Part shown: piece after piece, positions 1-51,135 of the stretch
Numbering within the stretch: the stretch's first letter is position 1
Layout: every line of letters begins with the position of its first letter
Origin: a virus
Reading direction: 5' to 3' (one strand)
Virus record (IMG/VR): IMGVR_UViG_3300037963_003757
Span: 1 to 51,135 of that record
Length of the DNA stretch: 51,135 nucleotides
Notes under the pieces: model-generated
The model's database searches: none
Told to the model about the DNA's origin: nothing
The model's input: only the letters and a program-made list of their open reading frames with translations
Program-made: the position numbers and the translations under genes

Positions 1-3000
1 TGCAGGTAGGGTAGGCGCACCGCTACCTGTTACATACACATACGAACCGGATTGTGCGTCAGTTAGTGTTGTTGTGGTTGTTACTGCTACTACATCAATT
101 TTGTTTGCTTTAGTTACATTTGTTGCTAAATCCTCAAGGGATATTAGGCCCCCTGCGTTATCATACGTTAGAACATAGTTATCTTGACCCGAACCTACTG
201 TTTGGTCTGCATCAAGAGTAAAATTACCTAATGCAAGATTACCTGTTCCTTGTGGCGTTATAAACATATCAAAATTAGCGTTGCCTGTGTCTTGCATTTT
301 AGCCCCGATTTTTCCGGCAGTATAACCTGCGTAATTTATTTCACCTAATCTAAACTCTATCTGACTACCAAATCCTGTTGTTCTTGAACCGCTCGTTATC
401 GCATTAGTGAAATGACCGGCAGTTTGTATTGCGTTAGTAGTAGTTGTTTTGTTAGTGGTTGAAAACGGAACGCTATTATTCGCATTACCCGCTACCTGCA
501 TAGCAAACGAATTAGCAGAAGTAGCATAATTTACTAATACTGACCCTGTGCCGTTTGGGTTAATGTGTATATCAGCATTTGATGTGGTAACAATATCATT
601 ACCGTTCATATCTAAATCACCGCCTAACTGCGGTGTAGTATCAACAACAATGTTCGTTCCACCGTCTGAGCCAGCAGGTCCGGTAGGTCCTGTTGGGCCT
701 GTGGGTCCTGTTGGTCCTGTTGGTCCTGTTGAGCCATCTGAACCATCATCTCCGTCATTTCCGGGCGGTCCAGCAGGGCCGGGTGGTCCTGTGCTTCCCG
801 GTGGTCCGGTCGGGCCTGTAGCACCTTGAGGAATACTAAAGGCGAATACCTTTGCAGTAGCAGGGCCGGAAGCCGTTACACCAATTGGGCCTGTAGTAGC
901 CGTTGGAGTGCCGAATCCAGCAGCCGCACCATCACTACCGTCTGAACCATCGCTACCAGCAGGTCCGGGTGGTCCGGTAGGACCTGTCGGACCGGGAGGT
1001 CCGGCGGGTCCTGTTGCACCTGCCGGAATCGAGAAAGCAAATACCTTCGCTGTGTCTGGACCGGAAGCAGTAACTCCTATCGGCCCTGTGCTTGCGCTCG
1101 GCGTTCCGAAGCCAGCCGCCGCACCATCTGAGCCGTCTGACCCATCTGAACCATCATTTCCGGGCGGACCTGTAGGTCCTGTAGCACCGGCAGGTATAGA
1201 AAACGCAAACACCTTTGCTGTGTCCGGCCCACTTGCCGTTACACCTATTGGTCCTGTGCTTGCTGTTGGGGTTCCTGTTGGGCCTGTAGGGCCGGTTGGT
1301 CCTGTTCCTCCATCTGAACCGTCATCACCTGCTGGTCCTGTAGGTCCGGTAGGGCCGGGTGGTCCGGCAGGTCCGGTTGGCCCTGCTGGTCCGGTAGCAC
1401 CTGCTGGAATAGAAAAGGCAAAGACTTTTGCTGTATCCGGACCACTTGCAGTAACACCGATTGGTCCGGTGCTGGCGGTTGGAGTGCCGAATCCGGCGGC
1501 ACTTCCTGTAGGCCCTGTTGGGCCTGTAGGTCCTGTCGGACCTGTCGAGCCGTCTGAACCGTCATCACCTGCTGGTCCTGTAGGGCCGGGTGGCCCTGCT
1601 GGTCCTGTAGGTCCTGTCGGACCCGTTGCGCCCGCCGGTATTGTAAAAGCAAACACCTTAGCGGTGTCCGGCCCGCTACTTGTTACCCCAATAGGACCTG
1701 TGCTGGCGGTGGGTGTTCCAAACCCTGCGGCTGGTCCTGTCGGCCCTGTTCCTCCATCACTTCCAGCCGGTCCTGTAGGGCCGCTTGGTCCTGTCGGGCC
1801 TGTAGGTCCTGTCGGACCTGTTGGTCCGGCTACTGTTGAATCAGCACCAGCCGGTCCGGTAGGTCCAGCGGGTCCTGTCGGCCCTGTGGGTCCTGTAGGC
1901 CCAGCAGGTCCGGTTGGTCCGGTATCTCCTTGAGCCGCTAAAAGACTCCAATAGGAAGTGTTAGTGGGTAGTATAGAACCGGAAGAGGTATGTGCTTGGA
2001 TACAAATATACGATGATTCTTCAACTGTATAATACACCGCATCATCCACTTGATATGAAGTCGAAGTAGCCCAATTACCCTCCCACACTAAACCTTCCGG
2101 TCCTGTGCTTCCAGCAGGTCCGGTTGGTCCTGTGGGGCCTGTTGCTCCCGTTGAACCCGTAGGTCCAGCAGGTCCGGTCGGTCCGGTCGGTCCTGTAGGT
2201 CCAGCAACCGTTGAATCCGCACCGGTGGGTCCTGTAGGCCCTGTAGGTCCTGTGGGGCCGGTAGGCCCTGTTGCGCCAGCAGGTATGGTAAAAGCAAAAA
2301 CTTTAGATGTATCCGGACCGCTTGCCGTTACCCCTATTGGGCCTGTGGATGCAGTAGGTGTTCCGAACCCTGCGGCCGGACCCGTTGGGCCTGTAGGACC
2401 ATCCGGACCATCCGGACCCGTTGAGCCTGTTGAGCCTGTTGAGCCCGTAGGTCCTGTTGGACCTGTAGGGCCGGTAGGACCTGTAGGGCCTGTTGAGCCG
2501 GTTGCACCGGCTGGAATTGTAAAAGCAAATATCTTAGCAGTATCGGGTCCACTTGATGTAACACCTATCGGGCCTGTGGATGCAGTCGGCGTTCCGAATC
2601 CGGCTGCTGCCCCTGTAGGACCCGTTGGTCCTGTTGAACCATCACTACCGTCTGAACCAGCCGGACCTGTGGGTCCTGTGGGTCCTGTCGGACCGGTAGG
2701 TCCAGCAACAGTTGAGTCCGCCCCCGCAGGTCCTGTCGGACCCGCAGGTCCGGTTGGGCCTGTTGGTCCTGTCGGTCCGGTTGAGCCTGTAGCACCTTGA
2801 GGTATGCTAAATGCGAATACCTTAGCAGTATCCGGACCACTTGCGGTAACTCCCACCGGACCTGTAGTTGCGGTAGGTGTTCCAAAACCAGCAGCCGTTC
2901 CTTGAGGGCCTGTAGGTCCTGTAGGTCCTGTTGGGCCTGTATCCCCCGTAGCACCTTGAGGGATAGAAAAAGCAAATACCTTTGCCGTATCCGGCCCGCT

Positions 3001-4203
3001 TGCTGTAACACCAACCGGTCCGGTTGAAGCAGTAGGCGTTCCAAATCCGGCAGCCGTTCCTTGTGGTCCGGTCGGCCCTGTTGAACCCGTAGGCCCTGTA
3101 GGCCCTGTAGGTCCAGCCGGTCCTGTAGGGCCTGTAGGTCCTGTAGCACCAATATTTCCACTTGGAGTATATTCTGCTACTATGGCCGCATCATTAGAAG
3201 GGATAGAACCGGAAAGCGGGGTTACATCTATTTTAAAGTATCCTGTTGCTTCTGTTACTCCTGTTACTGTAAAAATTATTGGTGCGTCAGTATCCGAATC
3301 TGCTGAATCAAAAACAAGTGTTCCTTTGTCTGTTGAGGTTGAATCATCCCATGTTCTATACCATGCTTGTTGGTCTATTCCTCCTCTTGATTCATCATCA
3401 ATATAGATTTTACTTATTGAGGAAAAAGTGGAATTATTAAATCTAACTTTAGCATCAGTTGGGTCAGCATCAGTAGTTGTAGTGCTAAACACATATTCCG
3501 GACCGATTCTGTTACCCCTTGCGCCTGTAGCCCCTGTGCTTCCGGGTGGTCCTGTAGCCCCTGTGCTTCCTGTAGGTCCGGTCGGCCCTGTAGGTCCGGT
3601 TGGTCCTGTAGGTCCGGTTGGCCCAGCATCTCCCTCATCTCCTTGCGGTCCGGAAGGACCGGTAGGACCTGTAGCCCCTGTCGGACCGGTAGGGCCTGTA
3701 GCACCTGTTGGCCCTGTCGGACCGGCTGGGCCGGTTGGCCCTGTCGGACCTGTTGCGTTTCTCGACAGAACAGAAATCCAAGAATCAGCAGATATACTTT
3801 TGATAATACCGTGTTCATTTTGAACAATTGTAGTTTCACCACTTACTGTTACTCCACTTCCAGCGGCAATAGTAATATCTCCAGCACCCTTATTGTATAG
3901 TTTAATTTCTGTATATCCCACCGGCCAATCAACTGATGATTCGGGGGGAACAGTAATAGTGCAACCGCTTGCATTATTTACAACTAATGTTTTTCCTTCG
4001 TCTTCTCTAACGAGAGTATGTGTTGTTCCGGTAATGTCTTTTGGAGGTCTTACATCTATTGCGTGTCCTCCAAGATTTGTTCCATCACCAACGAAAACCA
4101 TACCACTTGAAGTGTCTCGGAAAAGTTGCGCCCCATCCGGAGTTACACCGATTCTATTTGATTCGGTGTCCGTGAATAGGTTTCGGCTATCACTTATCGG
4201 CAT
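1..4203 (-). CDS. Collagen-like tail fibre protein, partial (3' end off window)
   Basis: An open minus-strand frame starts with ATG at 4203 and runs 1401 codons to the left edge with no stop. The first ~140 residues (starting [20 protein letters not shown]) form a non-repetitive head, perhaps the particle-attachment domain. A long Gly-Pro-Thr/Ala collagen-like region follows (about 3770 down to 660), interrupted by nine copies of a module carrying [18 protein letters not shown]-type sequence. The last ~200 visible residues are Asn/Thr/Gly-rich and typical of fibre shafts. Collagen triplets in phage proteins form trimeric triple helices, so a receptor-binding or side-fibre role is likely. The start follows a GGTGATG stretch. 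It is the most leftward member of the minus-strand structural operon seen here. Plus-strand GPV open frames over it are antisense artefacts of triplet periodicity. The C-terminus is missing. Confidence 0.85.
660..3770 (-). repeat. Collagen-like GPT triplet tracts with nine interspersed modules
   Basis: On the minus strand the DNA is built of 9-nt units of the GGACCTACA type (Gly-Pro-Thr). Between triplet tracts, a module of about 100-110 bp encoding [21 protein letters not shown]-like sequence recurs. The conserved aaagGTNTTTGC-type core is seen near 849, 1039, 1205, 1418, 1645, 2293, 2523, 2810 and 2969. Spacing varies from about 160 to 650 bp because the collagen tracts differ in length. 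Such arrays expand and contract by recombination or slippage, so copy number is probably variable between relatives and assembly could be collapsed here. Confidence 0.85.
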
Positions 4204-4229
4204 ACAACATCACCACATCACTACTCTTA

Positions 4230-5390
4230 TTAAACCGTTAGGCTACCAAAAACAACCTTTGAATATACAGTTGAGGAGGAAGTTAATGGTCCAATATCAA
4301 TTACTGATGAAGAACCAGCACTTGTTGTATCCCAATAAAGAACTGTTCCATCGGATTTTAACACTTGACCGGCTGAACCAACACTTGTTAATCCTGTTCC
4401 TCCTTGATTTACACCCAACAAATACTCTTCATCCTTTGGTAAATAAATACCCTCCGAAGTTTCAACAAACCCCCACGAACCCTTTATTGTCGGTTTAGAA
4501 GAACATCTTATTATTCCACCAGCCGTAGCAAGTAATACGACACCTTGATTTATTGTTAGGGAGTCAAGAGTCATGTTTGCGCCCGATGGTATTTTGAACA
4601 TTGAACCTGCGCCCGATTCATTATCAAGTATTAAGTTTCTCATTCTAAATGTGGTTATTGTGGAATTGAAAAAGGGTAATTCTGTTGCAACACTTGTGCT
4701 TCCCTGTAAAGTCCATTTTGATTCACCACAATGAAATGTAGCAGTATTGATAGTTAGTGTGCTTGTTTTCAAATAAAAGTGCTTATCTTTATCATTAACG
4801 CTGATAGTATTTATTGCAACTTTTTCAAAACTTGCACCACTATTTGCAACTAATGAATACAAATCCACTTTACCGTTTGTAATACTTGAATTAGGAGTTA
4901 CATATTGAGTTGAAAACTTACCACTAACTAAAGTTACCTTTGGGTAAAGACCATCACTTAATTTTATGGCCGTTGATTGAGTATTAGTTATTTCAAAGGT
5001 TATGTTTTGTCTTTGGCTTGATGATGTATAAGAAAAGGCATCACCAAACTCAACAAATGTTGATTCGCTACTAAGGTTGCTTCCATTACTAAATGAAAGT
5101 GTTTTTGCAGAACCCGCCGATAATACTCCGCCTTTGAAACTTGCAAACTCTAAACTTACATTTACTTGTATTTCAATTGTTGCGGTATAATCACTTTCAA
5201 CATTGATAGATTTACAAGAAGTTAAAGTAAAGTGAGAAGTGGTATTGGATTTACTTCCCCTAAAAAACAAATCTCCACTTGTTAAGTCGCTTGAGGATGG
5301 AGTGCCGCTACTCCCGTCAAACCCCTCCCAATTACCAACAGTCGAGGCATCATTATCTCCTGTTGTATTAGTCCAAACCCAATTACCCAT
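4230..5390 (-). CDS. Tail fibre/spike-like structural protein
   Basis: 386 aa, ATG at 5390, overlapping the upstream gene's stop by one base. The protein is Ser/Thr/Asn/Gly-rich with a regular hydrophobic alternation suggesting beta-helix or beta-prism repeats. No signal peptide is seen. Near the C-terminus (about residues 325-360) lies a GVNQGGTGLTSVGSAGQVLK stretch followed by SDGTVLYWDT. That motif is very common in phage tail fibres just before the trimerisation region. It sits between a probable connector gene and the collagen fibre gene, so a virion adhesin or fibre-network component is likely. The exact role is not recognised. Confidence 0.6.
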   Translation of the reverse strand: MGNWVWTNTTGDNDASTVGNWEGFDGSSGTPSSSDLTSGDLFFRGSKSNTTSHFTLTSCKSINVESDYTATIEIQVNVSLEFASFKGGVLSAGSAKTLSFSNGSNLSSESTFVEFGDAFSYTSSSQRQNITFEITNTQSTAIKLSDGLYPKVTLVSGKFSTQYVTPNSSITNGKVDLYSLVANSGASFEKVAINTISVNDKDKHFYLKTSTLTINTATFHCGESKWTLQGSTSVATELPFFNSTITTFRMRNLILDNESGAGSMFKIPSGANMTLDSLTINQGVVLLATAGGIIRCSSKPTIKGSWGFVETSEGIYLPKDEEYLLGVNQGGTGLTSVGSAGQVLKSDGTVLYWDTTSAGSSSVIDIGPLTSSSTVYSKVVFGSLTV

Positions 5391-5779
5391 TAGGACACCT
5401 CAAGCCTTGAACCCGTCTGCGTGGAATTAAAGGCTGAACCACCAGCCTCCGTTATCATAGACAATAGGTTGTCGGCTTGTTTCTGCATAGTCTCTAATTG
5501 ACTTCTAAATCTAATATCCTGTTGCCTAAACTCATTCTCCGGCACATACATTGGGGCGGTATCAACGAGAACTCGCAGACAGTCGCAACATACTAATGCC
5601 TTAATAGCAGATTCTTTGAGCGTATCTGTAACCGCATTAGTGCCTACATTGTAAGAGTCATTTCTTGCAACTTTATTTACTTCTGCGGTTCGTATAGTGA
5701 TGTATTCTGAGATAGTAGCATCGTTAAGTCCTCTCGGTCTATTCAACAGGTCTCGGATTTGAGCAGTTGTAACGGCCAT
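5390..5779 (-). CDS. Putative head-tail connector (adaptor) protein
   Basis: 129 aa, ATG at 5779. The predicted fold is almost entirely helical: an N-terminal segment (TAQIRDLLNRPRGLNDATIS), a central Cys-containing helix (AIKALVCCDCLRVLV) and a charged C-terminal helix. Size, helicity and position, downstream of the capsid gene and upstream of tail genes, match gp6/gp15-type adaptor proteins that sit under the portal. No diagnostic motif was seen, so the assignment rests mainly on context. It ends one base inside the next gene, consistent with translational coupling. Confidence 0.4.
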   Translation of the reverse strand: MAVTTAQIRDLLNRPRGLNDATISEYITIRTAEVNKVARNDSYNVGTNAVTDTLKESAIKALVCCDCLRVLVDTAPMYVPENEFRQQDIRFRSQLETMQKQADNLLSMITEAGGSAFNSTQTGSRLEVS

Positions 5780-5788
5780 TTAATCATC

Positions 5789-6106
5789 TCATTCTTCTTC
5801 ATCGAAGGCTATATCAAATATAGCGACCCCTTCCGGTGGAATAGGGTATCTTCCCATTGAAAAGAACTCTCCCGATTTAACAACCTGTCGGGCAAGGCGA
5901 CCATTCGGCAACCAATATAGGGTTTTATGCTCTAATTCGGGGAATGGAGAATTACGAGCAGGTCTAACTCTTCTAATAAGCCAACCGCTTCCACTTTCCC
6001 AATAATCAAGCCGATGTTGAAGATTGTTTATCGTTGGATTTTGGGGTATTGGTATATTTCTTTTTCTTAATTCCCTTGTTAGGCTTGCTTTGCTTTTCTT
6101 GCTCAT
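5789..6106 (-). CDS. Unrecognised virion-operon protein, possible SAP/LEM-like N-terminus
   Basis: 105 aa, ATG at 6106 preceded by a GGAAAGTGAAG stretch. The first ~35 residues are basic (SKKSKASLTRELRKRNIPIP) and predict two short helices like SAP-type nucleic-acid-binding motifs. The rest is beta-rich with Tyr/Trp/Pro and a very acidic end (FDIAFDEEE). The first 101 bp overlap the end of the upstream gene in another frame, which is unusually long for this window. No later in-frame ATG would remove the overlap. Function unknown; position implies head completion or neck. Confidence 0.5.
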   Translation of the reverse strand: MSKKSKASLTRELRKRNIPIPQNPTINNLQHRLDYWESGSGWLIRRVRPARNSPFPELEHKTLYWLPNGRLARQVVKSGEFFSMGRYPIPPEGVAIFDIAFDEEE

Positions 6107-6308
6107 TTACTTCACTTTCCTTTTCTATCTTTACTTCTTTCTTAGGCATAGCCTCATCAACAACTAATGTGGAATCACGAAGACTGTAAGCCCATTCTCT
6201 AATCGCTTTCCTGTCCGGAAGCGTGAGAACAAGGCTTACTTCTTCGTCAGAAAGACTCCTTCCGAGTTTTCTTGCCGCATACGAAAGCGCAAAGTCTTCG
6301 TTAAGCAT
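6006..6308 (-). CDS. Small structural-operon protein with Lys-rich tail
   Basis: 100 aa, ATG at 6308. Residues 1-55 look folded and helical (LSDEEVSLVLTLPDRKAI region). Residues 56-100 are a low-complexity Lys/Glu/Ser tail ending KQSSTSA, probably disordered. It directly follows the major capsid gene (15-bp gap) and shares its last 101 bp with the next gene. The disordered charged tail could bind DNA or a capsid partner, but that is inference. No family recognised. Confidence 0.5.
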   Translation of the reverse strand: MLNEDFALSYAARKLGRSLSDEEVSLVLTLPDRKAIREWAYSLRDSTLVVDEAMPKKEVKIEKESEVNEQEKQSKPNKGIKKKKYTNTPKSNDKQSSTSA

Positions 6309-6323
6309 CTAACATCACCACAC

Positions 6324-7226
6324 TTAAGCGGCTATGTTAGTGATTTTACAAATCCTGTTGTTCTTACCGCTTGCTGCTCCATCTTGGTGTTCGTGAATTA
6401 CACAACCCATGTAGCCGCTTAGAATCCAATCATAGCCAACGCCCGGAATACGAGTCAATTCTGTCTCCATGAATCCCGGTCCGTTGTATTGGAAAAACTC
6501 AGCAGTCTCAGCACCCGGCACTAATAGAAGTGCGGTGTCTGCAAGACGGGAGTTGCGACTGTATAGAACAGTTAGGTTTGCAACTCGGCGTAGGTGGTCT
6601 GCAAGAGACTCAACTACATTTCCATATAGAGTTGTGTTTAGTAGGACACTTCGTAGTTTCGCTGGAACGATAAGGACAACTGCCTCATCACCACTAACTC
6701 GACCGTTCTCAAAAATCTTATCCATAGCGGAAAGAACATTGGCTTCTGCGTCTTCTGACGCAGTATCCCATTCCTTACCACCTGCAACGGCAACAGACTG
6801 CCCTGCACCATCAATCAAAGTCTCAAGGATTAGGTCATCAATAATGTCTGCCCTGTTTCGCACGATAGCCAACTGTTGTCGGTCAAGAGTTTCAAAGGAC
6901 TCTCCACGAAGTAGGGTTGAATCAAGGAAGATTGTTCGGCCTTGACCCTTCTTTAGAGATACTTCGTAGTTAGCAGTTCCAATGTGTGTTGGCTCAACTA
7001 CTGCGTTATCATCCACAGGGTAAGTAAATGTTCCATCAACACCGGAATACCACTTAAAAGTTAGCCAATCAACTGTTCTAACACCCACAACCTGTGTTCC
7101 AACCGCAATCAAAGTTGATTGTAGTTGGATGAAGTCTCTTAGGGTTTGTTCCATTACTGCGTTTCCCGGTCCAAAAGGTCCGTCAGCCGCTTGCACATTC
7201 AAAATCTCATCTAATGTTTTACTCAT
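6324..7226 (-). CDS. HK97-fold major capsid protein
   Basis: 300 aa, ATG at 7226 preceded by GAGGTGATTAA. The length and alternation of an alpha-rich N-arm, an E-loop-like beta region (residues ~60-110), a long spine helix region (DRQQLAIVRNRADIIDDLI, ~114-135) and a mixed A-domain are as in small HK97-type capsid subunits. A short N-terminus with no delta-domain fits maturation by the separate protease/scaffold gene nearby. Context is decisive: portal, protease, decoration protein and this gene lie in the canonical order. It builds the icosahedral shell. Confidence 0.8.
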   Translation of the reverse strand: MSKTLDEILNVQAADGPFGPGNAVMEQTLRDFIQLQSTLIAVGTQVVGVRTVDWLTFKWYSGVDGTFTYPVDDNAVVEPTHIGTANYEVSLKKGQGRTIFLDSTLLRGESFETLDRQQLAIVRNRADIIDDLILETLIDGAGQSVAVAGGKEWDTASEDAEANVLSAMDKIFENGRVSGDEAVVLIVPAKLRSVLLNTTLYGNVVESLADHLRRVANLTVLYSRNSRLADTALLLVPGAETAEFFQYNGPGFMETELTRIPGVGYDWILSGYMGCVIHEHQDGAASGKNNRICKITNIAA

Positions 7227-7235
7227 TTAATCACC

Positions 7236-7688
7236 TCAAGCAATTGCCGCTCCGTGTGTATCAACAGGGATTAACGCACCTTCTGTTGCGGATGCGGTGT
7301 CTCCCGAAAGTGGGGCGGAAAGGGCAGTAGCGGCGTGTGCGGAATCGCCAACATATAGTCCGAGTTTCTTATTAGAACCTGCGGTTGATGTTGCAAGACC
7401 GTCTGCACCGACATATACGGTGTCGCCAAAGTCAAAAGTGGCTGCCGCTGCACATTGAACCATCAAAACTCCACCGAGAGGATAGTAAGAAACTGTTGCC
7501 CCTGTGGTAGTAAGTGTGTGGTCTGCACCGGACCTGCTGGATGAAGCAGTTGTAATTCCAATAGCAACTGATGTTGCGGTTGAAAGGTCAGCGTGGTTAG
7601 CAGTTGAACCAACCTTCAAAATCTTTCCTGTTCCATAAACAACTGTGCTGTCTTCTAATTCAATATTTCGTGGTAGTGGATAAGTCAT
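7236..7688 (-). CDS. Capsid decoration / head-fibre protein (DUF2190-like)
   Basis: 150 aa from the ATG at 7688; an in-frame TTG one codon upstream is less likely. GAGGTGATTATTG precedes the start. The protein is Ala/Thr/Gly-rich and beta-rich, with YPLGGVLMVQCAAAATFDFG and DTVYVGADGLAT segments that resemble DUF2190-type proteins located between protease and capsid genes in many phages. A role stabilising capsid three-folds is the usual inference. The start overlaps the stop of the protease gene. Confidence 0.6.
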   Translation of the reverse strand: MTYPLPRNIELEDSTVVYGTGKILKVGSTANHADLSTATSVAIGITTASSSRSGADHTLTTTGATVSYYPLGGVLMVQCAAAATFDFGDTVYVGADGLATSTAGSNKKLGLYVGDSAHAATALSAPLSGDTASATEGALIPVDTHGAAIA

Positions 7689-10180
7689 CAATAATCACCT
7701 CTAACTTCTTCAAATGACTTCGCTCGGAAGTCGCTCTCGGAGCGTGATAGGGTTCTGTTCCATGCGGATACCCACATATTGTAAGCCCTCTCATAATCTG
7801 CTTCGGGAGTTTCAATTCTTTCTTTGTTCAAGAAATTAGCAACTACTGCGCCATTGTTTGCAGTAGGAACGGATGGAGACTCTTCTTCATCCGGTGTTGA
7901 TGCCTTTACAGGCTTCATATCAACAATTGGGGTTTCCTCAACATGGGATTCCTCCCATGAAGCAATCAAACCGTTTAGGGTATCTGTTGAAAGGTCCTCA
8001 TGGCCCTTCATTCCCAATTCTGATGCTTTCTCAACAAGAGATGTGCGCTCGCTTTCGGCCTTCTCTTGCTCAATTCTTTCAAACTCAGCAACACGAGCCT
8101 CAAGGAGAACCTTCTCAGCAATAAGAGCCTCGACATCGTGAGTGTCTTCTTCGTTTGCAATAACTGTATTTTCTTCGCTCATAGGTAATTCACCTGTTTT
8201 CGACACCATTGGATTATTTCTCCCATATATAACCGTAGCGGAAATGTCCTTCTCTTTCTTTTCAACAGAAGTTATTTTCGCTCTATCATAGGCTGGTTTA
8301 TGCACAATAGCCAAATGGTCGAAATTAAAGTTAGTATTGAAAGCATACATTGGTCTTCCATCTTCTGCTTCCAATGTTTCATCCGGAATACCTGTTCCAC
8401 CGATGCTTACTCCGTATCCTTCTCTTAACCAAAGTCCGGATTCTAAAGAAGCAAACAACTCTTCTCTTACAACATCACCTGCGAAATGGACTTCAAATGT
8501 GTCTTTTCCGGTGTAATTAACATAAGCATCAGTAACCACACCAACAACGGCCTCATCAACGCCGCCATCCATATTTCGTGTAAATCTGCCGTTCTTTACG
8601 GCAGGGTGATTTAGTGTAATATCCGAGTTAATCATAGCACTTGCTACTGATTCAGCAAGGTCTGCACTAATAGACCATCTGTTTTTGTTGTATCCTTCGT
8701 GGAATGCAATACCCTTTATTGTTACAACGGACTTTCCATCTTCTGCAACAACGCTGGTTTCAATAGAAGTAATATCAATTTCAAGAGTTACTGCTATTGG
8801 TTTGCAAGAGCCGCCTCGCATTTCTTGACCCGGAGGGCAAGAATCTCCATCTTTATAACTTTCGACTGTGTTATCATTATCCTTTTTAGAATCGTATTCC
8901 TCGTGTGTGCGACACGGCATATAGACTCTTTTTCCATCCTGTTCCATGCTATGAATAGAGTTGCAACCTATTTCTTCTGCTCTCTTTCTTGCATCATCTG
9001 CATTATCGAACATATCTTTATCATACGGTTCAGCAGCCTTTACGCCCTTATCACCATCACAGCCACACCCACAGCCCATACTTTCAAAGTTTTCTTCCGT
9101 TTCATAAATATGTTGCTCGGAGGAAGTATAATCTGTTACTGATTTTTTTCTTTCCCACATTTTGCAAGACCAATAACGAGCCTTCCATTTTGGGCCGGGA
9201 GAATCGCAGTTGTGCCTACTTCGGAAGTTTTTTCTGCGTTGTGGGTCATCTCTTTTGATTTCCATGTTAGGGTCGCCAAATCTTACGATAACTACATTTC
9301 CACTTCCATTTTTAGTATAAACCGCAAACTTCTTTGATTCTTTAGGTGTCCTAAATGGTTTATTCAATGTTACTTTTCTTCCTTGATATTCAGCGGCGGA
9401 TGCGTTTAATTCGTCTCCTTCATCGTTTTTACGATACCACTTTTGAAACTCCTCTTCATTTGGGCCGGGAAAATAAAGTGTTTGTCCGTCAGCCGTTTTT
9501 GTTGTATGAACCACACCATCAAAACCCATCTCTCTTGATTTCTTTTCTGCTTGTTCTTTTTCCATAAATATATAATCTTCCATTTTAGCAGTTACGCCCC
9601 AATCTTCATATTCTTCCATTTCTTCACCGGCCTTACTGTTTGATTTTCTTTTATGCGATTTAGGCAAAAGGTCGTTATCCTGTTTATAGTTAGGATTACT
9701 TGGTCTTCCATTACGCATGAGATATAAAAACGCTTTTACTCTTGCAATCCCCCAACCTGTGCGAGACATATTAGGAGCATGGGTATTACTGAAAGCACCA
9801 GCACCCCTGCGGAAAACAGACTTTAGCATACCCATGCTTGCTTTTGGTCCTTTGTTTTTTTTATTACTTTCAGTCATTAACTTTCGGATTCGGGCTTCTG
9901 TTTCTTTACTTATTTTTATAGATTTATTGGGCTTACTTGCAGAATCCTTTTTGTTTTTCTTTGAGCCCTTTCTTCTTTCGCTGGGTTTTGCTGGAGTCTT
10001 ACGAGGGTCATTTTTTTTAGGTTTTCCGTATTGCAAAGCCTCAACCGCTTTATCATCAGCATAAGAGTTGCAAATTGCAAATCTTTGGTCTCTTTCCGGA
10101 TATTCGCTATTCATCTTATCGTCAGACATACAACGGGAAATGAAATCTTCTCTTTCTTCACCTTCTCTTCGTGTAGGCAT
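7688..10180 (-). CDS. Prohead protease-scaffold polyprotein with N-terminal accessory modules
   Basis: 830 aa, ATG at 10180, about three times the usual prohead protease. Residues 1-50 hold an FISRC..D.. YPERDQRFAIC motif. About 115-175 is an RGAGAFSNTH / ARVKAFLYLMRNG / PNYKQDNDLLP block widespread in phage capsid-operon proteins. About 301-342 is an FGDPNM..RRKNFRSRHNC..YWSC block. Two related modules (about 205-250 and 390-430) each hold a helix, a D/E-DGK/GQ turn and a Y[FM]P motif. The protease lies at about 463-640: LNHP (~523), YGVSIGG (~589) and FDHLAIVHKP (~620) are candidate His, Ser and His positions of an S78/U35-like enzyme. A charged coiled coil after ~670 is a likely scaffold. 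A CGCGCD cluster at ~370 is odd. It would process scaffold and capsid in the procapsid. Confidence 0.75.
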   Translation of the reverse strand: MPTRREGEEREDFISRCMSDDKMNSEYPERDQRFAICNSYADDKAVEALQYGKPKKNDPRKTPAKPSERRKGSKKNKKDSASKPNKSIKISKETEARIRKLMTESNKKNKGPKASMGMLKSVFRRGAGAFSNTHAPNMSRTGWGIARVKAFLYLMRNGRPSNPNYKQDNDLLPKSHKRKSNSKAGEEMEEYEDWGVTAKMEDYIFMEKEQAEKKSREMGFDGVVHTTKTADGQTLYFPGPNEEEFQKWYRKNDEGDELNASAAEYQGRKVTLNKPFRTPKESKKFAVYTKNGSGNVVIVRFGDPNMEIKRDDPQRRKNFRSRHNCDSPGPKWKARYWSCKMWERKKSVTDYTSSEQHIYETEENFESMGCGCGCDGDKGVKAAEPYDKDMFDNADDARKRAEEIGCNSIHSMEQDGKRVYMPCRTHEEYDSKKDNDNTVESYKDGDSCPPGQEMRGGSCKPIAVTLEIDITSIETSVVAEDGKSVVTIKGIAFHEGYNKNRWSISADLAESVASAMINSDITLNHPAVKNGRFTRNMDGGVDEAVVGVVTDAYVNYTGKDTFEVHFAGDVVREELFASLESGLWLREGYGVSIGGTGIPDETLEAEDGRPMYAFNTNFNFDHLAIVHKPAYDRAKITSVEKKEKDISATVIYGRNNPMVSKTGELPMSEENTVIANEEDTHDVEALIAEKVLLEARVAEFERIEQEKAESERTSLVEKASELGMKGHEDLSTDTLNGLIASWEESHVEETPIVDMKPVKASTPDEEESPSVPTANNGAVVANFLNKERIETPEADYERAYNMWVSAWNRTLSRSESDFRAKSFEEVRGDY

Positions 10181-10518
10181 TATCTTTTACCCCCAAAATA
10201 CTCAACCGCATGGCCTTCTTCAATAAGCGTAGCATTAACATTTGTTGAGCCAACTTTTAATTCTCCCAAACATCTTCCAAACTTACCTACGCCGTGTGAT
10301 TTCAAAACAACGGTTTTACCACCGACTAATTGTTCAAGTCGTTCTTTAGCGGCAAGACCCTTTATTTTCTCTTCTTTATCTCGTGTGCGGGATTCCGGCG
10401 CATTCAAACCATGCAATCTCACACGAACATTGTAATGAACCTTGAATCCCAAATCAATGCGGGCATCCACCGTGTCGCCATCAACGACTCGCAAGATTTC
10501 TGCTTGGTATTCCCACAT
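10180..10518 (-). CDS. Staphylococcal nuclease-like (TNase) protein
   Basis: 112 aa from ATG at 10518 (MWEYQAEILRV). A longer form from TTG at 10557 is possible. The OB-fold SNase signature is clear: VVDGDTVDARI (Ca-binding Asp), RVRLHGLNAPE with the catalytic Arg/Glu region, then GKTVVLKS, GRCLGEL and NATLIEEGHAVEY. These enzymes cut DNA or RNA non-specifically with Ca2+. No signal peptide is seen. In a structural operon it may act on host nucleic acid or during DNA entry. Its TAA overlaps the protease ATG by one base. Confidence 0.85.
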   Translation of the reverse strand: MWEYQAEILRVVDGDTVDARIDLGFKVHYNVRVRLHGLNAPESRTRDKEEKIKGLAAKERLEQLVGGKTVVLKSHGVGKFGRCLGELKVGSTNVNATLIEEGHAVEYFGGKR

Positions 10519-10636
10519 TAGATAATCACGCCCACGATTCTCAAAATGACCCTCCAAATAGGATGGCCTTCAAAATACACCTACTCATCCCCAACAAGAC
10601 AACTAATACAATCGCCCATTGAGCAAAAATCACAAA
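10519..10636 (-). other. Short non-coding gap in the late operon
   Basis: About 118 bp between the SNase ATG and the membrane-protein stop. A GGAGG sits at the upstream end (near 10551-10556), just downstream of an alternative TTG start. If only the ATG is used, that Shine-Dalgarno-like site is 30 nt away and idle. No hairpin or promoter stands out. Confidence 0.3.
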
Positions 10637-11110
10637 TCATTGTTTCTTTCCTCCCTTTGTGATTTGAAATGCCTCCATATCGAGACTGTGTTGCTTTTGC
10701 ATCTTTTCCATGTCGAGGTCATGCTTCAACTTCATTTCCTCAAGCATTCGGGTGTGGCCTTCGACTGCTTCTGCGGAAGCAACATCACCTGCTAATTGTT
10801 CCGGCAAGATGTTAATTTTAGCACCTTCTTTTCCTTTGAACAATTCAAGAACCGATGTGATTATCAGTAGTGCTGGACCACCGAGTAATCCAATAACTGT
10901 TAATTGACTATCGCTAATGTCTCTTTCTTCAACGATTGAGAAGTATGATGCAACGGCCGCTATCAGAACCCACATCACTACAACCATAAATCCGAATGTG
11001 AGCATCAGATACTCATTCGGATTGCTCGTTTTTGGCCTACGCCTCATGGGTCTAAAATTGGATAGGCGACTTATCAATGCTACTATCAAAATTACACTTT
11101 CAAGAATCAT
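10637..11110 (-). CDS. Small membrane protein with C-terminal coiled coil, possible holin
   Basis: 157 aa from ATG at 11110; a GTG three codons earlier is also possible. Three hydrophobic segments are visible: ~1-14 (ILESVILIVALI), ~35-58 (LMLTFGFMVVVMWVLIAAVA) and ~70-88 (VIGLLGGPALLIITSVL). A cytosolic helical tail follows with a tandem MKLKHDLDMEKM / QKQHSLDMEAF pattern. The gene overlaps the portal stop. Position next to the portal and the topology fit a holin or a membrane tether. No family recognised. Confidence 0.55.
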   Translation of the reverse strand: MILESVILIVALISRLSNFRPMRRRPKTSNPNEYLMLTFGFMVVVMWVLIAAVASYFSIVEERDISDSQLTVIGLLGGPALLIITSVLELFKGKEGAKINILPEQLAGDVASAEAVEGHTRMLEEMKLKHDLDMEKMQKQHSLDMEAFQITKGGKKQ

Positions 11111-12494
11111 CTTCAACACCGGGCTGGGAATCTCGGCGTTCTAACCTTCCTGTGGTGTTTGATGTTTGACTTTTGCGTTCATTTCCTTTTCTTCCAATAG
11201 TAGGTTCGTTCAAAATCTCTAATGATTGGTTTAAGTCAAGGATACCAGCATTATAACCGAGCGCGGCTCTTTGCATCTTAACTGTTGGGGATTCGTCTTC
11301 CACAGGCTCAAACTCTAATCGAGGAAGGTCTTTTCTTTGGTGTTCAATACCTAATAACTCAAGATGCTTTGAAAATAAGTCTGTTGTTGCTTGAACCAAA
11401 ACCTGTTGCAGTCTGCGTATAGCAGTCAAGGCCCAAACATTAGCATTGTAGGTTGCCGCAAATGTTGAGCCCCGCTCTTGACCCGCTGCAACTCTCGGCA
11501 CTTGCAATACTGCGGCAATATCTGCATTTACTGTATCCAAAAACGAAGTATTGTCGGGTATTGTGTTTCTTGTGTCGGTGTGGTGAATCTTGATGTAATC
11601 GGGGAAAACAGGTATTTGGTCTCCTCGTAGCGATTCAAGGGTCTTTACTACTTCATCCATAATATATGTGAGTCTCGCCTTTTGTTCTTCGGGGTCTGAT
11701 ATATGTTCTATGGCCGACCTATCAATTGTAATAAATTGTTTAGTCATAGACTCCTCTAATGCTAATCTGTGGTTCATGGTGTTGTATTTTACACGGATAG
11801 CCTGTTCAAGTGAGGAAAAACGAGATGCGCCCCATACACCGTATGTTTGGCGGTTTTCGTTATCCAAAAACCAATAACTCCGATAGTCTATTCTAATATG
11901 TAGTATTTCATCTGCGCTAAATGTTTCTTCTGTGGAGTCTCCTTCACGAAGAATATAATCGGTTGCTTCGATGATTGGGTTTAGTCTGTCGGTTGTTTGT
12001 GTGCTTGGCCTTCCATCGGTAATTGTAATTTGAGCCACAGGTAATGATTGCACATCTTCTATACCTACTCCTGTTCTTCCGACCAATTTGTTTATGTCGT
12101 TCCCATAAACCATTAGTGAGCGCATACCATTGATTAGCAAATCATCAAAGTCAAGAGTTTCTTCAACTAAAAGTCTGATTGCCTCTCGGATAGTTGCGTT
12201 CTTTGCGTTTCGATAGTTGATAGTGTAATTGTTTGCAGTTAGCGATACTGCACGAACCGCACCGTTTAGTTCGGGGTCGTAATTAACCATATCGTCATAT
12301 CGGTCAAACTTAGTCTCGTAGTTTGAGTTAGCCCGTAGTTTGTCTGTGTTTTCCATTATGTCTGTTAGACCGGCGGCGGCTTTAACCAGCAAAGGGTTTT
12401 CGCTGGAGTCTGCCCGTCTCGCACCCGCCCACGCACGAGAGAAGTCAATTTCCGGCTTTTTAGGTTGTGGCCGGAATCTATCGAATATACCCAT
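11100..12494 (-). CDS. Portal protein
   Basis: 464 aa, ATG at 12494. Portal features in order: N-terminal NPLLVKAA and a YDDMVNYDPELNGAVRAVS wing helix, a beta core with MRSLMVYGNDINKLV, an ILHIRIDYRSYWF segment, a long stem region (SLEQAIRVKYNTMNHRLALEE), then TFLDTV-like (SFLDTVNADIAAVLQVPRV) and a C-terminal helical clip/crown with Lys/Arg-rich end. Portals form the dodecameric DNA channel and docking site for terminase. It is the first large gene of the leftward late operon, opposite the terminase region, which is the expected arrangement. Confidence 0.9.
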   Translation of the reverse strand: MGIFDRFRPQPKKPEIDFSRAWAGARRADSSENPLLVKAAAGLTDIMENTDKLRANSNYETKFDRYDDMVNYDPELNGAVRAVSLTANNYTINYRNAKNATIREAIRLLVEETLDFDDLLINGMRSLMVYGNDINKLVGRTGVGIEDVQSLPVAQITITDGRPSTQTTDRLNPIIEATDYILREGDSTEETFSADEILHIRIDYRSYWFLDNENRQTYGVWGASRFSSLEQAIRVKYNTMNHRLALEESMTKQFITIDRSAIEHISDPEEQKARLTYIMDEVVKTLESLRGDQIPVFPDYIKIHHTDTRNTIPDNTSFLDTVNADIAAVLQVPRVAAGQERGSTFAATYNANVWALTAIRRLQQVLVQATTDLFSKHLELLGIEHQRKDLPRLEFEPVEDESPTVKMQRAALGYNAGILDLNQSLEILNEPTIGRKGNERKSQTSNTTGRLERRDSQPGVEDDS

Positions 12495-12526
12495 ATTTTC
12501 GACAGATATTTGCTATTTAATTAACT

Positions 12527-12808
12527 TTAGCCCAAAATCAGACGATATAACAGATATAGTAGGATTCCCGACCCACCTGTTACTTGCGCTACTCGCTTTG
12601 TTATGAACCTATCGAGACTGTATATTGGTCCATTCATTATCATATCTTGGCTTTCTTCTATATTTTTCACGCTATTTTCAACGGAAAGCAATCTTTGTGA
12701 ATGCGAATGATGAGCCTTCGTGTGTTCTCTCATTTCTGCTTTCATATCGCTAACATCATCTCTCACAAGGTCCAATCTCGCCATCACCGCTAATGTTGAT
12801 TCATCCAT
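12527..12808 (-). CDS. Coiled-coil protein with C-terminal TM (XhlA-like topology)
   Basis: 93 aa from ATG at 12808; a TTG three codons upstream is possible. Residues ~10-55 form a heptad-rich helix (VMARLDLVRDDVSDMKAEM, then LLSVENSVKNIEE) with a His cluster (KAHHSHSQ) in the middle. Residues ~75-92 are a hydrophobic anchor (GSGILLYLLYRLIL). N-terminal coiled coil plus C-terminal TM is the layout of hemolysin XhlA-like and some lysis or tail-associated proteins. First gene of the late operon, with a TATA-like box upstream. Confidence 0.5.
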   Translation of the reverse strand: MDESTLAVMARLDLVRDDVSDMKAEMREHTKAHHSHSQRLLSVENSVKNIEESQDMIMNGPIYSLDRFITKRVAQVTGGSGILLYLLYRLILG

Positions 12809-12845
12809 GTTCCGCAAAATATATTAGATGATTTATCAAGACTCG

Positions 12846-12855
12846 TATTTAATTC
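12846..12855 (-). promoter_or_regulatory. TATA-like box for late operon
   Basis: On the minus strand the AATTAAATAC stretch sits about 40 bp upstream of the 12808 ATG. An archaeal start site ~25 bp downstream would leave a leader of about 15 nt. No other AT-rich box lies nearer. Assigned from position and composition only. Confidence 0.4.
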
Positions 12856-12885
12856 TGTTTCTGTCTATTTCTTTCCGGAAATATT

Positions 12886-13066
12886 ACAGGCTCGCAGTAT
12901 AACGGTTTTCGTATTAGTTTTATTTCCTATAAGGTATTTAAGATTAGAACCTAAAAAAAACTCTTATAGTGATTAGAATTATTAGAAAAAACGATAGACT
13001 GCAAGCCTCTATTTTTTCCGGACATAATTGAATCCATTTTGAAAGAATGATTATAACACAGTAATG
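12886..13066. promoter_or_regulatory. Structured control element, copy A (candidate origin/operator)
   Basis: Divergent intergenic region. An outer inverted repeat pairs 12888-12909 (AGGCTCGCAGTATAACGGTT..) with 12987-13008 (..GATAGACTGCAAGCCT), 18 of 22 positions complementary. An inner inverted repeat pairs CTATAAG (12927-12933) with CTTATAG (12963-12969) around an A-rich centre. Downstream blocks GAAAGAAT (13041) and AGTAATG (13060) surround the TATA-like box of the rightward operon. The same ordered blocks occur at 32816-32981. The element lies upstream of the expected transcription start, so it probably works as DNA: a replication origin or regulator-binding array. Confidence 0.65.
13049..13058 (+). 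promoter_or_regulatory. TATA-like box upstream of metallophosphoesterase operon
   Basis: TTATAA at 13051-13056 is centred ~27 bp before the ATG at 13080, the distance expected for an archaeal leaderless transcript. It is preceded by a purine-rich GAAAGAATG that could serve as BRE and is conserved at copy B. Confidence 0.5.
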
Positions 13067-13079
13067 GTTAGGGTATTTT

Positions 13080-14273
13080 ATGAGCCGAGTATATGACCTC
13101 ATCAATGAACATCTGAAAGTTGCAAATACTTTTCCAAACTCCGCACAGTTTGCTAAGTATCTGCATGGTATTGACCCTTCGGTTAAATACCCAACATGGA
13201 AGAAGCGTGTTGAAAGGTATCAACATGAGTTTGGTGAAATTGACTTTTTGATAGAAGACCCATACGAAGAATTGCCCGATGAATGGGAAGGCACATGGCG
13301 TTCTCTTGCTATTGAGTTACACGCACGAAGACCCGAAATAACAATGAAAGCATGGGAGATGAGAATACATGATGCTAAGGTTAAGGGCTTAATCAAAAAG
13401 AAGCAACGACCTAACTTCATTACTACTACTTTTGGTGGTGAGCCAACTCAAATAGCCGATGTATGGGATGCTATCGAAACCGCAACAGGCGAAAACATAA
13501 GAAAGGCAGAAAATGCAAGATGGGCTGAAATAACATTTGAGGGTGGTAAGTATCTCGGTATCGCTCTTGCGAGCGACCAACATATCGGAAACAAATATAC
13601 CGACCACGAGCGAATGCGTGAGGATGCTGAATTAGTTGCAAATACTCCTAACTGTTACGCTATACACGCTGGCGACTTCATAGACAACTTTGTAATAGAC
13701 AAACCACGACCGAGTATGAAAGCAACAATTCCACCGAGCGTTCAATGGAAACTTTGCGACCACTACTTATCAATGTTTGAAGATAAGATTCTTGCAGTAG
13801 TTGCTGGTAATCACGACCTATGGACCAGCGGCATGACTGATTATGACCCACTAAGCCGTCAAGTGCTTGATAGAAACATTCTGTATCATCCCCATGAGTT
13901 AAACATTAGAATAATGAACGGTAAGATACCGTATAACTTTGCTATACGACATAAGCGCAGGGGTAACTCAAACATCAATCCTTCTCGTGTAGTTAAGAAG
14001 ATGTGGGAGGATGGCGAGTCCGATTTTGATATAGGAGTAGTAGGTCATCACCATACACCCGTTATTGAAAACTTTACACGGCATGGTCTTGAGAGATGGG
14101 CGGTAAGGCCGGGAAGTTACAAAATCATAGATGGTTATTCCGAAATGATTGGTTTCCAAAGAGAGCGAGCAACCTGCCCCTTAGTCATATTATCCCCCGA
14201 TGCAAGACACATTCAAGTCTTTTCTGATTTGAGAGATGGGTTAGAGACCCTTCGTGTGTTAAATGGTGAGTAG
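13080..14273 (+). CDS. Calcineurin-like metallophosphoesterase with N-terminal helical region
   Basis: 397 aa, ATG at 13080, probably leaderless. Residues 155-330 hold all metallophosphoesterase motifs: SDQH (D166, H168), HAGDFID (~197-202), AGNHD (~242-246) and VVGHHH (~320-325). These bind two metal ions and hydrolyse phosphoesters in DNA, RNA, nucleotides or proteins. Residues 1-120 are helical and charged, perhaps a DNA-binding head with winged-helix-like segments. Similar enzymes often lie beside terminase genes in archaeal viruses and phages. Whether this is a Mre11-like nuclease or a phosphatase cannot be told here. First gene of its operon. Confidence 0.8.
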   Translation: MSRVYDLINEHLKVANTFPNSAQFAKYLHGIDPSVKYPTWKKRVERYQHEFGEIDFLIEDPYEELPDEWEGTWRSLAIELHARRPEITMKAWEMRIHDAKVKGLIKKKQRPNFITTTFGGEPTQIADVWDAIETATGENIRKAENARWAEITFEGGKYLGIALASDQHIGNKYTDHERMREDAELVANTPNCYAIHAGDFIDNFVIDKPRPSMKATIPPSVQWKLCDHYLSMFEDKILAVVAGNHDLWTSGMTDYDPLSRQVLDRNILYHPHELNIRIMNGKIPYNFAIRHKRRGNSNINPSRVVKKMWEDGESDFDIGVVGHHHTPVIENFTRHGLERWAVRPGSYKIIDGYSEMIGFQRERATCPLVILSPDARHIQVFSDLRDGLETLRVLNGE

Positions 14274-14274
14274 T

Positions 14275-14517
14275 ATGGTTGATGACTTTTTAGTTTCTGA
14301 AACATGGACTTCCGATTGCGAAGAGTTTATAGTAGGCACTATGTTAGATGATACAGATAATTTGGTATTCTGTTTAGAAATAGACGATTATGAAATTGCA
14401 AGTATTATTCTCGATAGGTCAAATGTTGAATCTCTCGTTGATTTTCTCGCAGAATGGACCGGATTTCCTATGTTTGTAGGCGGCGACCCATTAGGTGTAA
14501 CAGATGAAAGGAAATGA
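14275..14517 (+). CDS. Small acidic protein upstream of terminase
   Basis: 80 aa from ATG at 14275, chosen because GGTGAGTAGT lies just before it; ATG at 14263 inside the previous gene is the alternative. Strongly acidic (DDF, DCEEF, LDDTDN, EIDDYE) with alternating hydrophobics. No cysteines pairs or TM. It overlaps the terminase start by 14 bp. Position before the large terminase would suit a small terminase partner, but no HTH is visible, so the role is unknown. Confidence 0.5.
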   Translation: MVDDFLVSETWTSDCEEFIVGTMLDDTDNLVFCLEIDDYEIASIILDRSNVESLVDFLAEWTGFPMFVGGDPLGVTDERK

Positions 14518-16009
14518 CTTACTAACTAACTTTAATCTGCAAAGAAGCAGATACGACCATAAACACTTCTATGAATGGTTGGGTTACACATGGGGCAACC
14601 ATATAGGAGAATGGTTTGACCTATTCAATGATAGACAGGGTAAAAGTGTGCATCGTGTTTTATTGATTGCACCACGAGACCATTCCAAATCCACCACGCT
14701 AAGAGTCAAGGCTTTACACAGTCTGCTATTTGAACGATGGCGTAACAAACCTTTTACTACATGGTTATTTTCCGCCAGCAAAGACTTAGCCGCTAATCGT
14801 CTTGAAGAAATCAAAGATGACCTAAAAAGGCATCCGGAGTTATCCCGAATGATTGATGAGTCTAAAAGTAACAAATGGAAGTTGCAACTAACCAATGGTT
14901 CATGGATTAAGGCATCGTCTGTTGGTTCTGCTATTCGTGGAGAACACCCCGCAAGAATCATTCTTGACGATGTGTTAGATGATGGCGGCGATAAAACCGA
15001 TGATGATATTAGACAATGGTTTAGAAAAAAACTAACACCTATGCTTTCCCCCGAAACATCTATTTTTGTTGTTGGAACGCCACTTTCTCTTACAGACTTA
15101 TACCACACAGAAATGCTTGAAAATGAAGCGTGGGCTTCATGGAAGAAAGGAAGCGTGTTAAATTATGATGAATGGGCTAAGAACCCCGAAGAAATAGAGG
15201 CCATAGCGTTATGGCCGGAGTTTAGACCTATTAACTTCTTGCTTGAGCAAAGACAGGCTATGGGTGAATTAGCATTTTCTCAAGAGTATTTGTGTCGTGT
15301 AGTTGATGATGCCTCCGCCGTATTCCCCCAACACCTTACAAGAAAACACTTAGGGATGGAATCTGTATTAGAGAAAGAAAAGTTACATGAAGGCAGATAT
15401 GTTATTGGGTTTGACCCCTCGCATGGTATAGGTAAGGACTATTCTGTTATGGTTGTTATGAGACAAGATAAAGAAGGATTCTTGCATCTTGTTGATATAT
15501 GGCGCAGAAATGATTTTGAGCCGAGCAAACAAGCACATGAAATAATCAGACTTTGCACTACTTACAAAAACCCTATCTTTGCGGCGGAGTCTGCTGGATT
15601 CCAAAGACTCTATCAATCTTTGTTGCAAAACATGGGTGCGAATATTGACTACAGACCCAGCCCCGTATCAAACAGGGTTCTAAAGCAAGGTCTTCTTATG
15701 AGAATGCGGGCATGGTTTGAACAGGGTAAAATAGTATTTCCCTATGGAGACCATGAAACGAGAACAATAGTAAATGAATTGTTGCAAGAATTAGAAACTC
15801 ACGCATGGGATAGCGGAGTAATTGTTGATAAGGGAAGACATAACGATATAGTTATGGCTCTCGCACACGCAATAGACCAATTCCAAAACATCACTTCTTC
15901 CTCTAACACCCCTATGGTATCAGCGGGAGTATCACTTAATAGTTGGAAAGGAAAGGCTACGCCTCGTAATCCAACCACTAATGGTAAGTTTGTATCGTTC
16001 AGACCTTAG
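14504..16009 (+). CDS. terL: Terminase large subunit (DNA-packaging ATPase/nuclease)
   Basis: 501 aa, ATG at 14504. ATPase: Walker A-like APRDHSKST (~56-64), Walker B RIILDD (~151-156) and motif III FVVGTP (~188-193). RNase H-like nuclease: GFDPS (D304), AAESAG (E362) and RHNDIVMALA (D448). All three acidic positions are present. Length is typical. It docks on the portal, cuts concatemeric DNA and pumps it into the procapsid. It ends in a convergent four-base overlap with a minus-strand gene. Codon choice and TTGCAA frequency are lower than in the right-arm replication genes. Confidence 0.93.
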   Translation: MKGNDLLTNFNLQRSRYDHKHFYEWLGYTWGNHIGEWFDLFNDRQGKSVHRVLLIAPRDHSKSTTLRVKALHSLLFERWRNKPFTTWLFSASKDLAANRLEEIKDDLKRHPELSRMIDESKSNKWKLQLTNGSWIKASSVGSAIRGEHPARIILDDVLDDGGDKTDDDIRQWFRKKLTPMLSPETSIFVVGTPLSLTDLYHTEMLENEAWASWKKGSVLNYDEWAKNPEEIEAIALWPEFRPINFLLEQRQAMGELAFSQEYLCRVVDDASAVFPQHLTRKHLGMESVLEKEKLHEGRYVIGFDPSHGIGKDYSVMVVMRQDKEGFLHLVDIWRRNDFEPSKQAHEIIRLCTTYKNPIFAAESAGFQRLYQSLLQNMGANIDYRPSPVSNRVLKQGLLMRMRAWFEQGKIVFPYGDHETRTIVNELLQELETHAWDSGVIVDKGRHNDIVMALAHAIDQFQNITSSSNTPMVSAGVSLNSWKGKATPRNPTTNGKFVSFRP

Positions 16010-16329
16010 AATGCAAGGATAGCAACGATTGCATCATTGGAAGGGTCTCCGGAAAACACTACTGTTACGGTGTTTGCGCCGGTGGCCTTTGCGGTCTTGA
16101 TGGTTACATTGTTGCTTCCGTCATCCTTTAGGGTTGCGATAATCTTAGATGCAGTAGTTACACCGGCCACAGTTATGGCTTCGGTAGCACTTCCACCAGC
16201 AGTCGTCTTCTCGACTACATAATCTGCTAATACATCAGTTACGGCTGAAGCGAGGTCTGTTGCTTCAACTTCTCCGGCTCTAATGTGGTGGCCCATTATT
16301 ACATCTTGCAATTGTCGGTTCTTAGGCAT
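16006..16329 (-). CDS. Isolated minus-strand structural-type protein
   Basis: 107 aa, ATG at 16329. The N-terminal QDVIMGHHIRAGEVEATDLASAV is like the 'released at / attached to' segments of phage fibre proteins. The C-terminal half (TIKTAKATGANTVTVVFSGD, then PSNDAIVAILAF) is a beta domain resembling small capsid-decoration or fibre-tip domains. It stands alone on the minus strand between two plus-strand genes and overlaps the terminase stop by four bases. A private promoter is implied. Probably a late virion protein separated from the main late operon. Confidence 0.6.
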   Translation of the reverse strand: MPKNRQLQDVIMGHHIRAGEVEATDLASAVTDVLADYVVEKTTAGGSATEAITVAGVTTASKIIATLKDDGSNNVTIKTAKATGANTVTVVFSGDPSNDAIVAILAF

Positions 16330-16371
16330 AAATAAGACTAATTCCTTCTGTTTTATTAAGATTATCTAAGA

Positions 16372-16379
16372 TTTATAAA
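16372..16379 (-). promoter_or_regulatory. Possible TATA box for isolated structural gene
   Basis: TTTATAAA (near-palindromic) lies about 43 bp upstream of the 16329 ATG on the minus strand, with a second AT-rich stretch (CTTAATAAAA) nearer, around 16350. Either could serve. Support is composition and spacing only. Confidence 0.3.
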
Positions 16380-16416
16380 ATATATAGGTTTTTCTATAAA
16401 AAAAATAAAAAATTAC

Positions 16417-16456
16417 GAGAGGGGGTTGGCGTGTAGCATGAGCCGCCAGCCCCTCG
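16417..16456. other. GC-rich stem-loop in intergenic region
   Basis: GGGGTTGGCG (16422-16431) pairs with CGCCAGCCCC (16444-16453), 10 bp including one G-T pair, with a 12-nt loop. Flanking GAG/CTC extends it with a bulge. It is preceded by an A-rich tract and followed by ATTTTT, so it could be a bidirectional terminator for the convergent or divergent units. A similar hairpin at 18372 has the same G-run and the same AAAAGTTGCAAATC neighbour. Confidence 0.5.
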
Positions 16457-16502
16457 ATTTTTGGCCTCGAAAAGTTGCAAATCTCAAAGCCCTAAAAGTT
16501 GC

Positions 16503-16518
16503 AAAAACGATAGACTGC
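16503..16518 (+). promoter_or_regulatory. Half-copy C of the control element arm
   Basis: AAAAACGATAGACTGC here is identical over 16 bases to 12987-13002 (the right outer arm of copy A), and it continues GAGGCT where copy A has AAGCCT. No opposing arm was found nearby. It lies ~50-70 bp upstream of the first gene of the hairpin-rich block, so it may be a regulator-binding site shared by three operons. Two AAAAGTTGCAAA copies (16470, 16494) sit just before it. Confidence 0.55.
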
Positions 16519-16570
16519 GAGGCTATTTGCAACTACGAAACCTTTACTTTTCAGACCTTGAGTCCGAGTC

Positions 16571-17059
16571 ATGGTATCCTACCATAGAAACGAGCGTGAT
16601 GACCGAACCGAGAAAGCGGAGAATGGAGACCCCTACGGGGTCTCCCCGTCAGAAAAGGAGGTGTGGATTGAAAGCAATTTTTCTTCCAATATGCACTTCA
16701 CCTTCTATCCAGCGTCAAAAAGACGGCTAACCCTACCTACTGCGGAAGACCTTTACTCCGAAGGAGTATATTCGCCGGAAATCCTATCCATGTCCGCAGT
16801 AATTCCAGCCGATGTTGAGCCGGATGAAATATTGAAAATCTTTGCAGTTGTCCGAAATATCAACGGAGAATATGAAGTCTATTCCACATCAGCAGCCTCG
16901 CAGTCGCTTGATTCTTTGGTCTTAGAAACCGAAATTGAGTTTATGGAATGGTCGGAATTGGATGGTTGGGAACATCACGAAATCAGCGATTCAGCGTCAT
17001 TTTGTGCGGTTGAATTAGAAGCCGAATTAGGGTTACTTTTGATGGAGTTAAATGTCTGA
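16571..17059 (+). CDS. Unrecognised protein, hairpin-rich block gene 1
   Basis: 162 aa from ATG at 16571. No Shine-Dalgarno precedes this ATG, but AAAAGGAGGTG lies inside at 16654-16663, so a later start (GTG 16661 or a non-standard codon) is possible. The protein is acidic, with many Glu/Ser, no cysteine pairs and no TM. The coding DNA carries perfect stem-loops, for example 16625-16645 (9-bp stem, TAC loop) and 16754-16768 (GAA loop). It overlaps the next open frame. Function unknown. Confidence 0.5.
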   Translation: MVSYHRNERDDRTEKAENGDPYGVSPSEKEVWIESNFSSNMHFTFYPASKRRLTLPTAEDLYSEGVYSPEILSMSAVIPADVEPDEILKIFAVVRNINGEYEVYSTSAASQSLDSLVLETEIEFMEWSELDGWEHHEISDSASFCAVELEAELGLLLMELNV

Positions 17060-17105
17060 GATAAGGCCGCAGTCAAGCGATTTTGATTTTTTAGGAGGAA
17101 GAAAA

Positions 17106-17423
17106 ATGGAAGAAAACGAGATAATGGAAGAAATAAGAATGGTGAATGTGTATTTTGTTCTTGAGCAAAGGGTCGGAGACCCTTTCGGAGTTGAACAACA
17201 AAAAGAGGCTTCAAGGCTTCATAGGAAATTACGAAGTAATATCCTAATGCACTTTCCGTTTGTTGATGAATTGAACGATGAAACTACCGAAGGTAGGACT
17301 CACCAAAATAACCGCCGATGTTTAGACATCGGCCGAGATTTTGAAAACATAACGAATCGAAGATTCATAAGGCTACCAAATGGAGCAATTGGCTATCCAC
17401 ACATTCAATCGAAGATTGAATGA
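17106..17423 (+). CDS. Unrecognised protein, hairpin-rich block gene 2
   Basis: 105 aa. The start is set at ATG 17106 by a strong AGGAGGAAG at 17093-17100; the open frame extends back to ATG 17052. The sequence (MEENEIMEEIRMVNVYFVLE..) is mixed alpha/beta with no known motif. The DNA has stem-loops at 17067-independent sites: 17167-17185 (8 bp, GGA loop), 17284-17296, 17314-17333 and 17402-17422 (9 bp, GAA loop, overlapping the stop). Function unknown. Confidence 0.5.
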   Translation: MEENEIMEEIRMVNVYFVLEQRVGDPFGVEQQKEASRLHRKLRSNILMHFPFVDELNDETTEGRTHQNNRRCLDIGRDFENITNRRFIRLPNGAIGYPHIQSKIE

Positions 17424-17447
17424 AATTGAAAAAAAGGAGGACAAAGC

Positions 17448-18305
17448 ATGAAGAAAAATGTGAATGATGATGCAGAAAGAACGACTGCACAGGATGCCGT
17501 AAGGCATCCTGTGTCTGAGGAGGGTGTTCCTGTAAGGAACATCACCTTCGGAGATTTTCTGATGGAGGATGCTGAATCTTTGATTCAGCACTTGCTATCA
17601 GAAGGTGGAGCAACCATCCACCCAATCTCTATGGAGATTCGGAATTGGTCTCAAGGCTACGCAGTAGCCTTGAACACCGGACATGGTGAATATCCTTTTG
17701 ATGGGGCTTCTTCCCTACGGGAAGTTTTCCTATCAAAATTGGATTCAGTTAGAACCGAAGCCGCCGAAAACAACCGATATATCGGTTGCTGGATTGAAGT
17801 TGATGATGAAGACAAAACTACGTTTTGTTTTGAAACATCAGTTTTCGTCAATAACCAAACCCAAGCCATGAGACTCGGCGTAGCCGAATCTCAAAGAGCC
17901 ATTTGGGATTTCAAGGAGTCGAGGGAGATATATCTCCCTACTTCTGAAATCAAGAGGTTGTGGATTATCGAGGTCTTAGAGAATCTAAGCCTTGACTTAG
18001 ACGACATTGACTCCTATTTGGAGTCAGTAAAGGCTAAGGTTCAATTCAAAGAATTGAGGTCAAGGTTCTTTGATGCTCTATATCAAGGAGACATTAAGGA
18101 AAATATCTCCTCCTTAGAGGAGATAGCCGACTCAATGGAGGAAGAATATCTCGTTAAAGATTGGATAGGATTCCAAATGAAGGTTAGTCTTAGGACTATG
18201 CTGGATTTCACCAACTCTTCCGATTCGGATTTTAACTTCGTTAGGAAGAGAATTAACCGAGTTTATCGAGAGACCCAAGAAATCCTCGATTCCGGAAATT
18301 ATTGA
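17448..18305 (+). CDS. Unrecognised 285-aa protein encoded by hairpin-studded DNA
   Basis: ATG at 17448 after AAAAAGGAGGACAAAGC, a strong ribosome-binding site. The N-terminal half is mixed; the C-terminal half (from ~170) is helical and acidic (ENLSLDLDDIDSYLES, SSLEEIADSMEEEY). No TM, cysteine pair or nucleotide motif. At least twelve short inverted repeats fall inside the frame, including 17488-17513 (11-bp stem, GTAA loop), 17651-17673 (10 bp, GCA loop), 17869-17893 and 18104-18125. No TTGCAA was seen in this gene, unlike its neighbours. It could be foreign DNA. Function unknown. Confidence 0.6.
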   Translation: MKKNVNDDAERTTAQDAVRHPVSEEGVPVRNITFGDFLMEDAESLIQHLLSEGGATIHPISMEIRNWSQGYAVALNTGHGEYPFDGASSLREVFLSKLDSVRTEAAENNRYIGCWIEVDDEDKTTFCFETSVFVNNQTQAMRLGVAESQRAIWDFKESREIYLPTSEIKRLWIIEVLENLSLDLDDIDSYLESVKAKVQFKELRSRFFDALYQGDIKENISSLEEIADSMEEEYLVKDWIGFQMKVSLRTMLDFTNSSDSDFNFVRKRINRVYRETQEILDSGNY

Positions 18306-18975
18306 GGATTCAATCGAAGATTGGAAATCGAATAAGGAGGTGAAATCAAGTTAAGAAAAAGTTGCAAATCCGGAGGGGGTCGGCAGTCTCAGACTGTTGG
18401 CCTCCTCCAACTCTTTTTTTGCTTATCAAACAGTAATCGGAGATTAAGTCAAGATAAGGCGAAGAATCTTCTGCAATTTTTTGGGTTCAGCGGTTGGTTA
18501 TGTAATAACCACCAAGCAAAATTGTCCGGCTAATATAGTCAATAGGTATCAACGAGTTGATACCGTAGTCCGGATATTAGGCCGATTCGGTCTTAGAAAA
18601 CCAATCAACTCGCGCACCGGACTTCACGCAGGGAGAGTCATCAGAAGTCTCTTTGCGAAGTCCTTGATATGTGCCTCATATACGCCCCAAAATGACTGCC
18701 GATTTTTCGGAGGACTTCCGCACGAATCCACGCGGATATAAGCAATAAATCGAAGATTTTTGCTTCATATCTTCAATAGGAGATTTGGGGGGCCTCCGTC
18801 TGTGTTGTGGATGGATTGTAAATCCAGCCACAATGTATCCGTATGTGATTTACCAAACAATACTACGGAGTATTGTTTGGAAAATTGCTGATAATTTTTG
18901 GGTATTCGGAAATAACAATTTGCAAGTCAAAACTCAGACGGCGTGTATTATGCGAAGTAAGAGTCTTAAGTAGGT
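18306..18975 (+). ncRNA. Structured non-coding stretch (candidate RNA or cis-element)
   Basis: About 670 bp with no convincing gene. It contains an orphan AAGGAGGTG (~18334) followed by a stop instead of a start, a 17-bp terminator-like hairpin (18372-18408), a GGTATCAA/TTGATACC stem (18545-18564), a two-part stem TTGTGG..GGATT(GTA)AATCC..CCACAA (18805-18833) and a perfect 12-bp stem CCAAACAATACT/AGTATTGTTTGG (18853-18880). Dense pairing without coding suggests a structured RNA transcribed with the operon, or a DNA element. The GGATTGTAAATCC part resembles a tRNA-Tyr anticodon arm, but no T-arm or acceptor stem is present. Confidence 0.45.
18372..18420 (+). terminator. Strong hairpin with T-tract, terminator-like
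   Basis: A 17-bp stem (18372-18388 with 18392-18408, several G-T pairs, TCA loop) is followed by AACTCTTTTTTT. This is the form of an intrinsic terminator, placed ~65 bp after the hairpin-block gene 3. Archaeal termination depends mainly on the T-tract, so the hairpin may have another use. It resembles the 16417 hairpin in its G-run and AAAAGTTGCAAATC neighbour. Confidence 0.6.
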
Positions 18976-20802
18976 GTGCCTCCGGTAAGGGTGATGAGGT
19001 CGAGATTGACTGATTTAGGAGATGCCGGAATAATGAATGCCGTAGGAGTAGTAGTTGCCGCTTTACTACTCTTCGGAGTAGTGGTTAGCGGCTTTAGTGC
19101 GGAGATAAGCACAGTCCTCTCAATTGTAGGACTTGCAACTCTCTCCGTATCAAAGTCGTTTGCGATTACTGATAGCCAAATTAACGAAGTTAGGCGGCGA
19201 ATCAAAAGATTGGGTGGTGCTAATGTCTATCGGGCTAAAGCCCATCAAGATTCAAACTGTCCTTGCTGTGGCGAAGCCATGAACGGAAGAGAAGTTGCAA
19301 ACTTCCTAAGCAACGGCGATGGTGCTATCTTTGGAAACCGATACTCAAAGTGGCTTCACTTTGAATGTGGAATCCGAAATGGCTTCGCCATCGGTGCATA
19401 CAGAAGCCAAAGGGCTTCCAAAACTCCGTCAGAAGAAACAGGAAAGGTCATTCCATACCTTCACCTATACTTCGGATTGCAAGAGTTGCTGGACTTCCTC
19501 AGTTTGGCTGATAGAGCCCATTCATGGAGTCAGCCAGCCTCTTCTGATGCGTTTTACTCGCCGGAAGCAAGGAGGGAAATGCAGTCCTTCAATTCCAACT
19601 CGGTTATCTTAGCACAACCAAAGGTTGAGCCAACTCCTCAACCGAAGGTTGTTGAACCAAAGACCCAACCGAAGGTTGTAAAATCTTCCACCGTAGGTGG
19701 AGCAGAAGGCCAACTTATCGAGTTGATTCAGAATATTGCTGGTAAAGCAATTGATGAGGAGACAGTCCGAAGGATTGCTCACGAAACCGCAAGCGGTGTA
19801 ATCGAACAGTTTAGCAAGTCCTTCGCTCCGGTCAGAACCCTTGAAGTAATCAAGGGTCAGCAAATAGTTGCAAAATCCGGAAGTGTCTATCATCCACATT
19901 TCCCAACTGCGTTGGGGATTATGACTGCTGGACTTGCAACTCGTGGCTTCCCTAATCCGGTTTTCATGGCCGGAGATGCTGGAACGGGCAAGTCTCGTGC
20001 CGCTGAGATGTTCCATGCACTTCTTCAAGAAGTGGGTTTGCTATCTAAAGAACAGGACTTCAAAGAGGTTATCTGCTTCGCAGATATGGAGAAAGGCGAC
20101 TTGATTGGTCGGGTCAAATACTCCCTCACATCAGACAACGAATGGAATATGAGCGGTCTGACTACTGTTCTAATCAATGGTGGCCTTGCCTTTATTGATG
20201 AATTGGATAAAGCCGACCCAGCAGTTGCAACTTTGCTAAACGGAGTTTTAGCATCGAGACAACTCGTGAATCCGGTTACAGGCGAGGTCATTCCGGTTAG
20301 CAAGAATTGCTATATCGTGGCGGCTGGTAATACTACCGGATTTACAAAATCCCCTCGATTTGCGGCGGCTCAGAAGCAAGACGCTTCGCTTCTTGACCGA
20401 TTCGCTGGAGGCTTTGTCTCATTCGGTCATTCTAACCGAATCATGGCTCACATCTGCGGTCTTTCCAATGCTGGAAAGGTTGAGGCGGAAGAGAGCCCAG
20501 CGGGTGAGCCAGCAACTCCACAGGAAGTCTTCGACTCGTTCAATGAGTTGAAAGATTTGGCCGACTCGACCCGAATGGGTATTCCGATGAGTTATAGAGC
20601 ATTAGAAGTCGGTATGAGCCTTGCTCATTCCGGTTGGACAATGCCTTCAATCGTTGCTCGCTGGATTGTTCCTTTCAACGAGGAAGCGAAGAGGCAAGTT
20701 GTTGCAAATCGTATCGGTGGTCTCAACTCATGGGAGGATTCGGCTTCGCTGATTCCAGCGGGTGTTGAACCAATCACTACACCAATTGGAGGCGCAGTCT
20801 GA
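18976..20802 (+). CDS. Membrane-anchored MoxR-type AAA+ ATPase
   Basis: 608 aa from GTG at 18976; ATG 18994 (residue 7) is an equal candidate. A TM segment lies at ~21-41 with a second hydrophobic run at ~45-58. A zinc-finger-like CPCC plus HFEC group follows (~95-131), then a Pro/Lys linker with repeated QPKV (~213-235). The AAA+ core is C-terminal: Walker A GDAGTGKS (~333-340), Walker B LAFIDELD (~404-411), sensor-like AAGNTTGF (~449-456) and LLDRFAG. MoxR ATPases remodel partner proteins, usually with a VWA protein encoded next door, as here. The DNA carries CTACTC(TTCG)GAGTAG and other stem-loops. Viral MoxR/VWA pairs have been seen but their role is unclear. Confidence 0.8.
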   Translation: MPPVRVMRSRLTDLGDAGIMNAVGVVVAALLLFGVVVSGFSAEISTVLSIVGLATLSVSKSFAITDSQINEVRRRIKRLGGANVYRAKAHQDSNCPCCGEAMNGREVANFLSNGDGAIFGNRYSKWLHFECGIRNGFAIGAYRSQRASKTPSEETGKVIPYLHLYFGLQELLDFLSLADRAHSWSQPASSDAFYSPEARREMQSFNSNSVILAQPKVEPTPQPKVVEPKTQPKVVKSSTVGGAEGQLIELIQNIAGKAIDEETVRRIAHETASGVIEQFSKSFAPVRTLEVIKGQQIVAKSGSVYHPHFPTALGIMTAGLATRGFPNPVFMAGDAGTGKSRAAEMFHALLQEVGLLSKEQDFKEVICFADMEKGDLIGRVKYSLTSDNEWNMSGLTTVLINGGLAFIDELDKADPAVATLLNGVLASRQLVNPVTGEVIPVSKNCYIVAAGNTTGFTKSPRFAAAQKQDASLLDRFAGGFVSFGHSNRIMAHICGLSNAGKVEAEESPAGEPATPQEVFDSFNELKDLADSTRMGIPMSYRALEVGMSLAHSGWTMPSIVARWIVPFNEEAKRQVVANRIGGLNSWEDSASLIPAGVEPITTPIGGAV

Positions 20803-20819
20803 GTCGTAAGACTCGGACT
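20796..20819 (+). other. Stem-loop overlapping the MoxR stop codon
   Basis: AGTCTGAGTC pairs with GACTCGGACT around a GTAA loop (10 bp, one G-T). It spans the stop of the ATPase gene and ends ~17 bp before the AGGAGGTGA that serves the VWA-like gene. It could tune read-through or translation between the two partners. Confidence 0.5.
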
Positions 20820-20852
20820 CGCCCCCTCAATTTACAGGAGGTGAGACGAGAA

Positions 20853-21791
20853 ATGCTGAACAATGATTCAACCGATGAAAACGGAGTCAGAACCGGATGG
20901 TTCAACCACAAATCCAAAACGGATTTCATCTATGCTCCAAGCCATTCAGCCATGATTCGTTCCATAGAATATGGAGAGAAGCATGAGAATATCCAAAACA
21001 TCACGAATATGTCCTCTTCCGGCACAGACCGTAGGTTCTATGGAAGAGTTGCAAATGCTAAAGTCGTCAAAGACGAAGGCCGAGATGGAGTCGGACACGA
21101 GAGAGATGCAAAGGGCGTGGAGAAGCACGAAGGAAAGATGCTCGATGCTCTTTCACAATTTCATTCTGAAATTATGGGAAGCATTCGATGCTGGACTGAT
21201 ACTCCACGAGTTGTTCATGGAATCTCAATGGAACGCCTATTCAATGGCGAGAATCCATTTAGAAGCAAGAAGCGGGTTCGCATGAAGCAAGAAGTTGTAG
21301 CCCTCTTCGTGCCGACTAACTCTCACGCTGAAATCAAACCGGAAATCAATTCGATTCGTGCAAGTGCGGCTTTAGCCGCCGCTGAAATCCTTGAGGAGCA
21401 AGGATACATGGTCGAGATATATGCTTTAGCATATTCAACAAATGTTGCAAGAAACGGCAACGGTGCAGTCGCAGTAACTCGCATCAAAGCGGCGGATGAG
21501 GTTTTCAACCTATATCAAGCGGCTTCGGCCATGTCCTCATGGGTTTGGAGGAATGTTACCTTCTCCGCCCGTTCCTTAGCGGGAAGAAGGGCATCGAATG
21601 TAGCATCCACAGGTTCGGGAACATCACAAAATCCGGATAAGGAGTTTTGTGAGAAACTTGCAACTATTCTCGGTTGTGATGCTTTCAGCGCAGTCAATCA
21701 CATACCACGAAACAACGATGTTCGGACTCAAGTGGATAAGGCCGTTGATGCAGTAGTAACTGCAATCGAGGAGGTGATGGAACAATGTTAG
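20853..21791 (+). CDS. VWA-like partner protein (DUF7192-like)
   Basis: 312 aa. Start at ATG 20853, chosen by AGGAGGTGA at 20836-20844; the GTG at 20841 lies within that site. Residues ~130-220 resemble a VWA-type Rossmann core: VVALFVPTNSHAEIKPEIN, then RASAALAAAEILEEQGYMVEIYAL, where a strand, a helix and a second strand follow in order. The usual DxSxS metal site appears replaced (PTNSH), so it may be a degenerate VWA. It follows the MoxR ATPase with a 50-bp gap, the classic pairing. It probably binds a target that the ATPase remodels. Confidence 0.6.
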   Translation: MLNNDSTDENGVRTGWFNHKSKTDFIYAPSHSAMIRSIEYGEKHENIQNITNMSSSGTDRRFYGRVANAKVVKDEGRDGVGHERDAKGVEKHEGKMLDALSQFHSEIMGSIRCWTDTPRVVHGISMERLFNGENPFRSKKRVRMKQEVVALFVPTNSHAEIKPEINSIRASAALAAAEILEEQGYMVEIYALAYSTNVARNGNGAVAVTRIKAADEVFNLYQAASAMSSWVWRNVTFSARSLAGRRASNVASTGSGTSQNPDKEFCEKLATILGCDAFSAVNHIPRNNDVRTQVDKAVDAVVTAIEEVMEQC

Positions 21792-22066
21792 GCGAAGACT
21801 TGCAAGAGTTTGTAACTCTCCCGACAGAAGCGGTGGTTGATGTTATCTCCGCCCTTCTGTCCGGAGATGAGGGCGAGCGTGAGGTTCATGCAAACGCTCT
21901 CCTCGCCTGTCTCCTTTACAACGAAGGAGTATCAGACAGACAGACAGTCGTAAGGCTGACCGAAGAAATCCTACACATGAGAGACGCGGCCATTCGTGGC
22001 GAGTCAATTGATGAGGCGGATATTGCAAATATCTCCCGCATAATCAAGGGAGGTGAGGAGGAATGA
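21785..22066 (+). CDS. Small acidic helical protein
   Basis: 93 aa, ATG at 21785 overlapping the previous stop. Helical and acidic (EDLQEFVTLPTEAVVDVISALL; ending IKGGEEE). No motif recognised. It begins the run of small overlapping accessory genes. The next gene starts on its stop (GGAATGA). Confidence 0.5.
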   Translation: MLGEDLQEFVTLPTEAVVDVISALLSGDEGEREVHANALLACLLYNEGVSDRQTVVRLTEEILHMRDAAIRGESIDEADIANISRIIKGGEEE

Positions 22067-22251
22067 GCGAGGAAATCACTTGCGGTTGTTGCAAGTCTTT
22101 CCCGAAGGCGTGTAGCGAATGCGGAGCGAGACCCGCTCCCGTTGCTGGGCCGGATGCGGTTCATTCCGCCCTCAACCGCTGGCGTCTTCACGGACTTCCG
22201 AGCAAGAGCGAGTATCTATGCGACCGTTGCTTCACGCTTCGGTTGGTTTAG
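22063..22251 (+). CDS. Zinc-ribbon miniprotein
   Basis: 62 aa, ATG at 22063 after GGTGAGGAGGA. Contains CGCC, CSEC and a C-terminal CDRC, enough for two zinc sites. Basic middle region. Such small ribbons bind DNA, RNA or proteins. No specific function is visible. Confidence 0.55.
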   Translation: MSEEITCGCCKSFPKACSECGARPAPVAGPDAVHSALNRWRLHGLPSKSEYLCDRCFTLRLV

Positions 22252-22483
22252 GTGTGATTCAGATGCACACCCACGAGAACGCCTTGCGTATGAGCAGACT
22301 CTCCGGCCAGCGCAAGCCCCAAAAGGAGAACCGAGACGAGACAATTTTGACCCACGAAAAGGAGGTGTTGTCCGGCCTAATTTTGAGGGGTCGGGCGCAC
22401 CACCCGCACACACACACCCCCCCGCTCCCGCATGAGTTGTCCGTTTTCGGCGGATTACTTCATATACTGTGGAGGGAGACGAG
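22252..22483 (+). other. Gene-poor gap with CA/C tract
   Basis: About 230 bp between overlapping operon genes. A CACACACACACCCCCCC tract lies at ~22409-22425. An AAAAGGAGGTGTT Shine-Dalgarno-like site occurs at ~22358 with no good start after it. Open frames here are short and conflict. It may be the remains of a decayed gene. Confidence 0.4.
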
Positions 22484-22864
22484 ATGGTGAGGACAATGAC
22501 GAGCCCAACGATGGATGACCTAACGAACCGATTGAAGAAAGCGGTAGGCGTGGAGGAGGATTCTTCCCCCGCGTCTATCGAGCCCGTAGCGGAAGCGGGC
22601 AAGAGCCTACGCCGCATAAGGAGGGAGAAAGCCGAAGCCTACGATGAAATGGTTTTGCAAGTTGCCTCTCTCACGACTGCGTTAGGCAAGGCGCAGAATG
22701 GCCGCAGACTACTTGCACATCATGTTGAGGACTACTTTGCACAACTCGACAAAGTTGCAAATATGGCTGATGACGACCCCGACAAAGCGACTCAAGGTAT
22801 TCGCTTGCAGAATATACGCTCTCGTATGTTTGACTGCGTGGATGATACGCTGGGAGGTGAATGA
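22484..22864 (+). CDS. Coiled-coil accessory protein
   Basis: 126 aa from ATG 22484, placed after GGAGGGAGACGAG; GTG 22469 is inside that site. Residues 40-90 predict a long helix (RRIRREKAEAYDEMVLQV). No motif recognised. Ends at the start of the next gene. Confidence 0.5.
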   Translation: MVRTMTSPTMDDLTNRLKKAVGVEEDSSPASIEPVAEAGKSLRRIRREKAEAYDEMVLQVASLTTALGKAQNGRRLLAHHVEDYFAQLDKVANMADDDPDKATQGIRLQNIRSRMFDCVDDTLGGE

Positions 22865-23476
22865 ATGAAGCCAGCAAATAACTATGGAAATGCAACTTTT
22901 CTGACGGATTTTGATGCCGATGTTGCGGCATTCATCCGCTCATACCCCGTATTACATGAGGCGATTGGCTTATGTGAGAGTTATATCAAGCACCAAATCA
23001 ACCCTCGTGCCCGTAAATACTTACCCCCAGATGCAGTCGAAATCAGCAAGAGAAACTTCGTAAAGTTTGCAAGATTGGAAGACTGCTTTGAAGAGAGACC
23101 ATCACACACAGGCGAGCCGGAGTATGCACCAATAAACCCACCATGCGCACGATATACGGTATGTATGGGCGAGCATGAGGTGTTCGACCGTGTGCTGGAA
23201 GAAATACGAGAGGGTATGCACTACATGACTCCTCATTTTGTTGCAACTTATACCGCCGAAGGCATTGATGAAGAAATCATCGAAGTGTTGCAACCGCTCG
23301 GTCATGCAAACATAATCTATCAAATGCTCCAACACCCGCAAGAGCCCACGCTACGAAGACTCGTGGATGAGGCTATCCAAACAGACGGTGCGGCACATTT
23401 TCTTGCAAGTTATGACGGTGAGGAAATCGAGATACCCACGAGCGGGGAGACCTGCTACATATACAGGAGGGATTGA
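22865..23476 (+). CDS. Unrecognised accessory protein (203 aa)
   Basis: ATG at 22865, one base after the preceding stop. Mixed alpha/beta, slightly acidic, scattered cysteines not in pairs. The central PINPPCARYTVCMGEHE and C-terminal TSGETCYIY parts are distinctive but match nothing I recognise. An AGGAGGGATTGA near its end serves the next gene. Confidence 0.5.
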   Translation: MKPANNYGNATFLTDFDADVAAFIRSYPVLHEAIGLCESYIKHQINPRARKYLPPDAVEISKRNFVKFARLEDCFEERPSHTGEPEYAPINPPCARYTVCMGEHEVFDRVLEEIREGMHYMTPHFVATYTAEGIDEEIIEVLQPLGHANIIYQMLQHPQEPTLRRLVDEAIQTDGAAHFLASYDGEEIEIPTSGETCYIYRRD

Positions 23477-23478
23477 AC

Positions 23479-24060
23479 ATGGATACACTATACGATTGGG
23501 CGGATGCAAACGGAAGGAGGCCCGAAGAGGCGGGCTGGTATCAAACCCTGTGGGTATGTCGCACAGGCGAAAAGGAGGTGTTCTATACCCTCTATCAAGA
23601 CCAAATAGTAGTCAAACCACACCCGAAGAAGGCGGGCAAGTTTGCGGTATGGTGCAGAAGTAGTTTTGTGCAGAACCTTTCATACACACTAAACGAAGCA
23701 ATTGCAAAAGCCGAAGACCTACGAGAACACACATTGGCTCGTGGATTTGCAAATACTAACATACGCATCAAGTATTCCGAGACCCCACGAAAGAAGGTCG
23801 AGCCCTACTTCGACATTGGTTTGGGAGATGACTTCTATATGCACATGAATAACCGTCAGACTATGTGGTATGCACACCCTAACGAGGCGTTTTGGGATTA
23901 TTGGAGAGAGAATAAGGCCGACCTAAAGGAGAACGGCGTTTGGGTCTCTAAGTTAGACGGTCAATGGTTCGTATTCCGAAGAGTTGAGGAAGGCGAGGTC
24001 ATGTGGCTGGATGATGACGGATATGATGTGAATGACCTTGATGTGGAGGTGAGCGCATGA
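23479..24060 (+). CDS. Unrecognised accessory protein, Trp/Asp-rich
   Basis: 193 aa from ATG 23479 after AGGAGGGATTGAAC; the TTG at 23473 is unlikely. Rich in Trp and Tyr (EAGWYQTLWVCR, NEAFWDYWREN, LDGQWFVFRR), with an acidic end (VNDLDVEVSA). The end carries the GGTGAGCGCATGA junction shared with other genes here. Function unknown. Confidence 0.5.
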   Translation: MDTLYDWADANGRRPEEAGWYQTLWVCRTGEKEVFYTLYQDQIVVKPHPKKAGKFAVWCRSSFVQNLSYTLNEAIAKAEDLREHTLARGFANTNIRIKYSETPRKKVEPYFDIGLGDDFYMHMNNRQTMWYAHPNEAFWDYWRENKADLKENGVWVSKLDGQWFVFRRVEEGEVMWLDDDGYDVNDLDVEVSA

Positions 24061-24365
24061 ACGAAGATGTATTCGGATTTGCAACAGGCACGACCGCAGG
24101 TGCGGCTGGTGCAGTTGTGGATATGGGGGATGGCGTATTCATCCCCACGCAAGACTTTAGAACGGTGCGTTTGCCCGAAGAACATGGAGGGCATTGGGTG
24201 GCCGTGATTGATACAGACGACTTAATCATAGGTGGATACAATGCGAAGGCGTATCTGCTGGCCGGAGATGTGTCCGTTATCTCCATAGACGGCTATGAAG
24301 GAGGCACACAATTATGGGTGGCTACAAAACAAATAGAGCATTGGTTTGCAAATGAGGAGGAATGA
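24057..24365 (+). CDS. Small beta-rich accessory protein
   Basis: 102 aa, ATG at 24057 overlapping the previous stop by four bases. N-terminal Gly/Ala stretch (FATGTTAGAAGAVVDMG) then beta-strand alternation. No TM strong enough to call. Function unknown. Confidence 0.5.
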   Translation: MNEDVFGFATGTTAGAAGAVVDMGDGVFIPTQDFRTVRLPEEHGGHWVAVIDTDDLIIGGYNAKAYLLAGDVSVISIDGYEGGTQLWVATKQIEHWFANEEE

Positions 24366-24368
24366 AAA

Positions 24369-25028
24369 ATGAAAGAAACAGAAGACAAAGAAGTTACGAT
24401 GAAAATACAGACGAGCGCACAACCCCCGTTGGCCGATGCCTTCACGACATGGATGCGTGAAGGTATAAGGGCCAACAGGTTCGGCATACCTACGGGTGTT
24501 CAATTCGACCCCGAAGATATGAAAATCAGTATGCCCGCTGGCTTAGTATTCTTGCAAGATTGCTGGGCTAAGGCTTGCGTAGGTGCATTTATCGCTATAA
24601 ACAACCCATTACCGAACCAAACAGGCGAAGATGTGGTGGAAATCATGCGAGCCACAGTTGCAAGAAGACTTGAACAACACATGGCCGATGATGGAGATTT
24701 GTTCTTCCGATATAGTGCATGGGTTGATTTGCAACTTTACAACGGCGAGGATGAAGGAAATCCCGAAGAAGTGATGAAGAAGAATCTCGGCGCACTTGCA
24801 AAGTATTGTGCGGTAGCCGCCTATGATACTGCGACCGCGAATGCCGAGACATTACGAGACGACATTATGCTCAATCCACACCTACGAGAAACCCTACACG
24901 CAAGCGTAGCGAGGACAGAAGAGGCCTTGAACATGGGTGAAAGCGACTTGCAGAATATGCTAAAGGGAGAAGTTGCAACTGATAACGAAGAAGACTTTGA
25001 CGAAGACTTCGTGGGAGAATGGGGGTGA
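24369..25028 (+). CDS. Unrecognised helical protein (219 aa)
   Basis: ATG at 24369 after GAGGAGGAATGAAAA. Predominantly helical: FTTWMREGIRANRF, EIMRATVARRLEQHM and a C-terminal SVARTEEALNMGESDLQ. Strongly acidic tail (EEDFDEDFVGEWG). No motif recognised. Confidence 0.5.
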   Translation: MKETEDKEVTMKIQTSAQPPLADAFTTWMREGIRANRFGIPTGVQFDPEDMKISMPAGLVFLQDCWAKACVGAFIAINNPLPNQTGEDVVEIMRATVARRLEQHMADDGDLFFRYSAWVDLQLYNGEDEGNPEEVMKKNLGALAKYCAVAAYDTATANAETLRDDIMLNPHLRETLHASVARTEEALNMGESDLQNMLKGEVATDNEEDFDEDFVGEWG

Positions 25029-25038
25029 GAGTATAGCG

Positions 25039-25230
25039 GTGAGCAACATACCCACCAGCGTTAGGCGCAAGGGTCTCCGTGTGGTCGCTCGCTACGGAGG
25101 CGCAACCGCTACATACAGGGCTACCAGCACACGAGCCGCCCGTAGGCTTGCGGATAGGCTTAGGCGTGGATACTGCGAGAAGGTTGATTTTGAAGCCAAT
25201 GTTCATATACCGACCAGCGAGGAGGAGTAG
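25039..25230 (+). CDS. Small basic protein, GTG start
   Basis: 63 aa from GTG 25039, chosen because it follows the previous stop and GGGGGTGAG lies nine bases before it. The open frame extends further upstream without a plausible start. Very Arg-rich (VRRKGLRVVARYGG, TRAARRLADRLRRG), likely to bind nucleic acid. Confidence 0.5.
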   Translation: MSNIPTSVRRKGLRVVARYGGATATYRATSTRAARRLADRLRRGYCEKVDFEANVHIPTSEEE

Positions 25231-25233
25231 TTG

Positions 25234-25596
25234 ATGACCGACACCACATGGCTACTGATACCAGCAAATATTGACCGAGATGTTAGCATCTTGCACGAGG
25301 GCAAGGATGCAGACGATATTACCCTTGAGCAGTTGCAAACTGCCGTAGGTGGGCTCATAGAATACGCCCACCACGAGTTAAGCGACAGGGATACTGAAAT
25401 TATTGTGAATGAAGAGGGCTTAATATTGGGGCTACTTCCAAATGTGAGAGCAGTCGTTGCTTCTTGCATACAACAAATGCTCGTAGGTGATGCAGTCTTG
25501 CAAGTGCCTAAAACCCATGCACCCGCACATCTAAGGGCTATGGGTGAAATCACATCGTTTGTGAGAAGAGAGTTGCAACAAATGGAGGAGGAATGA
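25234..25596 (+). CDS. DUF3846-like protein
   Basis: 121 aa frame, ATG at 25234 after GGAGGAGTAGTTG. The arrangement LLIPAN, DITLEQLQTAVGGLIEYA, then EIIVNEEGLILGLLPN and a C-terminal GDAVL matches the pattern of DUF3846, a small domain common in phage and archaeal virus accessory regions. Its function is unknown. Confidence 0.6.
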   Translation: MTDTTWLLIPANIDRDVSILHEGKDADDITLEQLQTAVGGLIEYAHHELSDRDTEIIVNEEGLILGLLPNVRAVVASCIQQMLVGDAVLQVPKTHAPAHLRAMGEITSFVRRELQQMEEE

Positions 25597-25955
25597 ATAT
25601 GAAAGAAGTTGAACACGGAAAAGAAATTGTTGATGCCTTATGGAACGGCATGGCGAGGGTTAGGAATATGAGAAGTGCAAACGGGAATGCCGTTCCGAAT
25701 CAGTTTGAAATCTTCACCACAAATGGAATTAGAGTATTTCAATCGTATAATGCAATCGTGGCCGCTCGTATAAGTCTCGGTGGAGACATGGGAACGAAGG
25801 TCGTATTATTTGACCCGTATTGGGATAACTATTCGACAACAACAAACCGCTATCTTTTGCAATTCTTAATGGAAGACTCGATTAAAGACGTGCGCCGCAA
25901 GGTGGAAAGCGGAGTATATGTCTTAGCCAGCGACCTAACATTGAAGGAGGACTGA
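25593..25955 (+). CDS. Conserved phage-type protein with SYN..WDNYS.TTNRYL pattern
   Basis: 120 aa, ATG at 25593 overlapping the previous stop. FQSYNAIVAARI followed by VVLFDPYWDNYSTTTNRYL and FL is a pattern seen in many small uncharacterised phage proteins. Alpha/beta. Function unknown. Confidence 0.55.
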   Translation: MNMKEVEHGKEIVDALWNGMARVRNMRSANGNAVPNQFEIFTTNGIRVFQSYNAIVAARISLGGDMGTKVVLFDPYWDNYSTTTNRYLLQFLMEDSIKDVRRKVESGVYVLASDLTLKED

Positions 25956-25957
25956 AC

Positions 25958-26353
25958 ATGGATACAGAACAAATGAAACAACGACTAACAGAACAATTGC
26001 AAAACAAACTCAACGGAGGGGAGGAGGCACTTCATCAAAGTCATGTCTTTACCTCCGCCCATGCAGGTGATGCTCGCCGCAAACGCAAGCCGCCACGCAT
26101 GGGTTTTAGAAAACCCTCCCCTCCAACACCTCTCCCTACGGATGGCGATTTCTCGCTTATTGCAAATGAGAGAGGCTTCCCAATCCTTGACTTTGTAGTT
26201 GCTTGCAACTCGTGCGGGGCAAGTGCATGGGAGGCTTGCGACACAGGTATTTGTGTGCCTCGCAAGCAAGAATGGATTACGAGAGCAAATGCAAATCGTG
26301 ATTCATACCATAAACTTGCAAATAATGCCGAGACATGGAGGGTGAGCGCATGA
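25958..26353 (+). CDS. Cysteine-motif accessory protein
   Basis: 131 aa, ATG at 25958. Basic Pro-rich middle (RRKRKPPRMGFRKPSPPTP), then CNSCGASAWEACDTGIC, a four-cysteine zinc-knuckle-like unit. Could bind nucleic acid. Ends in the GGTGAGCGCATGA junction. Confidence 0.55.
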   Translation: MDTEQMKQRLTEQLQNKLNGGEEALHQSHVFTSAHAGDARRKRKPPRMGFRKPSPPTPLPTDGDFSLIANERGFPILDFVVACNSCGASAWEACDTGICVPRKQEWITRANANRDSYHKLANNAETWRVSA

Positions 26354-26700
26354 AGGTCTTAGGTTATGTGGATATGCACATTAGCGATTCTCATGTGCCT
26401 TGCTTGAAGTGCGGGGAAGATGTTGCAACAAAAAGCATTGATAATCTGACGGAAATAATGCCCGATGAATACACAATCATTGTCGAAACCGAACAATGCA
26501 AGTGTGGATTTGTAACTGTGCTGGAGTATGTGTGTAACGACAAATACTCGCTGGATATGAGCATAGAGCGCACTAACGAAGCCCTACGAGAGCAGGGCTC
26601 AAACACGACAATATTGGCTTACACCTCTTCAAAAACTAAGTTTTTCGCTGATTCGGGAGCAGAAGGAAGACTGCTCACTAAGGAGGAAGTGATTGAATGA
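26350..26700 (+). CDS. Zinc-ribbon protein
   Basis: 116 aa from ATG 26350; the upstream in-frame ATG at 26335 lies inside the previous gene. PCLKCGE and QCKCGF provide paired cysteines about 45 residues apart. Beta-rich core. Function unknown. Confidence 0.55.
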   Translation: MKVLGYVDMHISDSHVPCLKCGEDVATKSIDNLTEIMPDEYTIIVETEQCKCGFVTVLEYVCNDKYSLDMSIERTNEALREQGSNTTILAYTSSKTKFFADSGAEGRLLTKEEVIE

Positions 26701-26873
26701 AGATGATTAACACACGCAAGTTTGACGGAAGCGCATCAGACCTCTTAGAACAGGTAAAAAAGTTGCAACAAATAATCGGTGATATCACCGACCTTTGTAT
26801 GGAAGAAATCGAAAGAAAGGGAGCATACGATGCGCCACAAATCGCACTTGATATAATGGAGTTGATTGAATGA
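26697..26873 (+). CDS. 58-aa helical protein
   Basis: ATG 26697 overlaps the previous stop (GAATGA). The protein is one amphipathic helix pair (DLLEQVKKLQQIIGDITDL). It overlaps the next ATG. Held together by start/stop coupling on both sides. Confidence 0.5.
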   Translation: MKMINTRKFDGSASDLLEQVKKLQQIIGDITDLCMEEIERKGAYDAPQIALDIMELIE

Positions 26874-27136
26874 TGATTGTTAGAAATGTAGTTTGCAACA
26901 AATGCGGCAACACATTACCCCCGCATCATGCAGATACGCACCTTGATGCAGAACACCCAATCCACGAATGCCCTCACCTATGGGATGACGGAGACGAAAT
27001 CACAGACATGGCTCAACAGTTGCAAAACTTGCGGTGTCTTTGCACGAACCTACAAGACCATGTGCATGAATACCTTAGCGGTATATCGAGCATAGATGAT
27101 TTAGCAGAAGCATTCGATTACGAGGAGGAAGAGTAA
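26870..27136 (+). CDS. Zinc-ribbon/HxH miniprotein
   Basis: 88 aa, ATG 26870. CNKCGN then PPHHADTHLDAEHPIHECPHL (split Cys/His cluster) suggests one or two zinc sites. Helical acidic C-terminus (YEEEE). Function unknown. Confidence 0.55.
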   Translation: MMIVRNVVCNKCGNTLPPHHADTHLDAEHPIHECPHLWDDGDEITDMAQQLQNLRCLCTNLQDHVHEYLSGISSIDDLAEAFDYEEEE

Positions 27137-27339
27137 TGGGAAACAATTGGAATAGCAGACAACCAGCACGAGACAAACACGCCTTAGAGCGCATCAGAAA
27201 GCGTTACAACAGGTGGAAGGCCACATACGCAGATAAGAGCGGGAAGTGGAGCGAGGCGAAGGTTAGAGAATGGTTTGAGAGTAGGCCACGCACTATCGCC
27301 GCACGAGAGAAGGCGTTTGTGAAGGAGATGAAGGAATGA
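27136..27339 (+). CDS. Small basic helical protein
   Basis: 67 aa, ATG 27136 sharing one base with the previous stop. Arg/Lys/Trp-rich helices (ALERIRKRYNRWKATYADK). Probably nucleic-acid binding. Function unknown. Confidence 0.5.
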   Translation: MGNNWNSRQPARDKHALERIRKRYNRWKATYADKSGKWSEAKVREWFESRPRTIAAREKAFVKEMKE

Positions 27340-27482
27340 GCGAAGAATGTTGTAGGTATTGCGGAGAAGAAGCACAAAACGAAGAAACCGTATGGGGAAC
27401 GATATTTTGGTGTAATGGTTGTGAGGCTGCTGCTATGTGGGAAATATATAGTGGAGTTGCAAGAAGGATGGTGAGCGAATGA
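27336..27482 (+). CDS. 48-aa zinc-ribbon protein
   Basis: ATG 27336 overlaps the previous stop; ends in GGTGAGCGAATGA, which starts the next gene. CCRYCGE and CNGCE give two Cys pairs ~22 residues apart. Function unknown. Confidence 0.5.
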   Translation: MSEECCRYCGEEAQNEETVWGTIFWCNGCEAAAMWEIYSGVARRMVSE

Positions 27483-28129
27483 ACATATTTGTGTTAGACG
27501 AAGACCCGATAAAGGCGGCTAAGATGTATTGCGATAAGCACATACCTAAGATGTGCGTTGAATTGTTGCAACAATTAGGAAGCGCGGCAATCAAGCATGG
27601 CGCACAACCCGAACAACTGCCTCTTGCAAAATCCACCCAAAAGCCGATACGGGGGGGTTATCACAATCACCCTTGCACTATTTGGTGCGGCACAACGAGG
27701 GATAATTACCTATGGGCGGCGCATCATGGTGCGGCTCTATGCGAGGAATACACAAAGCGATTCGGCAAAGAGCATTACTGTGCTAACGGCATCGAGATAC
27801 TGTATGGGCTTGCACACCTAATTCCGGAGACATACATGGCTGATGATTCGGGAGGGGTGTATCAAGGCGTAGGGATACCCATAGAGAGAACGGGTATGAC
27901 TCCGTTTGCTCTCGCTATGCCCGATGAGTATAAAGCGAGAGGACTTATGAGAGACCCTGTGTTGAATTGGGTTGGAGTCATCAAATCTCACGCAAGCGGG
28001 GATGAGGCCGTTCAAGCATACCGCCGCTACTATCATTCTAAGGCATTTGCAACATGGGAGAAGGGGCGACCTATGCCCGAATGGTTTGATGTAAAGTTGC
28101 AGGGATACTTGCAAGAGGTGAGCGAATGA
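27479..28129 (+). CDS. Pyrimidine-dimer DNA glycosylase-like phage protein
   Basis: 216 aa, ATG 27479. MNIFVLDEDPIKAAKMYCDKH, HNHPCTIW, DNYLWAAHHGAALCEEYTKRFG follows the pattern of a widespread phage family distantly like T4 endonuclease V (Pyr_excise). Those enzymes excise UV photoproducts, which would suit a sunlit-ocean virus. Whether the catalytic N-terminal residue is retained cannot be judged. Ends in the GGTGAGCGAATGA junction. Confidence 0.55.
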   Translation: MNIFVLDEDPIKAAKMYCDKHIPKMCVELLQQLGSAAIKHGAQPEQLPLAKSTQKPIRGGYHNHPCTIWCGTTRDNYLWAAHHGAALCEEYTKRFGKEHYCANGIEILYGLAHLIPETYMADDSGGVYQGVGIPIERTGMTPFALAMPDEYKARGLMRDPVLNWVGVIKSHASGDEAVQAYRRYYHSKAFATWEKGRPMPEWFDVKLQGYLQEVSE

Positions 28130-28284
28130 CCGATTGGAAAGGCTACGCCGCCATTTTGCAAAAAGAAATAGAACGGTTAGAAACCCTACTTGCTGACGCT
28201 GACCTATGCACCGTATGTGGATTAGACTACGCAGGTTATGCTGACTATGATGAAGCGTGTAAATGTGATGAGGTGAGTCAATGA
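28126..28284 (+). CDS. 52-aa Cys-pair protein
   Basis: ATG 28126 overlaps the previous stop. Helix (EIERLETLLADADLC) followed by CTVCG and CKCDE. Ends in GAGGTGAGTCAATGA. Zinc binding plausible. Confidence 0.45.
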   Translation: MTDWKGYAAILQKEIERLETLLADADLCTVCGLDYAGYADYDEACKCDEVSQ

Positions 28285-28364
28285 CCGTTGCTATCTGTCC
28301 TAAGTGCAAACATTCAATAGGATGGTGTGTCTCGCATAGTTGCCGAGAAAGAAAGGAGGACTGA
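28281..28364 (+). CDS. 27-aa Cys-rich micro-ORF
   Basis: ATG 28281 overlaps the previous stop. CPKC and WC..SC residues could hold one zinc. Its GAAAGGAGGACTGA end carries the ribosome-binding site of the next gene, so it may also act as a leader. Confidence 0.35.
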   Translation: MTVAICPKCKHSIGWCVSHSCRERKED

Positions 28365-28366
28365 TT

Positions 28367-28531
28367 ATGAAGTGTGTAATTTGTGATGGTGAAATCGAGA
28401 AGAAATATACAACAAACGCTAATGGCGAGCGAGTCATGTATTGGGATAAGGGCGAGAACGCCCAGCCCGTAGCGGAAGGAAGATGTTGCGAAACTTGCAA
28501 TTGGACTGTTGTAATACCAGCGAGGTTGTAA
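28367..28531 (+). CDS. 54-aa zinc-ribbon protein
   Basis: ATG 28367, chosen by AAGGAGGACTGATT. CVICDG and CCETCN pairs ~35 residues apart form a classic ribbon. Function unknown. Confidence 0.55.
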   Translation: MKCVICDGEIEKKYTTNANGERVMYWDKGENAQPVAEGRCCETCNWTVVIPARL

Positions 28532-28533
28532 GT

Positions 28534-28656
28534 ATGATACTTGACGCATTCAACGACATATACGAAGATTCGATGGAAGGAGTAATTGCTCTTTTGCAAA
28601 TAGTGCTGGGGTGTGTGGGCGTAGTCCTGTGTGCCGTAGCGGGGGTGTTAATATGA
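28534..28656 (+). CDS. 40-aa single-TM protein
   Basis: ATG 28534. Residues ~17-39 are a continuous hydrophobic helix (LQIVLGCVGVVLCAVAGVL), preceded by an acidic head. Overlaps the next ATG. Possible small membrane effector. Confidence 0.45.
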   Translation: MILDAFNDIYEDSMEGVIALLQIVLGCVGVVLCAVAGVLI

Positions 28657-29015
28657 GAAAAAACCGAACAACAACGATACAGATTGACGACAGAAACAAC
28701 ACGAGAAAAGAAGAGATTGAATCACTAACCGATTTCTTGCAAGGGAGTTACACGATGGTTAGAAGGGCGACTATGCGTATAGGCGTAGGCGGAAATGTAT
28801 CCGCAGAAGTAGGCATGAAAATGTGGGGGCTTCCGGACACCTTCTATTACATCATAAACATGGGCGGGGAAATAGACCAAAGAACAGAAGCACTATTCTT
28901 CATCTTATCCCGTTGTGATAATTTCTCGATAGAAGAAGAGATATTGCAAGGAATTAAAAATGTGCAAATAAAGAGGGCGGAGGAAGCGGAGAATGGCTCT
29001 AACGAAGAAGCATGA
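28653..29015 (+). CDS. Unrecognised protein (120 aa)
   Basis: ATG 28653, overlapping the TM protein stop; the open frame reaches back further without a better start. Basic head (MRKNRTTTIQIDDRNNTRKE) then a Gly/Val middle and acidic helical end. Function unknown. Confidence 0.5.
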   Translation: MRKNRTTTIQIDDRNNTRKEEIESLTDFLQGSYTMVRRATMRIGVGGNVSAEVGMKMWGLPDTFYYIINMGGEIDQRTEALFFILSRCDNFSIEEEILQGIKNVQIKRAEEAENGSNEEA

Positions 29016-29148
29016 GCAAGCAGGGATACACACCTACAAATGCTCAACCTGCCGCCGTGTGTTGAAGTCGAGAGGCCGAATGGGAAGAATAATAAACTGT
29101 GGCCGATGCAGTAGGATAAAGCGAGAGCAGAAGAGGATGATACAATGA
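28993..29148 (+). CDS. 51-aa basic zinc-ribbon protein
   Basis: ATG 28993 inside the previous gene's end. KCSTCRR and NCGRCSR pairs ~19 residues apart in a strongly basic chain, typical of a nucleic-acid-binding ribbon. Overlaps the next start. Confidence 0.5.
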   Translation: MALTKKHEQAGIHTYKCSTCRRVLKSRGRMGRIINCGRCSRIKREQKRMIQ

Positions 29149-29858
29149 ATGATAGACCGAACCCCGAAGATGTAAAGACGATAGATGATGCGGCGAGTTT
29201 TGTCGCATGGTGCATAGGAAGCCAAATAACCATAGACGAAGAGTTAGGTTTGCAAGAAATACGAGGCGGCAAAATAGAGTATAACCAATTTGCAGAAGCG
29301 GTTATCATGCCGGACTATCTCGATGATATGCAAAAGGTGTGTGAGAGGGCATTTGCGGTTTTCGATGAAAACAATGTGAGCCTTACCTGTTTCCTTGCGG
29401 TCATACAACTTAGGAAGGGCGTATCCATGCTATGTGATGATTTAGGAACAACTAATTTCAACAACACCTATGGGTGGAGCGATGACGACTTTTATCCGAA
29501 AGGCCATAGTCCGAGAGACGGTATGTGTAACGAAGTAGGGCAAGCAGTCTCACGCATGGCTATGTCCGGTATAGAGGGCTTCGTCTTAGATGGGCGAGGC
29601 TTTGTAGGCATGGATATGGATGCAATAAGAACCGCTGGTAATGAGAGAGTCATAAGGATGGCTGATTTGTTGCTACGCCTTGATTTTGAAGTAGCAGATG
29701 AGCCTACGGGATTCGCCTTCAAGACAGGTGAGGGCGCACAAACAGTTGATGAAGCAGTTGATGAAATACTTGCAAATCACGAGCCTTTCCTCCACGATGA
29801 TGAGGCGGGCGACATAGACAACGATGACGACTACGATGATACAAAGGTGGTGTGGTGA
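29145..29858 (+). CDS. Unrecognised acidic protein (237 aa)
   Basis: ATG 29145 overlaps the previous stop. Largely helical, with FAEAVIMPDYLDDMQKVCE and a Gly/Met segment (GFVGMDMDAIRTAG). Ends in an extreme Asp-rich tail (about residues 215-234). The acidic tail could mimic DNA or bind basic proteins; this is inference. Confidence 0.5.
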   Translation: MNDRPNPEDVKTIDDAASFVAWCIGSQITIDEELGLQEIRGGKIEYNQFAEAVIMPDYLDDMQKVCERAFAVFDENNVSLTCFLAVIQLRKGVSMLCDDLGTTNFNNTYGWSDDDFYPKGHSPRDGMCNEVGQAVSRMAMSGIEGFVLDGRGFVGMDMDAIRTAGNERVIRMADLLLRLDFEVADEPTGFAFKTGEGAQTVDEAVDEILANHEPFLHDDEAGDIDNDDDYDDTKVVW

Positions 29859-30346
29859 TGATTAGTGTTGAGTTAATCCCCCGCAATAGTTGGGGAAGCA
29901 ACCTACGCACCCTGCTACGCCCTGCGACATGGGATAGGCTACGCAAGGCTTGCTATGAGAAGGCAGGTCATGTATGTGAGATATGCGGGGATACGGGGCA
30001 TTCGCAAGGCCGCAACCACGCAGTCGAGGCACATGAGAAGTGGGAGTATGATGATTTGCAAATGGTTCAGCGATACAGGGGCTTGATTGCACTTTGCCCC
30101 CGCCATCACGAGGTAATGCACTTAGGCAGGGCATTAGCAACAGGAAGAGGTGGCCGAGCAATACAACTACTTGCAAAAACTAACAATTGGAGTATGGAAG
30201 AGGCGTTGCAACACGCCAACCACGCCATGATGTTACACGGCATACGCTCAATGCGGGGCGAATGGAAACTCGATTTGCAAGAATTATCTAACGATAAAGC
30301 ATTAACAGATTGGGATAAAGAAAACAATAAGGAATGGATAAAATGA
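29858..30346 (+). CDS. HNH-type endonuclease
   Basis: 162 aa from ATG 29858. CEICG (~38-42), VEAHEKWEYDD (~54-64) and LCPRHHEVMHLGRA (~79-92) give the Cys pair, the first His and the HH/H metal site of an HNH enzyme. Small free-standing HNH proteins in viruses may act in packaging, defence or homing. No intron or disrupted host gene is seen nearby, so homing is not indicated. Confidence 0.75.
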   Translation: MISVELIPRNSWGSNLRTLLRPATWDRLRKACYEKAGHVCEICGDTGHSQGRNHAVEAHEKWEYDDLQMVQRYRGLIALCPRHHEVMHLGRALATGRGGRAIQLLAKTNNWSMEEALQHANHAMMLHGIRSMRGEWKLDLQELSNDKALTDWDKENNKEWIK

Positions 30347-30573
30347 GAAGACAAATAGTGATAGAAAGAGGAATGGTGTATGGGGAGTTTGCAACTAATA
30401 GCGGCAACACCCTAATACGAGCAGACGATGTGAGCGCAGTTACGGCTCTCAACAACGGCGGGTGTGATATACACATGATTAGCGGAACGATATTCACGGT
30501 TGAATGCGCCCTATCAGATGTATTGCAAATGCTGGGGCTTGACGCTTGTAAAGTGTTTGAGGGAGATGAGTAA
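30343..30573 (+). CDS. Small beta-rich protein
   Basis: 76 aa from ATG 30343, overlapping the HNH stop; the ATG at 30334 in the same frame lies inside the HNH gene. Pattern RGMVYGEFAT / TLIRADDVSAV / CDIHMISGTIFTVEC is Sm-like or small beta-barrel-like. Function unknown. Confidence 0.45.
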   Translation: MRRQIVIERGMVYGEFATNSGNTLIRADDVSAVTALNNGGCDIHMISGTIFTVECALSDVLQMLGLDACKVFEGDE

Positions 30574-30798
30574 ATGCAGAAATACGAAGGCGAAATCATA
30601 GACGAGCGAGATATACACCTACCCTCGCTTATGACCTACATGGCTTTCCAACACCCCGAAGAATTAAGCGCAGTCTTGCAAGTAATATACAGTATGAATT
30701 GTGATGTTGAGACTGTGAGATGGGCGGCGAATTGGTGGAATGAACAATGGGGCGGTATGCCCGAAGAGACACTTGAATACTTAGGAATAGGTGCTTGA
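30574..30798 (+). CDS. Small acidic Trp-rich protein
   Basis: 74 aa, ATG 30574 directly after the previous TAA. Helical with RWAANWWNEQWGG near the end. Function unknown. Confidence 0.45.
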   Translation: MQKYEGEIIDERDIHLPSLMTYMAFQHPEELSAVLQVIYSMNCDVETVRWAANWWNEQWGGMPEETLEYLGIGA

Positions 30799-31104
30799 AT
30801 GTCGAGGAGACAACGCACAGGCAATAGCATATTCCGTTACAAAGGCCATAAGGAGTTGATTCGGTGCGCCGAATACTTAGACGGAATGATGAGCGAGGCC
30901 ACTACACACGAGTTGCTAAACAATGTCCGTTATCGCAACGGCAAACGCCTCAATCAATCCGCAAGGCACTTATCCGCCCGCTTGCAACGCCATAAGTCGT
31001 TCAAGGGAAGGAAAGACCCCAACGACAAATATGGGCCTACGATTTGGAGTCTTGCAAATAGAGACATATTCGATGAGAAGCCGCCGACAGGAAAGGGTGA
31101 TTGA
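30799..31104 (+). CDS. Small basic protein, possible HTH
   Basis: 101 aa, ATG 30799. Basic helices (NGKRLNQSARHLSARLQRHK) with a short winged-helix-like end (YGPTIWSLANR). Probably DNA-binding. Function unknown. Confidence 0.45.
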   Translation: MSRRQRTGNSIFRYKGHKELIRCAEYLDGMMSEATTHELLNNVRYRNGKRLNQSARHLSARLQRHKSFKGRKDPNDKYGPTIWSLANRDIFDEKPPTGKGD

Positions 31105-31305
31105 ATGATTAGCGAAGACGGCGAAGATATACATATCATTTGGACTGTGGATGACGTTCATTTGCATATACCACGCTTAACGAGAGAGCAAGCAAGAGAG
31201 GTGCTACATGAAGCATACAACAGGCATGATGCGGAGTATGGTATAGCATGGGTTACTTTTGAGATATACGCAGATATGATGTTCCCCGAAGGTGAGGAAG
31301 AATGA
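31105..31305 (+). CDS. Small acidic protein (66 aa)
   Basis: ATG 31105 directly after the previous TGA. Alpha/beta with HIPRLTREQAREVLHEAYNR helix and EGEEE end. GGTGAGGAAGAATGA couples it to the next gene. Function unknown. Confidence 0.45.
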   Translation: MISEDGEDIHIIWTVDDVHLHIPRLTREQAREVLHEAYNRHDAEYGIAWVTFEIYADMMFPEGEEE

Positions 31306-31808
31306 ATGAATGGAAGAAGTTTAGTTTTACAAAGAAAAAGGATGGCGGATTCATGCTATCACACAGGGGAACGGCGGAGACATGGTTGCATTTAGTGCAA
31401 GACGGACACACCGATGATTTGTATGTGATAACGGATTGGTTCAGAACACCGAGAATGGATGCCGAATATGAGCGTTTGGATATTGCAAATAATCCTATAC
31501 ACCAGCACTTTTGCAACCAAATAGGTTTGTGGTTCGTTCTGAATTGTATGCGCCGCTGGAAACACGCCCCCAACATTAGGTTGCAACTACTAAAGGCGTT
31601 TGAAGATGAGCAAGACGGTCTAAGTGCCGCTTATTTCATCTATATGTGGCTATCGGCTACTAATCGTCAAGGCGAGTTTAGCGAGTATCATAACAAAGTA
31701 TATACGAATGCGGAAGATGAGTTGCTAAACATACCGGAAGGCATCAAGCCGCCGTTAGACCCCAACGGAGTTACATTCTATGCCGACCCATACTTGCAAG
31801 GCTTATGA
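31302..31808 (+). CDS. Unrecognised protein (168 aa)
   Basis: ATG 31302 overlapping the previous stop. Aromatic-rich, with LYVITDWFRTPRMD and IYMWLSATNRQGEFSEY segments. No motif known. Its end overlaps the next gene by 29 bp. Confidence 0.5.
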   Translation: MNEWKKFSFTKKKDGGFMLSHRGTAETWLHLVQDGHTDDLYVITDWFRTPRMDAEYERLDIANNPIHQHFCNQIGLWFVLNCMRRWKHAPNIRLQLLKAFEDEQDGLSAAYFIYMWLSATNRQGEFSEYHNKVYTNAEDELLNIPEGIKPPLDPNGVTFYADPYLQGL

Positions 31809-31995
31809 GGGTGAGATACCCGTTTTACACGCAAGAGAGGGATTCAGCGCATTTGCAATTTGCGGATACAAATACCCTGTGCAAGAACACCACACAGACC
31901 CTCCCGTATTCCCCGAATACTTCATGGATGATGCGAACACGCACCTAAGACCGAGATGCAAGAAGTGTTTTGCAACTATTGATAAGGAAAGATAA
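31780..31995 (+). CDS. Zinc-binding miniprotein
   Basis: 71 aa, ATG 31780. Contains EHHTDPP and CKKCF near the end, possible zinc ligands in a degenerate HNH-like order (HH..N..C..C). Last gene of the accessory run. The start is uncertain. Confidence 0.4.
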   Translation: MPTHTCKAYEGEIPVLHAREGFSAFAICGYKYPVQEHHTDPPVFPEYFMDDANTHLRPRCKKCFATIDKER

Positions 31996-32089
31996 TCCAG
32001 CACAGTTTGCAGAAGGCTTGCGGGTCATCCTCCTCCTTAACATATTGTGTGTTGTTTTTCATTCCTCGTAAGCCGTCTGCACCTAACGC

Positions 32090-32096
32090 TTAATAT
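32090..32096 (+). promoter_or_regulatory. TATA-like box, leaderless start for 236-aa gene
   Basis: TTAATAT is centred ~27 bp before ATG 32120. The 124-bp gap before it holds no gene. Together these point to a separate transcript. Confidence 0.45.
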
Positions 32097-32119
32097 GTCG
32101 GCGTAAGCGTGTATGGGGT

Positions 32120-32830
32120 ATGAGGCATCCGGTGCTTATAGGCGGTAAGCATCTATTTGCAAAACCGGAAAGACACATCATCGTCAAAGATTTTCAAGCG
32201 TGGCGTTTAGTGCAAAGAGGAGAGAGAAAAAGGAGGCGTTTTAGCCCACAAATTGTTTTGCAAGTCGGCGGATACGAAATAGTTTTGCAAGGTTACAATG
32301 CGGTTTGGGATTTCCTCGATTGCTTGCATCAAGGCTTGAGAAGAACAGAATTAAACGCATTGATGAAAGGCTATGCCTTTGATGTGCAACAATTCACAGT
32401 CATAGAGGAGTTGCAATTCATCATAGAGGAAAGCAAGGTGGAATATGTTTGTTTTGATGTTGAAGAAAGCGGTTTTGCAAAGGCCAACCGAAGGAGAATC
32501 CTTTTGTTACCTACAAAGAAGGGGGATATGGACTGTTCTCTAAAGTTTGTTGATGGAGAAAATGTAGTTTTTGCAATTCTCAAGAGCCCCAAAGAATCGC
32601 TGATATTGATTTTGGGCGAAGGCGGAGTAAGGCCACGAAAGGGCGTTATTGCAAGAAAGGAGGGGAGCGTTGCGGAGTTTATCGAAGAACACTATGATAT
32701 GCCGTGTGAGGTGGTTGGAGACCACCAATTCAAACTAAATATGTTTGAAGAGGAGGTGGATGAGTTAGAATATTTACAATATATTCAATTGATTCAGCCC
32801 GCCGTAGGAAAAAATACAGGCTCGCAGTAA
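32120..32830 (+). CDS. Unrecognised 236-aa protein between accessory and replication regions
   Basis: ATG 32120, probably leaderless. A basic N-terminal third (RGERKRRRFSPQIVLQVGG) is followed by alternating alpha/beta and an acidic end (FEEEVDELEYLQYI). Its last codons and stop lie inside control element copy B. A gene ending in its own regulatory element, with its own promoter next to a possible origin, would suit a regulator or initiator. That is inference: no HTH or ATPase motif is visible. Confidence 0.5.
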   Translation: MRHPVLIGGKHLFAKPERHIIVKDFQAWRLVQRGERKRRRFSPQIVLQVGGYEIVLQGYNAVWDFLDCLHQGLRRTELNALMKGYAFDVQQFTVIEELQFIIEESKVEYVCFDVEESGFAKANRRRILLLPTKKGDMDCSLKFVDGENVVFAILKSPKESLILILGEGGVRPRKGVIARKEGSVAEFIEEHYDMPCEVVGDHQFKLNMFEEEVDELEYLQYIQLIQPAVGKNTGSQ

Positions 32831-32981
32831 AGCGTTTTGTTGCAATAATTCTATTCCCTATGGGGCATTTATAGGAAACGGATTAAGAAAAATATCCCAT
32901 AGTGAATAAAAAGAATTAACCAAAGAGATTACTGCGCCTTTGTATTCTTTCAGAAAGAATAGATTTGAGCCGGAAGTAATG
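32816..32981. promoter_or_regulatory. Structured control element, copy B (candidate origin/operator)
   Basis: ACAGGCTCGCAGTA (32816-32829) is identical to 12886-12899 in copy A. The inner inverted repeat TATTCCCTATGGG (32852-32864) pairs with CCCATAGTGAATA (32896-32908), 12 of 13. Outer partner ACTGCGCCTT lies at 32931-32940, then GAAAGAAT (32953) and AGTAATG (32975). Block order and spacing match copy A within a few bases up to the outer arm. In the inner arms, copy A has ATAAG/CTTAT where copy B has ATGGG/CCCAT, so paired positions changed together. Confidence 0.7.
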
Positions 32982-32983
32982 CA

Positions 32984-32993
32984 GGTTTATAGG
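32984..32993 (+). promoter_or_regulatory. TATA-like box for replication operon
   Basis: TTTATA at 32986-32991 is ~28 bp before ATG 33016, as in copy A, where the box lies between the GAAAGAAT block and the gene. Confidence 0.45.
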
Positions 32994-33015
32994 GATAAAG
33001 AAGGGCCTTAGTGGT

Positions 33016-33378
33016 ATGGGAACACGAGGCGATAGAAACCAAACGGGGGCGTATCTTATGGATGCGGCCTATAAAATAATAGAAGAGAACGAGGGTGCTA
33101 TGGGCGTTGCCGATTTGCACCAACTACTCTTAACGAGGAAGCCGGAAGGCGGGCGCACGAGAGATAAGGCTACGCAACTGAGCAAAAGCGATTTCATACA
33201 GAAGATGAGGGCTTCGCCCATACACACCTATACGGATGGCGTAGTTATGAATCGAGACTTAACCGAAGTTGCAAAAAGATGGATGGGCTTCACACACCCA
33301 TTACGCCCACGAAACAAATTACCCACACTTATGTTGAGGGAGGTGGAAAGACTTGAGAGGGCCGGAAATCAAGAATGA
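33016..33378 (+). CDS. Winged-helix-like small protein
   Basis: 120 aa, ATG 33016. DAAYKIIEENEGAMGVADLHQLLL reads like a winged-helix DNA-binding start, with a basic C-terminus (RPRNKLPTLMLREVERL). First gene of the replication operon, so it may regulate it. Function inferred only from fold pattern and place. Confidence 0.45.
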   Translation: MGTRGDRNQTGAYLMDAAYKIIEENEGAMGVADLHQLLLTRKPEGGRTRDKATQLSKSDFIQKMRASPIHTYTDGVVMNRDLTEVAKRWMGFTHPLRPRNKLPTLMLREVERLERAGNQE

Positions 33379-33382
33379 GAGT

Positions 33383-34120
33383 ATGATGGTTTGGTATGAG
33401 CCTCCATCGGACAAACCAACTAAGGTGATTATCTATTCCCCTCAAGAGCCATGTCCTGTTCCGGCAATCATATTCGGAACAGTAGCCAATGAGGGAAGAA
33501 AGGTCGGAAATGTCTTCTCAAAATTACTCAATGTTAAACCGTTGCAACAGGCATTCAACGATGATGATTTGGTGAATATCTATGAGACTAAAGACTCCGA
33601 TGCGGTGTTAATTTCTATCAACGGCCTTCATCAAATCAGCCACGAAAACTCTAATCATTGGTTGTTTGGTTATCCGATTGTTAGAGACGCATTGATTAGC
33701 ACTTTAATTAGATATAGAAACATTACCGAAGTCGTATTTGCAACAACCGATATGTATTCCGATTTTAGGTGGAAGGAAGACGCATTCGCTGACGAGCCCG
33801 CTTGCCGTCTTTACGAGAGCGAGGAAATCCCCGAACAATTAACTATCCCCATGTTCGTTTATGCGGGATTGTATATTTGCAAGGCATACGATTTGCGAAG
33901 CATGGTTATGTGCTTCTCCGCAAGCGTGGAAACGCCCCTAATCAAAGCGGCCTTTGCCGATGGTGTCGGGTTACTACCCTTTATGAATCTCAAAATAGAC
34001 TTAGATAATGCAAAAGAATTATATGATGAATGGGAGGCCGCAACTAAAGAGGCCGAAGGCATGGTTGCTGAAATACTGAAACGAGCAAAGAATGACTACA
34101 AAGGCATAGCGTATGAGTAG
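33383..34120 (+). CDS. PAC2-like protein (proteasome-assembly chaperone family)
   Basis: 245 aa from ATG 33383, after the previous stop; the open frame starts earlier at a TTG. VPAIIFGTVANEGRKVGN, DAVLISINGL, ITEVVFATTD, then MFVYAGLYICKAYDLRSMVMCFSA and a C-terminal DLDNAKELYDEWEAATKEAE helix follow the order of PAC2 domains. Archaeal PAC2 proteins relate to proteasome assembly factors. A viral copy could modulate the host proteasome. The match is by pattern only. Confidence 0.45.
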   Translation: MMVWYEPPSDKPTKVIIYSPQEPCPVPAIIFGTVANEGRKVGNVFSKLLNVKPLQQAFNDDDLVNIYETKDSDAVLISINGLHQISHENSNHWLFGYPIVRDALISTLIRYRNITEVVFATTDMYSDFRWKEDAFADEPACRLYESEEIPEQLTIPMFVYAGLYICKAYDLRSMVMCFSASVETPLIKAAFADGVGLLPFMNLKIDLDNAKELYDEWEAATKEAEGMVAEILKRAKNDYKGIAYE

Positions 34121-34128
34121 GTGGAAAA

Positions 34129-35421
34129 ATGGATATATTCGATGAGTTGCAAGATTTCTGCGATAAGAACCACTATGTTAATGTGCAAGACAAAGTGCCT
34201 ATCTTTTTGTGTAGCATAGGGGCGCACATATTCAATACGATTAACAAATGCAGTCGGTGCGACTTCGACCCAGCGAACCCAATAGATGATTACTTCTCTA
34301 TCCCCGATTGTCCGATGAGACACGATAACGACCCAATATACACCCCAATGTCGAGACTCGCAGACACACGCATACACATACTCATGCGTGGGGCTAAGGG
34401 TTCGGGAAAGAATGTGTTGATTGATTTATTTCTTGCAGAAGGAACGGGTCTCCTTTGGAATCCCGATGGATTCAACGGTGTCGGGTTTAGAACAATGATG
34501 GGCGCACAATCCGTTACAGAAGCGGGTATGTTCGGGAGTATAAACGAAGACGGTTATGTTGGTGGTCGCCCACTTGCAAGAGAGATGTGTGGCGGCTTCT
34601 TAGGATTTGAAGAGTTTTCATCAATCACGGATGCGACACGAAAAGAACACAGTATGGATATGAAAAATCAAATGCTAACTTCCCTTGACTCCGGCAGGGT
34701 TCAGAAGGGGATGAGAAATGGATGGGTTAGATACAATACTCGTTACACAGTATGGGCTGGAACACAACCCGCTCGGTTTGAATTGGTCTCCGGACTTGAC
34801 CGAAGGTTCTTCATCATTGATATTGAGATGAACAGGGGCTTAGAGTTGCAATACAAAAAGGCGCAGAACGCACAGGCACGAATGACTCCGGCGCAAAGGG
34901 CAGACTTAGCGGCGGCGGCTATTGAAATGCGCTCATGGTTCATTCACCGTATGATGGATGCAACACTAACTCCCCCTCTCGGTGTGCAATTCACCGAAGA
35001 GTTTGAGGAATGGGTTTTGAGAGATACTGTTCGTTCCTTTGAGAGCGACCTATTCAGAAGACTTGCAATTGGTTATGCTATGATGCAACCGGATTACAAA
35101 GGCGGTGAAATACTTACAGTTGGTGTTGATGAAAGACTTGCAAGAATACTTGCTTCATCCTTGCAAATGCGAAGGAATGTTATGGATGCCGACCTTGCGC
35201 TGATTAAGACTACATATTGGAACGAGGATATGCCTCGTTCTAAGTTGGTTAAGGAAATCAGCAGGGCTATTACAAACGGTGATTATCAACAGGCTAAACG
35301 CTGGATTGAAGAGAATCTAATCGGTGAAGATTGGTATAAGGAATATGTGCCTCAAGTAGCGGGCAAGCGTGGGAGAAGAGGAGTCATGTGTCGTATAGGT
35401 ATGCCGGATGGTGAAGATTAG
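34129..35421 (+). CDS. MCM-like AAA+ replicative helicase
   Basis: 430 aa, ATG 34129. N-terminal ~75 residues contain C..C pairs (NKCSRC, DCPM), perhaps a zinc site. AAA+ core: Walker A GAKGSGKN (~88-95), a Walker B-like GFLGFEEF (~156-163), sensor 1 GTQP (~211-214) and arginine-finger DRRFF (~224-228). A winged-helix-type C-terminus follows (~340-430, ending KRGRRG). The order is that of MCM helicases, but the N-terminal half is much reduced. It would unwind DNA ahead of the B-family polymerase. Confidence 0.65.
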   Translation: MDIFDELQDFCDKNHYVNVQDKVPIFLCSIGAHIFNTINKCSRCDFDPANPIDDYFSIPDCPMRHDNDPIYTPMSRLADTRIHILMRGAKGSGKNVLIDLFLAEGTGLLWNPDGFNGVGFRTMMGAQSVTEAGMFGSINEDGYVGGRPLAREMCGGFLGFEEFSSITDATRKEHSMDMKNQMLTSLDSGRVQKGMRNGWVRYNTRYTVWAGTQPARFELVSGLDRRFFIIDIEMNRGLELQYKKAQNAQARMTPAQRADLAAAAIEMRSWFIHRMMDATLTPPLGVQFTEEFEEWVLRDTVRSFESDLFRRLAIGYAMMQPDYKGGEILTVGVDERLARILASSLQMRRNVMDADLALIKTTYWNEDMPRSKLVKEISRAITNGDYQQAKRWIEENLIGEDWYKEYVPQVAGKRGRRGVMCRIGMPDGED

Positions 35422-35696
35422 TGGTTAAGCACCGGAGATTCATAGATGCCGTCTTCCACCACATACGGAAAAATGGTGCGAGACCCATAAATGGTATGCA
35501 AGTTGATATACAAATAAAGACACAACGAGGCAAGAAAAGAAGGTTCAGAAACCCACCCACTAAACAACAAATAGCGAGACTAATGACGGCAGACCCTCGT
35601 TTTTTGCAAATAAAAGAGAAGGGAAGTAATGTTTGTTTGTGGGGGATAAACGAAGAATATTTGCAAAAGGTTAAGAAAGAGGGAGAGGAGGCTTAA
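35421..35696 (+). CDS. Small basic winged-helix-like protein, GTG start
   Basis: 91 aa from GTG 35421, sharing one base with the helicase stop. Basic start (VKHRRFIDAVFHHIRKNG), then FRNPPTKQQIARLMTADPRF. Wing-type end (CLWGINEEYL). Likely DNA-binding. Confidence 0.5.
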   Translation: MVKHRRFIDAVFHHIRKNGARPINGMQVDIQIKTQRGKKRRFRNPPTKQQIARLMTADPRFLQIKEKGSNVCLWGINEEYLQKVKKEGEEA

Positions 35697-35698
35697 AC

Positions 35699-36034
35699 AT
35701 GGTCTATGAAATAGAGCAAGTATTGGATGCTCTCGATACCTTTCAAGAGCATTTAGATGGTAATTTTGGTCTGTCTGATTTCAACCGAGAGGAAATAGTT
35801 GATGCGTTAGAAGACATATTAAACGCCATGCCTTGTGATTTTTGCAACTCTCCTTCGACAGATGAATTGATTGATAATGCGTATTACTGTGAGGATTGTC
35901 TTAGCAGAACACAGGAATGTTATGTGTGTGAGAGCGTTGTTATGCCGGAAGAATGTATCTTTGATACAGAAGCATTAGTTACAATTTGCATTACTTGCAA
36001 GGATGAAATAGACGCAGACCAACATACATATTAG
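35699..36034 (+). CDS. Double zinc-ribbon protein
   Basis: 111 aa, ATG 35699. Helical acidic N-terminus, then CDFC, CEDC, CYVC and CITC, four CxxC pairs in ~65 residues. This is a two-zinc treble-clef or ribbon unit. Function unknown; it may be a RING-like adaptor. Confidence 0.6.
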   Translation: MVYEIEQVLDALDTFQEHLDGNFGLSDFNREEIVDALEDILNAMPCDFCNSPSTDELIDNAYYCEDCLSRTQECYVCESVVMPEECIFDTEALVTICITCKDEIDADQHTY

Positions 36035-36042
36035 GTGTTATT

Positions 36043-36666
36043 GTGAAATCTAAGTGGCTTATCGAGCAACGAATAGAGGTCGAGGAAGACCCCATCGTTT
36101 TAGAAGCCCTCCGTTGGGTTTTGGAGAGCCCCGAATGTCCTCTTTGCAACCACCCTCAAAGGAAAGACTTTGAGTTTTTAATTGCAAATGGAACACAATC
36201 CCCTCCCTTCCTTGAATCTAAACACGGCTGGCCGGATGGTATCGTGGAGGAACACATGAAGGAACATATTACCTACGATGCTAAGGAGGCTCAACAGATA
36301 GAGGAAGCAAGGTCGGAGGCTATTTCAACTTTGGATATGGCCGAAGATGTATTTTCTCGTATCCAACAATGGTTGGATGAATGGGAGGAGTTGAAAGAGC
36401 AAGACGGCATATCGAGAGAATGGTTGTCCGAAGCCACTAAGTTAGTAGCCGCTGGTAATCAGTCGTTGAAGTTGATTGGAACGCTCAAGAAAGAAATAGG
36501 CGTTGATTCGCAATTGATGCTTGCACACCAACAGGTGCAGGGGATACTCGGTGTGGTTGTTGATGTTTTGCAAGAACACCCACAGTTGATGAACACTATG
36601 GAGTTGAGGCTTGCGGCGTTGAAAGCACCCTCGACTATTGATGCTGAGTTTGAGGTGATTGAATGA
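36043..36666 (+). CDS. Zinc-knuckle helical protein, possible TerS-like
   Basis: 207 aa from GTG 36043. CPLCNHPQRKDFE and a KHGWPDGIVEEHMKEH stretch (~45-80) form a small Cys/His DNA-binding head resembling resolvase-type HTH. A long helix region (EAISTLDMAEDVF to AGNQSLKLIGTLKKEIG) follows. Such heads precede small-terminase-like proteins in some phages, but the gene is far from terL. Confidence 0.45.
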   Translation: MKSKWLIEQRIEVEEDPIVLEALRWVLESPECPLCNHPQRKDFEFLIANGTQSPPFLESKHGWPDGIVEEHMKEHITYDAKEAQQIEEARSEAISTLDMAEDVFSRIQQWLDEWEELKEQDGISREWLSEATKLVAAGNQSLKLIGTLKKEIGVDSQLMLAHQQVQGILGVVVDVLQEHPQLMNTMELRLAALKAPSTIDAEFEVIE

Positions 36667-36986
36667 GCGCAGGTGAGCCCGTAAAATGGAGGGTGCATTT
36701 CAATCAGTTAATTGCAAGACCCATCCCCAAATCAGAATATCCTAAACTCATTGATAAGATGCTCGATGACGGTTTGGTTTGCTTGCTCACACCCAACGGC
36801 TATCAATGGTATTCGGGGCGTTATCGGGTATCGGCAAACGCCGTGAGAGAAATGTGGAATCTGTCTGCTTCTCAATGGAGGAGATTCATGGAATGGGTTT
36901 ATATCTATGACCCCTTCTCCATAACTCCGGAGGAGTATGCTGATGGCGAAGAAGTATCGGAGAGCGGCGGTGAAGAAAGCCGTTGA
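36663..36986 (+). CDS. Unrecognised small protein (107 aa)
   Basis: ATG 36663 overlaps the previous stop. Trp/Tyr-rich with a VREMWNLSASQWRRFMEWVY segment. Acidic, Ser/Gly-rich end. Its last ~50 bp overlap the next gene. Confidence 0.45.
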   Translation: MSAGEPVKWRVHFNQLIARPIPKSEYPKLIDKMLDDGLVCLLTPNGYQWYSGRYRVSANAVREMWNLSASQWRRFMEWVYIYDPFSITPEEYADGEEVSESGGEESR

Positions 36987-37185
36987 GAATTGGAAGAGAA
37001 GTGAATGGTTTTCAGCGAATGATATACTCGATTTCGCTTTGCAACAATCCACCCAACCCAAAGGCGGCTTTAGTGTCTATACTGTTTCAAGGTTTCTTTC
37101 GATGATGGAATACAAAGGGCAGATAACTTCTAAGAATGAGGGAGGCGTGAAGGTGTATAGGAGGAATGAGTTATGGGATGCGTGA
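36937..37185 (+). CDS. Small winged-helix protein
   Basis: 82 aa from ATG 36937 (GGAGGAGT just before); ATG 36943 also possible. Basic start (MAKKYRRAAVKKAVENWKR) then ANDILDFALQQ and YTVSRFLSMMEYKG, a compact winged helix. Likely transcription or DNA-binding factor. Confidence 0.5.
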   Translation: MLMAKKYRRAAVKKAVENWKRSEWFSANDILDFALQQSTQPKGGFSVYTVSRFLSMMEYKGQITSKNEGGVKVYRRNELWDA

Positions 37186-37826
37186 TATTTACAAACGAGC
37201 CTTCTGATTATGAGAAGGGTGAAGTTGTTTATCTCGGCAGCAGAATTACCGAGCCGCCTGTTAGAGAAGGAGTTACCTATATTCTTGAGGGCAGTCTTAC
37301 AAAAGAAGAAGCGGAGATGTTTGCTTCTTACATACCTTACAGAATGGTTGTTTGTTGCAAAACTAAGCCTCGTTTTGAAAGTAGCGAAGATGTATTGGTT
37401 GCATGGAAAGATAAACCGAAGACTAATCTCTATCGTTTGATTAGCGGTATTAAGAAATACCCACAAAGACTCTTCATCCACCAAAGACTTGCAACTGCAC
37501 CCATCCCCTACTTACTTTCAGCATTGAAAGGAGGCGTGGATAATATTCATTTTTGGAGATTACTTGCGGCATCTAACCTAACATTACCGGATACTTACAC
37601 CCGTTCATTGTTCGCTTACGGTATAGATAGTGAGACGCACGACATACCTGTTGCAAAACTTGCAAAAGACGATGAGGTATTGCTCGATATGCGTTCATCG
37701 GATAAGCACATAGATACAATTTTGCAAAACGATGTTGCATTCGCAAACGAAGTTAGGGAGAAGGGAAGAGATATGATTCCTAAAGGAATGAAAAAGAATA
37801 AGGTTGTGGATAAATGGGTAATGTAG
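37173..37826 (+). CDS. Unrecognised replication-region protein (217 aa)
   Basis: ATG 37173 inside the previous gene's end. N-terminal sheet, then KYPQRLFIHQRLATAPIPYLL and a helical end with basic MKKNKVVDKW. This pattern of helix pairs is slightly reminiscent of clamp-loader collars, but no nucleotide site exists. Unknown. Confidence 0.5.
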   Translation: MGCVIFTNEPSDYEKGEVVYLGSRITEPPVREGVTYILEGSLTKEEAEMFASYIPYRMVVCCKTKPRFESSEDVLVAWKDKPKTNLYRLISGIKKYPQRLFIHQRLATAPIPYLLSALKGGVDNIHFWRLLAASNLTLPDTYTRSLFAYGIDSETHDIPVAKLAKDDEVLLDMRSSDKHIDTILQNDVAFANEVREKGRDMIPKGMKKNKVVDKWVM

Positions 37827-37990
37827 TATTGGCTATGTTTATTTTAGTAGGCTTTTGGGTCGCTTTGATGATTTGTTGGTATCTCACTATTCCCTTTTGG
37901 GTTATAGTTAGGCATCAAGGGGCGGCGGAAAGTCAGCAAGCACAGGCCGAGAAGGATTTAGCGTGGATGGCGGCGTTTCAAAACCAATAA
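37814..37990 (+). CDS. 58-aa single-TM protein
   Basis: ATG 37814 overlaps the previous gene. Residues 4-32 are hydrophobic (VLAMFILVGFWVALMICW..). A short charged tail follows (AQAEKDLAWMAA). Possible small holin, anchor or membrane effector. Confidence 0.45.
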   Translation: MGNVVLAMFILVGFWVALMICWYLTIPFWVIVRHQGAAESQQAQAEKDLAWMAAFQNQ

Positions 37991-37997
37991 TATAACA
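37989..37997 (+). promoter_or_regulatory. TATA-like box for HTH/zinc-ribbon gene
   Basis: AATATAACA is centred about 25 bp before ATG 38018, right after the TM gene's stop. No Shine-Dalgarno precedes that ATG, in line with a leaderless transcript. Confidence 0.45.
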
Positions 37998-38017
37998 TAA
38001 TAAAGTTGCAAAAACTA

Positions 38018-38419
38018 ATGTCTGCGAACAATAGACGGTTACGCCGTATGGTCGTGGATATTCTCTATGAAAAAGGCGCATTAACGAGAGTTGAAATTGC
38101 AAAAGAATTAGCGGATAAACGCTCTCTAAGAGAAGTGCCGAGCGATAATTCCCTTTCTTCCGTTCTTGCAAAAAATGTGCAAATAGAATGTGTTGGGTAT
38201 GCGGTTGTTGAAAAGTTAAACGGTAGTAAAACAAAACACATGGTATTCGACATAAGGAGAGACCTTATCCAATCCGAAGAAGATATACCCCTTACGAGAC
38301 CCGTCTCGTGTATGACGGGCGCAGAAAGAACACAGGCGCAACGATGTTCTCAATGTGGAAGGCAACGATTGATGCCCGATGGAGAAGAACCCTGCCTCCA
38401 TTGTAGGAGGGGTTTATAG
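38018..38419 (+). CDS. Winged-helix + zinc-ribbon regulator
   Basis: 133 aa from ATG 38018. Residues 5-45 (RRLRRMVVDILYEKGALTR, then VEIAKELAD) are a winged-helix head. The end has CSQCG and CLHC, a zinc ribbon. Combination typical of archaeal transcription regulators. It has its own promoter. Confidence 0.55.
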   Translation: MSANNRRLRRMVVDILYEKGALTRVEIAKELADKRSLREVPSDNSLSSVLAKNVQIECVGYAVVEKLNGSKTKHMVFDIRRDLIQSEEDIPLTRPVSCMTGAERTQAQRCSQCGRQRLMPDGEEPCLHCRRGL

Positions 38420-38442
38420 GGGAATCGAACCGCATTAGCCCT

Positions 38443-39012
38443 ATGGAAAACACACGGATTATCGGTATATCGGGCTCGATGAGAAGCGGGAAAACAACTC
38501 TCGCACACAGATTAAGAGACCATATCCCTAAGAGTCAGATATTCTCCTTCGCAGATGAAGTTAGGAGAGAGGCGAGACAGGCTTTTTGCGATACTCCGGA
38601 AGCGAAAGCGGCATGGGATGAGATGCTTGCGAGCGACAAAGAAAGACTACGACCCGTTTTGCAAGCATGGGGTGCTTTGAAAAGAAAACTCTATGGTGCG
38701 GATTATTGGGTCAAAAAAACGCTGAAAGCAATAGAGCAATCGGCGTATGATTTTGCAATTATTGATGATGTGAGATATTTCAATGAGAAAAGGTATGTTG
38801 AGAATAGGGGTGTGTGCATACGCTTAGAAAGCGACAGGTATGACTTATTTGAACGGGGGGCTACTCTTGAAGCCCTTGCACATGAGAGCGAGAAGGACTT
38901 GAATTATACTCACTTCGACAGACACATAAATACTTCGGAGTTAAACGAGTATGATACTTTCATTGAGGCATTAGAGCGAATAAAGGGGGTATTTGATGGG
39001 CGGTTGGAATAA
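38443..39012 (+). CDS. Deoxynucleoside monophosphate kinase-like protein
   Basis: 189 aa, ATG 38443. Walker A GSMRSGKTT (~11-19), FSFADEVRREA (~35), a long LID/helix with LQAWGALKRKLYGADYWV (~73-91), and IIDDVRYFNE (~109-118). The plan matches phage dNMP kinases (T4 gp1-like) that phosphorylate dNMPs for viral DNA synthesis. Overlaps the RFC gene start. Confidence 0.75.
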   Translation: MENTRIIGISGSMRSGKTTLAHRLRDHIPKSQIFSFADEVRREARQAFCDTPEAKAAWDEMLASDKERLRPVLQAWGALKRKLYGADYWVKKTLKAIEQSAYDFAIIDDVRYFNEKRYVENRGVCIRLESDRYDLFERGATLEALAHESEKDLNYTHFDRHINTSELNEYDTFIEALERIKGVFDGRLE

Positions 39013-39937
39013 TCTTTGGTGTGAAAAATACCGACCGGAAACGCTTGATGAAGTGGTCGGGCAAGACCTAATAGTAACGAGGCTAAAGAGACAACCGAAG
39101 ATGGATTATTTATTTCATAGTGCGGAGGCTGGAACAGGAAAGACCAGCGTTGCAAGAGCCTTAGCGAGAGAGTTAGCATTTACGATTCACGAGTTTAACG
39201 CATCCACCAAAAACCAACGAGGCATAGAGTTTGTTGAAGAAGATGTAATACCATTAGTTGCAACTAATAATCCAGCCATGATTATTTTCCTCGATGAAGC
39301 CGACCAACTTACAAATGCGGCACAATCGGCTCTAAAGGGAGTTATAGAGAATGCGAGTTGTATGTTCATTTTAACTTGCAACGACATTAACAAAATCAGC
39401 CAATGGTTGAAGTCAAGGTGTGTCCTTATGGAGTTTGATACCATAGATGACGAAGCAATACTTGCAAGACTCACCTACATTATGAACAAAGAAGATAGGT
39501 GGGTGGATTATGTGCATTTGAATCGTATCATACACGCACATACGGGCGACCTCCGAAACTGCATCAATGCTTTGCAAGCCATAGCCTACATGAGCGAGGA
39601 AGATAGAGACAAATACACTAAGAGTCTTTACTCCGAAGGTTTTGATTACGAAAGATTCCTCCGCATCTGCTTTAATGACCGTGATGTGGAAAGCGCAGTA
39701 GCCATGTTCGATGGGAGAAACCCTCGTCAGATAATTAGGCAAATATTTAATTTTGCAACTAATCACCCCTCCAATAAATCCGAAAGCGTAATGGCGGTGA
39801 TAGAAGCGGCGATTGTATCCGAGCGCGATTTCATAAATGGAGTCATGCCGGAAGTAATTGTATGGAACTTCTGTCGTATTTTATGTTCGGGGTTTATAGG
39901 GAGGACAGATTTAGGACAGAATAACCCCAAAAGGTGA
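38996..39937 (+). CDS. rfcS: Replication factor C small subunit-like clamp loader
   Basis: 313 aa from ATG 38996. RFC boxes: EKYRPETLDEVVGQD (~10-24), Walker A AGTGKTS (~45-51), Walker B IIFLDEAD (~96-103), LTCND (~127) and the SRC box (~141-143). Archaeal RFC small subunits are ~320 aa and load PCNA on primed DNA. No separate large subunit was found here, so it may act as a homo-oligomer or with host RFC-L. Confidence 0.9.
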   Translation: MGGWNNLWCEKYRPETLDEVVGQDLIVTRLKRQPKMDYLFHSAEAGTGKTSVARALARELAFTIHEFNASTKNQRGIEFVEEDVIPLVATNNPAMIIFLDEADQLTNAAQSALKGVIENASCMFILTCNDINKISQWLKSRCVLMEFDTIDDEAILARLTYIMNKEDRWVDYVHLNRIIHAHTGDLRNCINALQAIAYMSEEDRDKYTKSLYSEGFDYERFLRICFNDRDVESAVAMFDGRNPRQIIRQIFNFATNHPSNKSESVMAVIEAAIVSERDFINGVMPEVIVWNFCRILCSGFIGRTDLGQNNPKR

Positions 39938-39941
39938 GAAA

Positions 39942-41153
39942 ATGGATAACACAATGTTAGAAAGAATATCGAAGAATGTTGGTTGCTCGGTTGAGCAACT
40001 GTCGAAAGGATTAGCAGAAGCACAGGCGACTCACAAAGAGAACCTAATTTCTGCTGGTAAAAGTGAGTCGGATGCAGATACAATTTGTCTGCGTATGGCC
40101 GCGACTATGGTTAGAAAGAAGATGGCTTCGCTGGCCGCAAGTGGTTGCATAAGTTATGAAGGCGCATTTGTGTCCGTTCCACGAGCAAAGGACTTTGCTG
40201 AATTATCATACAAAAAGATGGCTACGCAATTAGAGACATTACCTGCAAGTGGTATCAATAACTTAGTCTCTCTCGGAAGCATCATGTTTTACGAGCCCAA
40301 CGGTAACGGTGGATATACGAGACTTGCAAATCCGAGCCTTTTGAATAAGGCTTCGTTTGCCGAAGGCACACGAACAGATGATGTGGAAGTTTTGCCGAAG
40401 AATAGCATGGGTATCTCCGGCGGAAGGGCTTTCTCTCTCATTTGGAATAACACTATGCCCTCATACCCCAGCGGGGATGCAAACTTCCGCTACGGTGCGG
40501 CAAGACCTCTCAATGAGCCGGAAAGAACATCTTATTTCTATGGCCGCAAGGCTGGAACAGATGACGAGTTACAACTCGTTCAGATAGTTGCAAGTGGGAA
40601 GATGAGCAGGGCATCATACCCTACATTTACTGCTGGTTCTATCGCCGCTCGGCCTAATAGAGACGGAAGTAAATTGTATCTCAAAGACGGAGTTAGTGAG
40701 TTTGTAATTGATAGCGAAGTTGAAAGTGTATTCAATGGAGACCCTTCGACATGGGAAGTCGAGGGATTAGATATTACTCATGTTGCAACTCTTGCAGACA
40801 TACCTACATTCCTTGAGGCTCTTGAACCGAGTAGGAAGTGGGATGCTTTGGTTATCATGGACTTAGAAGTGATACACATTGACCCACGAGAGAGAGGCGG
40901 ATTCGTCTTATCTCTCGGTGATTTGGACTACACTTCCCTATCAATGCCTATTGACCTATGGATTCCATCTTCTCAAGAAGACCTATTGGACTTCGGAGTA
41001 GGAAGTGTCCTAACGGTCGTTGGAAGCGCATGGGTCGGTAGGGATGGAGACTCCCGCCTAACACCTACGGGCTGGTTCGTTAAGGACTCTATCGCTACTG
41101 CGCCTGTCGAGCCGGACATGGATGAATCTTCCTTGATTGAGGGGTGGGGATGA
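39942..41153 (+). CDS. Putative single-strand DNA-binding (OB-fold) protein
   Basis: 403 aa, ATG 39942. N-terminal helical domain (ERISKNVGCSVEQLSKGLAE), central glycine-rich region, and a C-terminal segment WDALVIMDLEVIHIDPRE ... GVGSVLTVVGSAWVG consistent with an OB fold. Acidic end (EPDMDESSLIEGWG), as is usual for SSB proteins. Position between clamp loader and recombinase fits an RPA-like role. Not a confident family match. Confidence 0.45.
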   Translation: MDNTMLERISKNVGCSVEQLSKGLAEAQATHKENLISAGKSESDADTICLRMAATMVRKKMASLAASGCISYEGAFVSVPRAKDFAELSYKKMATQLETLPASGINNLVSLGSIMFYEPNGNGGYTRLANPSLLNKASFAEGTRTDDVEVLPKNSMGISGGRAFSLIWNNTMPSYPSGDANFRYGAARPLNEPERTSYFYGRKAGTDDELQLVQIVASGKMSRASYPTFTAGSIAARPNRDGSKLYLKDGVSEFVIDSEVESVFNGDPSTWEVEGLDITHVATLADIPTFLEALEPSRKWDALVIMDLEVIHIDPRERGGFVLSLGDLDYTSLSMPIDLWIPSSQEDLLDFGVGSVLTVVGSAWVGRDGDSRLTPTGWFVKDSIATAPVEPDMDESSLIEGWG

Positions 41154-42145
41154 TGGGTTGGGGTCAAGCCCAACAATCCTCCGCCACACAGTTACCGGCG
41201 GAAGACACGCAATATGGGCGTGAGTATTACGCCAACCTTCTAACACAAAGGAGGGAACACCATTTCCCCATTAGGATTTCCGCAGTAGGCAAGGAGAATA
41301 CTTGCAAAAGTAGCCTTCTAACTGAAATGGCTCTCGGTATAACCGATAAGGAAGTTGCAATTATTGATGTTGATAACTCGGCGGCACAGTCAATCCTCGT
41401 TAATTATCCCCATGAGATGCACAGAATTAGAATCATATCTGTCTTCGATGAATCGGATGCTTCATTATTCAATGAAGACAACACTACAAATTGGGTTGCT
41501 CTCGTTGAAAAGATGGCGTGGTATATCCGCCTTATCGGTGAAGAAGTTGCAAATGGTAACATTGGTGCAGTAATTCTTGATGGATGCTCGACATTCCTAA
41601 AGTGGTGCGAGTTTAGTATGACGGAAGTTTTGCTAAAGCGGGGCATCATCAAGGAAGAAGGCGAGAGATTCAATCAAGCCGAATGGCGAGTTAGGAATCA
41701 ATTGTATAGAGATGTAATCAATAGAGCGCATCAGTTGCAAGTGCCGTTTGTAGGCTACACTTTCCACCTAAAAGATGTAAAAGAATGGATGGATATTGGC
41801 GGCGGTCAGAAAGGTCTAATGAAGGTCGGAGAAACGCCGGAATGGGAGGCTGGAACAAAGAGGCTCTTCTCTCAGCAGATTTGGCTAACTCGCTTTAGTA
41901 AAGAGGGAGATGTAGCCGCTGGTGTGGCCGCAGATAATACCCTTGAGGACAATGAATGGGTCGTGAGAGCCACCATTAACGAAATGAAGGGTATGAATCA
42001 AGAACACTTAGGCACTACACATGATGTGTTGAAGGTCAGCAACGGTAACGCAGAATGGTTTGGGTTGCCCTTCTTGAAGTGGGGTGAAGCGAATGGGGAA
42101 GAGGGGGAAACGCCGCAACCACTTCGTCAAGAAGTGGATAATTGA
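41150..42145 (+). CDS. RecA/RadA-superfamily ATPase (Sak4-like)
   Basis: 331 aa from ATG 41150; the gene also reads from ATG 41153. Walker A-like VGKENTCKSS (~46-55) has Cys before the Lys where Gly is usual. Walker B is GAVILDGC (~139-146). Single-domain RecA-like enzymes of phages (Sak4) anneal or recombine DNA. The tail is acidic. Neighbours (SSB-like upstream, clamp downstream) agree. Confidence 0.65.
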   Translation: MMGWGQAQQSSATQLPAEDTQYGREYYANLLTQRREHHFPIRISAVGKENTCKSSLLTEMALGITDKEVAIIDVDNSAAQSILVNYPHEMHRIRIISVFDESDASLFNEDNTTNWVALVEKMAWYIRLIGEEVANGNIGAVILDGCSTFLKWCEFSMTEVLLKRGIIKEEGERFNQAEWRVRNQLYRDVINRAHQLQVPFVGYTFHLKDVKEWMDIGGGQKGLMKVGETPEWEAGTKRLFSQQIWLTRFSKEGDVAAGVAADNTLEDNEWVVRATINEMKGMNQEHLGTTHDVLKVSNGNAEWFGLPFLKWGEANGEEGETPQPLRQEVDN

Positions 42146-42407
42146 GGTCTTGCAAGAAAGCGAGACTCCAATGACGGCTAACTCCATTGTCTCGGCTATC
42201 AAAGAGATGCGCCGCAAGGTATCCCCCTGCGAGCCCCGTATTTCTTCCGTGAGGATTTGCAAAGTCGCTCATGGTATGCCGGAGATTAGGAGAGAATACG
42301 ATAACAAACAACAATGTTTTATGTATTGGGTTTATACGGAAAAGGAGGGTGTGAATATACATGATAATCAAGAGAGCAGATTTGATAAGCCTATTGAAAG
42401 CCAATAA
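42093..42407 (+). CDS. Basic winged-helix-like protein
   Basis: 104 aa from ATG 42093 after GGGGTGAAGCGA. Overlaps the recombinase end by 53 bp and the clamp start by 47 bp. Basic start (MGKRGKRRNHFVKKWIIEVL) and ANSIVSAIKEMRRK. DNA-binding likely. Confidence 0.5.
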   Translation: MGKRGKRRNHFVKKWIIEVLQESETPMTANSIVSAIKEMRRKVSPCEPRISSVRICKVAHGMPEIRREYDNKQQCFMYWVYTEKEGVNIHDNQESRFDKPIESQ

Positions 42408-43218
42408 GAGAGAAGCATACATCGGCAAGAAGAAGACCGCACAATGCGAGACCTGTATAATTGTCTCGATGGATAGTGATAAGGCGGTAACTTATAACAT
42501 CGTAAAGGATGGAGTTACAACTCTTCACAGATTAACGATACCTGTTATATCCTCGTCTGTCGGACTGTTTGCTATTGCAGACATAGATGCGGTGATTGGT
42601 GCTTTGAAATACCACAGTTGCCCTGTAACTCTTAGCACAGATAGTGATGCTACAAAGTTGCAAATAAAGAGCAAGGGCAAACAAACGACTTTACTTTCTT
42701 CGCCAAACGCATTTGCATATACGGGTGCAAGAGTTACGATAAAGGCTCAATTAAACAAAGCGAGCGAGATTATGGAAAGAATAAATCTCTCACCTACTGT
42801 GCCTTCATACACCACAATAAAGGGAGAAGAATATTCCCCCGAATTAGTATTTACTTGCAAAACAGAAGATTTGCAAAACGGTTTGGAGGCCAATACCATG
42901 AACAATCAAAACTTGCCCCATGTTAAGTTGGTCGGCAAAAAGGATGGTATGTATATTAGTGCTGGTGATTTTCTCAAAGGAAAGACTGAAACCAAAATAC
43001 ACCAAAAAAATTACTTGCAAATCTTAGATTCCGACTATGAGTTTGGTGGTGGTTTGGAGAACATTAACTTATTGCGATACTTCGGTTCGGAAACTATTGT
43101 GAGTATATTTGATTTCCACGATATTAACGGCATGGTCGTCTTCGGGTTTAGAAGCAAGGAATGTGATGATAACTTCGTTATTGTGCTGGGTAAAAGGGTG
43201 GAGAAAGATGTTAGTTGA
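42361..43218 (+). CDS. Divergent PCNA-like sliding clamp
   Basis: 285 aa, ATG 42361. Two similar halves of alternating strands with short helices (ISLLKANKREAY; QLNKASEIMERI), a FAIADIDAVIGALKYH helix, and IVSIFDFHDINGMVVFGF near the end, like the PCNA core-plus-tail pattern. Length is near 250-290 aa. Lying among polymerase and RFC genes, a clamp is expected. Sequence is divergent, hence moderate confidence. Confidence 0.55.
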   Translation: MIIKRADLISLLKANKREAYIGKKKTAQCETCIIVSMDSDKAVTYNIVKDGVTTLHRLTIPVISSSVGLFAIADIDAVIGALKYHSCPVTLSTDSDATKLQIKSKGKQTTLLSSPNAFAYTGARVTIKAQLNKASEIMERINLSPTVPSYTTIKGEEYSPELVFTCKTEDLQNGLEANTMNNQNLPHVKLVGKKDGMYISAGDFLKGKTETKIHQKNYLQILDSDYEFGGGLENINLLRYFGSETIVSIFDFHDINGMVVFGFRSKECDDNFVIVLGKRVEKDVS

Positions 43219-43495
43219 TTGTTCCTGTGGGTGCAGATTCAGCGCAAACTTGCAGCCGAATACTACTGCTACTTATGTTTGCCCCGAATGCAACAAACAC
43301 TACGGGATTAGCGTTATGGTCTATGCTAAGTTGCCGGAAGGTATGTTCAAGGACAAACTATGGTTAGAGGAAGCATATTGTATAGAAGGGAAGACTATGG
43401 AAGAAATAGCGACCGAATGCGGAGTAACTGCTATGACTATCAACAATTGGCTTAAACGCCATAATATACCTACGAGAGACAGGGGAAGGAGATGA
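43208..43495 (+). CDS. Zinc-ribbon plus HTH protein
   Basis: 95 aa from ATG 43208 after GGTGGAGAAAG. CSCGC and CPEC (~5-29), then an HTH: LEEAYCIEGKTMEEIATECG and MTINNWLKRHN (~52-86). TFB-like or resolvase-like DNA-binding layout. Overlaps the polymerase start. Possible transcription factor. Confidence 0.6.
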   Translation: MLVDCSCGCRFSANLQPNTTATYVCPECNKHYGISVMVYAKLPEGMFKDKLWLEEAYCIEGKTMEEIATECGVTAMTINNWLKRHNIPTRDRGRR

Positions 43496-45735
43496 TTGTT
43501 ACTCGGAGGGGGCGGAATGGAATCATCGTGCGAAGGCGTGATGAAAACCGCAATAGAATAGAGGAGACTTACAAAAGCAATCCCTTCTTTTTTGTTGCAA
43601 CAGAAGACTACGCTCCTCATATTTGCAACTCCGCAATAAATGCCGAACATGGATTTAAAGGTGTTTATGGCGAAGAATTGACTAAGGTAACAGTCAGCGC
43701 ACCCGAAAATATCCGAGACTTTAGAAGCGATAATCCTTCCTTGCGAACATGGGAGGCGAATATCCCATTTGTAAATAGGGTGCTGGCCGAAGAGAAAATA
43801 ATGCCTCCTAATTACGAACACCGAACATGGTATCTCGATTGCGAATGGTCTATTAACACCGGAAAACTAACAATAATGGTGGTCTATGATACCTATACTA
43901 AAGAACACTTTATTTTCTTTACGCATCCGGACTACAAAGCCGGATTTCATTCACAATTCCCCCTAAAGAATCACCCCGATGGTTTAGATTTGTTGCAATT
44001 AGATAAACCAGCATTAGCATTTAGTAACGAAAAGGAAATGCTATCGGCATTTGCAAAACTTTTACGCCAACACGACCCCGATATAATTACCGGATGGAAT
44101 GTGGTAAATGCCGACATAAAGAAAATTGTTGAGCGGATGAATGATAATGGCCTTGACCCTAAGACCCTCTCACCCTTGAATAAAATAGTGTATTCCTTTA
44201 CTGATTGGAGGCAACCGATTATAGGTGTAAATGTTATTGATTTGATGGTCGCCTTTACTCATCTTTGGATTATTAAGAACGGGCAACTCCCCGATAAATC
44301 ACTTGCAACTGTCTCATCCGAAGTCTTAGGGGAAACGAAAGTTGAGTTGCAAGACGGACATGATACATACTACACCGACTTTGGAACATATCTTGCATAC
44401 GCAATAAAAGATGTTGATTTGTTGCCTAAACTTAACTCGATGAATAACGCTATCGAGCATTACACGGCTATACAACATATTGTAGGGTGTGATATTGCAA
44501 CTACTCCTCACATAACTAAGTTGCTAACTGTTCTTGCTTTGAGGGATGAGGAGTTTAATTTGCAAATACCTACTAAGCCGCAATTCACCTACGAAGATTA
44601 TCAAGGTGCTGAAATAACCGCCGTTCAAAAGGCGGGTATCTTTGATAATGTCGCTATTCTCGACATAAAGGCTATGTATCATTCTAATGTGGCTCTTCAC
44701 AATATAGGCCACGAAACTTTATCCGAAGACGGGGTGGATTGTGGGAACGGCACTAAGTTTTTGCAAGGAAAGCCGAGCCTCCTTTTGCGTCAGATGGATA
44801 ACATGACTAATTTACGAGAGGAATACAAATCGAAAATGAGAGCGGCTACTACTGATGAGGAAAGGAAGAGATACGATGCTTTGCAATTCGCTACTAAGTC
44901 TATGGTTGCTTCTTTGTATGGGGCGGCTGGCGATTCTAAGTATGGTCTTTATCACCCCGCAGTAGCGGCGGCAATAACATTTACATCTCGTGAAACACTT
45001 GCAAGACTAAGAAAGGAATGTGAGAAAAGAGGTCATAATGTCCTGTATTCTCACACCGATTCCGCCTTCGTTCAAACCGATTCTCCCGAACAGACTATAC
45101 AATTAGTGGGTGAAATAAATGAATCCATGTCTCCCATAGTAACTGAGTTTGAGAGGTGGTGTGATAGTATGTTGCTCAAAGCAAAAAACAGATATGCGGC
45201 TTCTGTCGTTTGGACTGATGGTCGCACACATGAGCCAATCGAATACTACAAAGGAATAGAGTTGAAACAGAAGAGAATGTTCCCTGTTATGAAAGAGGCT
45301 ATGGCTCTCGTGATATTCGGTTTGTTGCAAAAGAAAAGTGAAGAGGAAATTACAACGAGCCTCGTGGAATTAGTAACTTCTATTGTGTCCGGAGAGGTGG
45401 CCTTTGAACGATTATGTATGAAGGGTAAGTTGGAAAGAAACTTGCAAGATTATTCGGTGCTTAGTGGGGCATCCGCTGGTGCTTCGTGGGCTAATGATTA
45501 TTTGGCGAAAGGATATAGGAAGGGCTCAAGATTTCTTGTAACTCTTAACGAAAATGGTAAGTATATTGCTTGTGATACCGAAGAAGACTTGCAAGGAGTT
45601 GCAAAAGTCGGATACAGGGAGATAACAAACCGATTCATTGTAAAGAAAGTAGCGGATTATTACAAAATCATGGATTGGGATATACAACCAATAGAAAACG
45701 CCCTAAATGGTATTGATGAGTATGTTTGGTTGTGA
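43492..45735 (+). CDS. polB: Family B DNA polymerase
   Basis: 747 aa, ATG 43492. 3'-5' exonuclease: ExoI YLDCEW (~114-119), ExoII GWNVVNADI (~201-209), ExoIII YAIKDVDLL (~303-311). Polymerase: motif A LDIKAMY (~391-397), motif B K..MVASLYG (~469-476), motif C YSHTDS (~519-524, usual YxDTDS with His instead of Asp/Gly). No intein. Length is close to archaeal PolB (~775). Replicates the viral genome with the clamp and loader next door. Confidence 0.93.
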   Translation: MIVTRRGRNGIIVRRRDENRNRIEETYKSNPFFFVATEDYAPHICNSAINAEHGFKGVYGEELTKVTVSAPENIRDFRSDNPSLRTWEANIPFVNRVLAEEKIMPPNYEHRTWYLDCEWSINTGKLTIMVVYDTYTKEHFIFFTHPDYKAGFHSQFPLKNHPDGLDLLQLDKPALAFSNEKEMLSAFAKLLRQHDPDIITGWNVVNADIKKIVERMNDNGLDPKTLSPLNKIVYSFTDWRQPIIGVNVIDLMVAFTHLWIIKNGQLPDKSLATVSSEVLGETKVELQDGHDTYYTDFGTYLAYAIKDVDLLPKLNSMNNAIEHYTAIQHIVGCDIATTPHITKLLTVLALRDEEFNLQIPTKPQFTYEDYQGAEITAVQKAGIFDNVAILDIKAMYHSNVALHNIGHETLSEDGVDCGNGTKFLQGKPSLLLRQMDNMTNLREEYKSKMRAATTDEERKRYDALQFATKSMVASLYGAAGDSKYGLYHPAVAAAITFTSRETLARLRKECEKRGHNVLYSHTDSAFVQTDSPEQTIQLVGEINESMSPIVTEFERWCDSMLLKAKNRYAASVVWTDGRTHEPIEYYKGIELKQKRMFPVMKEAMALVIFGLLQKKSEEEITTSLVELVTSIVSGEVAFERLCMKGKLERNLQDYSVLSGASAGASWANDYLAKGYRKGSRFLVTLNENGKYIACDTEEDLQGVAKVGYREITNRFIVKKVADYYKIMDWDIQPIENALNGIDEYVWL

Positions 45736-45770
45736 AAAGGTATATTAGACAATGTTAGTTGGTGAGAAGT

Positions 45771-46058
45771 ATGAGCGATAAAATGGGTGTCGAAGAAGGA
45801 TTAGAGATGCTATCACAACAGGTGGCGCAACTATCTCATGTTGTAGCGGGTATCATTCAAGAAATGAAAACGCTAACCGACCTTTCTTTAGCGGATATGA
45901 AAGAGAGAGAGAAGTTATTGCCTAAACATTGTGATGAATGCGATTTAACCACTTTTGTTCCTAACATAGAGGGTGTTGAAACCGATGATTGTTGCAACCA
46001 ATGTCTAAAGTCATTCGATGAAGAACAGACCACCCTTGAATCCTTTGAAGAAGAGTAG
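45771..46058 (+). CDS. Coiled-coil + Cys-pair protein
   Basis: 95 aa from ATG 45771 after TTGGTGAGAAGT. Helix (LEMLSQQVAQLSHVVAGII) then CDECD and CCNQC. Acidic end. Zinc binding likely; function unknown. Confidence 0.5.
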   Translation: MSDKMGVEEGLEMLSQQVAQLSHVVAGIIQEMKTLTDLSLADMKEREKLLPKHCDECDLTTFVPNIEGVETDDCCNQCLKSFDEEQTTLESFEEE

Positions 46059-46066
46059 TGATTACA

Positions 46067-46942
46067 ATGTGCGATTGCGTAATCCACCCCGTAACGGGCG
46101 TATGTATGAAATGCGCCGATGGGGAGACATTGAGGCGTTTGTCTTCCTATGACCCGACCGAAGAGGGTAAGGTGCTTAGAGTCTCTAAATCGTCTTATAT
46201 GGGGTATTTATACTGCCCTCGCCAATACTTTATGGATAGAGTTTTGTTGAAGGACATAAAGAAGCCCGAAACGACCGCTATGAGAAGGGGAACGGAAGTG
46301 CATGATGCCCTCGATGAGTTTTATGATAGGTGGGATGGCGAGCAAACGCTTTATCCTATGTTTGAACAGGAAGGAAGCGTGTATCAGATAATGGCCGAAT
46401 TAGAGCAACAAAGGCTTGATAATTGGGGTGTCGAGTATTTTGCGCCCTACGAACACGAGGACTTGAGAACCTACTATCACGAGGAATACGATATAGTAAT
46501 CGTTGGAAAAATAGACGGGGTGCTTATTGCACCCGATGATGAATATGCTATACTTGAGTTGAAAACAGGCACTACTAACGCCAATAAGATAACTAAAACG
46601 AGAAAGGAATTGGCGTTTTACCACATGGTCTTGCAAGACATGGATGATATAGATGCTACTAAGTTTGTTTATGTGTTACCGGATGCGGATAACTTCTCTT
46701 TTGCAAACAAACTCTTGCAACAAAGGAATAAAACCGTATGGGTTGGCGAAAACGGCGGTATGACTGTGATAGAAAAGGTCAATAAAAGAACCCTTAACGC
46801 ATTTAGAGAATCGTTCAAGAAGTTTTTGCAACAGATAAGGAATGAGGAATGGAATATGAATTGGGATGATTGGAGATGCCCTCAATGGTGCGCTTATAGT
46901 ATGGCGTGTGAGGAAGAAATAACAGGAGTTACATTTACATGA
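46067..46942 (+). CDS. Cas4/RecB-like PD-(D/E)XK nuclease
   Basis: 291 aa from ATG 46067. A short N-terminal Cys ribbon (CDC..CMKC). Nuclease: RGTEVHDALDEF (H~79), VGKIDGVL (D~150), ILELKTG (E~164, K~166). Cys ~50 (LYCPRQY) with three C-terminal cysteines (~271, 275, 281) reproduces the Cas4/AddB-type Fe-S arrangement. Likely an end-processing exonuclease in replication or recombination. No CRISPR genes are near. Confidence 0.78.
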   Translation: MCDCVIHPVTGVCMKCADGETLRRLSSYDPTEEGKVLRVSKSSYMGYLYCPRQYFMDRVLLKDIKKPETTAMRRGTEVHDALDEFYDRWDGEQTLYPMFEQEGSVYQIMAELEQQRLDNWGVEYFAPYEHEDLRTYYHEEYDIVIVGKIDGVLIAPDDEYAILELKTGTTNANKITKTRKELAFYHMVLQDMDDIDATKFVYVLPDADNFSFANKLLQQRNKTVWVGENGGMTVIEKVNKRTLNAFRESFKKFLQQIRNEEWNMNWDDWRCPQWCAYSMACEEEITGVTFT

Positions 46943-47097
46943 AAGTTGTTTGTCCGGAATGTGATAGTGATACCTTTTCCAATGTGGAAACCTTCTTGCA
47001 AGTAACCGGAAGCATTGATGTTCCTACTGTCGAAATAGTTACTGCTTCTTGCCTCATTTGTGGATACAAAGGCGAAATAGCAAGGAGAGTTGTTTGA
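46939..47097 (+). CDS. 52-aa zinc-ribbon protein
   Basis: ATG 46939 overlaps the previous stop; it ends on the next ATG. CPEC and CLIC pairs ~33 residues apart. TFIIS-like ribbon size. Function unknown. Confidence 0.55.
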   Translation: MKVVCPECDSDTFSNVETFLQVTGSIDVPTVEIVTASCLICGYKGEIARRVV

Positions 47098-48098
47098 TGG
47101 ATTTAATCTCCTTCCCCCGACAAATGGGGCTTAGAAGGGCTATTTGCAACACACCTAATGACTTGCAAAATTACCTAAACAGATTAAACAATCTATCGTC
47201 TGTGTATATTAGTTTGTATTCTTTCGATGAAATTAACAATGGAAGAGTTGATTATGATACGGCGGTTATGGATAGAGCGTGGTGGGATTTTGATGCTACG
47301 GAAGAACACACTATGGATGAGGTAAAGCAAGATGTTGCAACTCTTATCAATCGTCTCGATGGTGATGTTCGTTTAGTTGCAACAGGGAGAGGATTCCATA
47401 TCCACCAACTCTTTCAGAAACCTGTAAGGGGAAGAGATTGGGCTTATAGACTTGATACCTACGAGAAGGCTATGGCTAAGGGTCTATCCTCTCTCGATGG
47501 TGTGGGTTATCCGGAGAAACTAACTCGTGTGCCTAATACCTACAACCCAAAGAGGAAGAAAAGATGTGTGGTTTTACCTGCAAGATTATTTGCAAGCAAC
47601 CCTCTCGGATTCAAAATCCCTAAGCGGAACGAACACCCTCAACTATGCCCGTTCTTCGGCGAGTTGAACGGTGAAGTTTTGTTTGATTTGATTTCATGGT
47701 GGAATGAAAACGGAAGGAAGGAAGAGACGGAGGAGAGAACGCTCACAAAGATGCCTATTAACGCCGTTACCGCGTCTTCCACCGTTCCCCTGCCCCCCTG
47801 CCTACAAAGAGCAATAAGCGTCTCTAATCCCCCTCATCATGTTAGAGTAGCCCTTGCTCAATTTATGTCGGCTGGTCTGCGTTGGTATTCTCATCCTCAA
47901 GACCTATCATCCGAAGAGTTGCACAGGATAGAGGATGAGATATGCTCATTCATAGGTAAGTTAGGTTGGTCGGATTACAACCCGCAAACCACCCGAAAAG
48001 CAGTTAAGTCATTGATGATGTATGAACGATACCCTTCTCCTATTTGGTTCAAAAAGAACAATCTTTGTGATGGTGTGGGGTGCTGGTATTGCAGGTGA
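47097..48098 (+). CDS. AEP primase with PriL-like C-terminal cysteine domain
   Basis: 333 aa from ATG 47097. AEP motifs: WWDFD (~62-66), TGRGFHIH (~96-103) and RVPNTYN (~144-150). The C-terminal part has PPC (~233-235), ICSF (C~283) and CDGVGCWYC (C~324, 329, 332), with HHVRVALAQFMSAGL between, like the Fe-S domain of PriL. It may be a fused PriS-PriL primase on one chain. It would prime DNA for PolB. Confidence 0.78.
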   Translation: MDLISFPRQMGLRRAICNTPNDLQNYLNRLNNLSSVYISLYSFDEINNGRVDYDTAVMDRAWWDFDATEEHTMDEVKQDVATLINRLDGDVRLVATGRGFHIHQLFQKPVRGRDWAYRLDTYEKAMAKGLSSLDGVGYPEKLTRVPNTYNPKRKKRCVVLPARLFASNPLGFKIPKRNEHPQLCPFFGELNGEVLFDLISWWNENGRKEETEERTLTKMPINAVTASSTVPLPPCLQRAISVSNPPHHVRVALAQFMSAGLRWYSHPQDLSSEELHRIEDEICSFIGKLGWSDYNPQTTRKAVKSLMMYERYPSPIWFKKNNLCDGVGCWYCR

Positions 48099-48102
48099 TT
48101 AA

Positions 48103-48225
48103 ATGGGTAAGTGTCCGGTTTGTTTTAGTGAAAGAGGCTTTATTGAATTACATGGTTCTTCGGTTTGTTTGAATTGTAAGAACAAAATCGCTTCGTGTTG
48201 CGGAGATGAAGGATGCGTAATATGA
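48103..48225 (+). CDS. 40-aa zinc-ribbon protein
   Basis: ATG 48103 after GGTGATTAA. CPVC and CLNC plus CC and C near the end. Typical ribbon spacing (~18). Function unknown. Confidence 0.5.
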   Translation: MGKCPVCFSERGFIELHGSSVCLNCKNKIASCCGDEGCVI

Positions 48226-48232
48226 GAACTCT

Positions 48233-48240
48233 TCATAATA
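48233..48240 (+). promoter_or_regulatory. TATA-like box for nuclease gene
   Basis: TCATAATA is about 26 bp before ATG 48263, with no Shine-Dalgarno between. Position suggests a leaderless transcript. Confidence 0.35.
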
Positions 48241-48262
48241 CCGTCTTTACAATTTGCAACTA

Positions 48263-48979
48263 ATGGTGGTCTATGCTGATGACCGAGAAAGTGCTTCGGT
48301 TTTGCAAAGTCTGATTGCTCGCATGGGTGATGCTGACTTAGAAGATGACGGGCTCGTAAAGGTAAGGAGACTAACCACCGGAGATTATGTTCTCGGTTCA
48401 TGGGGCATAGAGGCTAAAGAGATAAATGATTTTTACCGCTCGATAACAGGTAAGGGGAGAGGAAAGAGGACATTGAATCACCAACTTTCTGACTTATGCG
48501 AGGCTTATGAATACCCCATAATAGCCGTATATGGTGGAAAGTTGAAGCCGTATTTTAGGAAAAGAGTTGCAAAAAGAGTAGTTGCTCAAGAGATAATAAA
48601 GATGCAACAAACCATGAAAAGTTACAAAATGATGATTTACCACCGATTCCCCAAGATTAGATTCATAGAGTTTGCAACTATGGAAGACTTTGTTGAATGG
48701 CTAAGTATCTCACACACACAAATGCAAATCTCCAATGCTTTATCCGCACCTAAGAAGGCGAGGCGTGGGAAGTCCGGTCATGCAGACCCTCGTATAGCCG
48801 CTTTGACGGGAATAGCAGGGGTTACGGAAGACATGGCTAAGGCCATTTTAAGCCATTTCGGAGGCTTCAAAGCCCTCCTCCTCACCCGAACCAATAGAAA
48901 GGCTCTAACGGCGGTTAGAGGGGTAAATACGCCTATTGCTGATAGGATATTAGCCTTAAGAAGACCCTACGATGAGTAA
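48263..48979 (+). CDS. XPF/ERCC4-type nuclease with HhH domain (Hef-like)
   Basis: 238 aa from ATG 48263; the TTG at 48254 is less likely. ERCC4 nuclease: DDRE (~6-9), GDYVLG (~40-45), IEAKEINDF (~49-57, where the family has ERK). Basic middle, then two helix-hairpin-helix motifs (GIAGVTEDMAKAILSHFG, VRGVNTPIADRIL). Cuts flaps or branched DNA. Overlaps the convergent tail gene by 13 bp. The ERK-to-EAK change may alter catalysis. Confidence 0.75.
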   Translation: MVVYADDRESASVLQSLIARMGDADLEDDGLVKVRRLTTGDYVLGSWGIEAKEINDFYRSITGKGRGKRTLNHQLSDLCEAYEYPIIAVYGGKLKPYFRKRVAKRVVAQEIIKMQQTMKSYKMMIYHRFPKIRFIEFATMEDFVEWLSISHTQMQISNALSAPKKARRGKSGHADPRIAALTGIAGVTEDMAKAILSHFGGFKALLLTRTNRKALTAVRGVNTPIADRILALRRPYDE

Positions 48980-51135
48980 GGCTTGAAAGTCTTTGCTTGA
49001 CTCGGATTTGTAGTCGTGTGTCTTCTCGTTGATAGCCTCACAGTATGTATTCTTAGGGCGTTGTAAGTCGCATTATCGCTTCCTGTGTTCGGTGTTCTTG
49101 AAAGAGTTACCTTGAGAGAAGAACCCGCATTTGCACCTTTTATCTTTCCGGAATACAATATGTATTCACTTCTATTTGTGTCCGAGTAAGAGACCGATGT
49201 TGTTCTTGTCGCACTAACGCCGCTATCTAAAGATTCGACTTTAGTTGTAACTACTGCCGTTGAGTTTGAGGAATCACCATCAAGGCTGGCTTTTGCAAGT
49301 AATTCTATGTGAGAATCTGCGCTATCGGAGGGGATTCTAACGATGAAAGATTGTTCGTGTTTTACTCCGGTCGCCGCAAGTCCTTCTGCGTTGCAATATG
49401 TTCCGTTGAGAACGAAGCCATCCGAACCAACAACACCCCCGCTTCCGTCTGTTATCGCATCGAAGCCATCAATTGAAAGGTTGGCCGATGCCGACACACC
49501 TACTCTTTTCACCCCCAATATACCGTGTTCTCCCTCCGGAGAAGTGGTTTCGGCTGGTGTTTCATTTACGCCTTTCATCATTTGAGTTACCGTTGTTGAA
49601 AATGTGTTAATGTTTTGGCCGTCTGTGGTTGAACCTCCTTCGGTATTTATTCCCTGTGTTTGGTTGAAATTACCTAACCACAAACCTTCTTGCATAAATT
49701 GTTGTGATGTCTCTTGTGTTACACCACCCGTAGCACTTGTGTTCTGAAAGACATTTGCAAGAGTCTTTTTGTATCTTGATTCGTTTCTTTCTAAGGAAAG
49801 AGACACGGTTTCATGGTCTCTTTCTTTCTGACTCCAACTGACTGATTGTATAACCATACTTTGAGAAGACAAATCAATGTGGGTATCGGTTATTGTGCAA
49901 TAGGTCGAAGGAACATACTTAATATCATCAACAATAAAAAGGCGTGGGGCATACCAAGCATTTCTATCTTCGGACATACCGCCATACTCCGCAAACTCTC
50001 TAAACCCTAACGGGAAAATAGAATCGCTATCGGTTGATGCGAATGCTGAAAGGCCCGGAATATCGTTAGCATTTTTTACTTTATTATTGCATCTTTGTCT
50101 TATTACATCTCGCAAATAATCTGTATTAACTGATATGACTAATTTAGAACCAGCAGGTGCGCCCCAACTTGTAGGAAAATCCATTTCATAAAACCCATTA
50201 CCATACACTTCTATTTCCGATGAACCATTAGTGTTTAGTGTTTCAGTAAATTGTGCTGGAGAGCCTGTATTTGCAAAATCATAATCTAATAGGTGGATTT
50301 TGAATCTTGCGTCATCGGCGGTGCTACCTCCCGATATACTAATTCCTACTCTTAATTCGTGGTTTTCGTCATTTATTTTAGGCACAGAAGGAGGCACACT
50401 TACTACTTGTAAAGCATGAGATATGCTTTTTGCACCATAGGTATTGTATGCTTTATCAGCATCGGCTAATGGAACATAAGCATAGGATTTAGTGGTTGTT
50501 CCCGAAGACGGTAATTCCGAGTAATCTATTTTAACTGTTATTTTATTTGGTCCGGATGCAATTTCATAATATCCGTCTGATGTTATTACTTGTGAGACTA
50601 CGGTGCTACCAAACGCAATAGACCAATTTAGAGTATTAGACGATGAAGCCCAAGAAAGAGGCGACTCGACACCATTTGCTTGAACACTTGATACCACAGA
50701 TATAACTTCAAGACCCGGCATAGCAGATGAAGAATAGTTACCTGTTCCATCAATCATCGGAACTAAAGTGAAGTCATTTGTAACTTCTGTGCTATTTGTA
50801 TTTCCATCTAAAGCATTCGCAATCCCTGTAAATGGTATTCCTCCATATAGCGAAGTCCAAGAAGAACCAAACTTTTCACTACCTGTTTCGTATAAACCTA
50901 CAATAGCGGCATCTCCAATATATCCGTATCTTGCGTTACTTAACATTACATTGTTTTCTCCACTTTCTCTATTTAATTTAACATTAACAGACATACTTGA
51001 AGTTTTTACTTTATGGTATTCTCTTTTTGCTAATGCTTCTGCTTCTTGTTTGTTTCTTACAGAAGACAAATCCAAAACTTTCCATCTTGCTTCTGTTCCT
51101 GTTGATGGTTTAGGGTAATCAACAAATGATTGACC
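48967..51135 (-). CDS. Tail protein, partial (5' end off window)
   Basis: The minus-strand frame is open from the right edge (GQSFVDYPKPSTGTEARWKV) to a stop at 48967, at least 722 residues. The apparent start at 51075 is TTG and not real. Early part has AEALAKREYHKVKTSSMSVNV, reminiscent of baseplate/late-control-D-like proteins. The middle is Ser/Thr/Gly beta structure, and the end (from ~470) contains collagen-free repeats. A large tail hub, baseplate or receptor-binding protein is likely. Confidence 0.6.
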   Translation of the reverse strand, partial: GQSFVDYPKPSTGTEARWKVLDLSSVRNKQEAEALAKREYHKVKTSSMSVNVKLNRESGENNVMLSNARYGYIGDAAIVGLYETGSEKFGSSWTSLYGGIPFTGIANALDGNTNSTEVTNDFTLVPMIDGTGNYSSSAMPGLEVISVVSSVQANGVESPLSWASSSNTLNWSIAFGSTVVSQVITSDGYYEIASGPNKITVKIDYSELPSSGTTTKSYAYVPLADADKAYNTYGAKSISHALQVVSVPPSVPKINDENHELRVGISISGGSTADDARFKIHLLDYDFANTGSPAQFTETLNTNGSSEIEVYGNGFYEMDFPTSWGAPAGSKLVISVNTDYLRDVIRQRCNNKVKNANDIPGLSAFASTDSDSIFPLGFREFAEYGGMSEDRNAWYAPRLFIVDDIKYVPSTYCTITDTHIDLSSQSMVIQSVSWSQKERDHETVSLSLERNESRYKKTLANVFQNTSATGGVTQETSQQFMQEGLWLGNFNQTQGINTEGGSTTDGQNINTFSTTVTQMMKGVNETPAETTSPEGEHGILGVKRVGVSASANLSIDGFDAITDGSGGVVGSDGFVLNGTYCNAEGLAATGVKHEQSFIVRIPSDSADSHIELLAKASLDGDSSNSTAVVTTKVESLDSGVSATRTTSVSYSDTNRSEYILYSGKIKGANAGSSLKVTLSRTPNTGSDNATYNALRIHTVRLSTRRHTTTNPSQAKTFKPYSS

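Follow-up and report, generated by a model that had tools for sequence, protein, structure and literature searches.

A polarized field of potential DNA mini-hairpins beside the terminase gene of a tailed virus

RNA viruses carry hairpin-rich coding RNA, in which many local hairpins show covariation. On DNA, the known signature of template-switch mutation is the homogenization of hairpin arms together with inversion of the spacer (PMC8604942), palindromes within coding sequence are described from the mitochondria of Nematomorpha (PMC6649704), and the short hairpins of phage N4 require a C(GNA)G loop for extrusion at physiological supercoiling (PMC4496689). The open-access literature that we searched held no described equivalent of the feature reported here, a field of dozens of short hairpins in a 51-kb tailed-virus record (an incomplete contig of 51,135 nucleotides, analyzed at its full length and referred to hereafter as the window).

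Extent, content and distribution of the hairpin carpet

Counting perfect hairpins (stem of at least 6 bp, loop of 3–5 nt) in blocks of 1.5 kb, we find 47 between 16.5 and 22.5 kb, far above the ~4.6 expected from dinucleotide shuffles; the four successive blocks hold 17, 11, 12 and 7 hairpins, where the shuffles give 1.1, 1.4, 1.2 and 0.9. Stems of at least 8 bp number 7 and 4 in the first two blocks from 16.5 kb (~0.1 when shuffled), and a second control, in which synonymous codons were shuffled such that protein and codon usage are preserved, agrees with the dinucleotide shuffles on the excess. The stem-loops first noted at 16.6–18.3 kb, and those listed further along, were recovered at the same positions. 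The block as originally predicted (16625–21440, five genes and a non-coding stretch) is likewise real, but its true span is ~16.57–22.14 kb, such that the hairpin carpet (16571–22140; ~47 perfect hairpins with stems of 6–12 bp and loops of 3–5 nt) takes in six genes and the non-coding stretch. Neighboring regions do lack the feature: hairpin density in the rest of the window genome is close to the dinucleotide expectation, and both terL (terminase large subunit; 14504–16009, plus strand), with 3 hairpins vs 1.4 in codon shuffles, and PolB, with 2 vs 1.3, are at or near background. The only other bump in hairpin density lies at 1–4 kb, where a collagen-like repeat gene carries 6-bp stems of the GGTCC/GGACC type; it has no relation to the carpet.

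The left edge of the carpet is formed by a boundary element 3′ of terL (AT-tract/GGTTGGCG; 16360–16465, plus strand), in which an AT tract with a TATA-like TTTATAAAATATAT is followed by GAGGGGGTTGGCG, a stem-loop and ATTTTTGGC; this element is kept in relatives both with and without a carpet. The genes that follow all lie on the plus strand (hairpin counts in brackets are relative to codon shuffles): a 162-aa accessory ORF of no known family (16571–17059; 4 vs 0.5), a 123-aa ORF (17052–17423; 3 vs 0.25) and a 285-aa accessory ORF (17448–18305; 13 vs 1.5) that is the densest part of the window's carpet; then, beyond the non-coding stretch (18306–18975), which also carries hairpins (including a 12-bp stem at 18853–18880), an AAA_5/CobS-like ATPase (18976–20802; 14 vs 2.3), a DUF7192/phrog_1909 protein (20841–21791; 6 vs 1.1) and, at the right edge, a 93-aa ORF (21785–22066; 2 vs 0.2). 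Homologs of the 162-aa ORF occur in carpet-bearing relatives only; the 123-aa ORF is missing at the corresponding place in relatives L008, L009 and L010, yet is likewise carpeted. Structure models of the carpet accessory proteins were poor (pLDDT 48 and 59). The stems of the carpet hairpins all differ, with no shared copy sequence of the kind seen in a REP/MITE-like dispersed repeat family, and their spacing follows no fixed period (inter-hairpin gaps have a CV of 0.9–1.5). Within the window, Rfam covariance models gave no match and no tRNA was found.

Scans of IMG/VR anchored on terL recovered 37 loci with such a carpet, the densest of which holds 18 stems of at least 7 bp per kb; a non-redundant set comprises 22 carpets with 694 stems of at least 7 bp. 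Stems across carpets measure 6–17 bp, and the field takes up as much as one third of the sequence. Carpets are distributed by clade (a sister terL clade has none) and are polarized, with a sharp left edge and background density on the terL side, and on the other side a decay over 6 to ~30 kb along the early, co-oriented genes of the DNA-metabolism half of the genome. When carpet-bearing and carpet-less near-complete contigs are compared, no core gene strictly tracks the carpet; only the accessory genes inside it do. Contigs of several relatives end shortly past terL. Fixed genome ends at the boundary element were rejected: a pile-up of contig ends there was not convincing by eye, and two contigs carry short terminal direct repeats located away from that element. 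GTDB genomes contained no relative of the window's ATPase or terL. PolB is closest to haloarchaeal tailed viruses (~24% identity); an archaeal host, to which this affinity and the TATA-like box might point, is only a guess.

Stem covariation and strand symmetry

The original prediction held that shape rather than sequence is conserved, and alignment with relatives bears this out, double compensatory changes falling at the same places. Arms co-vary: in pairs of 85–93% identity, 130 stem pairs have changed on both sides and are still paired, vs 48 one-sided breaks (the pair counts share ancestry). Across five pairs, three of which are not independent, the non-coding leaders have 61 hairpin positions out of a total of 65 in common, while the stem sequences turn over. 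The hairpin at 16625–16645 exemplifies this behavior, reading GGAGACCCC-TAC-GGGGTCTCC in the window, GAAGACCCC-TAC-GGGGTCTTC in L010 and CATTGACCC-TATA-GGGTCAATG in L009. Even relatives that are ~99% identical display multi-base arm swaps made in concert, and we list 13 exact inversions of a loop into its reverse complement, some of them recurring in several related pairs and thus not all independent; at 18545–18564, GGTATCAA-CGAG-TTGATACC in the window has the loop CTCG in L009. Such concerted arm changes and loop inversions are the footprint of a DNA polymerase switching template at hairpins. Some pairs are also suggestive of de novo stem origin in a single mutation event, e.g., position 20988 in L010 relative to the window.

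Loop composition informs on the nucleic acid concerned. Between 16.56 and 21.44 kb, 25 of 43 hairpins are triloops, 19 of which are GNA or TNC. The proposed enrichment for C(GNA)G loops is real, in that GNA/TNC triloops closed by C-G account for 10 of these 25 vs none of the 19 triloops outside; the description of the loops as mostly of this type is somewhat overstated, since the C-G closing pair is present in those 10 only. C(TTTA)G/C(TAAA)G loops are also very common family-wide, placing C(GNA)G as one among several favored loops. These two kinds of loop are used as often as their complements in the 22 non-redundant carpets, with C(GNA)G vs C(TNC)G at 68:71 and C(TTTA)G vs C(TAAA)G at 32:31, unlike the 8–66-fold loop asymmetry of rRNA hairpins (PMC8794818). 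G.T and A.C mismatches number 63:57 in the same 22 carpets, i.e., there is no preference for G.T, and the enrichment is limited to loops of 3–5 nt, those of 6 nt or more being at background. The favoring of short loops only, the like use of these loops and their complements and the lack of a G.U preference point to a hairpin structure that matters or arises on DNA, and not on the sense mRNA; the DNA-level framing first proposed fits this strand symmetry of loops and mismatches.

Origin and maintenance of the carpet

We consider it probable that the carpet is a polarized DNA mini-hairpin field, composed of potential mini-cruciforms and beginning at the conserved element just 3′ of terL, which was made and is repaired by template switching where DNA is repeatedly exposed near terL, and which is probably selected. 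DNA downstream of the boundary element would repeatedly become single-stranded or negatively supercoiled, candidate causes being a replication start, early transcription or a processed end beside the terminase; compact hairpins could then extrude in the exposed DNA, and a polymerase may switch strand at them. Such switching would turn imperfect stems into perfect ones, carry changes over from one arm to its partner and flip loops, and selection for hairpin-forming capacity probably holds the hairpins in place. The earlier suggestion of template-switching scars agrees with the concerted arm changes and loop inversions, but scars alone leave both the confinement to one place and the polarity unexplained. 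Template switching of the ordinary kind operates throughout a genome, whereas hairpin density over the rest of these genomes matches expectation; the reading therefore needs a local cause or selection as well. A fuller statement, to which we give somewhat less than even weight, is that of a selected DNA-hairpin landscape over the terminase-proximal early region, where the DNA itself must fold, template switching renews the hairpins, and shape is inherited while sequence diversifies; the folding might, for example, protect or organize DNA that is single-stranded or supercoiled during infection, at the start of replication or in packaging.

A purely mutational bias that serves no function, whereby a local template-switching hotspot perfects any quasi-palindrome and leaves the hairpins as tolerated by-products, is possible but unlikely. 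It would account for arm homogenization, multi-base swaps and loop flips, for the pair L092/L093, in which stems diverge more than linkers, and for the turnover of hairpin positions themselves at 68% identity; it sits poorly with the lesser divergence of stems relative to linkers in most pairs, the retention of nearly all leader positions, the confinement of loops to 3–5 nt, the burden placed on protein-coding genes and the restriction to a single genome segment.

We regard as improbable a selection for structure in mRNA, in which an early transcript starting near the TATA-like element would be hairpin-rich for protection from RNase or an RNA-targeting defense, or for translation control. A left edge at a promoter-like element, a density that falls along early, co-oriented genes and compensatory changes would all suit such a transcript, and C(TTCG)G and G(CTTG)C loops (UUCG and CUUG as RNA) lean 9:2 and 6:1 toward the sense strand in the 22 carpets; this bias, with a mismatch count of G.T 47 vs A.C 29 in a smaller carpet set (p = 0.05), hints at some RNA-level contribution. 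Against it stand the parity of G.U and A.C in the 22 carpets, the equal use of GNA and TNC and of TTTA and TAAA, the lack of favor for loops above 5 nt and the tolerance of loop inversions.

Hairpin promoters in single-stranded DNA, arrayed like those read by the phage N4 virion RNA polymerase, would share the C(GNA)G loop, short stem and early location (PMC4496689). Promoters of the N4 type have this loop on a 5–7-bp stem, and in the window 10 of 25 carpet triloops are of the C-G-closed kind. We reject this reading as very improbable: N4 has three early promoters and no carpet in its own genome, the dozens of hairpins here have other loops in half of cases and lie inside genes, and Pfam/PHROGs detected no virion RNA polymerase among the large ORFs tested, the window contig being incomplete (the largest ORF of the relative G001, 2364 aa, matched no Pfam or PHROGs family). 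Intrinsic terminators or attenuators are rejected as just as improbable, for although T runs follow some hairpins (e.g., 6449–6490 in L024), among 676 hairpins a T run follows in 42 and an A run precedes in 37, and most hairpins are inside genes. Least credible of all is an artifact of sequencing, amplification, assembly or base composition, already refuted by recurrence of the same hairpins in independent metagenomes (L007, L008, L009 and L010; the L007 and L008 carpets are 99.96% identical): ORFs remain open through the hairpins, and the signal is lost in composition- or codon-keeping shuffles. In favor of an artifact is the ending of several relatives' contigs soon after terL, which would be expected if hairpins hinder sequencing.

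Significance and comparison with known systems

If the preferred reading of a template-switch-made, probably selected field is right, the carpet would be a kind of genome feature for which the literature searched holds no description, in which the inherited trait is folding capacity, and not sequence, over kilobases of coding and non-coding DNA, in a field anchored beside a packaging gene and weakening with distance; the field would be new, the mutational mechanism being already known. Carpet viruses would offer a natural system in which to catch template-switch mutations and loop inversions in fast-evolving viruses, and to separate mutation from selection on DNA hairpins. The polarity offers a way in to some event of replication, entry or packaging, in viruses that cannot so far be grown. 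They also carry a warning, in that covariation, commonly taken as proof of RNA structure, can come from the DNA level.

Quasipalindrome mutation, in which template switching alters short inverted repeats, shares with the carpet its homogenized arms, changes of several bases at once and inverted spacers, also within genes (PMC8604942, PMC8794818), but its known cases are scattered single events, whereas the carpet is a multi-kilobase polarized field. The mitochondrial palindromes of Nematomorpha likewise place many perfect inverted repeats inside genes at a cost in coding freedom (PMC6649704); these reach 284 bp in animal mitochondria, whereas the carpet of a tailed virus has stems of 6–17 bp and loops of 3–5 nt, dense and polarized. 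This likeness is one of inverted repeats in predicted genes beyond codon-shuffle expectation, and does not imply common descent. The early hairpin promoters of phage N4 resemble part of the carpet in their short DNA hairpin with a C(GNA)G loop, but are three sites for a virion RNA polymerase (PMC4496689); the carpet has dozens of hairpins that differ in their loops, and a polymerase of this kind was not detected among the large ORFs tested. Relative to the coding hairpins of RNA viruses, the carpet differs in being strand-symmetric, with no G.U preference, and in lying in a dsDNA virus genome.

A hairpin field anchored 3' of terL

Scanning the 51,135-bp IMG/VR virus contig for perfect hairpins (stem of at least 6 bp, loop of 3–5 nt) against dinucleotide shuffles revealed an approximately ten-fold excess at 16.5–22.5 kb, the remaining window lying near expectation, which bears out the excess originally noted at 16.6–21.5 kb. 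This field, hereafter the carpet, has a sharp left edge and a right edge near 22.1 kb. Codon-preserving shuffles, the check proposed with that observation, abolish the signal gene by gene (13 hairpins observed versus 1.5 expected in the 285-aa gene, 14 versus 2.3 in an AAA_5/CobS-like ATPase); terL and the DNA polymerase gene PolB have ordinary counts under the same synonymous shuffling. A separate bump at 1–4 kb derives from a collagen-like repeat gene: ORFs at 900–3800 (GPVGPV..., GC about 0.6) hold 6-bp hairpins in a weak cluster that has no connection with the carpet. The first 50 kb of N4, T4, HSTV-2 and HJTV-2 each contain no hairpin field (0.5–0.9 hairpins of at least 7 bp per kb).

The carpet starts at an element (16360–16465) located 3' of terL (14504–16009) and found in carpet-bearing and carpet-less members alike, in which an AT tract containing a TATA-like sequence precedes GGTTGGCG-[stem-loop]-TTTTTGGC. 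It is also polarised. In three contigs of relatives (G001–G003), the excess decays over the entire DNA-metabolism half and the structural half is near expectation (successive blocks of G001, stems of at least 7 bp, observed/expected: 27/0.9, 37/0.1, 12/0.5, 8/0.8, 11/0.5, 9/1.0 and on); the window's carpet ends about 6 kb from terL, and the carpet-less contigs G009 and G012 match expectation along their entire length.

The + half of the window encodes DNA polymerase, clamp loader and a PD-(D/E)XK nuclease, and a tape-measure-like tail gene lies in the opposite-strand half of G001, which is longer than the window. The polymerase has its nearest counterparts among the family-B enzymes of haloarchaeal tailed viruses (about 24% identity); searching GTDB genomes with the ATPase and terL found no host genome. 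A calcineurin-like phosphoesterase (PHROG "DNA repair exonuclease", 13080–14273) directly precedes terL, as in carpet-bearing relatives and carpet-less G009–G013, and a pyrimidine-dimer DNA glycosylase (PF03013) is encoded at 27479–28129. The palindrome TTGCAA occurs 185 times in the whole window, mainly at 4–50 kb, versus 15 expected from base composition, most other 6-bp palindromes being scarce; the relative G005 shares this excess (10.5x), and carpet-less G009, G010, G012 and G013 instead have TGCGCA 15–19 times above expectation.

Clade distribution and evolution of the hairpins

Among relatives retrieved via terL, a carpet is clear at 37 loci, of which a non-redundant set of 22 holds 694 hairpins of at least 7 bp in 89 kb. 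Density peaks at about 18–19 hairpins per kb in L118, L119 and L024, where both coding and non-coding DNA are affected. Mapped onto the terL tree, presence or absence of the carpet takes 5 changes to explain, versus 29 for shuffled labels; a sister clade (L099, L102–L109, L111–L114 and others) has the boundary element and lacks the carpet, and L103, the member checked for this, also shares the neighbouring genes. The densest carpets also contain families of fast-changing, apparently mosaic accessory proteins that share short blocks such as FDGDALRCFYEAW and DHVSIFEYFMEGQD (L024 4205–5578, L095 10619–12142, L115 10794–11846, L118, L129 and others), found solely in carpet-bearing relatives.

The two arms change in concert, in line with the suggested check for covarying stems: in aligned pairs at 85–93% identity, 130 stem pairs had both partners replaced and still paired versus 48 broken by a change on one side, and at 98–99.9% identity the figures are 7 and 2, counts that share ancestry and are not independent. 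L115 and L116 (98.6%) read CTAT-GTGGAC-ATCGAAGAT-GTCCAC-ATAG and CTAT-ACCCCCT-ATCGAAGAT-AGGGGGT-ATAG, L023 and L024 are distinguished by two neighbouring compensated pairs within a gene, and between L096 and L097 one loop is exactly inverted; in the literature, template switching is recognised by homogenised arms and inverted spacers (PMC8604942, PMC8794818). Shape is kept rather than sequence, as first proposed: non-coding leaders compared in five pairs have 61 of 65 hairpin positions (again sharing ancestry, not independent) in common despite changed stems. In most pairs, divergence is lower in stems than in linkers (6.5 versus 9.5%, 7.7 versus 15.5%), L092/L093 showing the reverse (17 versus 6%), and between the window and L009 (68% identity) density is maintained despite the turnover of many positions.

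Loops and strand symmetry

Were mRNA structure the cause of the carpet, it would have to accommodate loops and complements that are equally used across the 694 hairpins: C(GAA)G 35 versus C(TTC)G 32, C(GTA)G 21 versus C(TAC)G 22, C(GGA)G 11 versus C(TCC)G 14 and C(TTTA)G 32 versus C(TAAA)G 31, with one-mismatch stems divided between G.T (63) and A.C (57). Stable tetraloops of rRNA hairpins are 8–66 times commoner than their own complements (PMC8794818). This strand symmetry places the signal at the level of DNA rather than sense mRNA, and mRNA structure fits worse, two exceptions (C(TTCG)G 9:2, G(CTTG)C 6:1) possibly reflecting a minor RNA component. Loops are tight, lengths of 3–5 nt being enriched and those of at least 6 nt at background. 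In the 22 carpets, the loop-proximal part of the 5' arm is rich in C/T and poor in G, unlike in chance hairpins elsewhere (closing pair C 54%, G 8%, versus C 21%, G 18% at other loci). Identification of the carpet as N4-type promoters, terminators or dispersed repeats, or its origin as an artefact, likewise fits worse.

A possible origin and known systems

We propose that carpet DNA is repeatedly exposed, in single-stranded form or under negative supercoiling, such that template switching would make the hairpins and selection for folding would keep them. The open-access literature searched described no virus with a polarised hairpin field spanning several kilobases; our claim of novelty is confined to the field and excludes the mutational mechanism. 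The nearest kinds described there are template switching, the coding palindromes of nematomorphs (PMC6649704) and the hairpins of N4, whose C(GNA)G loop, which enables short-hairpin extrusion at physiological supercoiling (PMC4496689), is likewise favoured in carpets.
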